Assembly: GCA_947475465.1 (NCBI GenBank) | Contig: CANJLK010000008.1 | Span: 24,241-88,240 of the forward strand | Length of the DNA: 64,000 nucleotides | Direction of reading: 5' to 3' | From: Caulobacteraceae bacterium | GTDB taxonomy: Bacteria > Pseudomonadota > Alphaproteobacteria > Caulobacterales > Caulobacteraceae | Translations under genes and position numbers: made by a program | The notes under the pieces: generated by a model | Databases searched by the model: none | Told to the model about the DNA's origin: nothing | Seen by the model: only the letters and a program-made list of their open reading frames with translations | Part shown: positions 1 to 64,000 of the stretch, one piece after another | Position numbering within the stretch: position 1 is the stretch's first letter | How the letters are laid out: every line of letters starts with the position of its first letter

Positions 1-2
1 CG

Positions 3-1043
3 GTGGCGCTGGCTTGCTTGGCTGTGACGGCGGCTATCCTCGCCAGCGTGGCCGCCGACGCTGCTGGGACGGGATTCAGGCTGGTCGGCGGCGGGCTGGC
101 GGCGGCGCTGAGCACCATGGGTTGCCACATCCTGGACGTAAGCCTGCACATAACGACTCCCTACCTTCATGGCCTGGTGTTTGGGGTGGCGGCCATCGCG
201 CTCGGCGAGCCGGCGGCCACATCCGCGGCTGGGCTGGGTCGCCGCGCGGCGGCGCTGGTCTGCGCAGCGGCGGCGGGCCTGGGCATTGCCGGCGGCCTGG
301 CGGTCTGGCTGGTGCTGGCCTTCGGCGCCTGGCGCCGCCGCGACTGGCCCTGGCTCATGACAGTGGCGGCGGCTGGCGCCGTCTTCTGCGCGCTCTATGC
401 CTCGGGCCAGCCAACGCCGCCCAATCCGGGCCATGGCGGGCACGGCCTGTCGGCCCTGGGCGATGCGGTGGCGCTCGGCCTGAACTACCTGGGTTTGCCC
501 TGGACCCGCGGCGCGCCGGCGCTGGGCTGGCTGCTGGGTCTTGTGGTGCTGGCGCTCGGCCTGGCCGCGATCGCCCTTAGAGGCAGGGCCGGGGCTACGC
601 GTCCGGAGCGGGTCGCCACCCAGCTGATCCTTCTTTCACTGGGCGTCGCGGCCCTGACGGTCATCGGCCGCACCGGTCTAGAGGCGCCCCGGGACGTACC
701 GATGCGCTATGCCGTGTTCATGATCCCACTGCATGCTGGGCTCTGCATCCTGGCGCTACCCGCCGCCCGCCGTCTTTGGATCGCACGGCCGAAGCTGGGC
801 GCGGCGGCCGTGTACGCCCTCTCAGCCCTCATGGTCAGCAACCAGGTGCTGATGGCGGTCTTCGCGATACGGACCGCGGATATCAATCGCCAGGTCGTCG
901 CGGCCTTTCGGGCCGGCGCCACGACACCGCAGATGGAAGTGATCTACGCCGACCTGTCCGCCGCCCGGGCCATCGAGGACCGGCTGAGGTGCGACGGCTT
1001 CTTTCAGTTTGAGGTCAAGCCGCCAGGTCAGCGAACCGGATAG
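3..1043 (+). CDS. Polytopic membrane protein, probably truncated at the 5' end by the window edge
   Basis: Open frame from the window edge; repeated hydrophobic segments; no recognised family motif. Confidence 0.65.
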   Translation: MALACLAVTAAILASVAADAAGTGFRLVGGGLAAALSTMGCHILDVSLHITTPYLHGLVFGVAAIALGEPAATSAAGLGRRAAALVCAAAAGLGIAGGLAVWLVLAFGAWRRRDWPWLMTVAAAGAVFCALYASGQPTPPNPGHGGHGLSALGDAVALGLNYLGLPWTRGAPALGWLLGLVVLALGLAAIALRGRAGATRPERVATQLILLSLGVAALTVIGRTGLEAPRDVPMRYAVFMIPLHAGLCILALPAARRLWIARPKLGAAAVYALSALMVSNQVLMAVFAIRTADINRQVVAAFRAGATTPQMEVIYADLSAARAIEDRLRCDGFFQFEVKPPGQRTG

Positions 1044-1624
1044 CGGGGCCGGCCGGCTTCGAGCACCGGTGTTCCCGCGCGCACATGGGAGGGCGTCGCG
1101 GGCGGTTGGCAGCCCTTAGATTCGCCCAGGCCCTTCAGGTAGGCCCGCCGCACGAGGCCCGCGGTGATGGCGTCTTGAACGGCCCGATCGTGCTGCTCAG
1201 CGCCCGACGCCTTGCGAACCAGGCTGCGGAACGGAATGATGTCGGAGGCCGCTCCCGCGACCATTCCCAGGGCCCTGCCGCGTCCCTTATCCTTCAGGCT
1301 GGCCTGATCCTCGGAGGGGGCGTCCAGATCGGACCCGAGCGCCTCGTCGAGGGGCAGGATTTCGGCGACCAGAGTCGCACACTTCGCATTCTTGGGCCGG
1401 CGATAGGGATCGGCCGCCGCCAGCAGCAACACCTCGGGAATCTGGGTGCGCATCACGTTCAGGTCGCGCAAGGGCGCCTCGGCCGCGCCCTTCAAGTTCT
1501 CGCGGTTGGCCTCGTTGGTCGTCTGCACCTTGCCGGTGGCCTGGGCGCCCGCCGCCAGGGGCGTCGCCAGAAGCAAGACTGAAAGTACGACGAAGCGGGC
1601 CGGCGCGGGTTTCATCGACGCCAA
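1028..1624 (-). CDS. Secreted hypothetical protein
   Basis: N-terminal signal peptide-like sequence (FVVLSVLLLATPLAAGAQA); overlaps the convergent upstream ORF by 16 bp. Confidence 0.6.
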   Translation of the reverse strand: MASMKPAPARFVVLSVLLLATPLAAGAQATGKVQTTNEANRENLKGAAEAPLRDLNVMRTQIPEVLLLAAADPYRRPKNAKCATLVAEILPLDEALGSDLDAPSEDQASLKDKGRGRALGMVAGAASDIIPFRSLVRKASGAEQHDRAVQDAITAGLVRRAYLKGLGESKGCQPPATPSHVRAGTPVLEAGRPRYPVR

Positions 1625-1755
1625 GTCTTAGCGCAGATCGCCCGCTTGTTAAGCCCGGGCCGCCCTTGCGCCATCGCGGCCCGGCGCCTAAGGTCCGCGC
1701 CGCTTCGCCAGGGCTTTCCCCGCGTCCACGTTTCGGGGTAGGGGACCGCGCAAGT

Positions 1756-1830
1756 GGGCCGGTAGCTCAGTGGTAGAGCATTCGACTTTTAATCGAATGG
1801 TCGTGAGTTCGAACCTCACCCGGCCTACCA
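1756..1830 (+). tRNA. tRNA-Lys (anticodon TTT)
   Basis: Cloverleaf readable by eye: acceptor GGGCCGG/CCGGCCT, anticodon arm ATTCGA-CTTTTAA-TCGAAT, GTTCGAACC T-arm, encoded CCA. Confidence 0.95.
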
Positions 1831-2090
1831 AATTCGCACCGAAGGGCGCGTCGCCTAGGCAGTTTCGAGCCCTCCGCCAAGTGGAATGCCCTACGCACGG
1901 CTAAGGATTGTGAACTTTGTTTAACAAATTCTCCTGCAAGGGGAGTCTACTTTACGTTTCATAAATCATGCCGCAGTCTGACCCAATCGGGCGTCCGTCG
2001 ACTTCAAAAGGGGCTCGATTTGGACATTTTTGGGTGGGTTTCCAGCCAACGAAATGGGGCCGGCGCCTGCGGGGTTTTGGAGGGATCACT

Positions 2091-2921
2091 ATGAAAAAGA
2101 TTCTTAAGGGCGTGGCAAGTGTGACGGGGGGCCTGGTCTTCATGTTGAGCGCCAGCACCGCGCTCGCCACTCCGGGCTTTATCGCCCTTGAAGGCTCGGA
2201 CGCCACCAGCTTCCACCAAGACAGCACGTACGGGCCGCAGCTGTTCAACTATCTGCAAGGCGGTTCGTCGAAGAGCGTGCTGATCTACAATCAGTCCGGG
2301 ACGATCAATATCGACGCGTCGACCGGCTTCACCAACACCTATACGACTGATCTCAGCACCATCACTCTGGGGGACTACAGCGCGCTCTATGTCCAGACGC
2401 CGGGATCTTGCTGCAACGGCGACAGCAACGTGCTGAATGGCTTTGGAGTCGCGGTCAACGCCTTCATCGCGGCTGGCGGTAACGTGGCTATCGGCAACTA
2501 TACCGGCGGTAGCTACGACGGTGTCGTGATCGGCGGCTCCGGGACGCCGGCCGGCGTGATCGAAGGTTACGCCGCGCAAAACGGCGGCGTCGGAGGCGGC
2601 CCCACCTGTAGCGACGGTGAAACGGTGACGGCGCTGGGTATCTCCAAGGGCTTCGGCCAACCCCCGGTGGACGGCTGCTGGTCGCACCAGGGCTACCAGA
2701 ACAGCTACTGGAGCACCTTCGGCTACGTGGACCTGATTCACGCGGCCCCGGACTATGTCTTCGGCGACGGCACCAACAACGGCTCGTCGTTCCTGGCCCT
2801 TGGCGGCACGCTCGGCGATCCCGGTGTGCCGGAACCGGCGACCTGGGCGATGATGCTGATGGGCTTCTTCGGCGTCGGCAGCATGGTTCGGCGTTCGCGC
2901 CGCGCGACCGCGCTGGCCTAG
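2091..2921 (+). CDS. PEP-CTERM sorting domain-containing secreted protein
   Basis: Signal peptide MKKILKGVASVTGGLVFMLSASTALA; C-terminal VPEPATWAMMLMGFFGVGSMVRRSRR (PEP motif, hydrophobic stretch, basic tail). Confidence 0.9.
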   Translation: MKKILKGVASVTGGLVFMLSASTALATPGFIALEGSDATSFHQDSTYGPQLFNYLQGGSSKSVLIYNQSGTINIDASTGFTNTYTTDLSTITLGDYSALYVQTPGSCCNGDSNVLNGFGVAVNAFIAAGGNVAIGNYTGGSYDGVVIGGSGTPAGVIEGYAAQNGGVGGGPTCSDGETVTALGISKGFGQPPVDGCWSHQGYQNSYWSTFGYVDLIHAAPDYVFGDGTNNGSSFLALGGTLGDPGVPEPATWAMMLMGFFGVGSMVRRSRRATALA

Positions 2922-2944
2922 GCCTAGACTTAGCGATCAAGGAA

Positions 2945-2976
2945 AGCCGCCGGGGGTGACCCCGGCGGCTTTTTTT
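2945..2976 (+). terminator. Rho-independent terminator downstream of the PEP-CTERM gene
   Basis: AGCCGCCGGGG-GTGA-CCCCGGCGGCT followed by a T-run. Confidence 0.9.
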
Positions 2977-3091
2977 GTGTCTGGGGCGGCGCGTCTGCAT
3001 CGGTGATCATAGGCGCTGCGGCAAAGGCCGGGCATGACACGCCGGCGAGGGAGGTGCCTTACTGAGCGTCGAACGCTCCCGGGCCCGTCGG

Positions 3092-4066
3092 CTATTGTTG
3101 CTGCTGCCGTTGCTGGTCGTAGACGGCGCCGTTGAACTGGTTGCGGCGCTGGCCGGAGCGGGGCTGGGCCTGGGAGACGCGCAGGAATTCCGGCTCGGTC
3201 ACCGCCGCGCGGGCCTTGCGCACGGTGACGCCCACCGAAAGCTCGCTTTCAGCTTCGCCCTTGTAGACCCCCCGCGAGGGCGGCACGTCGCGATAGTCGC
3301 GGCCGACCGCACAGGCGATGTGGCGCTCGCCGGCGATGATGTCGTTGGTGGGGTCCAGGCCGATCCAACGCAGGCTGGGCAGGAAGACCTCGACCCAGGC
3401 GTGGGTGGCGTCGGGATCGGACCGGTCACCGCTCTTGCGGTCGGTGAACAGGTAGCCGGACACATAGCGCGCCGGAATGCCCCACTGGCGGCAGATCGCG
3501 ATCATCACATGGGCGAAGTCCTGACAGACGCCCTTGCGGGTCTCCAGGACGTGTTCGATCGGGCTGTCGGCGCGGGTGACGCCGGCCTCGTAGCCGAAGG
3601 ACTCGTAGATCACGTGGGAAAGCTCGCGCACGGTCCTCAGTGGATTGAGGCCGCGCAATTCATCGAGGTTCTTCTCGGCGATGAAGGCGTCGAGCGCCGG
3701 GCTTGGCCCCGCGTAGCCGTGGGGGCGCAGGAAGTCGAAGTGCTCGCCGCGCACGAAGTCCGACTTCAGGCGGTCCCATTCGCCGCGGTCGAGCATATCC
3801 GGCAGGGAGGAGGGTTCCTCGGTCTCGACCGCCGAGCGGGCGACGATCGTCAGGCGCTCGTGCGGCTGGGGGATGTCGAAGTGATAGACGGCGTTGCCGA
3901 AGGTGTCGGCGTAGGAGAACAGCTGGGCGGCGGGGTCGAGTTCCAGCTCGAAGCTGATCAGCCGCTGGCTGACGCGCTTGGCGGGTTGCATCCAGATCTC
4001 CATGACGCTCTCGCGCACGGTCTGGTCGTACTGGTAGCGGGTGACGTGGCGGACTTCGAGGAGCAC
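3092..4066 (-). CDS. Transglutaminase-like family protein
   Basis: Cys-His-Asp pattern: GVCQDFAHVMI, ATHAWVEVFLP, WIGLDPTND; Gln-rich C-terminus. Confidence 0.9.
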   Translation of the reverse strand: MLLEVRHVTRYQYDQTVRESVMEIWMQPAKRVSQRLISFELELDPAAQLFSYADTFGNAVYHFDIPQPHERLTIVARSAVETEEPSSLPDMLDRGEWDRLKSDFVRGEHFDFLRPHGYAGPSPALDAFIAEKNLDELRGLNPLRTVRELSHVIYESFGYEAGVTRADSPIEHVLETRKGVCQDFAHVMIAICRQWGIPARYVSGYLFTDRKSGDRSDPDATHAWVEVFLPSLRWIGLDPTNDIIAGERHIACAVGRDYRDVPPSRGVYKGEAESELSVGVTVRKARAAVTEPEFLRVSQAQPRSGQRRNQFNGAVYDQQRQQQQ

Positions 4067-4080
4067 GGGGCGACTGGTCC

Positions 4081-5025
4081 TTAGGCCGGCAGATGCTGTT
4101 CAAGCGGATAGGCGACGAAGGCTTCGTAGACCGCCTTGTGGACGGCGGCGCACTCATCGAGGATCGCGGTCAGGAAGGCGCTGGCCCCGCCGGCCTGTAC
4201 CTCCTCGATATCGGCGTATTGCAGGCGGGCGCGCAGGCGACCGGCCAGTCGGTCGGGCCCGGGGCTCTCGCTCTCGCCGTGGCGGCTGATCGAGGTCAGG
4301 TGCTCTTCGATACGGGCCGTGCAGAAGCGCATGGAGCGCGGGAAGTCCTCGTCCAGCAGAAGGAACTCGAGGATCAGGTCGGGCCGGATGTCAGCGGTAT
4401 AGACCCTGAGGTACGGCTCAAGGGCGCAGCCCATCCGCAGCAGGCTGGTCTGGGCGGCGTGGTCGGCCAGCACCCTCTTGCTCTTCTCGCCGAAGCAGAC
4501 CTCGAGCAGGGCGCCGATCAGCTGGGCCCGCTCCAGATAGACGCCGAGCAGCAGGAACCGCCAACCCTCGCCGTGGCTCATGGTGGCGTCGGCCGCGCCC
4601 TTGAACAGGTGCAGGTCGGCGATGGTGTCGTGCAGGAAGGCCTGCGAGCCGCCGGCGAAGGACTGGGCGGCGTGTGGGTCGGTCATCCGGAAGTGGATCA
4701 TGTTGAGCCGCTCCCAGGTTTCGGTGGTGATCTGGTCGCGGACCTGTCGGGCGTTTTCGCGGGCCAGCGCCAGGGAGCTGGCGACCGAGCCGGGGTCCTC
4801 CTTGTCGAGCACCAGGGCGAGCGCCGAGTCGTAGGGGCTTCTGGCTTTGGCCGTGTCCTCCGGATCGCCTACCGCGGCCAGCGCGATCCGGGCGATCTGA
4901 CTGGCGGATTCGGTGCGGTCCAGGGTGGCGGTGAGCATGACGTCGGACAGACGGCACAGGTGCTCGGCCCGCTCCACATACCGGCCGATCCAGTAGAGAC
5001 TGTCCGCTACGCGCGCCAACATCAT
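4081..5025 (-). CDS. Alpha-E domain-containing protein
   Basis: N-terminus MMLARVADSLYWIGRYVERAEHLCRL is typical of the alpha-E family; position in the ATP-grasp/transglutaminase cassette. Confidence 0.9.
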   Translation of the reverse strand: MMLARVADSLYWIGRYVERAEHLCRLSDVMLTATLDRTESASQIARIALAAVGDPEDTAKARSPYDSALALVLDKEDPGSVASSLALARENARQVRDQITTETWERLNMIHFRMTDPHAAQSFAGGSQAFLHDTIADLHLFKGAADATMSHGEGWRFLLLGVYLERAQLIGALLEVCFGEKSKRVLADHAAQTSLLRMGCALEPYLRVYTADIRPDLILEFLLLDEDFPRSMRFCTARIEEHLTSISRHGESESPGPDRLAGRLRARLQYADIEEVQAGGASAFLTAILDECAAVHKAVYEAFVAYPLEQHLPA

Positions 5026-6509
5026 GGGTGGAGATCCTTGCCGTCAGTGAGCACCCAGGTGTCCTTCGATCCGCCGCCCTGGCTGGAATTGACCACCAGG
5101 GAGCCCTTGCGCAGCGCCACGCGGGTAAGCGCGCCGGGCGTCACCACGATCTTTTCGCCGGAAAGGATGAAGGGCCGCAGGTCAACGTGGCGGGACTCGA
5201 TGTCGTTGCCGATCAGGCAGGGACCGGTGGAAAGCTGGATGGTCGGCTGGGCGATATAGTTGTTCGGGTCGGCCTTCAGCGCGGCGGCGAATTCGTCCTG
5301 CTGGGCCTTGGTCGAGTGGGGCCCGACCAGCATGCCATAGCCGCCCGATGCGCCCACCGCCTTGACCACGAACTTGTCGAGGTTTGCCAGGACGTGGCTG
5401 AGCTGGGCCGGCTCGCGGCAGAGGAAGGTCTCGATATTGGGCAAGATCGCGTCCTCGCCCAGGTAGTATTTGATAATCTCCGGGACGTAGGCGTAGACGG
5501 CCTTGTCGTCGGCGACCCCGGTGCCTGGCGCGTTGCAGATCACCACATTGCCGGCGCGGTAGGCGTTGAACAGGCCCGCCGACCCCAGGCCGGAATCCCG
5601 TCGGAAAGTGAGGGGATCGATGAAGTCGTCGTCCACTCGGCGATAGATCACGTCAATGCGACGAAGGCCGGTGGTGGTCCGCATGTAGACCATGTTGTCG
5701 TGGACCACGAGGTCGCGGCCCTCGACCAGGGGCACGCCCATCAGGCGCGCCAGGTAGGCGTGTTCGAAATAGGCCGAATTGTAGACGCCGGGCGTCAGCA
5801 CAACGACCTGGGGGTTCGGGCGCCAGTCGGCGGCCATGCTTTTCAGAGTGGTCAGAAGAAGGTCGGGATAGCGGTCGATAGGCCGCACGCCCGCGCCGCG
5901 GAAGGTGCCCGGAAAGACCCGTTTCGAGGCCTCGCGGTTTGCCAGCATGTACGAGACGCCAGAGGGAACCCGCAGATTGTCCTCGAGGACCGCGAACGCA
6001 CCGTCCGGCTGGCGGATCAGGTCGGAGCCGCAGACGTTGGCGTAGGCCTGGTGCGGCACGTAGAGGTTCTGCATCTCCCGCTGGTAGGAGGGTGCGCCCA
6101 GCACCAGGTCGCGGGGGACAACTCCATCCATCAGGATCTGCTGCCCAGAATAGATGTCGGCCAGGAACATGTTCAGCGCCTTCAGGCGCTGGGTCAGGCC
6201 GGTCTCGATGGTCTTCCATTCCTCGGCGGCGATGATCCGCGGCAGGAGGTCGGTGGGGATGATCCGCTCCGTGGAGCTTTCCGCGCCATAGACCGTGAAG
6301 GTTATGCCCTGCAGCAGGAAGAAGCGTTCGAGGGTCCGCTGGCGCTCGGACAACTCCTCGGAACTCAGAGTCTCGATTCGGGCGGCCAGCGCGGCGTAGT
6401 GCGGACGCACCGTCCCGTCGATCGATCGCATTTCATCGTAAGGCAGGGCAGGAGCCGCGGCGTTCGCCGCCTCATCTTCCCGGTCCGCCTTGGCCACGCT
6501 CAACTCCAC
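5022..6509 (-). CDS. Circularly permuted type 2 ATP-grasp protein
   Basis: Family-typical segments (ERIIPTDLLPRIIAAEEW, LKALNMFLADIY, VVKAVGASGGYGMLVGP); 4-nt overlap with the alpha-E gene. Confidence 0.92.
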   Translation of the reverse strand: MELSVAKADREDEAANAAAPALPYDEMRSIDGTVRPHYAALAARIETLSSEELSERQRTLERFFLLQGITFTVYGAESSTERIIPTDLLPRIIAAEEWKTIETGLTQRLKALNMFLADIYSGQQILMDGVVPRDLVLGAPSYQREMQNLYVPHQAYANVCGSDLIRQPDGAFAVLEDNLRVPSGVSYMLANREASKRVFPGTFRGAGVRPIDRYPDLLLTTLKSMAADWRPNPQVVVLTPGVYNSAYFEHAYLARLMGVPLVEGRDLVVHDNMVYMRTTTGLRRIDVIYRRVDDDFIDPLTFRRDSGLGSAGLFNAYRAGNVVICNAPGTGVADDKAVYAYVPEIIKYYLGEDAILPNIETFLCREPAQLSHVLANLDKFVVKAVGASGGYGMLVGPHSTKAQQDEFAAALKADPNNYIAQPTIQLSTGPCLIGNDIESRHVDLRPFILSGEKIVVTPGALTRVALRKGSLVVNSSQGGGSKDTWVLTDGKDLHP

Positions 6510-6634
6510 CCTGACGTTTCCCTACAGCCTAAGTCATTATGGCGCTTAGGGCCTGGGAGAAAGCAAGGCGCGGACAATCCGCCTCGGAAGCCTCCCGCGA
6601 ACAGTGAGTGCTCAAGCTTTAGGCGCCGCTCCAA

Positions 6635-8539
6635 TTGAGGGGGAGCGGCCGGCCTGCCGGCCCGCAGGTGACAGTGCCGATGGCCCCGGCTACACCCGGC
6701 GAAGGGGCGATGCGGGGATTCGAGAGTTTGGCCCGTCTGGTCTACGCCTTCGCCGTGTCGGCCGCCTGGTGCGCGCAGGGCCTGGGCGCGCAGGCCTGGA
6801 GCGCACCCGCCCAGCCGAAGGCCGCCGTCGAGGGACAGATGCCCTCTGACCTGCAGGCTGAGGTCATCAGGGCCATCGGCGAAACCGACCGGCCGATCGA
6901 GAATCGCTTCGAAGCCCGCCGCCGCGCCCGGGAAGCGGCCGACGACGCCATCTCTGTTCTGCGGTCGGAGGGCTATTACGCCTATCAGGTGGACGCCGAT
7001 GTCGGCGACGGCGACGCGCCCAAGGCGCTGGTCAAGATCGAGCCTGGCATACGCTTTCACCTGGCGCACCCGGCTGTCCAGTGGGTCGGCCCCCAGCCGG
7101 ACGCCGGGGCCCAGGCGGCGGGCGTGGCGGTCCTGGGGCTGGCTGAGGGACAGCCGGGCCGCGCCGCTGACGTGGTCAGCGCCGAGGGGCGGCTTGTCGC
7201 GGCGATCCAGAAGCTTGGCTACGCTGACGTAAAGGCCGATCCGCGCGAGGTTGTGGTCGACCACGCCGATCAGACCGTGCAGCCCACCTTTCGGATCGAG
7301 GCCGGCCCGATCGCCCATCTCAATGGGATCAAGCTGGTGACCGCAGGCCGCACCCGTCTGGCCTGGTTGCAGGGGCTGGCGCCGTGGCGGCGGGGCGAGG
7401 CCTATGCGCCGGACGATGTCGCCGAGCTTGAGCGCCGGCTGCTGGACACGGGAGTCTATGAATCTGTGACGGTGGCGCTGGCCCCGGCGGCGGACGTCAC
7501 GGCCGATGGCCTTCGGCCAGTGGTTGTCAGCCTAGCGGAGCGAAAGCGCCACACCATTGAGGCGGGCGCAAGCTATGGCACGACCGAGGGTCCCGGCGTC
7601 GATCTGCGATGGACCCGCTATGGCCTGCTCGGCCGGGCCGACACCCTTGCCTTGATCGGCCGGCTTTCGAACCTGGACAGCCGTGTTGGGGCCGACCTTA
7701 CCCTGCCGCACTGGCGTGCCGCCCAGCAGACCCTTACGGCGCGGACCGCCATCTACCGTACAAGCACGCCGGCCTACGACCAGGAGGGCGTGATGGTCAG
7801 CGCCGACGTCACCCACAGGTTCGGCAAGACGCCGATCTTCGGACTGACCGGCACCTACTTCACCTGGGGCGGTTCGCTGGACCTGGGGCGGACGAGCGAG
7901 GTGCGGATCGGAACCCTGACGCCGCTGGGACGCGACGTGGCGACATTGGGCGGTCTGGCCGAACTGGCCCTTGACCGATCGGACGACCCGCTCAACCCGA
8001 AGCGGGGCTGGCGGGTCAGCGTACGGACCGAACCAACACTGCTGGCCGGGCAGGGCACCGTCCCATATCTGAAGCTGCAAACCCAGGCGTCCACCTACCT
8101 GCCGTTCGGCGCTGCCGCCCACACCGTGCTGGCGGTGAGGACGCGTGTCGGCAGCATCCTCAACGGCGGCCTGGCTGACATTCCGGCGCCACAACGGTTC
8201 TACGCTGGCGGCGGGGGTTCGGTGCGGGGTTTCGGCTTTCAGGAGGTCGGTCCGCGTCTGGCCGACAATACGCCGCAGGGCGGTCTGGCGCTCCTCGAAG
8301 CCTCGGCGGAGGTTCGCCAGGACCTGACGGAAAAGTGGGGTGTGGTGGCTTTCGTCGATGCAGGCGCGGTCGCCGGCGCCGCGGCGCCGGACTTCCAGGA
8401 TCTGAGTATCGGGGCCGGGTTCGGCATCCGCTACAACCTTGGCTTTGGCCCGATCCGTGTCGATGTGGCTAGCCCCGTGACGCATCGCCGAGGCGCCGCG
8501 CCCTTCCAGGTTTATGTCAGCATCGGGCAGGCGTTTTGA
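6635..8539 (+). CDS. tamA: TamA-like outer membrane protein (POTRA domains plus BamA/Omp85 barrel)
   Basis: POTRA-like N-terminus; C-terminal YAGGGGSVRGFGFQEVGPR and terminal beta-signal ...FQVYVSIGQAF; next to tamB; start codon uncertain. Confidence 0.88.
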   Translation: MRGSGRPAGPQVTVPMAPATPGEGAMRGFESLARLVYAFAVSAAWCAQGLGAQAWSAPAQPKAAVEGQMPSDLQAEVIRAIGETDRPIENRFEARRRAREAADDAISVLRSEGYYAYQVDADVGDGDAPKALVKIEPGIRFHLAHPAVQWVGPQPDAGAQAAGVAVLGLAEGQPGRAADVVSAEGRLVAAIQKLGYADVKADPREVVVDHADQTVQPTFRIEAGPIAHLNGIKLVTAGRTRLAWLQGLAPWRRGEAYAPDDVAELERRLLDTGVYESVTVALAPAADVTADGLRPVVVSLAERKRHTIEAGASYGTTEGPGVDLRWTRYGLLGRADTLALIGRLSNLDSRVGADLTLPHWRAAQQTLTARTAIYRTSTPAYDQEGVMVSADVTHRFGKTPIFGLTGTYFTWGGSLDLGRTSEVRIGTLTPLGRDVATLGGLAELALDRSDDPLNPKRGWRVSVRTEPTLLAGQGTVPYLKLQTQASTYLPFGAAAHTVLAVRTRVGSILNGGLADIPAPQRFYAGGGGSVRGFGFQEVGPRLADNTPQGGLALLEASAEVRQDLTEKWGVVAFVDAGAVAGAAAPDFQDLSIGAGFGIRYNLGFGPIRVDVASPVTHRRGAAPFQVYVSIGQAF

Positions 8540-11500
8540 GCGGCTCGCCGGAAAATTCGGGACCCTCACGGCGCCCCCGGTTCCGCAGCCACCATGAAGA
8601 GGTGGTGCGCCGCGAGCGCACGATCATCGAGATCGTGCTGCTGGCGGCCCTGATCGCGGCAGGCGCCTTCGCGGTCCTGGTGCTCAGCGCCCGTTATGGC
8701 GTTCTTCTGCCGCAGGCGCGGGTGTTCATCGAGGCCCGCACCAACGGCCTCAAGGTCGGTCGGCTGGGCCGTCTGCAGGTCGAGGGGCTGAGCGGTGACA
8801 TCTGGCGCGACATGAGCATTCGCAGGCTCACCATTCGCGATGAGGAGGGCGTGTGGCTGGAGGCCGACAATGTCCACATGACCTGGCGCTACATCGACCT
8901 CCTCCAGAGGCGTTTTCACGCCGACCGGATCGACGCTGAGCAGATCCGGGTGATCAAGCGACCGACGCTGACCGCCAAGGGCAAGGACACCGGCTTGCCG
9001 GTCTCCTTCCGCATCGATGACGCCCGGGCCCGGCTAATCCTGCTGCCGGCGTTCAGCTATGCCCGAGGCGTTTATGATCTTACCCTGAACCTCGATGTCG
9101 GACGCTCGGGGGGCGCGAAGGGACGGGTGCGGGCGGTGAGCGCGCTTCGGGCCGGCGATCACCTCAATGCCGACTTCGACGTGTCGTCCAAGCGCCCGCT
9201 GGTGCTCGAGGCCGATGCGGAGGAAACCCGGGGCGGGGCTCTGGCCGGAGCGCTTGGCCTGCCGTCGGACCAGCCCTTCGCGGTAAGGGTGACCGCGGCC
9301 GGGATGCTGTCCGCCGGTCAGTTTGCGGCGGCCGCCGCGCTTGGGACCGACGAGCCGGTGCGGGCGCAGGGGTTCTGGGACAAGGAGGGCGGGGTCGGCT
9401 CCGGGCGACTGTCGCTCACCGCCTCGACCCTGACCGCGCCGCTGGCGCGGCGGTTTGGGCCCGAGGTGCGGTTTGTTCTCGCCGGCCGCCGCGCCGGGCC
9501 GGACCTCTTTGCCCTCGACGCGCGGGCCGAGGCCGTCAACCTGAAGGCGCGGGCCTGGGGCTTGGGTGATGTGGGCCAGCGGCATCTGGGTCCGAAGGGC
9601 GCGCAGGTTGACCTCTCCACCCGGGAATTCTCCCGGATCTCCGGCGGCCCGCAGATGGGTCCCGCCCGGATCACCGGTCTCGTGACTCAAACGACCAACG
9701 GCTGGCGTCTGGCGGGCGCGGCGAGCGTCGCGCAAACCCGGGTCGGCGGCTATAGCCTGGCCCAGGCCAACGGGCCCCTGGAAATATCGCAGCGCGCCGG
9801 GGAATGGGCCGTGAAGACCAGCCTGGCCGGGGTTGGCGGCGGCGGCGCGGGGTTGGCGGCTGCGGCCCTGGGGTCTGGGCCCAAGGCCAGCTTCGATGGG
9901 TCGCGCCTCGCCGACGGCCGGCTCCTGATGCGCAGCCTGCAACTGACCGGTCAGGGTCTGAAAGTCGAAGCCAGCGGCGGGCAGGGTCTCCTCGGCGGCC
10001 TGACGTTCAAGGGTCGGGCGGAGATTTCGAACCTGGCGGCCGCGCGGGCCGGAGCGGGGGGTTCGGCCACCGCCAACTGGTCGGCCGCCCAGGCCAAGGC
10101 GGACCAGCCGTGGACCCTGACCCTCGACGCACAAGGCGAGCAGTTCGCCAGCGGCTATCCGGAAATCGACCGCTTGCTCGGGGCCCTGCCCCGGTTTTCG
10201 GCCCACGCCAATGTTGCAGGGCGCCGGGTGGCGCTGGGCGGAGCAACGTTGGCGGGCGCGGCCCTCAAGGCCAATGCCGCCGGCGTCTTGGGCGCTGACG
10301 GCGGCCTCACCTTCAAGCTGGACTGGAGCGCCGATGGCCCCTTCCGCGCCGGTCCGGTCGAGATCGCCGGCAAGGCGAAGGGCGCGGGCGCGATCACGGG
10401 GAGCCTGGGCGCGCCCCGGGCCGACCTGACAGCCGATCTGGCCTCCATCGATCTGCCGCGCCTGCCGCTGCAGGACGCCCACCTCACCCTCAGTTTTCTG
10501 CGAAAGCCGGACGGTTCAAGTGGCATGGTGGCGCTGACGGCTTCCAGCGCCTATGGCCCGGCGCGCGGCCGCTCGGATTTCCGCTTCCCCGAGGGCGGTG
10601 TCGACCTGACCGCGCTTTCCGTGGACGCCGGGGGCGTGAAGGCCTCGGGATCGCTATCCCTGCGCGCCCGCGCCCCGTCAGCCGCGGACCTCGATGTGGT
10701 CGTCGGCCGTGGCGCCCTGCTCGATACCGGACGGATCGCCGGAACGGTGAAGATCGCCGACGCCGCGGGCGGGCCCCGCGCGAGCCTCAATCTGACGGTC
10801 GAGAACGCACGCCCCGCGGGCGGTTCGCTGGCCATTCGCGCCGGCCGCCTAACGGCGGAAGGTCCGCTGGCCCGCCTGCCCTACGTCGCCCGGCTGGAGG
10901 GGCGCCTGGATCCGGGGCCGCTGGGCGGGGATTGGGCGCTCGACGGGCGTGGCGTCGTAGCCCAGTCCGCCATCGATTACGCCGTGACCTTTGACGGCGC
11001 GGCCCGGCTTGGCGGCCGTGATCTGCACACCGTGGAAACCGCCCAGCTGCGGCTGGGCGGGCCGGAAAAGAGCGCAAGAGTCCGGCTTGCGGCCTCTGAC
11101 GGCGGTCGGCTCGACCTGGATGGCCGGCTGTCTGACAGTCTCACCGACATCCGCGCCCGGGCGGCGGGCCTTGGCCTTGGCCTGATCGACGAAGACCTGA
11201 CTGGAAAGGTCAATGGCGCGCTCGTTCTCACGGGGCGTGGCGCACGGCTGGACGGCACGCTTGAAGCCACGCTGTCCGGAGCGCGTGGCCGCGGCGCGCC
11301 CGCGAACGCCGGTGTCGACGGCACGCTGCGCGGACGGCTGGCCGACAGCAGCCTGAGCCTCGACCTGGCCGCGGCCAACGCACAGGGCCTGAAGGCCACA
11401 GCCAACGTCGTCCTGCCCACCGAGGCTTCGGCCGCCCCATTCCGCGTCGCCATCGCCCGCGAACGGCCGATGCAAGGACGCTTCTCGGCGGAGGGCGAGG

Positions 11501-12744
11501 TCCGTCCCTTGTGGGACCTGCTGGTCGGTGGCGAACGCAGCCTGTCTGGGCGGATTCGTACCGAGGGCGTCCTGGCCGGGACGCTGGCGAAACCCGCCGC
11601 TACAGGACAGATCGCCGTCCAGGCGGGGCGATTCGACGATGGCGCGACGGGGCTGTCGCTGCGCGACGTGACGCTGGCGGCGAGCTTCGCCAACGATGCG
11701 CTCACGGTCAGCCAGGCGAGCGGTGTCGACGGACGGGGCGGAACGGTTTCGGGCCAGGGTCGGATCGGGCTGGCCCCGCAGGGGGCTTCCAGCTTCCGAC
11801 TGGGGCTGAAGAACTTCCGGCTGATCGACAACGAGCTGGCCACGGCCTCGGCCAGCGGCGCGGCGACCATCGACCGAGCCGCTGACGGCAAGGTGCGCTT
11901 GACGGGCGACCTGACCATCGACCGGGCGGACGCGGCCACCCACCTGCCCACCCTGTCGGGCGTGGTGGTGATGGAGGTGGTCGAGAAGAACAGGCCAGGC
12001 GGACTGTCCTCGCGCCCCGGTCAGGCGCAGACTGTGGGCGACGGCTGGGCGCTGGACGTTAAGCTGCACGCGCCGCGCGGGGTCTATCTGAAGGGGCGTG
12101 GGCTAGACGTGGAGCTCTCCCTGGACGCCCATGTGGGCGGGACGACGGCCCATCCCGACCTGAGCGGCGTCGCCCGGGTGGTGCGCGGTGACTACGATTT
12201 CGCGGGCAAGCGGTTCATCATCGACACCCAGAGCGTGGTCTATCTGTCGACCCAGGCGGAAGGCGTGCGGCTCGACCTGACCGCGACGAGGGACGACCCG
12301 ACGCTCACCGCCACCGTCAGGGTGCGAGGCACGGCCGCCAAGCCGGAGATCACGCTCACCTCCACCCCCAGCCTGCCCAACGATGAGGTGCTGTCGCAGG
12401 TGCTGTTCGGCGCCTCGGCCTCGCAGCTGTCGCCGCTTGAGGCGGCCCAACTGGCTTCGGCGCTGGCGTCACTGTCCGGAGGAGGTGGGATGGACGTGGT
12501 AGGCAACCTGCGGGCCTTCGCCGGTCTCGACCGCCTTGCGCTGGGCGGCGGAGATGCATCCGGCATGACAATTTCCGGCGGTAAGTACCTAACAGATAAC
12601 GTCTACCTTGAGCTGACAGGTGGTGGGCGCGACGGCTCGGCGGCGCAGGTGGAGTGGCGGGTGAAGAAGAATCTTTCGATCATCTCTCGGCTGGCCGGGC
12701 AGGGCGACAGCCGCCTGGCGATCCGCTGGCGGCGGGACTACTGA
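8536..12744 (+). CDS. tamB: TamB-like translocation/assembly module protein
   Basis: 1402 aa, N-terminal TM anchor, repetitive beta-rich body, DUF490-type C-terminus; overlaps tamA. Confidence 0.9.
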   Translation: MSGSPENSGPSRRPRFRSHHEEVVRRERTIIEIVLLAALIAAGAFAVLVLSARYGVLLPQARVFIEARTNGLKVGRLGRLQVEGLSGDIWRDMSIRRLTIRDEEGVWLEADNVHMTWRYIDLLQRRFHADRIDAEQIRVIKRPTLTAKGKDTGLPVSFRIDDARARLILLPAFSYARGVYDLTLNLDVGRSGGAKGRVRAVSALRAGDHLNADFDVSSKRPLVLEADAEETRGGALAGALGLPSDQPFAVRVTAAGMLSAGQFAAAAALGTDEPVRAQGFWDKEGGVGSGRLSLTASTLTAPLARRFGPEVRFVLAGRRAGPDLFALDARAEAVNLKARAWGLGDVGQRHLGPKGAQVDLSTREFSRISGGPQMGPARITGLVTQTTNGWRLAGAASVAQTRVGGYSLAQANGPLEISQRAGEWAVKTSLAGVGGGGAGLAAAALGSGPKASFDGSRLADGRLLMRSLQLTGQGLKVEASGGQGLLGGLTFKGRAEISNLAAARAGAGGSATANWSAAQAKADQPWTLTLDAQGEQFASGYPEIDRLLGALPRFSAHANVAGRRVALGGATLAGAALKANAAGVLGADGGLTFKLDWSADGPFRAGPVEIAGKAKGAGAITGSLGAPRADLTADLASIDLPRLPLQDAHLTLSFLRKPDGSSGMVALTASSAYGPARGRSDFRFPEGGVDLTALSVDAGGVKASGSLSLRARAPSAADLDVVVGRGALLDTGRIAGTVKIADAAGGPRASLNLTVENARPAGGSLAIRAGRLTAEGPLARLPYVARLEGRLDPGPLGGDWALDGRGVVAQSAIDYAVTFDGAARLGGRDLHTVETAQLRLGGPEKSARVRLAASDGGRLDLDGRLSDSLTDIRARAAGLGLGLIDEDLTGKVNGALVLTGRGARLDGTLEATLSGARGRGAPANAGVDGTLRGRLADSSLSLDLAAANAQGLKATANVVLPTEASAAPFRVAIARERPMQGRFSAEGEVRPLWDLLVGGERSLSGRIRTEGVLAGTLAKPAATGQIAVQAGRFDDGATGLSLRDVTLAASFANDALTVSQASGVDGRGGTVSGQGRIGLAPQGASSFRLGLKNFRLIDNELATASASGAATIDRAADGKVRLTGDLTIDRADAATHLPTLSGVVVMEVVEKNRPGGLSSRPGQAQTVGDGWALDVKLHAPRGVYLKGRGLDVELSLDAHVGGTTAHPDLSGVARVVRGDYDFAGKRFIIDTQSVVYLSTQAEGVRLDLTATRDDPTLTATVRVRGTAAKPEITLTSTPSLPNDEVLSQVLFGASASQLSPLEAAQLASALASLSGGGGMDVVGNLRAFAGLDRLALGGGDASGMTISGGKYLTDNVYLELTGGGRDGSAAQVEWRVKKNLSIISRLAGQGDSRLAIRWRRDY

Positions 12745-13553
12745 GCGGCATAGGCCTGGGTCCCACGGGTGAAGACCCGGTCGGCGGTCTCGATCGCAGC
12801 GATGGGGATGTCCTTTGCCTTGGCCAGCCGGCCGTAGATCGGGGTGAACTCCTGCAAGGTGGCGTCGAGCAGGACTTGCAGCGAGGGAACCACGAAATAG
12901 ACCTGCTGGAAGTCGTCGATCCGGTAGGGCGTGCGCATGACCCGCTCAAGGTCGAAGCCCAGGCGGTTGGGCGAGGGATCGTCCAGGGCGAAGACGGATT
13001 CGGCGCGGCTGGAGACGATGCCGGCGCCCATCAGCCGCAGGCCCTGGGGCGTGTCGAGCAGGCCGAACTCCACCGTGTACCAGTAGAGCCGGGCGAGATT
13101 TTGCAGGCGGCCAAGTTGCAGAGCGCGCAGACCGCCCCGACCGTAGGCCTGCATGTAGTCGGCGAAGACCGGGTCGGTGAGCATCGGCACGTGGCCGAAG
13201 ACGTCGTGGAAGATATCCGGCTCCTGCAGGTAGTCCAGTTCCCCGGGCTTGCGGATGAACCGGCCGGCGGGGAAGCGGCGGTTGGCCAGGTGGTCGAAGA
13301 ATACCGCGTCGGGGACGAGCCCTGGCACGGCGACTACGCTCCAGCCGGTCAGCCGGCCAAGCTCGGCGTTGATGCGCGCGAAGTCCGGAATGCCGGACCG
13401 GTGCAGGTCGAGGGTCTCCAGACCCTTCAGGAACGGCTCGCAGGCCCGGCCGGGGAGGAGGGCGGCTTGCCGCTCGTAGAGGGTGATCCAGACCTGGTGC
13501 TCGGCGGCGGAATAGTCCGCCCAATTCTGATCGATGGTCCAGTCGGCGCTCAT
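12738..13553 (-). CDS. phhA: Phenylalanine 4-monooxygenase
   Basis: Aromatic amino acid hydroxylase segments: RKPGELDYLQEPDIFHDVFGHVPML, YWYTVEFGL. Confidence 0.93.
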   Translation of the reverse strand: MSADWTIDQNWADYSAAEHQVWITLYERQAALLPGRACEPFLKGLETLDLHRSGIPDFARINAELGRLTGWSVVAVPGLVPDAVFFDHLANRRFPAGRFIRKPGELDYLQEPDIFHDVFGHVPMLTDPVFADYMQAYGRGGLRALQLGRLQNLARLYWYTVEFGLLDTPQGLRLMGAGIVSSRAESVFALDDPSPNRLGFDLERVMRTPYRIDDFQQVYFVVPSLQVLLDATLQEFTPIYGRLAKAKDIPIAAIETADRVFTRGTQAYAAQ

Positions 13554-13616
13554 GGCGAGAGAATGGACCGTGTTTCGCGGTAGTTCCGTTCGCAGATCGC
13601 CGCGGCGCCGCCCGAG

Positions 13617-13636
13617 GGCGGCAAAAGCTTGCCGCC
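13617..13636 (-). terminator. Possible hairpin terminator at the hspQ stop
   Basis: GGCGGCAA-AAGC-TTGCCGCC perfect 8-bp stem; no clear U-tract. Confidence 0.35.
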
Positions 13637-13965
13637 TAGTGGCTGATCCGGGGGCGAAGCTTGTACTGGCCTTCGCGGAAGGACTCGAAGATCAGCGAGG
13701 CCTGGGGATGGCCCACGGGCTGGCCGGAGTCGTCGGCCAGCAGGTTCTGCTCGGAGACATAGGCGACGTAGGAACTCTCGTCGTTCTCGGCCAGCAGATG
13801 ATAGAACGGCTGATCCTTGCGCGGCCGAATGTGTTCCGGGATCGAGAGATAGTATTCCTCGGTGTTCGCGAAGGTCGGATCCACATCGAAGATCACGCCG
13901 CGGAACGGATAGACGCGGTGACGAACAACCTGGCCGATGGCGAATTTGGCGCTCTGCGTGTCCAT
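13636..13965 (-). CDS. hspQ: Heat shock protein HspQ
   Basis: Small protein with KFAIGQVVRHRVYPFRGVIFDVDP ... QPFYHLLAEND...VAYVSEQNL. Confidence 0.92.
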   Translation of the reverse strand: MDTQSAKFAIGQVVRHRVYPFRGVIFDVDPTFANTEEYYLSIPEHIRPRKDQPFYHLLAENDESSYVAYVSEQNLLADDSGQPVGHPQASLIFESFREGQYKLRPRISH

Positions 13966-14239
13966 GGCTCGAATCTACCCCCTTTCTCCTGACCGGGAGG
14001 TGAACGTAGCGATGGAATTCGTCCGTTCAAGGCCAGACCCTTCCTGGTTGAGGCGGCGTCACCGCAGCCAGAGGGGTAGGGTCTGTATGCAAACGCTTCG
14101 AGCGCGTCGGGCGGGCCAACCGGTTTCCACTTTGCCCTGACGCGGTCTGAGCCTTCCGACAAGCGAGCAGTCTTGCTAGGGTTGCTCCCGAAATGAGGCG
14201 CGCCGGTTCGGCCAGCGCCTGCGAAGGACGGACGGGTCC

Positions 14240-15328
14240 ATGACTGAGGCGCCGAGCGCGCCCGGCGCCAGTGAGCGCAGCCGGGGAAGCAATGCCAGTG
14301 AACTGCCCTGTTACGGGGCGCTCGACCTGGGCACCAACAACTGCCGATTGCTGATCGCCACGCCACTGGGCGCGAGCTTCCGGGTGGTCGAGGCCTATTC
14401 GCGGATCGTGCGGTTGGGCGAGGGGCTGGACCAGTCCGGCCGGCTTTCCGAGGCCGCAATGGACCGGGCCCTTGCGGCGCTGAAGGTCAGCGCCGAGAAG
14501 GTCCGCCGAAGGCGGGTGGTGCGGTTGCGCGCCATCGCCACCCAGGCCTGCCGGATCGCTGAGAACGGGAAGGCCTTCCTCGACCGGGTGACGGCGGAGA
14601 CCGGCCTCAACCTGCAGATCATCAGCCCGCAGGAAGAGGCGCGCCTCTCCGTCCAGGGTTGCCTCAACCTCATCGACCGGACGAGCGACGCGGCCCTGGT
14701 GGTCGATGTGGGCGGCGGTTCGACGGAGTTGTCCTGGGTCGACCTGAAGGGCGCCCCGCCCACCGGCATGCCGCCGCTTCGGGCCTGGCTTTCGGTGCCC
14801 ATGGGCGTTGTCACCCTGGCCGAGCGGTTCCCGGAGGGGGCGATGGCCACCGAGGCCTGGTTCCGGGCCATGGTCGAGGCGGTCAAGGCCGAGATCAGCG
14901 CCTTTCGCCGGGCCGACGGCCTGCGCGAAGTGTTCGACACCGACCGTGGCCACCTGATCGGCACCTCCGGCGCGATCACCAGCCTGGCGGGACTGCATCT
15001 GGAGCTGCCCCGGTACGACCGCAGCCGCGTGGACGGAATCTGGATGACCCGGGCGCAATGCGAGGCCGCCGCCGACCGGCTGTTGGGCCTTAATGCCCAG
15101 GAGCGCGCCCAGCAGCCCTGCATCGGGCCCGACCGCGCCGACCTGGTGCTGGCCGGCGCGGCGATCCTGCAGGCGGTGCAGGAGCTTTGGCCGAGCACGC
15201 GGGTGCGTGTCGCTGACCGGGGCCTGCGCGAGGGCATATTGCTGTCTCTGATGGCCGAGAAAAGCGGCCAGAAGCGCCGGCGGCGGCGCGGCGGCCGTCC
15301 GCGCAGTCCAACCGGAGTCGCGGCGTGA
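14240..15328 (+). CDS. Ppx/GppA family phosphatase
   Basis: GALDLGTNNCRLLIA, VVDVGGGSTELSW, GTSGAITSLAG. Confidence 0.92.
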   Translation: MTEAPSAPGASERSRGSNASELPCYGALDLGTNNCRLLIATPLGASFRVVEAYSRIVRLGEGLDQSGRLSEAAMDRALAALKVSAEKVRRRRVVRLRAIATQACRIAENGKAFLDRVTAETGLNLQIISPQEEARLSVQGCLNLIDRTSDAALVVDVGGGSTELSWVDLKGAPPTGMPPLRAWLSVPMGVVTLAERFPEGAMATEAWFRAMVEAVKAEISAFRRADGLREVFDTDRGHLIGTSGAITSLAGLHLELPRYDRSRVDGIWMTRAQCEAAADRLLGLNAQERAQQPCIGPDRADLVLAGAAILQAVQELWPSTRVRVADRGLREGILLSLMAEKSGQKRRRRRGGRPRSPTGVAA

Positions 15329-16047
15329 GCGAGGCTCCGCCGCCCGGCGGGCCGCCCCGCAAGCGCATGGTCAAGCCGCCCACCGGCGGCACGGAGGCCG
15401 GCCGGGCCAAGCCGGCGCGTCTGAAGACCGCCTGGAAACGCACGCCGTCGCAACAAGCCTGGCTGACCCGCCAGATCAACGATCCCTTCGCCACGGCCGC
15501 CCGCGCCCATGGCTACCGCAGCCGCGCGGCCTACAAGCTGACCGAACTGGACGACAAGTTCAGGCTCCTGAAGCCTAACGCCCGGGTGGTCGACCTGGGG
15601 GCGGCGCCCGGGGGCTGGACCCAGGTGGCCATCGAGCGCGGCGTGACCCACATCGTGGGCGTCGACCTGTTGCCGGTCGATCCCCTGCCGCCGGCCCAGA
15701 TCCTGATGATGGACTTCACCGACCCCGAGTGCGGGCCGGAACTGATCCGCCTGTTGGGCGGGGCGCCCGACGTGGTGATCTCGGACATCGCGCCCAACAC
15801 CGTGGGTCACCGCCAGACCGACCACCTGCGGATCGTCGGCCTGATCGAGGCCGCCGCCGACTTCGCCGTCGAGGTTCTGGTTCCGGGCGGCGCCTTCATC
15901 GCCAAGGCCTTCCAGGGCGGCGAGACGGCCGAGGTGATCGCCCAGCTGAAGCGTCACTTCGCCGACGTGCGCACGGTGAAGCCCAAGGCAAGCCGCACGG
16001 ACTCCTCGGAGCTCTACCTAGTGGCGCTGAAGTTCAAGGGACGCTGA
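15325..16047 (+). CDS. rlmE: 23S rRNA (uridine-2'-O)-methyltransferase, RlmE/FtsJ family
   Basis: RSRAAYKLTELDDKF, VVDLGAAPGGWTQVA, SDIAPNTVGHRQTDHLRI; 4-nt overlap with ppx/gppA. Confidence 0.93.
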   Translation: MSEAPPPGGPPRKRMVKPPTGGTEAGRAKPARLKTAWKRTPSQQAWLTRQINDPFATAARAHGYRSRAAYKLTELDDKFRLLKPNARVVDLGAAPGGWTQVAIERGVTHIVGVDLLPVDPLPPAQILMMDFTDPECGPELIRLLGGAPDVVISDIAPNTVGHRQTDHLRIVGLIEAAADFAVEVLVPGGAFIAKAFQGGETAEVIAQLKRHFADVRTVKPKASRTDSSELYLVALKFKGR

Positions 16048-16065
16048 GGGCGCCTTCGCGGCGCA

Positions 16066-16701
16066 TCAGCCTGAGGGGCGGGACGGGGTCCAGTCGCCCA
16101 GCTCCAACTTGTCATGGCCGGACTTTTCCCAACCATCCATATGCGCCGATGGCGGGGACCTGCCTGAGGGAGCGGTGTTTATGGATGGTTGGGACAAGCC
16201 CGGGGATGACGAACAGGAGTGGGAGACGGAGAACGACGCGTCCCCGTCCTCCCAGAGTGCGGCATCGAAAGGCACCTCGAGGTCGCGGCAGATCTGGGCT
16301 GCGAGGAGGGCGAGTGGTGCGTCGGCGTAGTCCGCGTCGGGGTCGGTCATGAGCCGCGTGTCCAGGTCCGAGAACAGGTCCTCGGCCTCGTCCTCGGAGA
16401 ATTCCGCCGCGATGGCCTGGGTGACAAGGCGCTCGACCTCGCGCTTGCGCCTGGCCCCGCGTTCCGTTGCCCGGCGGGCGGCACGTTCAAGGCCTTCCTG
16501 CTCAAAGCGGGCCTGGAGCGCCAGGGTCTGACGGACGGCCCGGGAAACCCGGGCGTATTTCAGGATTATGGCGCCGCTGTCGGCGTCGGGCTCGGCCGCC
16601 TGCCGGGGCAGGTCGCGGACCAGCGCCATGCCGATCTCGGCCAGTTCACCCAACAGCGCCTGCCGTCGCGCCGTCTGACATGGGTCCTGCGTGTCTATCA
16701 T
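16066..16701 (-). CDS. Uncharacterised protein with an upstream SOS-box-like site
   Basis: Charged alpha-helical ORF with codon-like composition; ATG at 16701 preferred over the TTG at 16707; C-terminal part overlaps a palindromic repeat pair. Confidence 0.7.
   Translation of the reverse strand: MIDTQDPCQTARRQALLGELAEIGMALVRDLPRQAAEPDADSGAIILKYARVSRAVRQTLALQARFEQEGLERAARRATERGARRKREVERLVTQAIAAEFSEDEAEDLFSDLDTRLMTDPDADYADAPLALLAAQICRDLEVPFDAALWEDGDASFSVSHSCSSSPGLSQPSINTAPSGRSPPSAHMDGWEKSGHDKLELGDWTPSRPSG
16111..16210. repeat. Inverted pair of ~30-bp palindromic repeats (REP/BIME-like)
   Basis: gtcatggccggacttttcccaaccatccat (16111-16140) vs reverse complement of 16181-16210: gtcatccccgggcttgtcccaaccatccat; 26/30 identical; 40-bp spacer. 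Confidence 0.8.
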
Positions 16702-16716
16702 GAACAAAAGAAGAAC
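16702..16716 (-). promoter_or_regulatory. Candidate LexA (SOS) box GTTC-N7-GTTC
   Basis: Minus strand GTTC TTCTTTT GTTC, directly abutting the ATG at 16701. Confidence 0.75.
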
Positions 16717-16767
16717 ATAGGCGCCCGGCGCCTGTCAAGAATTGTCGCTTGCGGCCGCGGGCGGGGC

Positions 16768-17511
16768 CTACAGGTAGAGGGCGCGACTAATGCGGACGCC
16801 ATAGCCAGGGTCGGGCCTTCCGCCTTCACTGAGACGTTCCATGAAGGCGGCAAGGGCCAGGTCCCGGCGCCTGGGCAGGCGCGTACGGTCCGCAGCCGCC
16901 AGGGCGGCGGCCATCTCCGCGCGGCTGAGGTCAGTGCAGTAGCAGGGCGCTCCGGGCTGCTGGCGCCAGGACTGGGCCAGCGGGCCCGCATCGATGGCGT
17001 CGAACCCGGTGTCCTCGACAAGCGCCATGCCGACCTCGCGATCCCGCGTGCTGTCAGCCGCCACGGGCAGGGCGACTCGGTCGGGGCTCCCAGGAGGCCT
17101 CCCCTTGCCCGCGAGGGAGGCTGCGCCGAGCGAATTCCATGCCTTGACCACGGGGCGGTCCAACTGCTCGACAACCCATAGGCTTTCGGCCTGGCCCGCT
17201 TCGATCGCCCCGATCACCCCGTTGCGTTGCGGGTAGTAGTTCGAGGTGTCCATCACGATGTCGCCGGCCGGCAGGTTCTCCAACAGGGGCGCGAGCGCGG
17301 GCAGGCGGTCCAAGGGGATCGACAGGATCGCGACGTCGACGTCGGTCAGGGCTTCGGTCGCGGTCACCGCGCGTGCGCCGTGGGCCAGGGTGTCGGCCGT
17401 GATGGTCCCTGGCCCGCGCGAATTGGCGGCCTTCACCGCGTGGCCTGCGGCGCTGAGTTTCAGCACCAGGCTCTTGCCGATCTGACCCACGCCGAGGACG
17501 CCGATTTTCAT
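16768..17511 (-). CDS. NAD(P)-binding oxidoreductase, NADPH:F420-reductase/ProC-like Rossmann family
   Basis: MKIGVLGVGQIGKSLVLKLSAAGHAVKAANSR Rossmann start; VKAWNSLGAASLA. Confidence 0.8.
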   Translation of the reverse strand: MKIGVLGVGQIGKSLVLKLSAAGHAVKAANSRGPGTITADTLAHGARAVTATEALTDVDVAILSIPLDRLPALAPLLENLPAGDIVMDTSNYYPQRNGVIGAIEAGQAESLWVVEQLDRPVVKAWNSLGAASLAGKGRPPGSPDRVALPVAADSTRDREVGMALVEDTGFDAIDAGPLAQSWRQQPGAPCYCTDLSRAEMAAALAAADRTRLPRRRDLALAAFMERLSEGGRPDPGYGVRISRALYL

Positions 17512-17733
17512 GGTAGGGGTCCTCGATTTCCGGCGGCCGGCCGATGCGGTCGGCGGGCCGGGTCGCCTGTTCTGCGACGAATAGCACATCTGGTCGCGGC
17601 CTACCGCGCGACCGGCTCGTCTATTCCGGCCTCCTGCTCGACCCGGAAACTGCTGGCCCAGGCCGAAATGTACGGCGGCTGGAAATCACCTGGAAGCCGG
17701 CTGCGGCGAGCTTGGCCTTGAGGTCGGCGACCC

Positions 17734-19089
17734 CTACGCCAGGCGACGCCGGCCTTCCCAAAGCCTTGCGCCGAAGATGCAGACCGCGGCCCCGAAGGCG
17801 CAGACGCCAGCGAAGACATAGAGCTCGCGCGGGCCTCCGCCCTGGAGCAGGATGTAGCTTCCGAAGAGGGGCCCAACCATCGCCCCGATGCGGGTGAACC
17901 CCAGCGCGAAGCCGATGCCGGCGCCGCGCAGTTCGGGCGGATAGAGCCGCACGACCGCGGCGGGCACGCTGAACTGCGCGCCGATGCCGAAGAGCCCGGC
18001 GACGAAGATCAGGGCCAGGATCTGGTTGATCGGGCCGCCGCCGAAGGCCACGGCCATGGTCAGGGCGCCGCCGCCCAGATAGCCCAGGGTCATCATGCCA
18101 TAGGGCCCGTACCGATCGATCAGGCGGGCGAACACAAGCGTTCCGATCAATCCGCCCGCGTTCAGCGCGGTGCTGCCGTGGATTGCGTCTTGAAGGTTGT
18201 GGCCGCTGTCGCGGAGGATGCTGGGGAGCCAGTTGGCGAGGAAATAGAAGAACACGCCGCCGATCATCGAGGTCGACATCAGGAGGATCGTCGCGGTCGC
18301 CCGTCCGTCGCGGAACAGCGCCGCCGCTGAGTTGCGGACGTCCGGCGCATCGGGCCGGGCCCCGATCCTCATCACCTGTCCGGCCCTGCCGATCAGGCGT
18401 AGGGCCCGCTCGATTTGATCCGTCCGGCCGCGGGCCGCCAGGATCGTCAGGGGCTCGGGAACGCGCGCGGCGATGATCGGCAGGAGGATGAGGGGCAGGG
18501 CGCCGCCCAGGATGAAGACGGCCTGCCAGCCGTAGTGCTCCATCAGCCGCGCGCTGGCCATGCTGCCGACCACCGCGCCCAGGAGCTGGATACTGAAGGC
18601 GCTTGTCACGAACAGAGCGCGCACCCTGGCCGGAGAGTAAGCGGCCAGGATCGCGACGATGGCGGGAATGGCCGCCCCCAGCCCGACGCCCGTGACCGCC
18701 CGCAGCGCGGCCAGGGCGAGGATGTCCTTGGTCAAGACAGTCGCCAGGGTCCCGAAGGCGAAGACCAGGGTGCTGAGGATGACGATACGCTTTGGGCCGA
18801 CGCGATCGCTGAGCGGGCCGATGAAGAAGCCGCCCAGCACGCCGCCCAGCAGGCCCGCGCTGAAAATCGGCCCCAGCGCAGCGGCGGTCATCCCCCACTC
18901 GCGGCGGATCTCCGGGGCCGCGAAGGCGATCGATTGGGTGTCGAAGCCGTCGAGCATCGAGAGCAACGCACAAAGCACAATGACGAGCCATTGGCCTGAG
19001 GTGATCGGCGAGCGGTCGAGTATCGCCTCGGCGTCGGGGAAATCGTCAGGCGCAGGCGTTGCGTCGCCGATGGCGCTTGTGGATTGCAT
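17734..19089 (-). CDS. MFS transporter (aromatic acid:H+ symporter-like)
   Basis: ~12 hydrophobic segments; MLDGFDTQSIAFAAPEI and GGFFIGPLSDRVGPKR signature. Confidence 0.88.
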   Translation of the reverse strand: MQSTSAIGDATPAPDDFPDAEAILDRSPITSGQWLVIVLCALLSMLDGFDTQSIAFAAPEIRREWGMTAAALGPIFSAGLLGGVLGGFFIGPLSDRVGPKRIVILSTLVFAFGTLATVLTKDILALAALRAVTGVGLGAAIPAIVAILAAYSPARVRALFVTSAFSIQLLGAVVGSMASARLMEHYGWQAVFILGGALPLILLPIIAARVPEPLTILAARGRTDQIERALRLIGRAGQVMRIGARPDAPDVRNSAAALFRDGRATATILLMSTSMIGGVFFYFLANWLPSILRDSGHNLQDAIHGSTALNAGGLIGTLVFARLIDRYGPYGMMTLGYLGGGALTMAVAFGGGPINQILALIFVAGLFGIGAQFSVPAAVVRLYPPELRGAGIGFALGFTRIGAMVGPLFGSYILLQGGGPRELYVFAGVCAFGAAVCIFGARLWEGRRRLA

Positions 19090-19207
19090 GCAAACTCTCC
19101 CCCCGGACCGCCGCAGGCGTACGGCGTGGTTGCGTCGCCGACAGATCCTTGCCGCTGTCAGTCGGGCTCAGCCTGCTTGATCTGGACCTCCCGGGCAAGG
19201 GCCGGCG

Positions 19208-20143
19208 CTAGGCCTTGCCGGCGGCGCCCTCGTTTGAGGGCGCGCCCGCCTGCCCATCTGGCCACGGTGGCGTCCGTTGGCCCTGATCGACCAGCCAGTC
19301 CCGGAAGCGGGTGAGGGCGCGGCTCTCGGCGCCGGACGAGGCCATGAGGGCGAAGGCGCTTTCGGCCCGGCGGAAGCCGTAGGGGGCGATCAGCCGGCCT
19401 TCCAGCACATGCTCGGCGACCAGCGGCCAGGGCAGGATGGCGACGCCCAGACCAGCCAGGGCCGCATCCATGGCGAAGTGCAGGTGGGCAAAGGGGCGCT
19501 CCGGGGCGGGCGCCAGTTCGAAGCCGGCGACGGCGGCCCAGATCGCCCAACCCTGGGGGTGGCTCTGGGCGGACAGGCGAGGCGCCGACAGCGGGTCGTC
19601 GGCGAAGCGCCGGGCGAGCGGCGGCGTCATCACCGGGCCGATCCGGTTTTGAATGAAGGGCGTCACGGCGGGCTCGGTCAGGCGACTGGCGGGCACGATC
19701 CGAACGATCGCCTGCGCGCCGCGATGCGTGACCGCCTGCGACGCCAGTTCCTCAAGGTGGAGGCGGATATCCGGATGCTTCGCGGCGAAGTCCGGCAGGC
19801 GGGGAATGAGCCACTTCACCGAGAGGCTGGCGTTGACCGCGACATGCAGGTCCTCGCCGTCGCCGCGCAGCCCCTGGACCGCCTGGGCGATCCCGTCGAA
19901 GGCGCGGGTCAGGGCCGGGAGAAGCTGTTGACCGGCGGCGGTGAGTTCGAGCCGATGTCTGGGGCCGGCGAAGAGGCGAACGCCCAGGGCGGCCTCCAGC
20001 GCTTTTACCTGCCGGCTGACCGCGCTGTGGGTGACGTGCAGTTCCTCGGCGGCCAGGGTGGCGCGGCCGGTGCGGGCCATGGTTTCGAAGGCCCGCAGCG
20101 CGTTCAGGGACGGGAGCGGTCTCAATGTGAGATTTTCGAACAT
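19208..20143 (-). CDS. LysR-family transcriptional regulator (GcvA-like)
   Basis: N-terminal HTH: PSLNALRAFETMARTGRATLAAEELHVTHSAVSRQVKALEAALGVRLF. Confidence 0.93.
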   Translation of the reverse strand: MFENLTLRPLPSLNALRAFETMARTGRATLAAEELHVTHSAVSRQVKALEAALGVRLFAGPRHRLELTAAGQQLLPALTRAFDGIAQAVQGLRGDGEDLHVAVNASLSVKWLIPRLPDFAAKHPDIRLHLEELASQAVTHRGAQAIVRIVPASRLTEPAVTPFIQNRIGPVMTPPLARRFADDPLSAPRLSAQSHPQGWAIWAAVAGFELAPAPERPFAHLHFAMDAALAGLGVAILPWPLVAEHVLEGRLIAPYGFRRAESAFALMASSGAESRALTRFRDWLVDQGQRTPPWPDGQAGAPSNEGAAGKA

Positions 20144-20381
20144 AGTGGATCGGATATGTCGGTTTCCTCTCATTCGCAATGGGCGCATCCAGCCTGGCCA
20201 TGTCGATGGCCATCACCTGCGACCCGCCAGCCGACGTCCTGAGCAGCCTGCTGAAGGCCCTGGGCGGACGACGAAAGGAGACGGCGCGGATGGCGCCGCC
20301 GGCGCCGCAAGCCTGCCATTGCTACGCGGTATATTCTGGGGCGCTGAGCCCATCGCAACACAGGTCGCTCAGGAGGATTCC

Positions 20382-21155
20382 ATGACCGCGCCGCCGGTGA
20401 CGCCCGTCGACTACGACAAGGCCCAGCATGCCGCCTACGCCAAGGGCCGCGCGCTGAGCGCCGATGCGATCGGGCGCTATATGAGCCTCTTCGCCGAACA
20501 TCTGCCCCGGCGCCGGCCGCTGAGCGGCATCGACCTGGGTTCGGGGACAGGGCGCTTCAGCCCGGCGCTGGCGGAGGCCTTCGGCGGGCCGGTCCACGGC
20601 GTTGAGCCGTCGGCGCGGATGCGCGAGGCGGCGATGGCTCAGGCCGCGCACCCACGCGTGCGCTACATGGCCGGGGAGGCCGCCGCCATTCCCCTGGACG
20701 ATGCGACCGCCGACTTCGTGCTGATGTTCCTGTCCTTCCACCACGTGCCGGACCGGGCGACCGCGGCGGCGGAGATCGCCCGGGTGCTGAAGCCGGGGGG
20801 CCGGTTCATCCTGCGCAGCACCTTCAAGGAGCGGATTCCCGATCACTGGTGGCGCAGCTTCTTCACGCGAAGCCACGAGGTGGAGGAGGCGATGTTTCCC
20901 TCGACGGATGAAGCCCGCGCGATCTTCGAAGCCGCCAGTTTCGCGACCCGCGAGGTGGTGTTTCAGGAGATCCCGTTCGAGGGGGACATGGGCGAGGCCG
21001 TGGAGAAACTGAAGCTCCGGGCCGTGTCGGTGTTCGAGCATATGACGGCGGAGGAACTGGACCAGGGATTCGCCGCCATCGAGGCGGCGTTCGCGGCGGG
21101 GACCATCGAGGAGAAGTCGACTTTCGGCGATTTCATCGTTTTCGAACGCCGCTGA
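20382..21155 (+). CDS. Class I SAM-dependent methyltransferase
   Basis: GIDLGSGTGRFSPALAEAFG motif I; ARVLKPGGRFILRST. Confidence 0.9.
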   Translation: MTAPPVTPVDYDKAQHAAYAKGRALSADAIGRYMSLFAEHLPRRRPLSGIDLGSGTGRFSPALAEAFGGPVHGVEPSARMREAAMAQAAHPRVRYMAGEAAAIPLDDATADFVLMFLSFHHVPDRATAAAEIARVLKPGGRFILRSTFKERIPDHWWRSFFTRSHEVEEAMFPSTDEARAIFEAASFATREVVFQEIPFEGDMGEAVEKLKLRAVSVFEHMTAEELDQGFAAIEAAFAAGTIEEKSTFGDFIVFERR

Positions 21156-22685
<1,530 letters not shown>

Positions 22686-22714
22686 TCGGAAGCAAGCCTT
22701 AGGGGCTGGGGGAG

Positions 22715-23131
22715 ATGACCATGTTCGACTATCAAACGCCGGCCGAGGTGAAGCTGCTGGGCGCAGCGGTCATCGTGGGGCTCGTGCAGCTGCTGTGGGC
22801 GGCGGGCGCGGCGCGCCGCCAGCAGGGGGACCTCAAGTGGGCGGCGGGACCCCGGGACGATCCCAGGCCGTTGAGTGGGGTGGCGGCCAGGCTCGACCGC
22901 GCCTTCCGCAACTTCATGGAGACCTTCCCGTTCTTCGCCGCCGCCGTCCTGGCCGCGGCCCTGACGGCCAAGACCGGCACGCCCCTGACGCTCTATGGCT
23001 CGGCGCTCTATGTCGCGGCCCGCGCGCTCTATGTTCCGGTCTATGCGGCGGGCGTCCAGACTGTGCGCTCGATCATCTGGTTCGTCTCGATGGCGGGGCT
23101 CATCATGGTGCTCGCAGCCCTTTTTCGGTGA
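22715..23131 (+). CDS. MAPEG family membrane protein
   Basis: ~4 TM protein; ARLDRAFRNFMETFPFFAAAVL, YVAARALYVPVYAAGV. Confidence 0.88.
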   Translation: MTMFDYQTPAEVKLLGAAVIVGLVQLLWAAGAARRQQGDLKWAAGPRDDPRPLSGVAARLDRAFRNFMETFPFFAAAVLAAALTAKTGTPLTLYGSALYVAARALYVPVYAAGVQTVRSIIWFVSMAGLIMVLAALFR

Positions 23132-23136
23132 CTTGA

Positions 23137-24426
23137 ATGCGTGACGCCGGACGCCTCGCGGCGGCCATCGATGTCCTGACCCAGATCGAAGAGCGGCACC
23201 GGCCTGTCCGGATGGCGCTGAAGAATTGGGGGGAGAGCGCGCGCTACGCGGGGTCGAAGGACCGCGCCTTCGTCTCGGGCCTGGTGCTGGATGTGCTGCG
23301 CCGCCGCCGCTCGCTGGGCTGGCGGATGGGCGACGACAGCGTCCGCGCCGTGGCGCTGGGGGCGTTGAGGCTCCTGTGGGACTGGCCGGTCGAGCGGGTC
23401 GCCGAGGCGGCGGGCGAGGAACCGCACGGGCCGGGTCCCTTGACGGATGCCGAGCGGGCCGCGCTTGACGCGCCGCGTGACCTGGCCGATGCGCCGACGC
23501 CGGTGAAGGGCGACTATCCCGACTGGCTGGACGCCCAGCTGTTCCGGGTCTTCGGCGAAGATCGGGCCGCGGAGGGCGCAGCCTTGTCGGAACGGGCGCC
23601 GGTGGACCTGCGGGTCAATCTGCTGAAATCCGATCCGGAGCGGACGCTGAAGGCGCTGGCCTCGCTGTCCGCCCAACCCACCGAGGTCCTGCCCACGGCG
23701 CTGCGGATGCCGGCCCTGGACCCGATGACCCGCTCCGGGGCGGTGGAAACCATCCCGCAGTTCTCAAAGGGCTGGTTCGAAGTCCAGGACCTGGGCTCGC
23801 AGATCGCCGTCACGGCGGCGGGCGAGGTCAAGGGCAAGCAGGTTCTGGACCTGTGCGCAGGCGGCGGGGGCAAGACCCTGGCGCTGGCCGCGGCCATGGG
23901 CAATTCCGGCCAGATCTACGCCTATGACAGCGACGCCCGGCGCTTGGCCGACACCATCCGCCGGGCCGACAGGGCGGGCGTCCGCAACCTGCAGATCCGA
24001 TCGCCGGTGAACCCCGATCCGCTGAAGGGGCTGGAGGGCCGGATGGACGTGGTGTTCATCGACGCGCCCTGCAGCGGCACGGGATCATGGCGGCGGCACC
24101 CCGACACCAAGTGGCGGCTGTCGCCCGACACGCTCGCCCAGCGGATCGCCGACCAGGACGCCGTGCTGGACGCCGGCGCGCCGTTCGTGAAACCGGGCGG
24201 GCGCCTCGTCTATGTCACCTGCTCGGTGCTGCCGGAGGAGGACGAGGACCGCGTCACGGCGTTTCTCGCCCGGACCGGTGGCTTCGCGCCCCGGCCCGCC
24301 ACCGACGATCCGAAACTGACGCAATATCTGACGCCGGAGGGCTATCTTCGGCTGACCCCACGGAGCGCGGGGACCGACGGCTTTTTCGTAGCCGTCCTGC
24401 AAAAGCCCGCCAACGGAGCCTCATGA
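23137..24426 (+). CDS. RsmB/NOP-family RNA methyltransferase
   Basis: [55 protein letters not shown]. Confidence 0.92.
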
Positions 24427-25985
24427 CCAGCCAGCCCGCGCACGAGCGCGTCCTCATCGTCGATTTCGGCAGCCAGGTGACCCAGCTGATCGCCCGGCGG
24501 CTGCGCGAGAGCGGCGTCTATTGCGAGATCCACCCCTACGACAAGGTCGACGCCATGCTGGACGCCTACGCGCCCAAGGCGGTGATCCTGTCGGGGGGGC
24601 CGGCCAGCGTGCACGAGGCCGCCAGCCCATCGGCGCCACAGCGGATCTTCGACCTCGGCGTGCCGGTGCTGGGCATCTGCTACGGCGAGATGACCATGTG
24701 CGGCCAGCTGGGCGGGGCGGTTGAGGGCGGCCACCACCGCGAATTCGGCCGCGCCGAGATCCTGATCGAGCGGGAAAGTCCGTTGCTGGCCGGCCTGGGC
24801 AAGGTGGGCGAGCGCGAAACGGTGTGGATGAGCCACGGCGACAAGATCACCGCGATCCCGCTGGGGTTCGAGGTGGTGGCCGCCTCGGAAGGCAGCCCCT
24901 ATGCGGTGATCGCCGATGAGGGCCGGCGGTTCTACGGCATCCAGTTCCATCCCGAGGTGGCGCACACGCCGCGCGGCGCCCTGATGCTGCGGAACTTCAC
25001 CCACAGGATCGCCGGGTTGACCGGCGACTGGACCATGGCCTCTTTCCGCCAGGAGATGGTGGCCAAGATCCGCGCCCAGGTGGGCCAGGGCCGGGTGATC
25101 TGCGGCCTGTCGGGCGGGGTGGACTCCTCGGTGGCCGCGGTGCTGATCCACGAGGCGATCGGCGACCAGCTGACCTGCGTCTTCGTGGACACCGGCCTTT
25201 TGCGCCTGAATGAGGCCGAGCAGGTGGTGACCCTGTTCCGGGATCACTACAATATTCCCCTCGTACACGTTGATGCATCTAAGGAATTTCTGGGCGAGCT
25301 GACGGGCGTTTCCGACCCGGAGACCAAGCGCAAGATCATCGGCCGGGTGTTCGTGGAGATCTTCGACCGCGAGGCGAACAAGGTCGAAGGCGCCGCCTTC
25401 CTGGCCCAGGGCACCCTCTATCCGGACGTCATCGAGAGCGTTTCGGCCAGCGGCGGCCCCTCGGCGGTGATCAAGAGCCACCACAATGTCGGCGGCCTGC
25501 CGGACTATATGAAGCTGAAGCTGGTGGAGCCGCTGCGCGAGCTCTTCAAGGACGAGGTCCGGGCGCTGGGCGTCGAACTGGGCCTCGATGCAGCGTTCGT
25601 GGGCCGCCACCCGTTCCCGGGCCCCGGCCTGGCCATCCGCATCCCGGGCGACATCACGCCGGAGAAGGTCGCGGTGCTGCAGGCCGCCGACGCCATCTAC
25701 CTCGACGAGATCCGCAAGGCCGGCCTCTACGACTCCATCTGGCAGGCCTTCGCCGTCCTTCTGCCGGTGAAGACGGTCGGCGTCATGGGCGATGCGCGGA
25801 CCTACGAGAACGTCTGCGCGCTGCGGGCCGTGACCTCCACGGACGGCATGACCGCCGACTTCTTTGAATTCCCCTGGGAGGTCCTGGGCCGCGCGGCGAC
25901 CCGGATCATCAACGAGGTGAAGGGCATCAATCGCGTGGTCTACGACGTGACCTCGAAGCCACCGGGGACGATCGAGTGGGAGTAG
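24423..25985 (+). CDS. guaA: GMP synthase (glutamine-hydrolysing)
   Basis: [45 protein letters not shown]-terminal KPPGTIEWE. Confidence 0.97.
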
Positions 25986-26043
25986 GCCTCAACCCATAGA
26001 CTGGCGCCAATGCGCGCCTTGCTCGTCCGTCAGGGGGTGAAGG

Positions 26044-26940
26044 TCAGAACCACGAGCGAAGCCCGACAACGACCCGGACGTCATGGCGGTCTTCGCCGGC
26101 CACATGTGCAAGGCGCGCGGTGTCGCCTAAGCGCTGCTGGTAATTCACGCCGACATAGGGCGCGAACTCCGGGCTGATCGCATAGCGCAGCCGCAATCCC
26201 AGCTCGATGCTGGAGAGGCCCGCCCCGATCAGAAGGGCGGGCACGTCCTGGGCGGAGAGGTTGGCCTCGGCGCGGGGTTCCAGGATCAGGTGCTGGGTGA
26301 GGCGCAGGTCGTGAGTGGCCTCAAGGCGGGCGGTGACGTCGCCGTGGTCGGAGACGAAAAGCGCATTGTCGAATTCGAACCCGTAGGGCGCGACGCCCTC
26401 GAACCCGAGAGCTAAGTGGGTGCGGGTGTGGGGCTCGACGTCCTGGCGCAGGCCGGCCTCGGCGTTGACGTTCGGCGCTATGGCGCGGCTGTAGAGGACG
26501 TCGACCTCGGCCTGGTCCACCTTGCCGGCGCCTTCGCCACGGGACTTGACCACAAGGCGGTCGATGTCGCCGCCGAAAGACGCGTGGCCTTCCCAGGCGT
26601 AGCCGTCCGCGCCGCCGCCGGAGCGCAGCTCCAGCTTGTCGATCGAGACCTTCGACCAAGAGCCGCCGCCGTGCTCCTGGTGCAATTGATGCCGGGCGTC
26701 GGCCATCGCCGCAGGCGGAAAATATCGATCCGCATCGTGATCGGCCGGGATCGGCGGCGGCGCTCCTGCGTCGGGGCCGGACTGGGGCCCTTCGGCTTCC
26801 GTCGGGTCGGCAGGTGCCCCCGGCATCGGCATCGACATTGACATGTGCATCTGATGGCCCGCGTGCGGGTCCGACGTCTGGGCCAGGGCCGGCCCCGCCG
26901 CGCCCAAGGCCAGGAAGGCGACGGCAATGAGCCGCTTCAT
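26044..26940 (-). CDS. copB: Copper resistance protein B (outer membrane)
   Basis: His/Met-rich N-terminus HAGHQMHMSMSMPMPG; PcoB/CopB-type beta-barrel segments. Confidence 0.88.
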   Translation of the reverse strand: MKRLIAVAFLALGAAGPALAQTSDPHAGHQMHMSMSMPMPGAPADPTEAEGPQSGPDAGAPPPIPADHDADRYFPPAAMADARHQLHQEHGGGSWSKVSIDKLELRSGGGADGYAWEGHASFGGDIDRLVVKSRGEGAGKVDQAEVDVLYSRAIAPNVNAEAGLRQDVEPHTRTHLALGFEGVAPYGFEFDNALFVSDHGDVTARLEATHDLRLTQHLILEPRAEANLSAQDVPALLIGAGLSSIELGLRLRYAISPEFAPYVGVNYQQRLGDTARLAHVAGEDRHDVRVVVGLRSWF

Positions 26941-28610
26941 GCCGCGCCGTCCAGCGGCCGCACGGTCACCACCCGGAACATCCCGGCGTGCATGTGCAGG
27001 AGCATGTGGCAGTGGAAGGCCCAGTCGCCCGGCGCGTCGGCGGTGAGGTCGAAGGTCAGCTTGCCGCCGGGCATGACGTTGACGGTATGCTTTCGCGGTT
27101 GGCGGTCGGCGGCCTTGCCGTTGACCAGTTCCACGAAATGCCCGTGCAGATGGATCGGGTGGTTCATCATGGTGTCGTTCACCAGGGTGACCCGCACCCG
27201 CTCGTCGCGCCGGAAGGGGATCGGCTTGACGATCTCGGAGAAGGACTCACCGTCGAACGACCACATAAAGCGGTCCATGTTCCCGGTGAGATGGATCTCG
27301 AGTTGCCGGGTGAAGGGCCGCGGGTCCGGATTGGGGCGCAGGGCTTCCAGGTCTCGGTAGATCAGCACCCGGCCCGGAACCTGGTCGAGCCCCGTTCCCC
27401 GGTCGCCGGTCCGGTCGAGCGGCATGGGGGCGATCATCTGCACGCCCGGCCCAAGCTTCACCTGGGTCGCGTGCTGCGGGTTGCGCATGGACATATCCAT
27501 GTCCATCCCCGCCATGCCTGACATATCCATGCCCATATCGCGCATGGTCAGGATCGGGCGCGCGCGCAGCGGCGGCGCGGCGGCGGCGACGCCTGGGCGG
27601 GGTGATAGCGTGCCCCTGGCCATGCCGGACGAGTCAGCCGCCTCGGCCACCAGGGCGTAGGCCCGGTCGGAGGGCCGGACGATCACGTCGAAGGTCTCGG
27701 CGTTGGCGACCTGGAACTCGTCGACCTCGATCGGGACCACGTCCTGACCGTCGGCCTGGACCACCGTCATCGGCAGGCCGGGAATGCGGACGTTGAAGAT
27801 GGTCATGGCGCCGGCGTTGATGAACCGCAGGCGCACCCGTTCGCCGGGCGTGAAGAGACCGGTCCAGTTGTCGTTCGGCCCCTGGCCGTTCACCAGATAG
27901 GTGTAGGCGGAGCCGGTGACGTCCAGGATGTCGGTTGGGTCCATCCGCATCTTCGCCCAATCGAGGCGCTGGGAGAGCGGCTGATCCTTGCCGGCCAGCA
28001 GGCCGGCCACGGTCTGCTTCTGGCGGTTGAAATAGCCCGCCTGCTGTTTGAGCCTGGCGATGATCTCGTGGGGGTGCAGGAAGCTGTAGTCCGAGAGCAT
28101 GACGACGTGCTCCCGGTCGAAGGCGGCGGGTTCGCCGCCAGCCGGCTCGATAATCATCGGCGCATAGTGGCCGATCAGCTCCTGGACGCCGGAGTGGCTG
28201 TGATACCAGTAGGTCCCCGCCTGCTTGACAGTGAATTCGTAGACGAAGGTTTCGCCGGGCTTGATGCCCGGAAACGACAGGCCGGGCACGCCGTCCATGT
28301 GCGAAGGCGTCAGCACGCCGTGCCAATGGATGGATGTCTCCTCGTCCAGGGTGTTGGTGACCGCGATGCGGACGTTCTGGCCCTGTTTCAGGCGGATCAG
28401 AGGGCCGGGGACGGTCCCGTTGATCGCCACCGCGTGGCCCTCGCGGCCATCCACGGTGATCGGAGCATGGCCGACCGTGAGACTTATGTCCTCCCCGGAC
28501 AGCGCCTGAGCCGCGGGGGCGGCAGATGCGCTCCGCGCCCAGGCGGGGAGGAGGGCGGTCGCGGTGGAGGCGGCGCCGAGCGCAAGCAGGTTGCGGCGCC
28601 CGATCATCAT
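26937..28610 (-). CDS. copA: Copper-resistance multicopper oxidase
   Basis: Type 1/3 Cu motifs: SIHWHGVLTP, YWYHSHSG, HPIHLHGHF, HCHMLLHMHAGM; Met-rich insert MRDMGMDMSGMAGMDMDMSMRN. Confidence 0.94.
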   Translation of the reverse strand: MMIGRRNLLALGAASTATALLPAWARSASAAPAAQALSGEDISLTVGHAPITVDGREGHAVAINGTVPGPLIRLKQGQNVRIAVTNTLDEETSIHWHGVLTPSHMDGVPGLSFPGIKPGETFVYEFTVKQAGTYWYHSHSGVQELIGHYAPMIIEPAGGEPAAFDREHVVMLSDYSFLHPHEIIARLKQQAGYFNRQKQTVAGLLAGKDQPLSQRLDWAKMRMDPTDILDVTGSAYTYLVNGQGPNDNWTGLFTPGERVRLRFINAGAMTIFNVRIPGLPMTVVQADGQDVVPIEVDEFQVANAETFDVIVRPSDRAYALVAEAADSSGMARGTLSPRPGVAAAAPPLRARPILTMRDMGMDMSGMAGMDMDMSMRNPQHATQVKLGPGVQMIAPMPLDRTGDRGTGLDQVPGRVLIYRDLEALRPNPDPRPFTRQLEIHLTGNMDRFMWSFDGESFSEIVKPIPFRRDERVRVTLVNDTMMNHPIHLHGHFVELVNGKAADRQPRKHTVNVMPGGKLTFDLTADAPGDWAFHCHMLLHMHAGMFRVVTVRPLDGAA

Positions 28611-28882
28611 CGGGTCGCTCGCTCGAGAAGGGCGATCAGCTCTTCAGCCTTCTTCCGCTGCTCGTCCTTGTCGCCCGAAACGATCGCGCCTTCGATGCAG
28701 TGGCCGAGGTGTTCGCGCAGGATTTCAGTCTCGACCTTTGCCAGGGCGGCGCGCACCGCCTGCACCTGGGTCAGGATGTCGATGCAGTAGCGGTCTTCCT
28801 CGACCATGCGGCCGATACCGCGGACCTGGCCTTCGACGCGGTTCAGACGGTTGAGGAGGGCGGGCTTGTTGTCGCGTTTCAT
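28607..28882 (-). CDS. CsoR/FrmR-family metal-sensing repressor
   Basis: 91 aa: LNRLNRVEGQVRGIGRMVEEDRYCIDILTQVQAVRAAL, HCIEGAI. Confidence 0.93.
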   Translation of the reverse strand: MKRDNKPALLNRLNRVEGQVRGIGRMVEEDRYCIDILTQVQAVRAALAKVETEILREHLGHCIEGAIVSGDKDEQRKKAEELIALLERATR

Positions 28883-28891
28883 GAGCAGCAG

Positions 28892-28938
28892 CCTATACCC
28901 CCAACGGGTAATTGCAATATGCCCTATGGGGGTATAGG
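28892..28938. promoter_or_regulatory. Divergent CsoR-type operator region
   Basis: Perfect 12-bp arms CCTATACCCCCA (28892-28903) / TGGGGGTATAGG (28927-28938), 23-bp spacer; each half also contains an imperfect G/C-tract dyad. Confidence 0.8.
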
Positions 28939-28962
28939 TGGGTAGGCATCCAGGAGGCTGCC

Positions 28963-31302
28963 ATGTCCGATCACGCCCACTCCGGCCAGTCTCAGGCCTC
29001 GCGCGGCGACGGCGCGAAGGCAGCGACCGACCCGGTCTGCGGGATGAAGGTCGATGCGCAAGCGACCGAGCATCACGCAACCCACGACGGGCAGGCCTTC
29101 CACTTCTGTTCCAACGGCTGCCGGACCAAGTTCGTCGCTGAGCCGGCGAGATACCTTGAGAAGGATCAAGCGCCGGCCCCTGTGGCGCCGCCGGGCGCGA
29201 TCTACACCTGCCCGATGCACCCGCAGGTCCGGCAGGTCGGGCCGGGGCCTTGCCCGATCTGCGGCATGGCGCTGGAACCGGCCACGATGACGGCGGACAG
29301 CGGGCCGAGCGACGAGCTGTCGGACATGACCCGTCGGTTCTGGATCGGGCTTGCCCTGACCGCGCCGGTGTTCGGGCTCGAGATGGGCGGCCACCTCACG
29401 GGGTTGATGTTCCTCATGGGCCGGACGTCGAACTGGATCCAGCTGGCCCTGGCCACGCCCGTGGTGCTCTGGGCCGGCCGGCCGTTCTTCGAGCGCGGCT
29501 GGGCCTCCCTGAGACACCGCCACCTCAACATGTTCAGCCTCATCGCCATGGGGGTCGGCGTGTCGTGGGTCTACAGCATGGTCGCGGTCCTGGCGCCTGG
29601 CCTGTTTCCGCCCGCCTTCCGTGACGCCTCGGGCGGCGTGCCGGTCTATTTCGAGGCTGCGGCGGTGATCGTGGTCCTGGTGCTGCTTGGACAGGTGCTG
29701 GAGTTGCGGGCCCGCGCACAGACCGGCGGGGCGATCAGGGCGCTCCTGAACCTGGCGCCCAAGACGGCGCGCCGGATCCGCGAGGATGGCGCGGATGAGG
29801 ACGTCAGCCTCGACCAGATCCACGTGGGCGACCGTTTGCGCGTGCGACCCGGCGAGAAGATTCCGGTGGATGGGGAACTGGTGGAGGGACGGGTCTCCAT
29901 CGACGAGTCCCTGGTCACCGGCGAGTCCATGCCCGTCACCAAGGAGACCGGCGACAAGGTGATCGCCGGCGCGATCAACCTGACTGGCTCGTTTGTGATG
30001 CGGGCGGAGAAGGTCGGCGCGGACACCCTGCTTGCGCGGATCGTGCAGATGGTGGCCGAGGCGCAGCGCAGCCGTGCGCCGATCCAGCGCATGGCCGACC
30101 AGGTTTCCGGATGGTTCGTGCCGGCGGTGATCGCGGTGGCGGCCGTCGCCTTCGCCGCCTGGGGCATTGTCGGTCCCGACCCGCGGCTGGCCTTCGCCCT
30201 GGTGGCCGCCGTCTCGGTGCTGATCATCGCCTGTCCCTGCGCGCTGGGTCTGGCGACGCCCATGTCGATCATGGTGGGCGTCGGTCGCGGCGCACAGGCG
30301 GGCATCCTGATCAAGAACGCCGAAGCGCTGGAGCGCTTCGAGAAGATCGACACCCTGGTGGTCGACAAGACCGGCACGCTGACCGAGGGGCGGCCCGCGG
30401 TCACGGCAATCCATCCCGCACCCGGCTTTGACGCCAACGAATTGTTGCGCCTGGCGGCCAGCCTGGAGCGGGGCAGCGAACATCCGCTCGCGGACGCCAT
30501 CCTCCGGGCCGCGAAGGACCGCAATCTCACCCTGTCCGAGGTCCAGGATTTCGACTCTCCGGTCGGCAAGGGTGTGCTCGGGACCGTGGACGGCAAACAC
30601 CTGGCGCTGGGCGGCGCGCGCCTGATGTCGGAGCAAGGCGTGGACCTGACCCCCCTCGATGGCGAGGCGGAAGCGCTGCGGCGCGAAGGCGCGACGGCGA
30701 TCTTCGCTACGGTCGACGGCAAGCTCGCCGGCCTGCTCGGCATCTCAGATCCGATCAAGGCCACCACAGCGGACGCCGTGCGGGCGCTGAAGGCCGAGGG
30801 CGTCCGCATCGTCATGATGACCGGCGACAACCGCACCACGGCGCTGGCGGTAGCGAAACGCCTGGGCATCGAGGAGGTGGAGGCCGAGGTCCTGCCTGAG
30901 GACAAGGCCAAGGTGGTCCAGAGGCTTCGCGCAGAGGGCCGCTCGGTCGCCATGGCGGGCGATGGGGTCAACGACGCCCCGGCGCTGGCCGCCGCCGAGG
31001 TCGGGATCGCCATGGGCGCCGGTTCCGATGTGGCCATCGAGAGCGCTGGAGTGACGCTGCTCAAGGGCGACCTCCAGGGGATCGTCCGCGCGCGCCGCCT
31101 GTCGCGGGCGGTGATGCGCAACATCCGGCAGAACCTGGTCTTCGCCTTCATCTACAATGCCGCGGGCGTGCCGATCGCCGCGGGCGTGCTCTATCCGGCC
31201 TTCCACCTGCTGCTTTCGCCACAGATCGGGGCGGGGGCTATGGCGTTGTCGTCGGTCAGCGTGATCGCCAATGCCCTTCGCCTGCGCACCACAAGGCTAT
31301 GA
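28963..31302 (+). CDS. Copper-translocating P-type ATPase with N-terminal YHS and heavy-metal-binding domains
   Basis: [10 protein letters not shown] (YHS); [29 protein letters not shown] motif [31 protein letters not shown]. Confidence 0.94.
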
Positions 31303-31336
31303 CTGAAAGGGTCTCGGCGCGTACGGCCGCCGCGGG

Positions 31337-31951
31337 CTAGGGGGCGACAGCCGCGTCGGGCTCGGCCGGGGAGGCGCGCAGGCGGGCGCGGAACTCGTCC
31401 AGGCGGGTCCGGTAGCCTTCGGCGTCGCCGTACTCCAGGAACTCGAAGTAGCGCTGGTGGGGATCAGAGACCTTCAGCGCGTGCTTGATCGGGCACCAGT
31501 ACTGTTCCGTCCGGCTGGACACCTCGCGGACATAGGCGACCACGCCGTTGGCGTAGGCGCAGAAGGTGCAGTTCAGCGCCTCGATGACGTTGAGGTATTT
31601 CAGCTTTCCGCGGTCGAGCGCGATGTAGTCGCGGCGCCGGACCCGGGCGATGCCGTACACACGAAAGCAGATGGCCTGGTAGGCGCTCACCCAGCCATCG
31701 ACGATCGCCAGGGGTACGATCAGCGAATAGATCACCGGGGCTGAGAGGACGACGCCCACGGTCGTGCGCCCGAAGTATTTCGCCAGGCCCATTTTCAGCT
31801 GGCGGTGCTCGATCGCGACGCCATCCTCGAACTGACCGATCTGTTTCGAAAGCTTCCAGCCCAGAGCCTTGCGGCGCCGCTCGATCTCCCGGTCCAACTC
31901 ACCCTGAAGGTGGACGATCTCCTCGGCGAGATCCTTCATGCGTTGGGTCAT
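31337..31951 (-). CDS. Conserved-looking hypothetical protein, coiled-coil N-terminus plus membrane segments, Cys-rich stretch
   Basis: EEIVHLQGELDREIERRR; VVLSAPVIYSLIVPLAIVDGW; NCTFCAYANGVVAYV...YWCPIKH. Confidence 0.7.
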   Translation of the reverse strand: MTQRMKDLAEEIVHLQGELDREIERRRKALGWKLSKQIGQFEDGVAIEHRQLKMGLAKYFGRTTVGVVLSAPVIYSLIVPLAIVDGWVSAYQAICFRVYGIARVRRRDYIALDRGKLKYLNVIEALNCTFCAYANGVVAYVREVSSRTEQYWCPIKHALKVSDPHQRYFEFLEYGDAEGYRTRLDEFRARLRASPAEPDAAVAP

Positions 31952-32009
31952 GGACGGCCTTGGGCTTTCCCTGGGGATCGGACGATCGCCGCGCGGGTGC
32001 GGTCAGCCG

Positions 32010-33836
32010 TTACGGTCGCTTGCTGAAGCTTTCCACATAGCGCGCCACGGCCTCCACGTCGCTAGCGCTCAAGGCGCCCGGGAACAGCTTCGGCATTGGC
32101 GGCTTGGGCGCCTTGATCCAGGCGACCACCTGATCGTGGGACCGTCGCCCGGAGATGCCTACGAGGGACGCGCCCCCGGCGCCCCCCTCGCCGTTGGCGC
32201 CGTGGCAAGCGGCGCACAGGCTGCCGTATAGGTCGTGGCCGCTGCGGGTGGGTGTATCGGTGTCCGACACCGCCAGGACGCGGGGAGGGCCGCCGCTCGG
32301 CCCGTCTGCCGACAGGATCACAAGCTGCGGCGGGCCACCGTCTCCGAAGCTGCTGCGGCTGATGTTGCCGACCGTCGCGGCCACGTACTGGCGCTGGCCG
32401 ACCGCATAGGTGATCACTCCGCCGGCCAGGGCGCCGCCGAGGTTGCGGCGTTGCAGGACCCGGCCGGTGACCGCGTCGAAGACGTAGAAGTTCCCGGCCA
32501 GGTCGCCGGTCATCACAAGCCCGCTGGCCGTGGACGTGACGCCCGCGACAACGGGGGCCGGTGTGTGGAAGCGCCATTTCAGCTTGCCGGTGACGCCGTC
32601 GAGGGCGCTGACCCAGCCGCTGCGGGGATTGTCGCCCTTCAGGTCGATGCTGGTGCCCAGATAGAGCTGCCCGGGCGTGAATGCCTGGGCCCCGCTGACG
32701 AAGGTGTTGCACCAGTCGACCGCGCCCACATAGACCGCGCCGGTCTTCGGATTGTAGCCCGGTCCGTTCCATTCCACGCCGCCCAGCGGGCCCGGGCAGG
32801 CGTAGGTGCCCTGCGGGGTTGGCGCCTTGTCGGCGTTGACACTGGTGGTGACGGCGGTGCGGGCGACGAGCCTGTGGGTCGCGCGGTCCAGCAGGTAGAC
32901 GAAGCCATCCTTGCTACCGAGGGCCACCCGCTGGGCGCCCGACGGCGTTCGGTAAAGCATCGGCGCGGCGCCCAGGTCCCAGTCGAACCCGTCGTTCGGG
33001 CGGACCTGATAGTACCATTTGAGCTTGCCCGTGCGGGCGTCGAGCACCACCACGCTGTTGGTGAAGAGGTTGGCGCCCGGCCGCACGGAAATGTCGAAGT
33101 CCGGCCCGGGATTGGCCACGGGCACGAACACCTCTCCGGTGGCGGGATCGAGAGTGTACGACGTCCAGGTGGCGCCGCCGCCGCGCTTGGCGGACTCGGG
33201 GATTTGCCAGGTCTCGGCGCCGAAATCGTCGCCCTGCGGAATGGTATTGAAGCGCCAGACCTCCTTGCCGGTCGCCGCATCGAAGGCCGACACGCGGCCA
33301 CGGATGCCCACGTCGCTGCCCGCGGGGCCCATGTACACCAGGCCGTTCCAGGCGATCGGCGCGGCGGCCATCGATTCGCCGATGACGGTGTCCCCGGCCT
33401 GGACCGACCAGAGGACCGCGCCGGTTTTGGCGTCGAGGGCTTCGAGGCGCCCGTCCTGGGTTCCGCGGAACAGGCGGCCGTCCAGATAGGCGAGCCCGCG
33501 ATTGGCGTGGCCAGCCTCTGGGCCGCCGATCGTGTCGACCGTGCGCCAGCGAAGCGCGCAGGTGCGGGCGTCGAGCGCCACGGTGGTGTGCACCGTGGTG
33601 AGATAGAGGGTCGAGTTCAGCATCAGGATGCCGGACTCGAGCGAGCCGGGATCGCCGAGCGCGATCCGGCAGATGGACCTAAGCCGCGCGGCGTTGCCCG
33701 CGTTGATCGCGATGAGCGGGGAGTAGCGCTGGGAGGCGAGGTCGTTGGCGTAGCCACGCCACTCGGCGCCCGGAGCGCCGGCGGCCTGAGCGCTTGCGGC
33801 GGCAAGGGCCATGGCCAGGACCACGCCGCGCGCCAT
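32010..33836 (-). CDS. PQQ-type beta-propeller dehydrogenase-like protein with C-terminal cytochrome c
   Basis: Repeats such as DAKTGAVLWSV, DAATGKEVWRF, DARTGKLKWYY; C-terminal LYGSLCAACHGANGEGG haem-binding motif; signal peptide. Confidence 0.88.
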   Translation of the reverse strand: MARGVVLAMALAAASAQAAGAPGAEWRGYANDLASQRYSPLIAINAGNAARLRSICRIALGDPGSLESGILMLNSTLYLTTVHTTVALDARTCALRWRTVDTIGGPEAGHANRGLAYLDGRLFRGTQDGRLEALDAKTGAVLWSVQAGDTVIGESMAAAPIAWNGLVYMGPAGSDVGIRGRVSAFDAATGKEVWRFNTIPQGDDFGAETWQIPESAKRGGGATWTSYTLDPATGEVFVPVANPGPDFDISVRPGANLFTNSVVVLDARTGKLKWYYQVRPNDGFDWDLGAAPMLYRTPSGAQRVALGSKDGFVYLLDRATHRLVARTAVTTSVNADKAPTPQGTYACPGPLGGVEWNGPGYNPKTGAVYVGAVDWCNTFVSGAQAFTPGQLYLGTSIDLKGDNPRSGWVSALDGVTGKLKWRFHTPAPVVAGVTSTASGLVMTGDLAGNFYVFDAVTGRVLQRRNLGGALAGGVITYAVGQRQYVAATVGNISRSSFGDGGPPQLVILSADGPSGGPPRVLAVSDTDTPTRSGHDLYGSLCAACHGANGEGGAGGASLVGISGRRSHDQVVAWIKAPKPPMPKLFPGALSASDVEAVARYVESFSKRP

Positions 33837-33994
33837 CGAAACGAAAAAGGACGACTGGGTGGTCAAGAGGATGCCCTTGCGCTGGCGGCTTGGGCGCCGC
33901 TCTGAAGCGAAAGCCGGGCCCTGTCCCGGCTCACCCCCTGGCGGGAGTGAGGGGAGCTTGCGCGAAGCGCGGATGCTTGTCGACCGGGCAAGTG

Positions 33995-34783
33995 TCACCA
34001 GATGGTGCGACCGCCATCGACGACCAGGTCGTGACCCGTGACATAGCCCGCGCCGTCGGAGGCCAGGTAGGCGACGGCGTTTCCGATGTCCGACGGCTCT
34101 CCGTGCCGGCCCATGGGCACGCCCGCGGCGATCTTCGCCCGGACCTCCGGCTGCCTTGAACGTCCGGGACGTTCGATATAGCCGGGCGTGACCGTGTTGA
34201 CGGTAATGCCCCAGTGGGCGACCCCCACCGCCAGGTCGCGGGTGAGACCCGTCAGGCCGGCCTTGGCGGCGGTGTAGGAAACCCCCCGGAAGGGCCCGCG
34301 CGGATGCTCCCGGTCCACGGCGTTGACGCTGCCCGTCCCGTCGTTGCCGACGACCGCCAGAATGGAGCTGATATTGATGATCCGCCCGAAACCCTGGTCG
34401 CGCATCACCTCGATCGCCGCCTGGGCGAGGAAGAACTGGGCTTCGAGATTCACGCCCACGACCTGACGCCAAGCGTCGACGGTGTAGTCCAGGAGCCGGT
34501 CCTCGTTGCCGCCGCCGGCGTTGTTGACCAGGATATCCAGCCGTCCGAACCGATCCTTGGCGGCCTGGACGATGGCGGCCCGGTCCTCGGGAACCGTGAC
34601 GTCAGCGGCGAGAATCTCGACGCGGCCCGGCGCGCCTGCGAGCGCCTGCGCCGTGGCCTGGAGGGGTTCCAGCCGGCGGCCCACGGCCAGGCAGTCCACG
34701 CCCGCCGCGGTCAGGGCCTCGACGACACCCTGGCCGATGCCCGTGCCGCCGCCCGTCACGATCGCCGCCCTGCGTTGCGTCAT
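33995..34783 (-). CDS. SDR-family NAD(P)-dependent oxidoreductase
   Basis: AAIVTGGGTGIGQGV; NNAGG; YTAAKAGLTGLTRDLA. Confidence 0.92.
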   Translation of the reverse strand: MTQRRAAIVTGGGTGIGQGVVEALTAAGVDCLAVGRRLEPLQATAQALAGAPGRVEILAADVTVPEDRAAIVQAAKDRFGRLDILVNNAGGGNEDRLLDYTVDAWRQVVGVNLEAQFFLAQAAIEVMRDQGFGRIINISSILAVVGNDGTGSVNAVDREHPRGPFRGVSYTAAKAGLTGLTRDLAVGVAHWGITVNTVTPGYIERPGRSRQPEVRAKIAAGVPMGRHGEPSDIGNAVAYLASDGAGYVTGHDLVVDGGRTIW

Positions 34784-34941
34784 CAGAAGGTCCCCCAAGC
34801 GTGTGGCGACTTTGCCCGCGCAGGGCGATAGCGCCGTTTGCTGTGGACGGGAAGTTCGCGCAGGGCCTTCGACCCTCGGCTTTGCGGCGGTTCGGCGATA
34901 TCTTGCGGCGCCGGCTTGAATGGCCGGCCTTGCCGCGGGGA

Positions 34942-35304
34942 ATGTTTGTGACGCCGAAATCCGTGACCCTCCATGGCATCAAGGCCTGCGACACGATGAA
35001 GAAGGCGTGGACCTGGCTGGACGGGGCCGGCGTCGCCTACGATTTCCATGACTACAAGAAGCAGGGGATCGATGCGGCGACCCTAAAGAGGTGGGCGGAC
35101 AAGGTCGGCTGGGAGGTGCTGCTCAACCGGGCCGGCACGACCTTCAAGAAGCTGCCGGACGCGGACAAGACCGGGCTCGACGAGGCCAAGGCCATCGCCC
35201 TGATGAGCGCCCAGCCCTCGATGATCAAACGCCCCGTGCTCGACGCGGACGGCGAATTGGTGGTCGGCTTCAAGCCGGAGATCTACGCCAAGACCTTCGG
35301 ATGA
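34942..35304 (+). CDS. ArsC/Spx-family (YffB-like) protein
   Basis: VTLHGIKACDTMKKAWTWLDGAGVAYDFHDYKKQGID; SMIKRPVLDADGELVVGFKPEIY. Confidence 0.88.
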   Translation: MFVTPKSVTLHGIKACDTMKKAWTWLDGAGVAYDFHDYKKQGIDAATLKRWADKVGWEVLLNRAGTTFKKLPDADKTGLDEAKAIALMSAQPSMIKRPVLDADGELVVGFKPEIYAKTFG

Positions 35305-35440
35305 TAGGTCGCAGGATAATATAAGGCATTCAACCCGTTGCGGGTCGGGCAGCGACCCTGCGCCTTTTCGGCGCGCGCGGCGGAACCGGGGGCGTGGGCC
35401 GGAGTTTCGGTGGCTCACCCCACGCCCGCGGAGACCTGCC

Positions 35441-35956
35441 ATGCCGACCCAAGACGCCCCCGACGCCGTCGCCCTGCTGAAAGCCGATCACCGCAAGGTC
35501 GAGGAGCTGTTCGCCAGCTTTGAAAAAACCACCGGGGCCGCCAAGAAGCGGGCGCTGGCCGAGCAGATATGCCTTGAACTGACCGTCCACACCAAGATCG
35601 AGGAAGATATCTTCTACCCGGCCTGCGAAGGCGCGGTTGAGGAAGACCTGCTGCGCGAAGCCTATGTGGAGCACGACGGCGCCAAGGTGCTGATCGCCGA
35701 GATCGAGGCCGGCGGGCCCGATGACAAGTTCTACGACGCCAAGGTGAAGGTGCTTTCCGAGATGATCGAGCACCACGTCGAGGAGGAGGAAAAGCGGGTC
35801 GAGGGGATGTTCTCCCAGGCGCGCAAGGCCGGCCTCGACATGGATGACCTGGGCGCGCGAATGGCGGACGAGAAGCAGCGGCTGGTGGCTGACTACAAGG
35901 CCGCTGGCCCGCCCACACCGGAAACGCCGACATTCACCGCCACAGAACTGCGCTAG
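35441..35956 (+). CDS. Hemerythrin domain-containing protein
   Basis: LLKADHRKVEELF; ELTVHTKIEEDIFYPA; EHHVEEEEKRV. Confidence 0.92.
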   Translation: MPTQDAPDAVALLKADHRKVEELFASFEKTTGAAKKRALAEQICLELTVHTKIEEDIFYPACEGAVEEDLLREAYVEHDGAKVLIAEIEAGGPDDKFYDAKVKVLSEMIEHHVEEEEKRVEGMFSQARKAGLDMDDLGARMADEKQRLVADYKAAGPPTPETPTFTATELR

Positions 35957-35993
35957 GCGCGGCCTTGGGCGGGGCCGCTCGCAAGGGACGGGC

Positions 35994-37184
35994 GTGACCA
36001 GGCCGGAAGAGCGGTCCGCCCGCCTTGTCCAGACGCGCAACCTGAAGATGGCGCGCTCGGCCCACGCCTATGTGCGTGGGTCGACGGTCAAGTTCTACGA
36101 ATGGCTGGAGGCCAGCGCGGGCAGGATTCCGGACGGCCCGCCGGTCTGGATCTGCGGCGACTGCCACATGGGCAACCTTGGGCCTTTGGCCGACGCCAGG
36201 GGCCGCGTGGCGGTGCAGATCCGCGACCTCGACCAGACGGTGATCGGCAACCCGGCGCACGACCTGATCCGGCTGGGCCTGTCCCTGGCCTCGGCGGCTC
36301 GCGGCTCGAACCTGCCGGGGGTCACGACAGCACGCATCCTTGAGGCCCTGGTCGCCGGCTACGAGGCCGCGCTGATGGGCGAATTCAAAAAGGAATACGA
36401 CGGCGACCGGCGGCCCAAGCAGATCGGCTCGCTGCTGGATGAATCCGTGAAACGCCGGTGGCGGCATCTGGCCCTGGAACGTCTGGACACCGTCAAGCCG
36501 GTCGTGCCCTTGGGAAAGAAGTTCTGGGCTCTCACGGACGAGGAGCGCGAGGCGCTGAAAGCGCTGTTCGACCAGGAGGCGGTGCACGAGATGGTCACCG
36601 GCCTACAGGGCCGCGACAGGCATGATTCGGTGCGCCTGGTGGACGCGGCCTACTGGATGAAGGGCTGCAGCTCGCTGGGCCGCCTGCGCTATGCCGCCAT
36701 GCTGAGGGTGGGGCAGGGCAATTCGTCGTCGCTGTGTCTGGTGGACGTGAAGGAGGCGGTGACAGCGGCCGCGCCACGGGCGATGGGCATCCCCATGCCA
36801 CGCGATAACGCCGTGCGCGTGGTGACCGGCGCACAGGCCCTGTCGCCCAACCTTGGCCGCCGGATGATCGCCGCAAGGCTGTTGGGCCGCGGCGTGGTGC
36901 TGCGCGAGCTGATGCCCCAGGATCTCAAGATCGAAGTCGACCGGCTGACCCAGGACCAGGCGACAACCCTTGCCGGCTATCTCGCCGGTGTGGTGGGCCG
37001 CGCGCATGGCCGGCAGATGGACAAGGCGACCCGCGACACGTGGCTGACCGAGCTGGGCAGGGCGCGCGGCTCGACCCTGGACGCTCCCTCGTGGCTATGG
37101 ACCAGCGTCGTGGACCTGGTCGCCGTGCTTGAGGCCGCGTACCTCGACCACTGTCGCCGGTTCGTCCTGGCGAGCGCCGCCTGA
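35994..37184 (+). CDS. DUF2252 family protein
   Basis: VWICGDCHMGNLGPLADARGRVAVQIRDLDQTVIGNPAHDLIRLGLSLA; GTG start inferred. Confidence 0.85.
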   Translation: MTRPEERSARLVQTRNLKMARSAHAYVRGSTVKFYEWLEASAGRIPDGPPVWICGDCHMGNLGPLADARGRVAVQIRDLDQTVIGNPAHDLIRLGLSLASAARGSNLPGVTTARILEALVAGYEAALMGEFKKEYDGDRRPKQIGSLLDESVKRRWRHLALERLDTVKPVVPLGKKFWALTDEEREALKALFDQEAVHEMVTGLQGRDRHDSVRLVDAAYWMKGCSSLGRLRYAAMLRVGQGNSSSLCLVDVKEAVTAAAPRAMGIPMPRDNAVRVVTGAQALSPNLGRRMIAARLLGRGVVLRELMPQDLKIEVDRLTQDQATTLAGYLAGVVGRAHGRQMDKATRDTWLTELGRARGSTLDAPSWLWTSVVDLVAVLEAAYLDHCRRFVLASAA

Positions 37185-37278
37185 CGAACCGGCCTGCATC
37201 CGATCAGGTTGCGCGCGGCGACTAGGGTGTGAAAGGTGGCGGGCGGTTCCCGTCGCCGGAGCCCTCGGAGTCCGCATC

Positions 37279-37797
37279 ATGGACGATCTCTTTCGCAGCT
37301 ACTGGTGGCTGCTCTTCCCCATCGGCGCCTTCGTGTTCGGCGCCTGGGACCGCTGGCTGAACTACAAGCGCAGCCGCGACCAACTGGACCTGATCAGGAC
37401 CTTCGCCGCCCAGGGCAAGGAGGTGCCGCCCGAACTGATGCAGCAGATTCGAGACGAGGGCGCGGGGCCGGGGCCTCCGCCAGGATATCCGCCGCAAGGG
37501 CCCGACGGGCCGGCAGCCGGCCCAGGCTACGGTCCCCAGGGATACTGGGGAGGCTATTGGTCCTCACCTCGGCACATGCGCCGCGCCTGGCGGGGCTACT
37601 ACAGGTGGGGCCCCTATTGGCAGTGGCGCCGGGTGCTGATCACCGGCGCGTTGGCGGCCGGGTTCTGGTGGGCCGCCATGGACGGCAACTGGCCCGGGAC
37701 CTATGGACCCTTCCGGCTTGTAGCCATCGTCATGACGGTGATCTTCGTGGGCAATCTGCTCAGTGCGCTGCTGTTCTCGCGTTTCCGGGACAAATGA
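37279..37797 (+). CDS. Small membrane protein with Pro/Gly/Tyr-rich central segment (DUF6249-like N-terminus)
   Basis: LLFPIGAFVFGAWDRWL ... GKEVPPELMQQI; low-complexity GPGPPPGYPPQGPDGPAAGPGYGPQGYWGGYW. Confidence 0.75.
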   Translation: MDDLFRSYWWLLFPIGAFVFGAWDRWLNYKRSRDQLDLIRTFAAQGKEVPPELMQQIRDEGAGPGPPPGYPPQGPDGPAAGPGYGPQGYWGGYWSSPRHMRRAWRGYYRWGPYWQWRRVLITGALAAGFWWAAMDGNWPGTYGPFRLVAIVMTVIFVGNLLSALLFSRFRDK

Positions 37798-38333
37798 GCC
37801 CGGCGAGCCTCGACGAGGCTCTGGTCGCCGCCGCCCAGGGCGGATCGGCCGAGGCCTTCGCCCGGCTGGTCGAGCGCCATCAGCAGGCGCTGCGGGCCTT
37901 CCTGCGCCGCGCCTGCGGCGACTGGTCGACAGCCGACGACCTGGCGCAGGAGACGTTCCTGGCGGCCTGGACGCAGCTCGGCCGACTGCGGGCTGGGGCC
38001 AGCGTACGGGCCTGGCTGTGCGGCATCGGCTACAACAAGCACCTGACGGCGCGACGGTCATGGGCCCGGGACCGGGCGCGGGACGCGCAATATGGCGAAG
38101 GTGGCGGCCCCGCGCTGGAAGCCGCGCCGAAGGACCGGGTGGCGCTGGAGCGGGCGATGGCGGACCTGCCTGTCGAGCAACGGGCCTGCGTCGCCCTTTG
38201 CCTGGCCGCGGAGTTCAGCCATTCCGAGGCGGCCGAGGCCCTGGACCTGCCGCTCGGGACGGTGAAGAGTCATGTGACGCGGGGCCGCGCGCGGCTGCTG
38301 CTGGCGTTGGGAGTTTCCGATGACGAAGGCTGA
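37794..38333 (+). CDS. ECF-type RNA polymerase sigma factor
   Basis: Sigma2 DDLAQETFLAAW; Sigma4 LPVEQRACVALCLAAEFSHSEAAEALDLPLGTVKSHVTRGRARL; ATGA overlap with the upstream gene. Confidence 0.92.
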   Translation: MSPASLDEALVAAAQGGSAEAFARLVERHQQALRAFLRRACGDWSTADDLAQETFLAAWTQLGRLRAGASVRAWLCGIGYNKHLTARRSWARDRARDAQYGEGGGPALEAAPKDRVALERAMADLPVEQRACVALCLAAEFSHSEAAEALDLPLGTVKSHVTRGRARLLLALGVSDDEG

Positions 38334-38628
38334 CGATCGGCTGAGGGCGGCGTTCGCTCTGAATGACCCGCCGCCGCGCGACGCCGGATTCTCGGCCGCG
38401 GTTATGGAGCGGGTGATGCGCCGACGGTTTCTGGAGGACCTCGCCTGGCAGGGCGTGCTGGCGGTGGCGGGCGCCGGCCTGCTCGGGCTGTTGTGGCGGC
38501 CGCTGCAGACGATGCTCGTGTCGCTGTCCCAGAGTCTGGCTCCCGCCTTCGCCGTCCTGGCTGTGCTAGTCTGCGGCTGGGTGATCCTCAATGGGCGGGG
38601 CGATTCCGACGCGATCCTGCAAACATGA
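38320..38628 (+). CDS. Short membrane protein, candidate anti-sigma factor
   Basis: Overlaps sigma gene 3' end; soluble N-terminus PPPRDAGFSAAVMERVMRR followed by hydrophobic segments. Confidence 0.7.
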   Translation: MTKADDRLRAAFALNDPPPRDAGFSAAVMERVMRRRFLEDLAWQGVLAVAGAGLLGLLWRPLQTMLVSLSQSLAPAFAVLAVLVCGWVILNGRGDSDAILQT

Positions 38629-38732
38629 CCAAGATTTCATCCGGGCGGCTGCATCTGAACCCGGCGCCGTAAGGCTCTTCCTCATCAGAGACGGGCTGGA
38701 ATGGCCCGCTGATATCGAGAAGGGACCAGACG

Positions 38733-39110
38733 ATGGAAATTCTAATTCCGATCACGATGTTCATCATGATCGGCGCGATCGTGATCCTGCCGCGCTACTT
38801 CCGCAGCCAGGAACGTCAGAAGATGGCCGAAGCCCTGCGCGCGGCGATCGAGCGTGGCGAGACCATCCCGCCGGACTTCATGACCTCGCTTCAAATGCAG
38901 ACGACGGTGAAGCTGCCGCCGTCGCCGGCCCGCGACTTGCGGACCGGAATCATCTGGCTGGGCGTGGCGATTGGCATCGCCGGCTTCGGCGTCGCGCTCG
39001 GCTTCGAGGAGCCGGACGCCACCTTTCCGCTGATCGCCTGCGCGGCGTTCCCGGGCTTCATCGGCCTGGCGTTCGTGATCCTGGGCCTGATCAACAAGAA
39101 GGGCGCCTAG
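38733..39110 (+). CDS. DUF6249-like membrane protein
   Basis: MEILIPITMFIMIGAIVILPRYFRSQERQKMAEALRAAIERGETIPPDFMTSL plus two further TM segments. Confidence 0.8.
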   Translation: MEILIPITMFIMIGAIVILPRYFRSQERQKMAEALRAAIERGETIPPDFMTSLQMQTTVKLPPSPARDLRTGIIWLGVAIGIAGFGVALGFEEPDATFPLIACAAFPGFIGLAFVILGLINKKGA

Positions 39111-39137
39111 GGGCCATAAGGCGCGGGGAGAGACCCA

Positions 39138-39707
39138 ATGGCGGGTCCACATCTTAAGTTCGCCAGCCTGCACGACGTGGAGCTTTGCACCCACGCCGCG
39201 ACGGGGGAGCGGCGCGCCTTCGGGGAGCTGGTGCGCCGGCACGGCTCGGCCGTGCGTGGCGTGCTGCGGCGCATGGGCGCGCAACCGGCGGAGGCCGACG
39301 ACGTGGCCCAGGACGCCTTCCTGGCGGCGTTCGAAGGGATCGCGGAGTTTCGTGGCGAGGGCGCCTTCGCGAGCTGGGTCAAGAAGATCGCGGCGCGGCT
39401 CTACCTGCGCCGCCTGCAGAAGGACCGCCGGCTGGGCGCGCTGAGCGTCGAGGCTGCCGAGGAGGAGGGGCCGGACGCGGATGGCCGCATCGACCTGGAC
39501 GAGGCGCTGAAGGCGCTGGGACTGGCCGAGCGGCTGTGCGTCACCCTCTGCTACGGGGCCGGGGTGTCGCACGCGGAGGCGGCGGAGGCCTTGAACCTGC
39601 CACTTGGAACGGTCAAATCGCATGTCAAACGTGGTCTGGAAAAGCTCAGAACGCGACTGGCGCCCTCGACGGGCGTTGATCTATCCGGGAGGCGGGGCAA
39701 TGGCTGA
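39138..39707 (+). CDS. ECF-type RNA polymerase sigma factor
   Basis: ADDVAQDAFLAAFEGI; ERLCVTLCYGAGVSHAEAAEALNLPLGTVKSHVKRGLEKLR. Confidence 0.92.
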   Translation: MAGPHLKFASLHDVELCTHAATGERRAFGELVRRHGSAVRGVLRRMGAQPAEADDVAQDAFLAAFEGIAEFRGEGAFASWVKKIAARLYLRRLQKDRRLGALSVEAAEEEGPDADGRIDLDEALKALGLAERLCVTLCYGAGVSHAEAAEALNLPLGTVKSHVKRGLEKLRTRLAPSTGVDLSGRRGNG

Positions 39708-40077
39708 GATCGATTTCGAACGCCGGTTGGAACGCCTGTTCGACAGCTCGCCCGAAATGCCGGACGCCGCCGGATTCGCAGAACGGATCGAGCGACGGCT
39801 CAACGCCGGCTGGACCGCCAGGCGCTGGCTGATCGGCGCGGCGGGTGTCGTGGGCGGCGTGATCGGGGCCAGCCAGCTGATGTTGTCCAACGTCTTCCAG
39901 CGCGTGGAGACGGCCAGCGATTCGGCGCGCCTGCTGTCCTCGGGCGTGGCGCGGATCGCGCCCAAGGCCGACTGGATTTCCGCCATCTCCGGCGGCGGCG
40001 GCGTGGTATGGATCGCGGCTTCGGCGGCTGTCCTGATGATGGCCTTCGTGCTGACCCGTGTGATCGGAGAGATCTGA
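39700..40077 (+). CDS. Short membrane protein, candidate anti-sigma factor
   Basis: Overlaps sigma gene 3' end; [28 protein letters not shown] then TM segments. Confidence 0.7.
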
Positions 40078-40079
40078 CC

Positions 40080-40907
40080 TTGTCGTCCCACCGCCCGGAA
40101 ACCGTGCGCCGCCTGGCCGCGCCGGATATCACAGCCCGCAAGGGGGCTGTGCCGATCGTCTGCCTGACGGCCTACACAGCGCCCATGGCCGAATTGCTCG
40201 ACGCGCACTGCGACGTGCTGCTGGTGGGCGATTCCGTGGGCATGGTGGTCCACGGCCTGCCCAACACGGTGGGGGTCACCATGGAGATGATGATTCTGCA
40301 TGGCCAGGCAGTGATGCGCGGGTCTAAGGCCGCCATGGTGGTGATCGACATGCCTTTCGGATCCTACGAAGGTTCCCCGGAGACGGCCTACGCCAACGCC
40401 ATCCGGCTTATGAAGGAAACCGGCGCCCAGGCGGTGAAGGTCGAGTCCGGACCCGCGGTGGCGGGCACCGTGGACTACATGGTCAAGCGCGGCGTGCCGG
40501 TGATGGGTCATGTGGGCCTGCGTCCGCAGTCGGTGCTGGTGGACGGCGGCTTCAAGGCCAAGGGCAAGGGCGCCGAGGAGCGCCGCCGCATCCTGGAGGA
40601 AGCCAGGGCCACGGCGGACGCCGGCGCCTTCGCCGTGGTCGTCGAGGGCGTGGCCGAGGGCCTGGCGCGCGAGATCACCGAGGCCATCGCGGTTCCGACC
40701 ATCGGGATCGGCGCCTCGGCCGGCTGCGACGGCCAGATCCTGGTCACCGACGACATGCTGGGCCTGTTCGACTGGACCCCCAAGTTCGTGCGCCGTTACG
40801 CCGACTTGCGCGGCGAGATCGGCAAGGCCGTGGCCGGCTATGCGGAGGACGTCCGCGCCCGCCGCTTTCCAGGCCCCGCCGAGATCTATTTCGCCAAGGC
40901 GGGGTGA
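40080..40907 (+). CDS. panB: 3-methyl-2-oxobutanoate hydroxymethyltransferase
   Basis: [44 protein letters not shown] start inferred. Confidence 0.95.
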
Positions 40908-40943
40908 GCACGGCCTACCCCCTTCGTCTCGGCGCGGGGCGCG

Positions 40944-40989
40944 CCGATCCACCTCCCCCAAACCGCGCTGGGCGCTGGGGGAGGATCGG
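40944..40989. repeat. Intergenic palindrome (hairpin/terminator or dispersed repeat)
   Basis: CCGATCCACCTCCCCCA (40944-40960) pairs with TGGGGGAGGATCGG (40976-40989) with a bulge. Confidence 0.65.
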
Positions 40990-41066
40990 TTGCGGCGCGG
41001 GGCGTCGCGCTATAGGTTCCGGCCCTCTGACGGGCCCCACCCCCAAAACCTCTCCGGAGTCGACGA

Positions 41067-41834
41067 TTGACCGATCTGTTTGAAGAGGTCGAGGAGCAGC
41101 TTCGCTCGGACCGATACCGGACGATGGCGCGCCAGTTCGCGCCGTGGGTGCTCGCTGTCCTGGCGGCGGCGCTGGTCGCCTACCTCGCGGTCTGGGGCTG
41201 GCAGCGCTACCAGACACAGACGGCGGACAAGGCGTCGCAGGAATACACCGACGCCTTGGGCGCGCTTGGCCAGGGGCAGCCGGAAAAGGCAACCCAGCTG
41301 TTCACCGAGATCTCCAAGTCGCCGGCCAAGGCCTACAGGTCGCTGGCGCTGATGCAGTTGGCGGCTCTGAAGCTTGAGGGCGGCAAGCCCGCGGACGTCC
41401 AGGCCGCAGTTGCCCTGTTCGACCAGGCCGCCCAGGCCGCGCCCGACGATGTTCTGGGCGACGCCGCGCGCCTCAAATCCGCCTTCGCCGTCCTCGACAC
41501 CGCACCCTACAAGGATGTGGAGGCCCGCTTGACGCCATTGATGAAGGACGGCCACCCCTATCGGGTCCAGGCCCGCGAGGCCCTGGCCTTCGCCAAGCTG
41601 ATGGCCGGGAATACCGCAGGCGCGCGCGACGACTTCACGGTGATCGAGCAGACCCTGGACGCGCCCGAGCCCGCCCGCCAGCGCGCCGGCGCCGCCAAGG
41701 CGCTGATCGATTCCGGCTCGGCCAAGGCCGTGCCCGCCGCGGCCCATGCCGCCGCCCTGCTGCCGCCGCCCGCGTCGGCAATTCCCGGCGCCGAGCTCCA
41801 GCCGCAACCGCAAGACGCTTCCGGACCCCAATGA
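41067..41834 (+). CDS. Tetratricopeptide-repeat, single-TM protein (YfgM-like)
   Basis: N-terminal TM FAPWVLAVLAAALVAYLAVWGW followed by TPR-like helices; adjacent to bamB and der. Confidence 0.85.
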   Translation: MTDLFEEVEEQLRSDRYRTMARQFAPWVLAVLAAALVAYLAVWGWQRYQTQTADKASQEYTDALGALGQGQPEKATQLFTEISKSPAKAYRSLALMQLAALKLEGGKPADVQAAVALFDQAAQAAPDDVLGDAARLKSAFAVLDTAPYKDVEARLTPLMKDGHPYRVQAREALAFAKLMAGNTAGARDDFTVIEQTLDAPEPARQRAGAAKALIDSGSAKAVPAAAHAAALLPPPASAIPGAELQPQPQDASGPQ

Positions 41835-43219
41835 CGCCCAGACAAAAGAGCCTCCTGGCCGTCGCCCTGATCGCCGCCCTGGGCGCGAGCGGTTGCGCGA
41901 CGATCAGCAAGATCAACCCGTTCCACGGCAAGGACGGCCCCAAGGAGATCGCCAGCGAAGGCGAGCGCATCTCCATCGTGGCGGCCGACCAGAAGCTGGA
42001 ACCCGCCGCGGCCCTGAAGGGTGTCGATTTCGCCATTCCGCCCGTGGCGGCCGTGGCCGACTGGCCGCTGCCGGGCGGGACCGCCGAACAGTCGATGGAG
42101 AACGCCGACGCCGGGGCCAGCCTGTCGGTGGCGTGGCGCAGGGACATCGGCTTGCCCTCCAAGGGCGGCCAGAACATCACCGCGCCGCCGGTCGCCGCGG
42201 GCGGCAAGGTCTTCACCATGGACGGCGAAGCCGGCGTCTCGGCCCATGACGCCCAGTCCGGCGCCCAGCTGTGGCGCACCAACCTGCGCCCCAATGACAA
42301 CAAGCGCGACCGCGAAGCGTTCGGCGGCGGCGTCGCCTGGGCCGCGGGCCGGCTCTATGTGACCTCCGGCTATCGGGTCGTCGCCCAGCTCAACGCTGAC
42401 ACCGGCGAGGTCATCTGGCGGACCCGCACTGAGCAGCCGATCCATTCCGCTCCAACTGTGGTCGGCGGACGGGTGATGGCGGTGACCATCGACAATGTGC
42501 TCGTGACCTTCGACGCGCTGACCGGCGCGCCGGGGTGGACCTATCAAGGGCTGTCGGAATCGGCGCGCATCCTGTCGGCGTCGAGCCCGGCGGTCTCCGG
42601 TGACACGGTGGTGGCGTCGTTCGGCTCGGGCGAACTGGTGGCGCTGCGCAGCGCCAACGGAAACGACCTGTGGAACGTGGCGCTTTCGCGGGCCAGCCGC
42701 ACCAGCGCCCTGTCGGAAATCCGCGATATCGCCGGGCGTCCGGTGATCTACCGCGGCGATGTCTTCGCGGTCAGCCACTCGGGCGTCTTCTCCGCCACCG
42801 ACCTGCGCACCGGCCAGGCGCGCTGGAGCCTGCCGGTGGTGGGCATCACCTCGCCCCTGCCGGAAGGCGACGTGGTCTATGTGATGGCCGAGGATGGCCA
42901 GCTGATCTGCGCCTCGCGGGAAACCGGCCAGATCTACTGGATTTCCAATCTGAACGCCGGCTTCGTCTCCAAGCGCACGGGCGGCTTCCTGAAGATCGGC
43001 AGCCACAAGTCGCTGAAGCCCATCTGGTCGGCTCCGATCCTGGCGAAGGATCGGCTGATCATGGCCGGCTCAAGCGGTCAGCTGGTGTCGGTGGACGCCA
43101 AGACGGGCGCGATCCAGAGGCGGGTTGAGCTGGGTGCGCCGGTCCTGCTGACCCCGATCGCCGCGGGAGACATGATCTATGTGGTCACCGACACGGCGCA
43201 ACTGATCGCGCTGCGCTGA
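41831..43219 (+). CDS. bamB: Outer membrane assembly lipoprotein BamB-like (PQQ-like beta-propeller)
   Basis: Lipobox-like LGASGC; repeats DAQSGAQLWRTNL, NADTGEVIWRTR; gene order before der. Confidence 0.88.
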   Translation: MTPRQKSLLAVALIAALGASGCATISKINPFHGKDGPKEIASEGERISIVAADQKLEPAAALKGVDFAIPPVAAVADWPLPGGTAEQSMENADAGASLSVAWRRDIGLPSKGGQNITAPPVAAGGKVFTMDGEAGVSAHDAQSGAQLWRTNLRPNDNKRDREAFGGGVAWAAGRLYVTSGYRVVAQLNADTGEVIWRTRTEQPIHSAPTVVGGRVMAVTIDNVLVTFDALTGAPGWTYQGLSESARILSASSPAVSGDTVVASFGSGELVALRSANGNDLWNVALSRASRTSALSEIRDIAGRPVIYRGDVFAVSHSGVFSATDLRTGQARWSLPVVGITSPLPEGDVVYVMAEDGQLICASRETGQIYWISNLNAGFVSKRTGGFLKIGSHKSLKPIWSAPILAKDRLIMAGSSGQLVSVDAKTGAIQRRVELGAPVLLTPIAAGDMIYVVTDTAQLIALR

Positions 43220-43220
43220 A

Positions 43221-43321
43221 CTAGAGCTTTGTCCGCTCCGACCGACTCGGAGCGGCGCTCTAGATATTTGTTTTGTCGCGCAATTTAACGACGAACCGGA
43301 TTCCACTTCGTCGGATTGCGC
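43221..43321. repeat. Two tandem intergenic palindromes
   Basis: CTAGAGC-tttgt-CCGCTCCGA-ccgac-TCGGAGCGG-c-GCTCTAG (43221-43263) and GCGCAATttaaCGACGAA/TTCGTCGgATTGCGC (43278-43321). Confidence 0.8.
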
Positions 43322-43342
43322 TCCAGGCCCTATAGAGACGCC

Positions 43343-44941
43343 ATGGCGCTGAAACTAGCGATCGTCGGGCGTCCAAACGTCGGCAAGTCCACCCTGTTCA
43401 ACAGGCTGGCGGGCAAGAAGCTCGCCATCGTTGACGACCGTCCCGGAGTGACCCGCGACCGGCGCTTCGGCACCGGCCGGATCGGCGACCTGGACCTGGA
43501 GATCATCGACACCGCGGGCTTCGAGGACGTCACCGACGAAAGCCTGGAGGCGCGGATGCGCCACCAGACGGAGCTGGCGATCGACGAGGCCGATGTGGCG
43601 CTGTTCGTCATCGACAGCCGCGACGGCATCACCCCAATGGACGAGGTGTTCGCCGAAATCCTGCGCCGCCGCGACATGCCGGTGGTGCTGGCCGCCAACA
43701 AGGCCGAGGGCCGGCAGGGCGACGCGGGCATCCTGGAGGCCTTCGGCCTGGGCCTGGGCGAGCCCGTGCCGATCTCCGCCGAACACGGCGAGGGCATGGC
43801 CGACCTCTATGCGGCCCTGATCGCGGTCGCGCCCACCCAGGACGATCACGACGACGACGAGGGCGACAAGTCGATCAAGATCGCCATCGTCGGGCGGCCC
43901 AACGCCGGCAAGTCGACCCTGGTGAACAAGCTGATCGGCGAGGACCGGATGCTGACCGGCCCGGAAGCCGGGATCACCCGCGACGCCATTCCCGTCGACT
44001 GGACCTGGGATGGGCAGGCCGTGCGCCTGGTGGACACCGCGGGACTTCGGCGCAAGGCCCGCGTGCAGGAGAAGCTGGAGAAGCTCTCCACCCACGATTC
44101 CATCCGCGCCATCACCTTCGCCGAGATCGTCATTCTGGTGATGGACGCCACCCATCCCTTCGAGATCCAGGACCTGCAGATTGCCGACCTGGTCGAACGC
44201 GAAGGCCGCGGCCTGGTCTTTGTCCTGGCCAAGTGGGACCTGGTGGAGGACCAGCAGGCGAAGCTGGCTGAGATCATCGACGAGGCCCAGCGCCAGCTGC
44301 CGCAGGTGCGCGGCGCCCCGATCATCGCGCTGTCGGCGGAAACCGGGCGGGGCCTGGAAAAGCTGATGCCGGCGGTCTTCAAGACCCACGCCGACTGGTC
44401 GACCAAGGTGAAGACCAAGGACCTCAACGACTGGCTGCGCATGGCCACCGAACGCCACCCGCCGCCGGCGGTGGGCGGACGGCGGATCAAGCCGAAGTAC
44501 ATGGCCCAGGTGAAGGCCCGCCCGCCGACCTTCGTGCTGTTCGCCAGCCGCGCCGACGAACTTCCGGAAAGCTATCGTCGCTACCTGATCAACTCGATCC
44601 GCGAGAGTTTCGACCTGCCGGGCGTGCCGATCCGGGTGACGGTGAAGTCGAACAAGAACCCGTACGCCGAGGGCGAGGAAAAGGCCGGACAGGGCTCAGC
44701 GCGCGCGCCCTTCGGCGAGACCGCGCCCAAGACCGGCCTGAAGGCCAAGACCCGCATCGCCGCGGCCGCCAAGGCCAAGGCGGGCGCCGCCGGCAAGCCA
44801 AAGCCGTTCGGCAAGGCCAAGCCGCAGGGTCCGAAGGCCAAGATCGGCAACCCGCGCGGGCGGGCTCAGAAGCTGCTGCGTCCCGGCGTCAAGCCGAAGC
44901 GAGCGTCCCGGCCGCCTTCCACTGGGAAAAGACCACGTTAG
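43343..44941 (+). CDS. der: Ribosome biogenesis GTPase Der (EngA)
   Basis: Two G domains: [14 protein letters not shown] and [16 protein letters not shown]-like domain; Lys/Ala/Pro-rich tail. Confidence 0.97.
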
Positions 44942-45635
44942 CCTTCGGCAGGCCCAGGTCGGCCTGGGCGAGCTCAACGATCAGCGGGCCGATTTCCGAG
45001 GGCTCGGGCAGGGTCATCGGGTCTTCGCCAGGCATGGCCTCGGCGCGCATCTTGGTCCGCATGGCGCCCGGGCTCAGCAGGACAGCGCGGACCTTGGTCT
45101 GTTCCAGTTCGTCCGCCCAGGTGCGCACCATGTGCTCGAGCCCCGCCTTGGTGATGCCGTAGGGACCCCAGAAGGCCTTCGGGTTGGCGGCGCGGCCGGT
45201 GGTCAGGAATATGGCGCGGCCGGCCTCCGAAGCCCGCAGCAGCGGCTCGGTGGTGCGGATCAGGCGGTAGGAGGCGGTAAGGTTCACGGCCACCACCCGG
45301 TCCCAGGCCTTGGGATCGATATGCGAGACCGGCGTCATCGGCCCCAGAACCCCAGCGGCATGGATCAGGACGTCCAGCCGACCGAACCGCTGGTGCAGGG
45401 CCATGCCGAGCTGATCCAGGCCGTCGCCCTCGGCGATGTCGAGGGGAACCAGCGTCGCGCACTGGCCTGTGGCGGCCTTGATCTCGTCGTCGAGTTCTTC
45501 CAGGCCGCCTTGGGTGCGGGCGACGGCGACCACGTGGGCGCCGGCGTTGGCCAGTGCGAGGGCGGCGGCGCGGCCGATGCCACGGCTGGCGCCGGTGACG
45601 AGGGCGATCTTGTCGGTCAGGGGCAGGGAAGACAT
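44889..45635 (-). CDS. SDR-family NAD(P)-dependent oxidoreductase
   Basis: [40 protein letters not shown]. Confidence 0.92.
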
Positions 45636-45646
45636 GGGGCCGCTGT

Positions 45647-46648
45647 CTAAACGGTCTGCGCTTCCGTGTCAGGCCGGTTTGCGTAGCGTTGCGCGATCAC
45701 CGCGCAGGCCATCAGCTGGATCTGGTGGAAGACCATGAGCGGCAGGAGCACCAACCCCGCTGTGGCGGCCGGGAACAGCACACCGGCCATGGGTACGCCG
45801 CTGGCCAGGCTCTTCTTGGAACCACAGAAGACGATGGCGATCTCGTCGGGCGTCGCGAAGCGAAGGGACCGGGCCGTGAAGTAGGTGGCGGCCAGGACGG
45901 CGGCCAGCAACACCGCGCACAGGACCATCAGGCGAAAGAGGTCGAGCGCGCCGATCCGTGACCAGACCCCGCCGACCACGGCGCTGGAGAAGGCCGAATA
46001 GACCACCAGAAGGATCGAGCCACGGTCGATCAGCTGCAGCATCTTGGCCCGCGCCGCGATCCAGCCGCCGATCCAGCGGCGCAGCACCTGGCCGGCGAGG
46101 AAGGGCGCCAGCAGCTGCAGGACGATGGCCTCCGCCGACGAGGCCGAGATGGCCCCCTTGGCGTGCAGCAGCAGGCTGACCAGCAGCGGCGTCACGACGA
46201 TGCCCAGAAGGTTGGAGCCGGAGGCGGCCGCGACGGCGGCCGGCACGTTGCCGCGGGCGATCACCGTGAAGCCTATGGAGGACTGGATGGTCGAGGGCAG
46301 GCAGCCCAGGAAGATCAAACCCGACGCCAGCGCCGGGGGCGTGATCCAGGCGGGCAGGGCGGCCAGACCAAGGCAGAGGATCGGGAACAGGGCATAGGTC
46401 GCGCCCAGCACCACCAGATGCAGGCGCCAGTGCATCATCCCGCCGATCACCGCCTCGCGCGACAGCCGCGCGCCGTGCAGGAAGAAGACCAGGCCGATGG
46501 CGATCTTTGTCGCCCAGTCGAAGCCCGTCGCCGCGACGCCCCTGGCGGGAAAGACCGAGGCCAACGCGACCATGGTGACGATCAGCAGAAGGTATTTGTC
46601 GACCTTGACCCGGCTGAAGAGGCTGGGGCGCTTGGGCGCTCCGCTCAC
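45647..46648 (-). CDS. Bile acid:sodium symporter family protein (BASS-like)
   Basis: GLVFFLHGARLSREAVIGG; LPSTIQSSIGFTVIARGNVPAAV; FCGSKKSLASGVPMA. Confidence 0.9.
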   Translation of the reverse strand: MSGAPKRPSLFSRVKVDKYLLLIVTMVALASVFPARGVAATGFDWATKIAIGLVFFLHGARLSREAVIGGMMHWRLHLVVLGATYALFPILCLGLAALPAWITPPALASGLIFLGCLPSTIQSSIGFTVIARGNVPAAVAAASGSNLLGIVVTPLLVSLLLHAKGAISASSAEAIVLQLLAPFLAGQVLRRWIGGWIAARAKMLQLIDRGSILLVVYSAFSSAVVGGVWSRIGALDLFRLMVLCAVLLAAVLAATYFTARSLRFATPDEIAIVFCGSKKSLASGVPMAGVLFPAATAGLVLLPLMVFHQIQLMACAVIAQRYANRPDTEAQTV

Positions 46649-48135
46649 GCGTCGACCAGGAACGACAGTTGGCGGTCGGCGGTGTCGTTACGGCCCTGGG
46701 CGATCTCGCGGTCGAGCAGTCGTGTGGGATAGTCGCCCGTGAAGTAGTGGTCGGTGAACTGGGGGGTCACAGGATCGCGGGGTTCCGATCCCACGGCCCA
46801 GTAGAGGCCGTCGACGGAGAGGTAGCTCATCGAGTCGACCTCGAGCATCTTCGCGATCTCATCGACGGTGTGGTTGGCCGCCAGCAGCTTTTCCCGGTCG
46901 GGCATGTCGATCCCATAGAAGTCCGGCCACATGATCGGCGGCGAGGCGGAGCGCAGGTGCACCTCGGCGGCGCCGGCCTCGCGGACCATGCGCACCACGC
47001 GCACCGAATTGGTGCCGCGCACGATCGAATCGTCGATCAGCAGCACGCGCTTGCCGGCCAGGACCGAGCGGTTGGGCGACAGCTTCATACGCACGCTGGA
47101 TTCCCGCGTCGCCTGGGTGGGCTGGATGAAGGTGCGGCCCACATAGTGGTTGCGGATGATGCCCATCTCGAACGGCAGGCCGGCCTCCTGGGCGAAGCCA
47201 AGGGCGGCGGGCACACCGCTGTCAGGCACTGGCACCACGACGTCGGCGTCGACCATGCTTTCCTGCGCCAGGCGCCGGCCCATCCGCTTGCGGACCTCGT
47301 AGACTGAGCGGCCGTTCACCACGGAGTCAGGGCGGGCGAAATAGACGTATTCGAAGATGCAGGGGCGGGCCTGCTTGGCGGGGAAGGGCTTAAGGCTCTG
47401 CACCCCGTCGGCGTCGATGATCACCATCTCGCCGTGCTCGATATCACGCACGAACTCAGCGCCGATGATGTCCAGCGCGCAGGTTTCCGAGGCCAGGACC
47501 GGCTTGCCGTCCAGGTCGCCCAGGACCAGCGGGCGGATGCCCAGGGGATCGCGGACCCCGATCAACTTCTTGTTGGTCAGGCAGACCAGGGCATAGCCAC
47601 CCTCGATCTGCGACAGGGCGTCGATGAAGCGGTCGACGAAGCGGATCTTCCGGGACCGCGCGATCAGGTGGAGGATCACCTCTGAGTCCGACGTCGACTG
47701 GAAGATCACGCCGTCCGCGACGAGGTGATCGCGAAGGGTCAGGAAATTGGTCAGGTTGCCGTTGTGGGCGAGCGCGACGCCGCCGGCCTCCATGTCGGCG
47801 AACATCGGCTGGACGTTACGGATGAAGGAGCCGCCGGAGGTGGAATAGCGGGTGTGGCCGATGGCGAAATTGCCGGGCAGGCGATCGGTGAGGTCGACGC
47901 CGCCGAAGGCCTCGCCGACGTGGCCCATGTGGCGTTCAGTATGGAACCGCTGGCCATCGAAGGCGGCGATGCCGCAGGCTTCCTGGCCCCGGTGCTGGAG
48001 GGCGTGGAGGCCCAGCGCCGTGACGCCCGCCGCCTCAGGGGTGTCGTAGACGCCGAAGACGCCGCATTCGAGACGCGGAGCGTCATCCAGGGGGTCGCGG
48101 TGAGGCGGGGACCATCGATCGTTGGTCTTGCTCAT
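46645..48135 (-). CDS. purF: Amidophosphoribosyltransferase
   Basis: ECGVFGVYDTPEAAGVTALGLHALQHRGQEACGIAAF; VLLIDDSIVRGTNSVRVVRMVREAGA. Confidence 0.97.
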   Translation of the reverse strand: MSKTNDRWSPPHRDPLDDAPRLECGVFGVYDTPEAAGVTALGLHALQHRGQEACGIAAFDGQRFHTERHMGHVGEAFGGVDLTDRLPGNFAIGHTRYSTSGGSFIRNVQPMFADMEAGGVALAHNGNLTNFLTLRDHLVADGVIFQSTSDSEVILHLIARSRKIRFVDRFIDALSQIEGGYALVCLTNKKLIGVRDPLGIRPLVLGDLDGKPVLASETCALDIIGAEFVRDIEHGEMVIIDADGVQSLKPFPAKQARPCIFEYVYFARPDSVVNGRSVYEVRKRMGRRLAQESMVDADVVVPVPDSGVPAALGFAQEAGLPFEMGIIRNHYVGRTFIQPTQATRESSVRMKLSPNRSVLAGKRVLLIDDSIVRGTNSVRVVRMVREAGAAEVHLRSASPPIMWPDFYGIDMPDREKLLAANHTVDEIAKMLEVDSMSYLSVDGLYWAVGSEPRDPVTPQFTDHYFTGDYPTRLLDREIAQGRNDTADRQLSFLVDA

Positions 48136-48752
48136 CGGGATTTCTCCACCAGATCGTCGATCTCGCCGCGTTGCCGCGCGTCGTAGCCGTCTGACTTCAA
48201 TCTGTCATCCACGGCGTTGTGCACGGCGTCATGAACCGCCCGGTCGAAGGCGGGCTTCAGCCGGTCGGCGACATCCAGGCTCTTGGGCGCCAGGGCTTTC
48301 AGAAGTCGCCCCATGTTCTGGGACAGGGGCCAGGTCTTTGAGCCTACGATCCAGTGCGGCCTGAGGTCTTCGGGCGTCGCGGCGCTGAACATCAGGTTGA
48401 GCGCGCCCAGCACCAGCAGGCCCCGCGCCAGGCCGATCAGCAGGCCGACGCTGCGGTCGAGCGCGCCCAGGAATTCGGTCTCCTGCACCTGTTTGGCGAC
48501 CTGCCCGAGGACAAGCCTTAGGACCAGGTAGACAATGACAAAGACCACCAGCAGGGCGGCCGCCGCGCCCAGCCAGTCAGGATGCACCGCCTTGCGGACC
48601 ATCGGACCGGAGATCGGCAGGCCGAAGATTGCGACCGCCGCGGCGACGATCAGGGCCAAAAGGGCGGCGACCTCGCGCGCCGCGCCCCGGGCGAAGCCGA
48701 ACGCCGCCGACAGCAGCAGCAGAATCAGGACGATGAGGTCGAACTGGGTCAC
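48132..48752 (-). CDS. cvpA: CvpA family membrane protein
   Basis: Four TM segments, ILLLLSAAFGFARGAAREVAALLAL; overlaps purF start. Confidence 0.9.
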   Translation of the reverse strand: MTQFDLIVLILLLLSAAFGFARGAAREVAALLALIVAAAVAIFGLPISGPMVRKAVHPDWLGAAAALLVVFVIVYLVLRLVLGQVAKQVQETEFLGALDRSVGLLIGLARGLLVLGALNLMFSAATPEDLRPHWIVGSKTWPLSQNMGRLLKALAPKSLDVADRLKPAFDRAVHDAVHNAVDDRLKSDGYDARQRGEIDDLVEKSR

Positions 48753-48756
48753 GGCG

Positions 48757-50124
48757 TCAGGTCCATTCGCCCTCGCCGATGCGGCGAACGGCGTCAGCCA
48801 GACGGCTCACGCCGGTGACGCCCATGGCGCCGCCGCCGTCGAGGCCTGAGGGGCCGAGGGCGCGACGGAACCCCAGCTTGGCGGCTTCCTTGAGGCGGGA
48901 TTCCGAGCGACTGACGGACCGCACCTCGCCTGACAGGCTGATCTCGCCGAACACCACGCAATCCTGCGGCAGGGCCTGATCGAGGGCGGAGGAGGCGAGC
49001 GCGGCGGCCGCGGCCAGGTCGGCCGCCGGCTCGGTGATGCGCAGTCCACCGGCTACGTTGAGGTAGACGTCCCGGTCGCCCAGGCTGAGGCCGCAGCGCG
49101 CCTCCAGCACCGCCAGCACCATGGCCAGGCGCCCGGAATCCCAGCCGACCACAGCGCGCCGGGGCGTGCCGTAGGCTGACGGCGCCACCAGGGCTTGGAA
49201 TTCCACCAGCACCGGGCGCGAGCCCTCGATCCCGGCGAACACCGCCGCCCCGGCCGCCCGTTCGCCGGAGGTGTTGAGGAAGAGGGCTGAGGGATTTTTC
49301 ACTTCGGCCAGGCCCGCGTCGCCCATCTCAAAGACGCCGATCTCGTCGGTGGCGCCGAAGCGGTTCTTGGCCCCGCGCAGGATACGGAACGGGTAGCCGC
49401 GCTCGCCTTCGAAGGCGAGGACGGCGTCGACCATGTGCTCGATCACCCGGGGGCCGGCGATGGTCCCCTCCTTGGTGACGTGGCCGACCAGCAGGACGGC
49501 GACCCCTTGCTTCTTGGCCAGCCGCACCAGCTCGCCGGTGGCGGCGCGGACCTGGGTGACGGAGCCGGGACCGGCCTCGTGCGCATCGCTCCACAGCGTC
49601 TGGATGGAATCGATCACCACCAGGTCGAACGGCTCGCGCTTCAGGCCGTCGACGATGGCGCGCAGGGATGTCTCGGCGGCCAGTTTCACAGGCGCGTCGG
49701 CCAGGCCCATGCGCTGGGCGCGGGAGCGGACCTGTTCGACGGCTTCCTCGCCCGAGATGTAGGCGCAGCGGGCCCCGCGCCGGGCGGCCTCGGCAGCGAC
49801 CTGCAGGAGCAGGGTGGACTTTCCGACGCCGGGGTCGCCGCCCAGCAGGATCGCCGAGCCCGGAACGACGCCGCCGCCGCAGACGCGGTCGAACTCGTCG
49901 ACGCCGGTGGCGATGCGGGGCGGGGCGGGGGTCTCGTCCTCAAGGCCCTCGAAGGCGAGGCCCCGCTGGCGTCCGGCCTTGCCGGGCGCGAGCGCGCCGG
50001 GCGGGCGGGTCTGGGTTTCCTCCACCAGGCTGTTCCACGCGCCGCACGCCGGACACTGGCCGGCCCACTTGGTCTGGACGGCCCCGCAGGACTGGCAGGC
50101 GTAGATGGCGCCGTCGCGGGCCAT
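48757..50124 (-). CDS. radA: DNA repair protein RadA
   Basis: N-terminal zinc finger YACQSCGAVQTKWAGQCPACGAWNSL; Walker A GGDPGVGKSTLLLQ; KNRFG motif. Confidence 0.97.
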   Translation of the reverse strand: MARDGAIYACQSCGAVQTKWAGQCPACGAWNSLVEETQTRPPGALAPGKAGRQRGLAFEGLEDETPAPPRIATGVDEFDRVCGGGVVPGSAILLGGDPGVGKSTLLLQVAAEAARRGARCAYISGEEAVEQVRSRAQRMGLADAPVKLAAETSLRAIVDGLKREPFDLVVIDSIQTLWSDAHEAGPGSVTQVRAATGELVRLAKKQGVAVLLVGHVTKEGTIAGPRVIEHMVDAVLAFEGERGYPFRILRGAKNRFGATDEIGVFEMGDAGLAEVKNPSALFLNTSGERAAGAAVFAGIEGSRPVLVEFQALVAPSAYGTPRRAVVGWDSGRLAMVLAVLEARCGLSLGDRDVYLNVAGGLRITEPAADLAAAAALASSALDQALPQDCVVFGEISLSGEVRSVSRSESRLKEAAKLGFRRALGPSGLDGGGAMGVTGVSRLADAVRRIGEGEWT

Positions 50125-50249
50125 GGGGGCGGAAGCTCCTGATTCGGTATGGCGCCAGTCTAGACCGCGCCGGGCCCCTTCGTCCGGGGCGGCTTGCCGC
50201 GCGGCGCCGTTGCTCTAACCTCGCTGGCGGGCAGGCTGGGAGAGAGACG

Positions 50250-50876
50250 ATGAACGTCGTGGAGCCGGGCAGTCCGGCCGAGAATATCGTGGCGCGGGCC
50301 AAGACCCTGCTCCTGCGGCCCTTGGAAGCCTGGGCGGCCATCGACTCCGAGACCTCGACCATCGAGAGCCTTTACCGGGGCTGGGTGATCCCCCTGGCGG
50401 CGATACCGGCGGTCTGCGGCACGGTCCGGGAACTGGGCTTCGGCGGCGTCCAGATCTTCGGCATCCACTATCGACCAAGCTTCGTGGGCGTGATCTTCGA
50501 AGCCCTGCTGACCTACGGCCTGACCCTGGCGTCAGTCTATGTGCTGGCTCTGGTCATCGACGGTTTCGCCCTGCGGTTCGAGGGCGAGCGCAGCCGCACC
50601 CAGGCCTTCAAGCTGGCGGCCTATTCGGCGACGGCCGGTTGGCTGGCCGGCGCCTTCCTGCTGCTGCCGGCCATCGGCGGGTTGATCCAGCTGCTGGGTG
50701 GAATCTACAGCCTCTACCTTCTCTACCGGGGCCTGCCCGTCCTCATGCGCTCGGATGAGGACCGCACGACGCCCTATTTCGTCATGATCCTGCTGGCCAC
50801 CTTGGTGATCTGCCTGGTGATCGGCAGCCTGGCCAGCTGCGTGGGCGGCTGGGGCGGTCCGATCTCAATCGACTAG
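50250..50876 (+). CDS. Yip1 family membrane protein
   Basis: AKTLLLRPLEAWAAIDSE ... YLLYRGLPVLMRSDEDRTTPY, five hydrophobic segments. Confidence 0.85.
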   Translation: MNVVEPGSPAENIVARAKTLLLRPLEAWAAIDSETSTIESLYRGWVIPLAAIPAVCGTVRELGFGGVQIFGIHYRPSFVGVIFEALLTYGLTLASVYVLALVIDGFALRFEGERSRTQAFKLAAYSATAGWLAGAFLLLPAIGGLIQLLGGIYSLYLLYRGLPVLMRSDEDRTTPYFVMILLATLVICLVIGSLASCVGGWGGPISID

Positions 50877-51964
50877 GCTTCGCCCAAATAGATGCGCTCG
50901 GCCCGGCGGCTCAGGCGCACCAGGACTTCGTGGGCGACGGTGCCAGCGGCCTGGGCCTGGTCATCCAACAGGGCGCCGGACCCGAGAAGTTCGACCATCT
51001 GGCCGATGTGGGCCGGCGTGTCGCCAAGCTCAACGACCAGGACGTCCATGTTGGCGACGATCAGCCTGCGCCGCGCGCCGGCGAACCAGGCGTAGCCGCG
51101 TCCCTTCACGGCCCGGATTACCCCGTCGGCATAGCCCGCCGCGACGATAGCGACCCGGGTGGGCGTCTCGATCATGATGCTCTCGCCATAGCCCAGGATG
51201 TCGCCGGGGCGCAGGTTACGGATATCGAGGATGGGGGCGCTCAGTGCCGCGACGGCGTGGATGTCGGGATGCGGATGCTCAAGGGGGCCGCCGCCAAACA
51301 GGCTGATGCCGGGGCGGACCATGTCGAAGTGGTAGTCCGCCCCGAGATAGATTCCGGCCGAGGCGGCCAGGCTGGCGCGAGCCTTTGGGAAGAGGCCGCG
51401 GACCTCGGAGAAGCGTGCCAACTGGCTGGCGTTGCGGGGGCTTTGCCCATCCGCCGCCGAGCCCAGATGACTCATCAGGAGTTCTATATCGAGCGCGTCC
51501 AGAGCGTCACCGGCCTGGATAAGGGCGTGCGCCTCTTCCGGCGCGAGGCCCTGGCGGCACATGCCGGTGTCGATGTGCAGGCCGACGCGGGACGGGCCGC
51601 CGCTCCTGGCGAAGGCGGCGGCGGCGTTGACCTGCGGTAGGCTGCAGAGCACGGGGACCAGGTCGGCCGCGGCCAGCCGGGGACCGCTTCCGTCGGTCAG
51701 GCCGTCGAGGACATAGATCGTGGCGGGCCGCGCGGGGGTCAATTCGGCGCGCAGGGCGACGCCTTCCGCCAGGCGGGCCACGAAGAACCGCCGTGCGCCC
51801 TGCGCCCACAACCGCCGGGCAACAGGGCCGGAACCCAGGCCATAGCCGTCGGCCTTGAGCACAGGCGCGATTTCGGCGGCGCCCGCCGCGCGCGTCAGGA
51901 CGGCGTGATTGTGGGCGAGCGCGTCGAGGTCGATGCCCAGGCGCGCCGCGAAACCGGCGTTCAC
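50873..51964 (-). CDS. alr: Alanine racemase
   Basis: EIAPVLKADGYGLGSGPVA (PLP lysine); VRPGISLFGGGP; AGYADGVIRAVKGRGYA. Confidence 0.95.
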   Translation of the reverse strand: MNAGFAARLGIDLDALAHNHAVLTRAAGAAEIAPVLKADGYGLGSGPVARRLWAQGARRFFVARLAEGVALRAELTPARPATIYVLDGLTDGSGPRLAAADLVPVLCSLPQVNAAAAFARSGGPSRVGLHIDTGMCRQGLAPEEAHALIQAGDALDALDIELLMSHLGSAADGQSPRNASQLARFSEVRGLFPKARASLAASAGIYLGADYHFDMVRPGISLFGGGPLEHPHPDIHAVAALSAPILDIRNLRPGDILGYGESIMIETPTRVAIVAAGYADGVIRAVKGRGYAWFAGARRRLIVANMDVLVVELGDTPAHIGQMVELLGSGALLDDQAQAAGTVAHEVLVRLSRRAERIYLGEA

Positions 51965-53451
51965 TAGCGCGGGTCGTAGCGGCCGTCGCGGGCCAGGTTG
52001 CCGAACTTGGTGATGTCTTCGTTGTAGCTCAGCTTCACATTGCCGATCGGGCCGTGCCGCTGCTTGCCGATGATGATGTCGGCCTGGCCGCGGACCTTAT
52101 CCATCTCTTCCTGCCAGTTCAGGTGCTCAGTGGTGCCTTCGCGTGGCTCCAGGCGGGAGAGGTAATAGCTCTCGCGATAGATGAACATGACCATGTCGGC
52201 GTCCTGTTCGATGGAGCCGGATTCACGCAGGTCGGAAAGCTGGGGTTTCTTGTCGTCGCGGTTCTCAACCTGGCGGGACAGCTGGGCGAGCGCGATGACC
52301 GGGATGGACAGCTCCTTGGCGAGCGCCTTGAGGCTCTGGGTGATCATGCTGACTTCCTGCACCCGGTTGTCGGACTTGCCGTCGCCGCCGGTGATCAGCT
52401 GCAGGTAGTCGACCACCAGGAGGTCGAGGCCGACCATCCGCTTCAGGCGCCTGGCCCGGGCGGCGAGCTTGGCCATGGTGATGCCGCCGGTGTCGTCGAT
52501 GTAGAGCGGGGCCTCCTGGATCTCGAAGGCCGCGTCACGCACCCGGCCGAACTCGGAGGCGTCGATCTCGCCCTTGCGCAGCCGGTCGCCGGAGACGCCG
52601 GAGGCCTCCGCCAGCAGGCGCATGGCCAGCTGTTCGGCGGCCATTTCCAGCGAGAAGAAGGCCACCACCCCGCCGCGCACGGTCTTCTTCGACCCGTCGG
52701 GCTGCGGCTCCCAGGCGTAGTTGCGGGCGACGTCGAAGGCGATGTTACAGGCCAGCGACGACTTACCCATCGAGGGGCGCGCGGCCAGGATCACCAGGTC
52801 GGAGGGATGCAGGCCACCGATCTTCTGGTCGAGGTCGATGAGGCCGGTGGAAAGCCCGGCCAGGCCCCCGTCGCGGCTGTGGGCCTCGGCGGCCATGTTG
52901 ACGGCGCCGCGCAGCGCATCGGCGAAGTTGACGAAGCCCTGGGACACCCCGCCGGTCTCGGCCAGGCTGTAGAGCTGCTGTTCGGCCGCCTCGATCTGGT
53001 CGCGGGCGGAAAGTTCGCTGTCCCCTTGGGCAGCGGTGACCGTGATGTCGCCGCCGATGCGGATCAGGTCGCGGCGCAGCGCCAGATCGTAGATGGCCCG
53101 GGCATAGTCGGCCGCGTTGGCGGCCGGTGGGGCGCGGTCGACCAGATCGGCCAGGTAGCGAACGCCGCCCAGTTCCTCGAAACCCACGTCGCGGGAGAAC
53201 TGCTCCGCCAGCAGGATCGGCTCCGCCAGCTGACCCTTACGGATGTGGCTCGAGATCGCGCTGAACAGACGCTGATGGAAGGGCTCGTAGAAGTGGTTGG
53301 CGCTCAGGTAGTCGCCGATCCGCTCAAAGGCGGCGTTGTCGTAGAGCAGGGCGCCCAGCAGGGCCTGCTCGGCCTCGACGTTGGCCGGGACGTGGGGAAT
53401 CGCCACGTCGTTGGAGGCGGAGCGCAGGTCGAGCATCGGGACTAGGGCCAT
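51964..53451 (-). CDS. dnaB: Replicative DNA helicase DnaB
   Basis: VPANVEAEQALLGALLYDN; AARPSMGKSSLACNIA; LSRQVENRDDKKPQLSDLRESGSIEQDADMVMFIYR. Confidence 0.97.
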   Translation of the reverse strand: MALVPMLDLRSASNDVAIPHVPANVEAEQALLGALLYDNAAFERIGDYLSANHFYEPFHQRLFSAISSHIRKGQLAEPILLAEQFSRDVGFEELGGVRYLADLVDRAPPAANAADYARAIYDLALRRDLIRIGGDITVTAAQGDSELSARDQIEAAEQQLYSLAETGGVSQGFVNFADALRGAVNMAAEAHSRDGGLAGLSTGLIDLDQKIGGLHPSDLVILAARPSMGKSSLACNIAFDVARNYAWEPQPDGSKKTVRGGVVAFFSLEMAAEQLAMRLLAEASGVSGDRLRKGEIDASEFGRVRDAAFEIQEAPLYIDDTGGITMAKLAARARRLKRMVGLDLLVVDYLQLITGGDGKSDNRVQEVSMITQSLKALAKELSIPVIALAQLSRQVENRDDKKPQLSDLRESGSIEQDADMVMFIYRESYYLSRLEPREGTTEHLNWQEEMDKVRGQADIIIGKQRHGPIGNVKLSYNEDITKFGNLARDGRYDPR

Positions 53452-53544
53452 GCCCTACCGATAGCCTAAGGCAGGGTCGCCGATCACCGGGACATCGTGT
53501 CTCGTCCACACTTTCCGGTGAGGTCTGTGGATGAAGCTTAGCCA

Positions 53545-53581
53545 CAAAAAAGGGGCGCGGCCGGTGGCCGGCGCGCCCCTT
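53545..53581 (-). terminator. Rho-independent terminator after the TonB-dependent receptor locus
   Basis: Minus strand GGGGCGCGCCGGCC-acc-GGCCGCGCCCC followed by TTTTTT. Confidence 0.88.
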
Positions 53582-53598
53582 CGATGTTGATCGTCAGC

Positions 53599-56021
53599 TT
53601 ACCAGTTGACGCTGATCCGGCCGTAGACGAACCGCCCGCCGAACCCGAAGGGCGAGAAGGAGGTGAACGGGCCAGCCCCGGTCGTATCGAGCGTCTTCGG
53701 GATCTGGCGCGGATATTGGTCGAACAGGTTGTCGGCGCCCACCGCCACGGTGACCTGGTGCGGGAAGGTGTAGCGGCCTTCCAGGTCCCAGATGCTGCGC
53801 TGGCCGGTGTGGATGTCGGCGCTGCCGTCGGCAAGCGTGCCGGGGGCCAGCACATCGCCATAGAAGGTCGAGCGCAGCGTGGCCCCCCAGTTGTCGAGGC
53901 TCCAGTCGCTTTGCAGGGTGGTCTTCCACTTGGGCGTGCCGCGCTCGAAGCGCAGCACGGCCTGGCGGGCGAACAGCGAGACCGGAACCGGCAGGATGGT
54001 CTGTTTCGTCACCGGCGTCTTGGTGACCTTGAAGTCGTTCTGGTTGGCCGCCGCCGTCAGGTCGAACAGGCCGAACTGGTCGGTGTGGAGCCGGTAGTGG
54101 ACAACGTAGTCCACGCCCTTGGTCTTGGTGTCGACGCCGTTCAGGAAGAACCGCGCCGCCGAGGCGCCGAACGGCTGGAGCAGATCGAAGATCACCCGCG
54201 CATTGGTCCCGACAGCCGCGGTGTTGCTGCCGGTCAGGGTTTCGGACAGGACGATCCGGTTTGTCACATCGATCTCATAGCCGTCGATCGTCACCTCCAG
54301 GCCACCGGCGTGGAAGACCGCGCCCAGGGCGTAGTTCTTGGATTTCTCAGGCTGCAACGGCACGCCGCCCAGCGCCTTGCCGGTCGGGCTGACCGACGGG
54401 AAGGTGCCGGTGTCGAAGGGCACGCCGTTGATGAACAGGATCGAGGTCGACGTGAAGTACTGCTGCTGCAGGCCCGGCGCACGGAAGCCGCTTTCGGCGG
54501 AGCCGCGGAAAGCCAGTTGCGGGGTGACCTCGAAGCGCGCCGACAACTTGCCGGAGGTGTTGTCGCCGAAGTCCGAATAGTGCTCCTGGCGGACGGCGGC
54601 GGAGCCGGTAAAGCGGTCGGTCAGCTTGGCTTCCAGGGCCACATAGGCGCCGACATTGGTGCGGCTCTTGTCGAGGACATTGGCGGGCTGGAAGCCGCTG
54701 AAGCCGCGCGAGCCGAAGGCCAGGGTGGGGGCGACCGTGCCGCGGGCATAGGAGCCCGGCTCGCCCGCGCCGATCTCGTAGCCTTCCTTTCGGGCCTCGA
54801 GGCCGAAGGCGACGTTCAGAGGTCCAGCCAGGCCCAGGTCGAAGTCGCGGTTAAGTCCGCGTTGCCGACGGTCTGATCGTAGATCATCTCGCCCGCGTAG
54901 AAGGAATGGGGCGACGTCGGGCCAAGCGACGGGTTGAGCGTATGCTCGACGCCGTAGCGCAGGCGGTTCCAACCGTAGTCGAGACTGAAGTCGGCCTTCC
55001 AGCCGGCGATCTCGCCCTTCAGCCCGCCGCCCACGCTGAAGTCGCGGCTGTGGGTGTTGATCAGCGGCAAGTAGCCGTCTGGGTAGACTGAGGGGATGTT
55101 CTGGGTGGCGTCGTTCGGGGCGCGATAGGTCGCGGCCGTCTCGGAATGGCGCTCCTGCACGCCGCCCCAGGCCGAAGCTTCCCAGCCGTCGCCCAGCGGC
55201 TTGCCGGCGTTGAGGTAGAGGGTCTCTTCCTCGACATCGCCGTCGCCGAAGCGCGAGCGGACCTTGGCCGGCGTGAAGCGCGGATCGATGTCGCTGCGGT
55301 TGGTGTGGTTCTGGTCGCGGTACTGGCCGGAGATGGTCAGGAATCCGTCGGCGCCGAGCTTGAGGCCCTGCCAGCCGGCGACGGTGGTGGTCGCGCCATC
55401 CTTCAGGTCGCCGCCGCCGCCGTAGAGGCCGTTGAAGCTGGTGATCCGCTGGCCATAGGTCAGCGAGGCGCCGCCGCCGTGATCGACGCCGCGCAGGCCG
55501 ATGTTGATGACGCCGGCGATGGCGTCAGAGCCGTAGAGGGCCGAGGCGCCGTCCCGCAGGACTTCGATCCGGTCGATCGCCACGGACGGGATGGTGTTGA
55601 GGTCGACGGCGGCCGAGCCACGGCCCACCGAGCCATTGAGGTTGACGAGCGCCGAGGTGTGGCCGCGCACGCCGTTGATCAGCACCAGGGTCTGGTCCGG
55701 GCCCTGGCCGCGCAGGGTGGCGGGACGGACCGAGTCCGTGCCGTCGGTGTTGGACGGCCGCGGGAAGTCGATGGAGGGCACCGTGGCCGCCAGGGCGGCG
55801 GCCAGCTCGGTCGTGCCGCGCTTCTGCAGGCTGGAGGCGGTGACCACGTCCACCGGCGCGAGGGATTCCAGGCGCGAACGCGGCTCGGCGCGGGAGCCGG
55901 TGACCACAAGTTCCTCGACTTCCTTGGAATCAGCGGTCTTGCCAGCGGTCTGGGCGAGCGCGCCTGTAGTAATGAGGCTCGCCACCGATACGGCGGCAAA
56001 CAAGACGATACGCGATTTCAT
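53599..56021 (-). pseudogene. TonB-dependent receptor interrupted by a frameshift (N-terminal ORF 54816-56021, C-terminal ORF 53599-54972)
   Basis: Plug domain in the first frame (EELVVTGSR, LRGQGPDQTLVLINGVRG, IEVLRDGASALYGSDAIAGVIN); barrel and C-terminal ...FVYGRISVNW in the second frame. Confidence 0.85.
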
Positions 56022-56137
56022 GGTTTATCCCCTGAATGGCTGGGCGTGGGAGGCGCGCAGCCGATAGACAGCCCTTGTGGCGTCTATCTGGGCCGGGTCG
56101 GCCGTTTTGGGTATGACAATTGTGCAACAGCGAACAC

Positions 56138-56169
56138 GCAAAAGGCGCGGGACCGAAATCCCGCGCCTT
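56138..56169 (-). terminator. Rho-independent terminator of the rpsF-rpsR-rplI operon
   Basis: Minus strand AAGGCGCGGGA-tttcgg-TCCCGCGCCTT followed by TT. Confidence 0.85.
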
Positions 56170-56228
56170 CAGCGTCTAACTATCGGGCCCTGGCGGCTCC
56201 TTAGCCGCTGACCGCCCGAGCCTCAAAT

Positions 56229-56816
56229 CTAGTCGCGGACGTAATCGCCTTCGATGGATCCGGCGCCGCCTTCGAGCAGGTCGGCCTGGGCCTCTTCGTC
56301 GGCCAGGCGATCTTCCTCGAACTGCGAGTTGATCACGTTCTCGCCGCGCGCCTGGCGCTCAGCTTCGTCCTGCGAACGGGCGATGTTGAGCGTGACCGTG
56401 ACGGTCACTTCGGCGTGCAGGCGCACCTTGATCTCGTGCAGGCCCAGCGTCTTGATCGGCTTGTCCAGGGCGACCATCGAGCGGTCGACCCGGACGCCGC
56501 CTTCGGCGTTGACGGCGTCAGCCACGTCGCGGCCGGCGACCGATCCGTAGAGCTGGCCGCTTTCGCCAGCCTGACGGATCATGATGTAGGAGGTCCCGTC
56601 CAGCTTTTCGCCGGACTGGCCCGCCGTCGCCTTGGCCTTGGCGTTGCGGGCTTCGATGTCCGCGCGCTGGCCTTCGAAGGCCTTCAGGTTGGCGGCGTTG
56701 GCGCGCAGCGCCTTGGCCCGCGGCAGCAGGAAGTTGCGGGCGTAGCCGTCCTTGACGGTGACCACATCGCCCAGGGCGCCACGGCCCTCGACGCGTTCGA
56801 GCAGAATGACTTTCAT
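56229..56816 (-). CDS. rplI: 50S ribosomal protein L9
   Basis: MKVILLERVEGRGALGDVVTVKDGYARNFLLPRAKA. Confidence 0.97.
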   Translation of the reverse strand: MKVILLERVEGRGALGDVVTVKDGYARNFLLPRAKALRANAANLKAFEGQRADIEARNAKAKATAGQSGEKLDGTSYIMIRQAGESGQLYGSVAGRDVADAVNAEGGVRVDRSMVALDKPIKTLGLHEIKVRLHAEVTVTVTLNIARSQDEAERQARGENVINSQFEEDRLADEEAQADLLEGGAGSIEGDYVRD

Positions 56817-56829
56817 GTGCCTGGCTCCC

Positions 56830-57105
56830 TTACTTCACGACGTAGGGGAGAAGCGCCAGGAAGCGGGCCCGCTTGATCGCCTTGGCGAGCTCGCGTTGCT
56901 TCTTGGCCGACACCGCGGTGATACGCGAGGGCACGATCTTGCCGCGCTCGGAGACGTAGCGCTGAAGGAGCTTCACGTCCTTGTAGTCGATCTTCGGCGC
57001 GTTGGCGCCGGAGAACGGGCACACCTTGCGGCGGCGGAAGAACGGGCGGCGCTGGCCGCCGGCGCCGCCGGTGGCGGGCGCTTCGGTGGTGGTTTCGTCA
57101 GTCAT
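56830..57105 (-). CDS. rpsR: 30S ribosomal protein S18
   Basis: [51 protein letters not shown]. Confidence 0.97.
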
Positions 57106-57479
57106 CAGAACGCTCCGTCCTTGGCCGGGAAGTCATCGCGGCGCTCGCGGTCGCGGTCGCGACGGGCGAGGATCGGCGAGAGTTCCAGGTCCAGCTCTTC
57201 GACGCGAACGGTCAGGTGCCGCAGGACGTCTTCATTGATGCCCAGCTGGCGTTCCATTTCCTTCACCGCAGCGGGCGGCGCGTCGATGGCCAACAGGGAG
57301 TAGTGACCCTTGCGGTTCTTCTTGATCCGGTAGGTCAGGTTGCGAAGACCCCAGTACTCGATCTTGGCGACGGTCCCGCCGCCTTCTTCGATCAGAGCCT
57401 TCATGGTGTCGTTGAGGGCTTCGGCTTGCTGCGGCGAGATATCCTGCCGCGAAATCACAACGTGCTCGTAGAGCGCCAT
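57105..57479 (-). CDS. rpsF: 30S ribosomal protein S6
   Basis: [47 protein letters not shown]. Confidence 0.96.
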
Positions 57480-57508
57480 AGTTTCCTTCTTCCGTTTGGA
57501 GGCGGCGC

Positions 57509-57534
57509 GTCCGGTGGCGGAAGGTCCGCCGGAC
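57509..57534 (-). promoter_or_regulatory. rpsF leader hairpin, candidate S6:S18 autoregulatory element
   Basis: Leader RNA GUCCGG-CGGACCUUCCGCCA-CCGGAC about 30 nt upstream of the rpsF ATG, with a nested hairpin. Confidence 0.45.
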
Positions 57535-57693
57535 ACGATGGATCTGCAGCGCGGCGGCCGGGAGTTTCCCAGGCCCTTTGGTGTTCCGCGAGAGACCGCT
57601 CTCCGTGAAGAGGCGCGCTAGTAAGGGAAAAGCCCTGCCGGAGCAAGGCTTTTCACCCGATCGGTGGGGCGCCACGGCCCCATCCGCGACGAC

Positions 57694-58245
57694 CTATTTC
57701 TTGTCGTGCAACGCCTTCACCGCAGCCAGCGTCTGGTTGACGTGGTCGTCGGGGCTCAGGGAAGAATAGACGCTGGCGATGGAGCCGTTCTGGGCGATCA
57801 CATAGGAGGTCCGGCTCGACCAGCCGGGCCGCATGGTCAGCATGGAGTCGTACTGCTTGGCGATCTTGGCGTCCGGATCGGCCGCGACCGTGAACTTGCC
57901 GCCGCAGTATTCGGTCTCTTTCGAGAAGTCGGCGAGCTGCGCGATGTTGCCGGCGGTGACGCCGATGACCATGGCCTTCTCCGCCTTAAACTTGTCGATC
58001 GCCTCGGAGAACAGGTGCGCCTCGATATTGCAGCCCTTGGTGTGGGCGGCGGGGAAGAAATAGACCACGACGGGTCCCTTCTTGAGGGCGTCGGCCAGCT
58101 TGAAGGTGGTGGGCGCGCCGGCCAGATAGGCCTGGGCGCTGAAGTCCGGCGCCTTCGCGCCGACCTTGAGTTCGGCCGCGGCGGGCGTGGCCAGCATCGC
58201 GGCGGCCGCGGCTCCGACGGCGATGGCGGCGACGAAGGTCTTCAT
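57694..58245 (-). CDS. Peroxiredoxin (AhpC/TSA, BCP-like) with signal peptide
   Basis: AAAAAMLATPAAAELKVGAKAPDFSAQAYLAG; VVVYFFPAAHTKGCNIEA; PGWSSRTSYVIAQNGSI. Confidence 0.87.
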   Translation of the reverse strand: MKTFVAAIAVGAAAAAMLATPAAAELKVGAKAPDFSAQAYLAGAPTTFKLADALKKGPVVVYFFPAAHTKGCNIEAHLFSEAIDKFKAEKAMVIGVTAGNIAQLADFSKETEYCGGKFTVAADPDAKIAKQYDSMLTMRPGWSSRTSYVIAQNGSIASVYSSLSPDDHVNQTLAAVKALHDKK

Positions 58246-58307
58246 GGCGGTCTCCCTGAGGTTTGAAGGGAGGCTACACGCGCCCGGCCGGTTTGTCGCC
58301 TCCCGGC

Positions 58308-59312
58308 CTAGTTGTAGGCGACGGTGACGATGAAGCTGCCCGAGTAGTCGCCGACCGTGGTGGTGGCGTCGATCGGAAAGGAGCCGCCGACCCCCAGGTC
58401 GAAGGTTCCCTGGGCGCCGAGCGCGGCGCTCAATGTCGGCGTCGGGCCGGCGGAATTGGTCGTGGTGACGGTCAGGGGCGGGGTTGGACCGGTCAGCTGG
58501 AACGTGGCGGGGACGGTCACGCTGAAGGTCTGACCGCCCTCGCCGGACACCGTGAAGTTTGCGCGGGACGGCGCGGTGGCGCCCAACGGCGTGCCGCCGG
58601 TCACCGTGCGCACGCCCGTGACCGGATCGATGGTCACTGTCCCGGCTCCGGCGGAGGGCAGGGCGATGCGGCCGAAGACCAGGTCCGAGTTCTTGGTCAT
58701 CAGGATCGAGCGCAACACCCTCACGGTGGCCCGGCCGATGGCGCCGCTGGTCGGACTGAGAGGGGCCGGGGCCACGAAGACCGAGAAGTCCGATTCCGCA
58801 TCGCCGGTGGGGAGGCCGGTGTTGTCGCCGGCGATGCCAAGGTCGGCGCCGACGAAGAAGGTTTTCGAGGCGTTGGGGCCGATGGGGTTGATCTGGAACC
58901 CGCCTACCGGGCCGCCGATGGGGCTGCCGTTCAAGGTGGCGGTGCCCATGACGTCCAGAATCCGGGTCAGCGCCCGGGCGCGCTTGGTGGGCGAGCCCGC
59001 CACCGCGATCTTGACGTTCACCGCCTTGGTGCAGTCGCCGACGGCGACGGCGGCGCAGGAGATCGTCACGACCGAGTTGGCGCTGGCGCCGCCCACCCGG
59101 GTGCCGGTACCTGAGACCCGGGTCACAACCCCCGTGCTGGGGTCGATCCTGTAGAGGGTGTCTCCGGTCACCCCTGAGGTGACGACGCCGAGGTTCATGT
59201 CGGTGATGGCGACGGTGTAGGTCTCCGCCGCGGCGGGTCCCGACGCCAACGCCAGCAGCACCCCAGACAGCGCGGGCAGGCGGCTCGCCTTTATGAGCCT
59301 GGCCATCAACAA
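58308..59312 (-). CDS. DUF4402-like pilin/adhesin subunit, probably two tandem domains
   Basis: Signal peptide; C-terminal LGVGGSFPIDATTTVGDYSGSFIVTVAYN; N-terminal half resembles the C-terminal half. Confidence 0.8.
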   Translation of the reverse strand: MLMARLIKASRLPALSGVLLALASGPAAAETYTVAITDMNLGVVTSGVTGDTLYRIDPSTGVVTRVSGTGTRVGGASANSVVTISCAAVAVGDCTKAVNVKIAVAGSPTKRARALTRILDVMGTATLNGSPIGGPVGGFQINPIGPNASKTFFVGADLGIAGDNTGLPTGDAESDFSVFVAPAPLSPTSGAIGRATVRVLRSILMTKNSDLVFGRIALPSAGAGTVTIDPVTGVRTVTGGTPLGATAPSRANFTVSGEGGQTFSVTVPATFQLTGPTPPLTVTTTNSAGPTPTLSAALGAQGTFDLGVGGSFPIDATTTVGDYSGSFIVTVAYN

Positions 59313-59374
59313 AACGACGCATACCTCTCGATCAAGACCACGATCCTACCATGCCGGTTCGAATTTGTAGCGGG

Positions 59375-62300
59375 TCAACTGGCGGGCGGTTGCGCCGGTT
59401 CGTCACGGGGCGCGAACTCCACCTGGGCCTTGATGTCGGGATTGGGGGCGCCGTCGGTTCCTATGGTGAGGGTGACCGGGCGGACGAGCCGCATGCGAAG
59501 TCGGGCCGCCTGTTCGGGGTCGAGCTCAAGGCGGTAGGCCCCCGCCGGCGCGTCCTGGAAGTCCGCCGAGCCGTCGAACTCGGTGGTGGCCTCCAACACG
59601 TCACCGCTGGCGGCGACCAGGCGGATACGCGTCGCGGAAAGGCCCACCAGCTTACCGTCCGGACGACGTAGGGCGATGCTGACGAAGACCTCGCCGGTGG
59701 GGCGCAACGGATAGTCGATGTCGGTCACACCGCCGGGTCTCGGCGAGAATTCCACCGTGGTCGCCGGCGCCTTGACGGACTGGTTCTCCACTTCGAGCAC
59801 GCTGACCTGAAGGCGCGCGGTGGGGGCGGCGCCGAAACCGGTCAGGTAGGCCATGCCGTCCTTGTCGGTCCGCACGGTGCGCTCGCCGCCCTCCAGAACG
59901 ACGTTCGCGACCGGCCGCTCGCCAGCCTCGTAGCGGCCATCGCCGTTGGCGTCGACAAAGGCGTGGAATAGGACCGAGCCCCCGGAGCCGGGCCCCTGGC
60001 TGGTCAGCTCATAGCGCCGGGCCTGCGGATTGTAGCCGAGGCCGAAATTGACCTGGGCGCCGAGGGTCCAGGCGTTGTTCAAGGTGTCGTACTGCCCCGT
60101 CAGCGCCAGGTCGCCATAGCGAGTCTTGGTGATGCTGCTGGCCAGCAGTTCCGTGCCGCGCGGGCCCTCGAGGGTCTGGTTGGCGGCAAAGCGCAGCGAC
60201 CATGTGCGCGAAAGCGCCCGGTCGACGGTCAGGCTGAACAGATTGGCCCGATAGTCCGGCACGATGTCGTAGTTGAACTGGGTGCGCACCTGCCACTGGT
60301 AGTTCCGGAAGGTGGAGACCTCGACATAGCCGCGCAATAGGTCCTGGCTGGTCATGCCGGGCCGGATGGTCCGGTTGTATTCCAGCCCTGTCGAATAGAG
60401 GAAAGGTCCCGCCGAGGCCGAGCCGCGGGCGGATCCGAACGTGGTGCGTCCGCCGTCCAGGTAGTTGTCCTGCACCGCCCTGAAGGTGAGGGGGATGACC
60501 CGGTCGCCCAGCTTCACAGCCTCGTCCACGGTCAGTTCGGTGCGGCGCGAGAGCGGGCGGTTGAAGTCCGCCTCCGCGTTGGTCTCGTCGATCAGGCCGC
60601 CGCGGTATACCGAATGACGCAGAAGGGCGTTGGCGCCAAAGACCCGGCCCGCCACGCCAACAGATCCCGCGCGGCCGCCGCGGTTGTCGCCGGCCACGTC
60701 GAACTGGGTGGCGAAGCCGGCGATCGAGGTGCGCAGACCGCCGGCGAACAGGTTGCGCTGGATCCCGGACTGGTCGGAGTAGATTGAGGCGCCTGACGTC
60801 AGGGTTAGATATTGGGTCAGTCCAAAACTGTAGGCCGCTATGATCCGCGGCTTTCCGAGGCTGCGGTCCAGGAGGAACGGGTCGTCCTGGTTGCGGAAGT
60901 GGAAGAGGGTCTCGTTCTGCTGGACGGCGGCGAACTCGAAGGTCGCCTGGCCGGGCTTCAGCAGGCCGCCGCTGACGTTGATGACCCGGGTTTCCTCGCT
61001 CCGTTGGCCGCGAGGACCGTAGGTGACGATGCGAACGATGTTGACGCCCTGCGTCAGGGGAACGTTGAGGAATTCGTAGCGACCCTGGACGGCGGCGTTC
61101 TGCGTGCCGCGCAGCACGTCGTTCACATAGAGCTCGACGTCGTCGCCCAGGGGCAGTTCGCCACGCAGGTCGATGCGGTTGAACACATAGGCCTGGTCGA
61201 GAGGAACGGTCGAGATCGACAGGCCGCGGCCGCCGACGCTGCGCGGCCCGATCGCCAGGGCAGGGGTGAAGACGTCGCCAAGGCCGACGTCACGCGCATG
61301 TAGCGGACCCAGCAGGTCGCCGTTGAGAGAGCGCCGCTCCAGGAGGACGCGGGCGCTGTTGGGCCGACCGCTCTCGTCTGAGCCAACATAGGCCTGCAGG
61401 CCCGAGTAGAGGAAATCGCCCCCAAGCCGCAGGTCGTAGCGCAATGGGTATTGCGGGTGGGCGGTCTGGGCGCCCAGTCCGAGCGCCACGTCGATCGAGG
61501 GCGGCGTGGCCAACTTGTAGGGGCTGTCGATGCGAAGCGCCTTATTGGCGCTGGGGTCCGGGCCCGTCTGGCCGGCGCGCTGCTGACGCTGAAGTCGGCC
61601 CTGGATCGGCAGCAACTCAAGCGCGGTGATCTTCATGCTGAGCGTCTGTGAGCTGACGGCGAGCCGCAGCGGCAAGAGCTTCGCAAGGGCCGAGGCGCGG
61701 ACGTAGATCTCGGTCTGGGTGGCGGCGACGTCCTGCGGCGCAAGGATCACTTGCATCGGCCCGATTCGGGCCGTGCCGGTCGCCAGGTCGACCACCAGCG
61801 AGCGCTGCGCCTGGCCGATCCGCCCGATGATCCGGCCCTCGCTCGGCGAGACGTCGATGTCGAGTTCCAGCAGTCGGCTGAACTCGCCGACCGGGATCAG
61901 GGGGTCATCCGGCGAGCCGTAGGCGGCCATGCCGTCGGTGAGGGTCAGATCGTCCAGCTGCACCATCAGCAGCACCAGGCTGGTGGGGTCAGGCTCCTGC
62001 GCTCGGATTGCGGCCCTCAGGGGCGAGCCGCCGCTCGACGCCACGCCCGCGCCCAGCAACATGTCCGACATCGGGTCGCGGCGGCGGGCGGACGCCGGGG
62101 GGGCCTGGGCGAGCACGATCTTCGCCGGCGGCCGGGCGGCGTCAGGACTGGGTCGCGCGGGCGCCGCGAAGGGCGAGGCGGCCGAAGAGGTCAGGAGCAG
62201 GGTCGCGAAGCGGTCCGACCGCGGAAACGCGAAGCCGGGACCGCTGGCGCGCAGCAGCAGCACGCCCATCGGGTCGGGGCGCTCCGCCGCTAGGGCCTGG

Positions 62301-62392
62301 TCACCGGCAAAGAGCAGGAACCCAGCTGTCGCGACCCTGGCGGCACGGTTACAGGACGAGTTTCGCAAGGAGTTTTCCCGGCGAAGTGTCAT
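59375..62392 (-). CDS. Outer membrane usher-like protein (TcfC/PapC-like) with C-terminal Ig-like/SdrD-B-like domains
   Basis: 1005 aa; VELYVNDVLRGTQNAAVQGRYEFLNVPLTQGVNIVRIVTYGPRGQRSEETRVINV usher-like segment; long beta-barrel; DANGDGRYEAGERPVANVVLEG near the C-terminus. Confidence 0.8.
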   Translation of the reverse strand: MTLRRENSLRNSSCNRAARVATAGFLLFAGDQALAAERPDPMGVLLLRASGPGFAFPRSDRFATLLLTSSAASPFAAPARPSPDAARPPAKIVLAQAPPASARRRDPMSDMLLGAGVASSGGSPLRAAIRAQEPDPTSLVLLMVQLDDLTLTDGMAAYGSPDDPLIPVGEFSRLLELDIDVSPSEGRIIGRIGQAQRSLVVDLATGTARIGPMQVILAPQDVAATQTEIYVRASALAKLLPLRLAVSSQTLSMKITALELLPIQGRLQRQQRAGQTGPDPSANKALRIDSPYKLATPPSIDVALGLGAQTAHPQYPLRYDLRLGGDFLYSGLQAYVGSDESGRPNSARVLLERRSLNGDLLGPLHARDVGLGDVFTPALAIGPRSVGGRGLSISTVPLDQAYVFNRIDLRGELPLGDDVELYVNDVLRGTQNAAVQGRYEFLNVPLTQGVNIVRIVTYGPRGQRSEETRVINVSGGLLKPGQATFEFAAVQQNETLFHFRNQDDPFLLDRSLGKPRIIAAYSFGLTQYLTLTSGASIYSDQSGIQRNLFAGGLRTSIAGFATQFDVAGDNRGGRAGSVGVAGRVFGANALLRHSVYRGGLIDETNAEADFNRPLSRRTELTVDEAVKLGDRVIPLTFRAVQDNYLDGGRTTFGSARGSASAGPFLYSTGLEYNRTIRPGMTSQDLLRGYVEVSTFRNYQWQVRTQFNYDIVPDYRANLFSLTVDRALSRTWSLRFAANQTLEGPRGTELLASSITKTRYGDLALTGQYDTLNNAWTLGAQVNFGLGYNPQARRYELTSQGPGSGGSVLFHAFVDANGDGRYEAGERPVANVVLEGGERTVRTDKDGMAYLTGFGAAPTARLQVSVLEVENQSVKAPATTVEFSPRPGGVTDIDYPLRPTGEVFVSIALRRPDGKLVGLSATRIRLVAASGDVLEATTEFDGSADFQDAPAGAYRLELDPEQAARLRMRLVRPVTLTIGTDGAPNPDIKAQVEFAPRDEPAQPPAS

Positions 62393-63278
62393 CGTCGGTA
62401 AAGGTCAATTCGATCTTCTCGCCGGGCGCGGGTGCGCGGGTAAGGACCACCTGGACCGTTCGCCGGTCGATTTCCGGATAGACCCCAAGGCCATGGACGA
62501 CGCCGATCGGCGCGCTGCGCGGTTGGCCCTGAATGCGCACTTCCAGGCTGCCGAACAGCGAACCGGCGCCTTGCCGCACGAGGTCGAGCGTCAGGACAGG
62601 GCTCTTCGGTCTCGGCGCATGGCCCGGCCCGCCCAGATCCTCATAGGTCAGGCGCGGGTTTTCGAAGCCGGCCCGCACGTCGAGGTCGCTGAGGCGCACG
62701 ATGACCGGGACGCTCAAGCCAAACAGCGCGGTGATGCGGATGCTCAGCCCGCTAGCCGTGGTGCTGGAGGCGGCTTCCTCGGCCGTCGTGCCGGCGTCGC
62801 GCGGGGGCAGTGTGGCGATGGTCAGGTGAGTGCGATATTCAGCCGGCTCAACATTGGCGCCGCCCACCACCTGCAGGCGGATCAGTTGGCCCTCGCCGGG
62901 CTTGAGGGTCGTGCGCCGGGGCGAAATCTGCAGGATTGGCTGGGCGGACTTCACTTTGTCCGCCACGGCCTTGGTCGCGGGATCGGCTTGGGCTTCCTCC
63001 ACAGTGAGGATGCGGCCATTGGGCAGCATGATCCTGTCGACCAGAGAGATGTCGAAGGTGCCGGGGCCCGTGCCTTGATTGAAGACGAAAATAGTGCCCG
63101 ACCGGTGATTGCGGTCGAGTGTCACGCGCTTTGGCGAAATGTTGAGGTTCGCCGCATTCGCCGCGGCGACGGTGGGACTCGCGGTGGTCGGCGCGGGTGC
63201 GGCCGGCGGCTGCGCAGCCGCCGGCCCGGCGGTGCTGAGCAGCATCAGAAGGGCGGCGGTAGGGGCGCTAAGCTTCAC
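62349..63278 (-). CDS. PapD-like periplasmic pilus chaperone
   Basis: Signal peptide; LNISPKRVTLDRNHRSGTIFVFNQG; LQISPRRTTLKPGEGQLIRLQVV; 44-nt overlap with the usher gene. Confidence 0.83.
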   Translation of the reverse strand: MKLSAPTAALLMLLSTAGPAAAQPPAAPAPTTASPTVAAANAANLNISPKRVTLDRNHRSGTIFVFNQGTGPGTFDISLVDRIMLPNGRILTVEEAQADPATKAVADKVKSAQPILQISPRRTTLKPGEGQLIRLQVVGGANVEPAEYRTHLTIATLPPRDAGTTAEEAASSTTASGLSIRITALFGLSVPVIVRLSDLDVRAGFENPRLTYEDLGGPGHAPRPKSPVLTLDLVRQGAGSLFGSLEVRIQGQPRSAPIGVVHGLGVYPEIDRRTVQVVLTRAPAPGEKIELTFTDDDTSPGKLLAKLVL

Positions 63279-63522
63279 GTGCGGCTCGTCAGGTTTGAAG
63301 GATAGTCACCGGAACGGCGCCAGGCTCGCCGCCGATCGACCATGGCATGGGAAGAGGTTGGGTTTCCATCGGCGGAGATTTCTTGTCGCACCCTGATTGG
63401 CCTGCTCCAGGACCACGAACCCGTCCGCCGGATTGCCGGCCAGACCGCAGCGAGTCGGAAGCCTCGCTCCATATGATTAACCAGTTGCTCACCTTGGGCC
63501 GCGAGAGGGCCGAACGCAGACG

Positions 63523-63549
63523 AAAACGGCCGCCCACGAGGGGCGGCCG
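63523..63549 (-). terminator. Rho-independent terminator/attenuator between the DUF4402 gene and the chaperone gene
   Basis: Minus strand CGGCCGCCC-ctcgt-GGGCGGCCG-TTTT. Confidence 0.75.
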
Positions 63550-63599
63550 CCGAATTCGCTGGGCGGCGGGAGCCAGGCCCCGCCACGGCCCGTAAGGGC

Positions 63600-64000
63600 T
63601 CAGAAGTAGTTGACCGTCAGGGTCAGCGTACCGGAGTAGGGCACGGACGGCGTTGCCGCGTTGATCGAGAAGGAGCCGCCGACACGCAGTTCCTGGAACC
63701 CGGCCGCGGGGATGGTGCCGTACGTGCCGGTCGTGGCCACCGGAGTGGAGGCCGAGACCGTGCCCAGCCCGGTCGGGGTCATCACGACGCCTTGCGAGGT
63801 CGAGTAAGTTGTCGGCGCGCCGCTGAGGGTGAAGCGGGCGGTGCTGGTGGTCGACGAGACGGTCGCCCCGTTGCCGGCGCCCGTCAGGGTCACAGCGTCA
63901 CTGGCGTCGAGAGTCACGGTGTTGGAACTGGCGTTCGACGGGCGGGTGATCATGCCGAACAGCATGTCGGTCGTCTTGGTCAGGGTGTAGGGCGAGACGA
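63600..64000 (-). CDS. DUF4402-like pilin subunit (truncated by window end)
   Basis: LTKTTDMLFGMITRP ... LRVGGSFSINAATPSVPYSGTLTLTVNYF, matching the 58308-59312 protein; reading frame open to the window edge. Confidence 0.82.
   Translation of the reverse strand, partial: VSPYTLTKTTDMLFGMITRPSNASSNTVTLDASDAVTLTGAGNGATVSSTTSTARFTLSGAPTTYSTSQGVVMTPTGLGTVSASTPVATTGTYGTIPAAGFQELRVGGSFSINAATPSVPYSGTLTLTVNYF

Follow-up and report, generated by a model that had tools for sequence, protein, structure and literature searches.

The last genes of the window (the whole stretch of 64,000 nucleotides analyzed here) form a four-gene cluster that we read, with a probability of about 85%, as an operon for secretion and assembly by the chaperone-usher pathway, belonging to a divergent branch that apparently has no name. 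All four genes lie on the minus strand, in the order DUF4402 subunit, chaperone, usher and second DUF4402 subunit (Table 1).

Gene layout and chromosomal setting

The source genome is a 2.98-Mb assembly in 53 contigs; among named genomes, Phenylobacterium metagenome-assembled genomes are closest to it. The window is the end of contig C8 (88,240 bases). Re-reading of the window bore out the gene order, coordinates and strand of the first-pass annotation. That annotation had also called the operon complete-looking, which does not hold for its 5′ end: base 64000, the last of the window, is also where contig C8 stops, and it falls within the first subunit gene. This subunit therefore lacks its N-terminus (132 aa versus 171–174 aa in the homologous Phenylobacterium loci L077 and L078), and the contig offers an incomplete operon and nothing of what may lie upstream. 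The overlap of the chaperone and usher genes that it described is real; its length of 44 nt holds only if the usher starts at ATG 62392, and the TTG at 62368 would give 20 nt. Since the usher frame of L077 and L078 opens only at the equivalent TTG, comparison of the sequences suggests that the usher may start there.

Compared with two Phenylobacterium relatives, all four genes diverge as coding sequences do, least at codon position 2 and most at position 3, and their proteins are 52–65% identical to those of L077 and L078. In L076, L077 and L078, all from Phenylobacterium, the cluster adjoins the same peroxiredoxin, rpsF and rplI genes. The shared neighbors, the level of identity and the coding-like divergence together indicate that the cluster is a maintained chromosomal locus in this genus.

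We also note, elsewhere in the window, a TonB-dependent receptor gene (53599–56021, minus strand) that is split into two overlapping frames of 457 and 401 aa. It is one open frame in Phenylobacterium L076, and tblastn places a single frame change near 54850, which is either a sequencing error or a recent mutation.

Table 1. Features of the cluster, in window coordinates
Feature	Coordinates	Strand	Size and limits	Evidence
Probable major pilus subunit (DUF4402)	63600..63998	-	132 aa, N-terminus missing at contig end	Pfam PF14352, E 1.2e-12; full-length relatives at the same place in the cluster in L077 and L078
PapD-like periplasmic chaperone	62349..63278	-	309 aa, GTG start	PapD_N 1.2e-3 (below Pfam cut-off; above it in relatives); profile match 99.2% to 23 known chaperones, both domains
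Outer-membrane usher	59375..62392	-	1005 aa from ATG 62392, or 997 aa from TTG 62368	No Pfam Usher match; top 18 PDB matches of the model are FimD/PapC, best E 8e-28; profile match 99.9% to 28 known ushers
Predicted usher N-terminal domain	61619..61984	-	Residues about 137-258, after disordered extension 21-129	AlphaFold2 secondary structure and confidence
Predicted 24-strand barrel	60029..61498	-	Residues about 299-788, 6 strands before and 18 after the plug	AlphaFold2 model
Predicted plug domain	60971..61174	-	Residues about 407-474, within the barrel region	Model; source of the sequence matches to canonical ushers
Predicted usher C-terminal beta-sandwich domains	59414..59977	-	Residues about 806-993	Model; source of weak carboxypeptidase-regulatory/SdrD_B matches
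Two-domain terminal subunit, candidate tip protein	58308..59312	-	334 aa	DUF4402 at residues 205-333, E 1.4e-26; N-domain encoded on its own behind the usher in Brevundimonas (98.2%)

The usher and its chaperone

By its predicted structure the 1005-aa protein is an usher. The AlphaFold2 model (mean pLDDT 75, core mostly 80–92) places the disordered extension, the N-terminal domain, six barrel strands, the plug, 18 further strands and the C-terminal sandwich domains in that order, with the domain boundaries used for the strand count set after inspection of the model. The presence of 24 strands and a plug had been chosen beforehand as the check on the earlier proposal of an usher-like barrel; the model has both, and its nearest structures are FimD and PapC. 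The TM-scores of these matches are modest (0.27–0.38 by query length, 0.41–0.56 by target length), consistent with a distant relative that carries an additional extension at its N-terminus.

Sequence searches reach less far. The protein has no match to the Pfam Usher model PF00577 at E values up to 1, and PDB sequence searches with the single proteins and with profiles found no chaperone, usher or pilin. In profile-profile comparison the usher aligns with the 28 canonical ushers over 751 columns, while crossed usher/chaperone controls give 0.3%. The missing PF00577 match is a matter of that model's reach, and is outweighed by the fold and profile evidence. A usher profile built from seven relatives recovered full or near-full-length homologs in 22 of 385 alphaproteobacterial genomes, as well as weaker matches to the plug region of other proteins, several of which carry Pfam Usher.

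The proposal of a two-domain PapD-like chaperone likewise stands, with an alignment to known chaperones of 192 columns that spans both domains; the same profile also matches archaic-type chaperones. The proline that is invariant in the superfamily (CsuC Pro59; PMC4654587, which also describes the class-specific anchor residues) corresponds to P120 and is present in 47/47 chaperones of the window's group and 23/23 canonical ones. The classical anchor pair (PapD R8/K112) is not kept: the arginine column holds R in 42 of the 47, and the lysine column holds P in every one. Strand F of domain 1, which carries Arg89 in CsuC/EcpB, has R149 (38/47) and H151 (43/47), either or neither of which may be its equivalent, in an alignment that is shifted by one or two residues; R235 and Y267 of domain 2 are conserved, and the same shift limits their equivalence to the anchor Tyr and Arg.

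The DUF4402 subunits and the proposed fiber

Pfam DUF4402 is found in both subunits, and it is their only Pfam match; neither matches SCPU (PF05229), and the window's own genome contains no SCPU and no Pfam Usher match. The signatures that the subunits were said to share are present in both, as LTKTTDMLFGMITRP and MTKNSDLVFGRIALP, LRVGGSFSINA and LGVGGSFPIDA, and YSGTLTLTVNY and YSGSFIVTVAY. Profile-profile similarity between DUF4402 and SCPU is 97% with DUF4402 proteins chosen by their C-terminal pattern, and 4%, 83% or 61%, according to the DUF4402 set, with unselected Pfam-cropped sets (reversed controls <1%). Because the similarity depends so much on the sequences chosen, we consider a pilin fold for DUF4402 to be no more than likely; on these profiles the family is possibly remote kin of SCPU, the archaic pilin family. 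No mention of DUF4402 or PF14352 was found in the literature searched; most subscription journals lay outside the reach of that search, and novelty is thus not proven.

The terminal subunit consists of about 190 aa, signal peptide included, followed by a 144-aa DUF4402 domain. This two-domain form occurs in Phenylobacterium and Novosphingobium. In Brevundimonas the separate N-domain gene is followed by a DUF4402-like gene (95.5%); comparison of this second gene with the two-domain protein gives 15%, and the correspondence covers the first half only. The idea that the N-domain is itself DUF4402-like was discarded: an initial value of 96.7% came from a comparison set that held N-domain relatives, and a clean set gives 19.5%. 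The model of the terminal subunit is weak (mean pLDDT 58, mostly 63–87 in the DUF4402 domain), and pilus subunits (CfaB, FimH, FimG and the PapG pilin domain) are overrepresented among its structure matches, none of them reaching E 0.001. By analogy with Ecp, which has its adhesin at this place, and with Csu pili, whose tip adhesin is likewise two-domain, the two-domain product of the last gene is probably a tip protein, a role that is supported, not proven.

From the genes and the predicted structures we infer a surface fiber as the product. The DUF4402 subunits would enter the periplasm by the Sec route, where the PapD-like chaperone would hold each of them by lending a beta-strand. The usher, a predicted plug-gated 24-strand barrel in the outer membrane, would then take the chaperone-subunit complexes and link the subunits by donor-strand exchange. 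Its position and domain make-up suggest that the two-domain terminal protein would probably be exported first and form the tip.

The same genome carries an orphan DUF4402 gene on contig C4 (L005:10444-10959, minus strand), with no chaperone or usher in the surrounding 20 kb. Its 171-aa product is 48% identical to the window's first subunit and is possibly an extra subunit for the window's usher.

Distribution and class placement

In most of the loci read the subunit gene comes first, then the chaperone and the usher, and genes for terminal subunits usually follow; in a few the order is rearranged or no subunit was detected. The order is conserved in Phenylobacterium, Brevundimonas and sphingomonads and on Polaromonas and Pseudoalteromonas plasmids, and plasmid-borne copies also occur in Novosphingobium and Sphingopyxis. 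The description of the system as alphaproteobacterial was therefore too narrow, as relatives are found in beta- and gammaproteobacteria. Their spread is sporadic, with 7 positive genomes among 100 of the order when a single protein is the query, and 13 among 398 of the phylum at E < 1e-20. Among the 385 alphaproteobacterial genomes, 13 of the 17 that are positive for DUF4402 also have a window-type usher (Fisher p = 2e-15; the test assumes independent genomes, an assumption that does not hold).

Several individual genomes deserve mention. G378, an alphaproteobacterial genome of 0.9 Mb, has at least 10 DUF4402 genes and two window-type usher loci (L049 and L057), one usher frame carrying a TAG stop; this is unusual for a reduced genome. 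G368 has four DUF4402 matches, on contigs C7 and C19, and no detected window-type usher. In Pseudoalteromonas (L045:4413-10353) genes for SPOR-domain proteins flank the cluster on both sides.

A FastTree phylogeny separates all 48 ushers of the window's group from all 28 canonical ushers (support 1.0, branch 1.16); we quote this only as an unrooted split, since FastTree support labels shift on re-rooting, and the alternative class is thinly represented among the canonical sequences. Nearest to the window's group are EcpC and one other usher, which may be a long-branch effect. Comparison with known systems gives a mixed picture. The classical type 1 and P pili share the predicted barrel and plug and provide the best structural matches, but the usher is only about 12% identical to theirs, the chaperone lysine is replaced by an invariant proline, and the window's subunits reach 0.6–4% against FimA/F/G/I by profile. 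The archaic Csu system (CsuA/B-CsuC-CsuD-CsuE, with SCPU pilins) resembles the cluster in its two-domain tip adhesin (PMC9452303), in its chaperone profile and perhaps in remote DUF4402-SCPU kinship; unlike it, the window's cluster has no Pfam SCPU or Usher match and its usher falls in a separate clade, and equivalents of Arg89, Arg174 and Tyr196 are blurred by the shifted alignment. The alternative Ecp system of Escherichia coli has the same order of subunit, chaperone, usher and adhesin genes (ecpA-B-C-D, with ecpD after the usher) and likewise no classical anchor lysine, whereas the window's subunits score about 1% against EcpA in one weak profile comparison and the usher branch is long. 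The cluster is best placed within the chaperone-usher pathway, as a divergent branch with apparently no name of its own.

Some of these likenesses would suit a rapidly evolving member of one of two known classes, the alternative (alpha, Ecp-like) or the archaic (sigma, Csu-like), rather than a separate branch, a reading that we regard as a serious possibility, if somewhat short of an even one. The ecp-like gene order, the nearness of EcpC and the degree of DUF4402 similarity to SCPU all speak for it, as does the lack of the classical lysine, which is also absent from non-classical chaperones (PMC4654587); the 48 versus 28 usher split, the lack of any Pfam SCPU match in either subunit and the fall of the SCPU similarity to 4–83% with unselected sets count against it. 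Working machinery might also make a product other than a pilus, such as a thin coat, a capsule-like layer or a very short tip structure. The name of Pfam SCPU comes from a spore-coat protein, and some clusters, as in Sphingopyxis L046, have just one detected subunit gene besides the usher; but most have at least two, and the terminal protein is two-domain as tip proteins are, and we think such a product unlikely.

That the large protein is some other outer-membrane barrel with carboxypeptidase-regulatory-like domains might be supposed from the silence of Pfam Usher and from RefSeq, which names relatives of the window's usher 'hypothetical' or 'carboxypeptidase regulatory-like domain-containing protein'. 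This is highly improbable, given that 18 usher chains rank before any other barrel among the PDB matches of the model (8e-28 for the best, 8e-8 for the first non-usher), that the usher profile aligns along the whole length, and that a PapD-like chaperone gene adjoins the usher in nearly every cluster read.

For the chaperone-usher branch that we favor, it is nearly an even question whether it amounts to a further main class outside the six named clades. Such a class would combine DUF4402 pilins, an usher that the standard model does not reach and a chaperone whose subunit-anchoring site is mixed (the arginine of the classical type but not its lysine, together with two conserved basic residues in strand F1), and would span alpha-, beta- and gammaproteobacteria, partly on plasmids. 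If it is indeed separate, it would test how far donor-strand assembly can diverge. Usher surveys based on PF00577, of which PMC5717340 is an example, would miss this branch. From the cluster, DUF4402, to which no function has been assigned, gains a likely role, as do proteins now labeled 'carboxypeptidase regulatory-like'; in environmental and plasmid-bearing bacteria the system is a candidate for adhesion.
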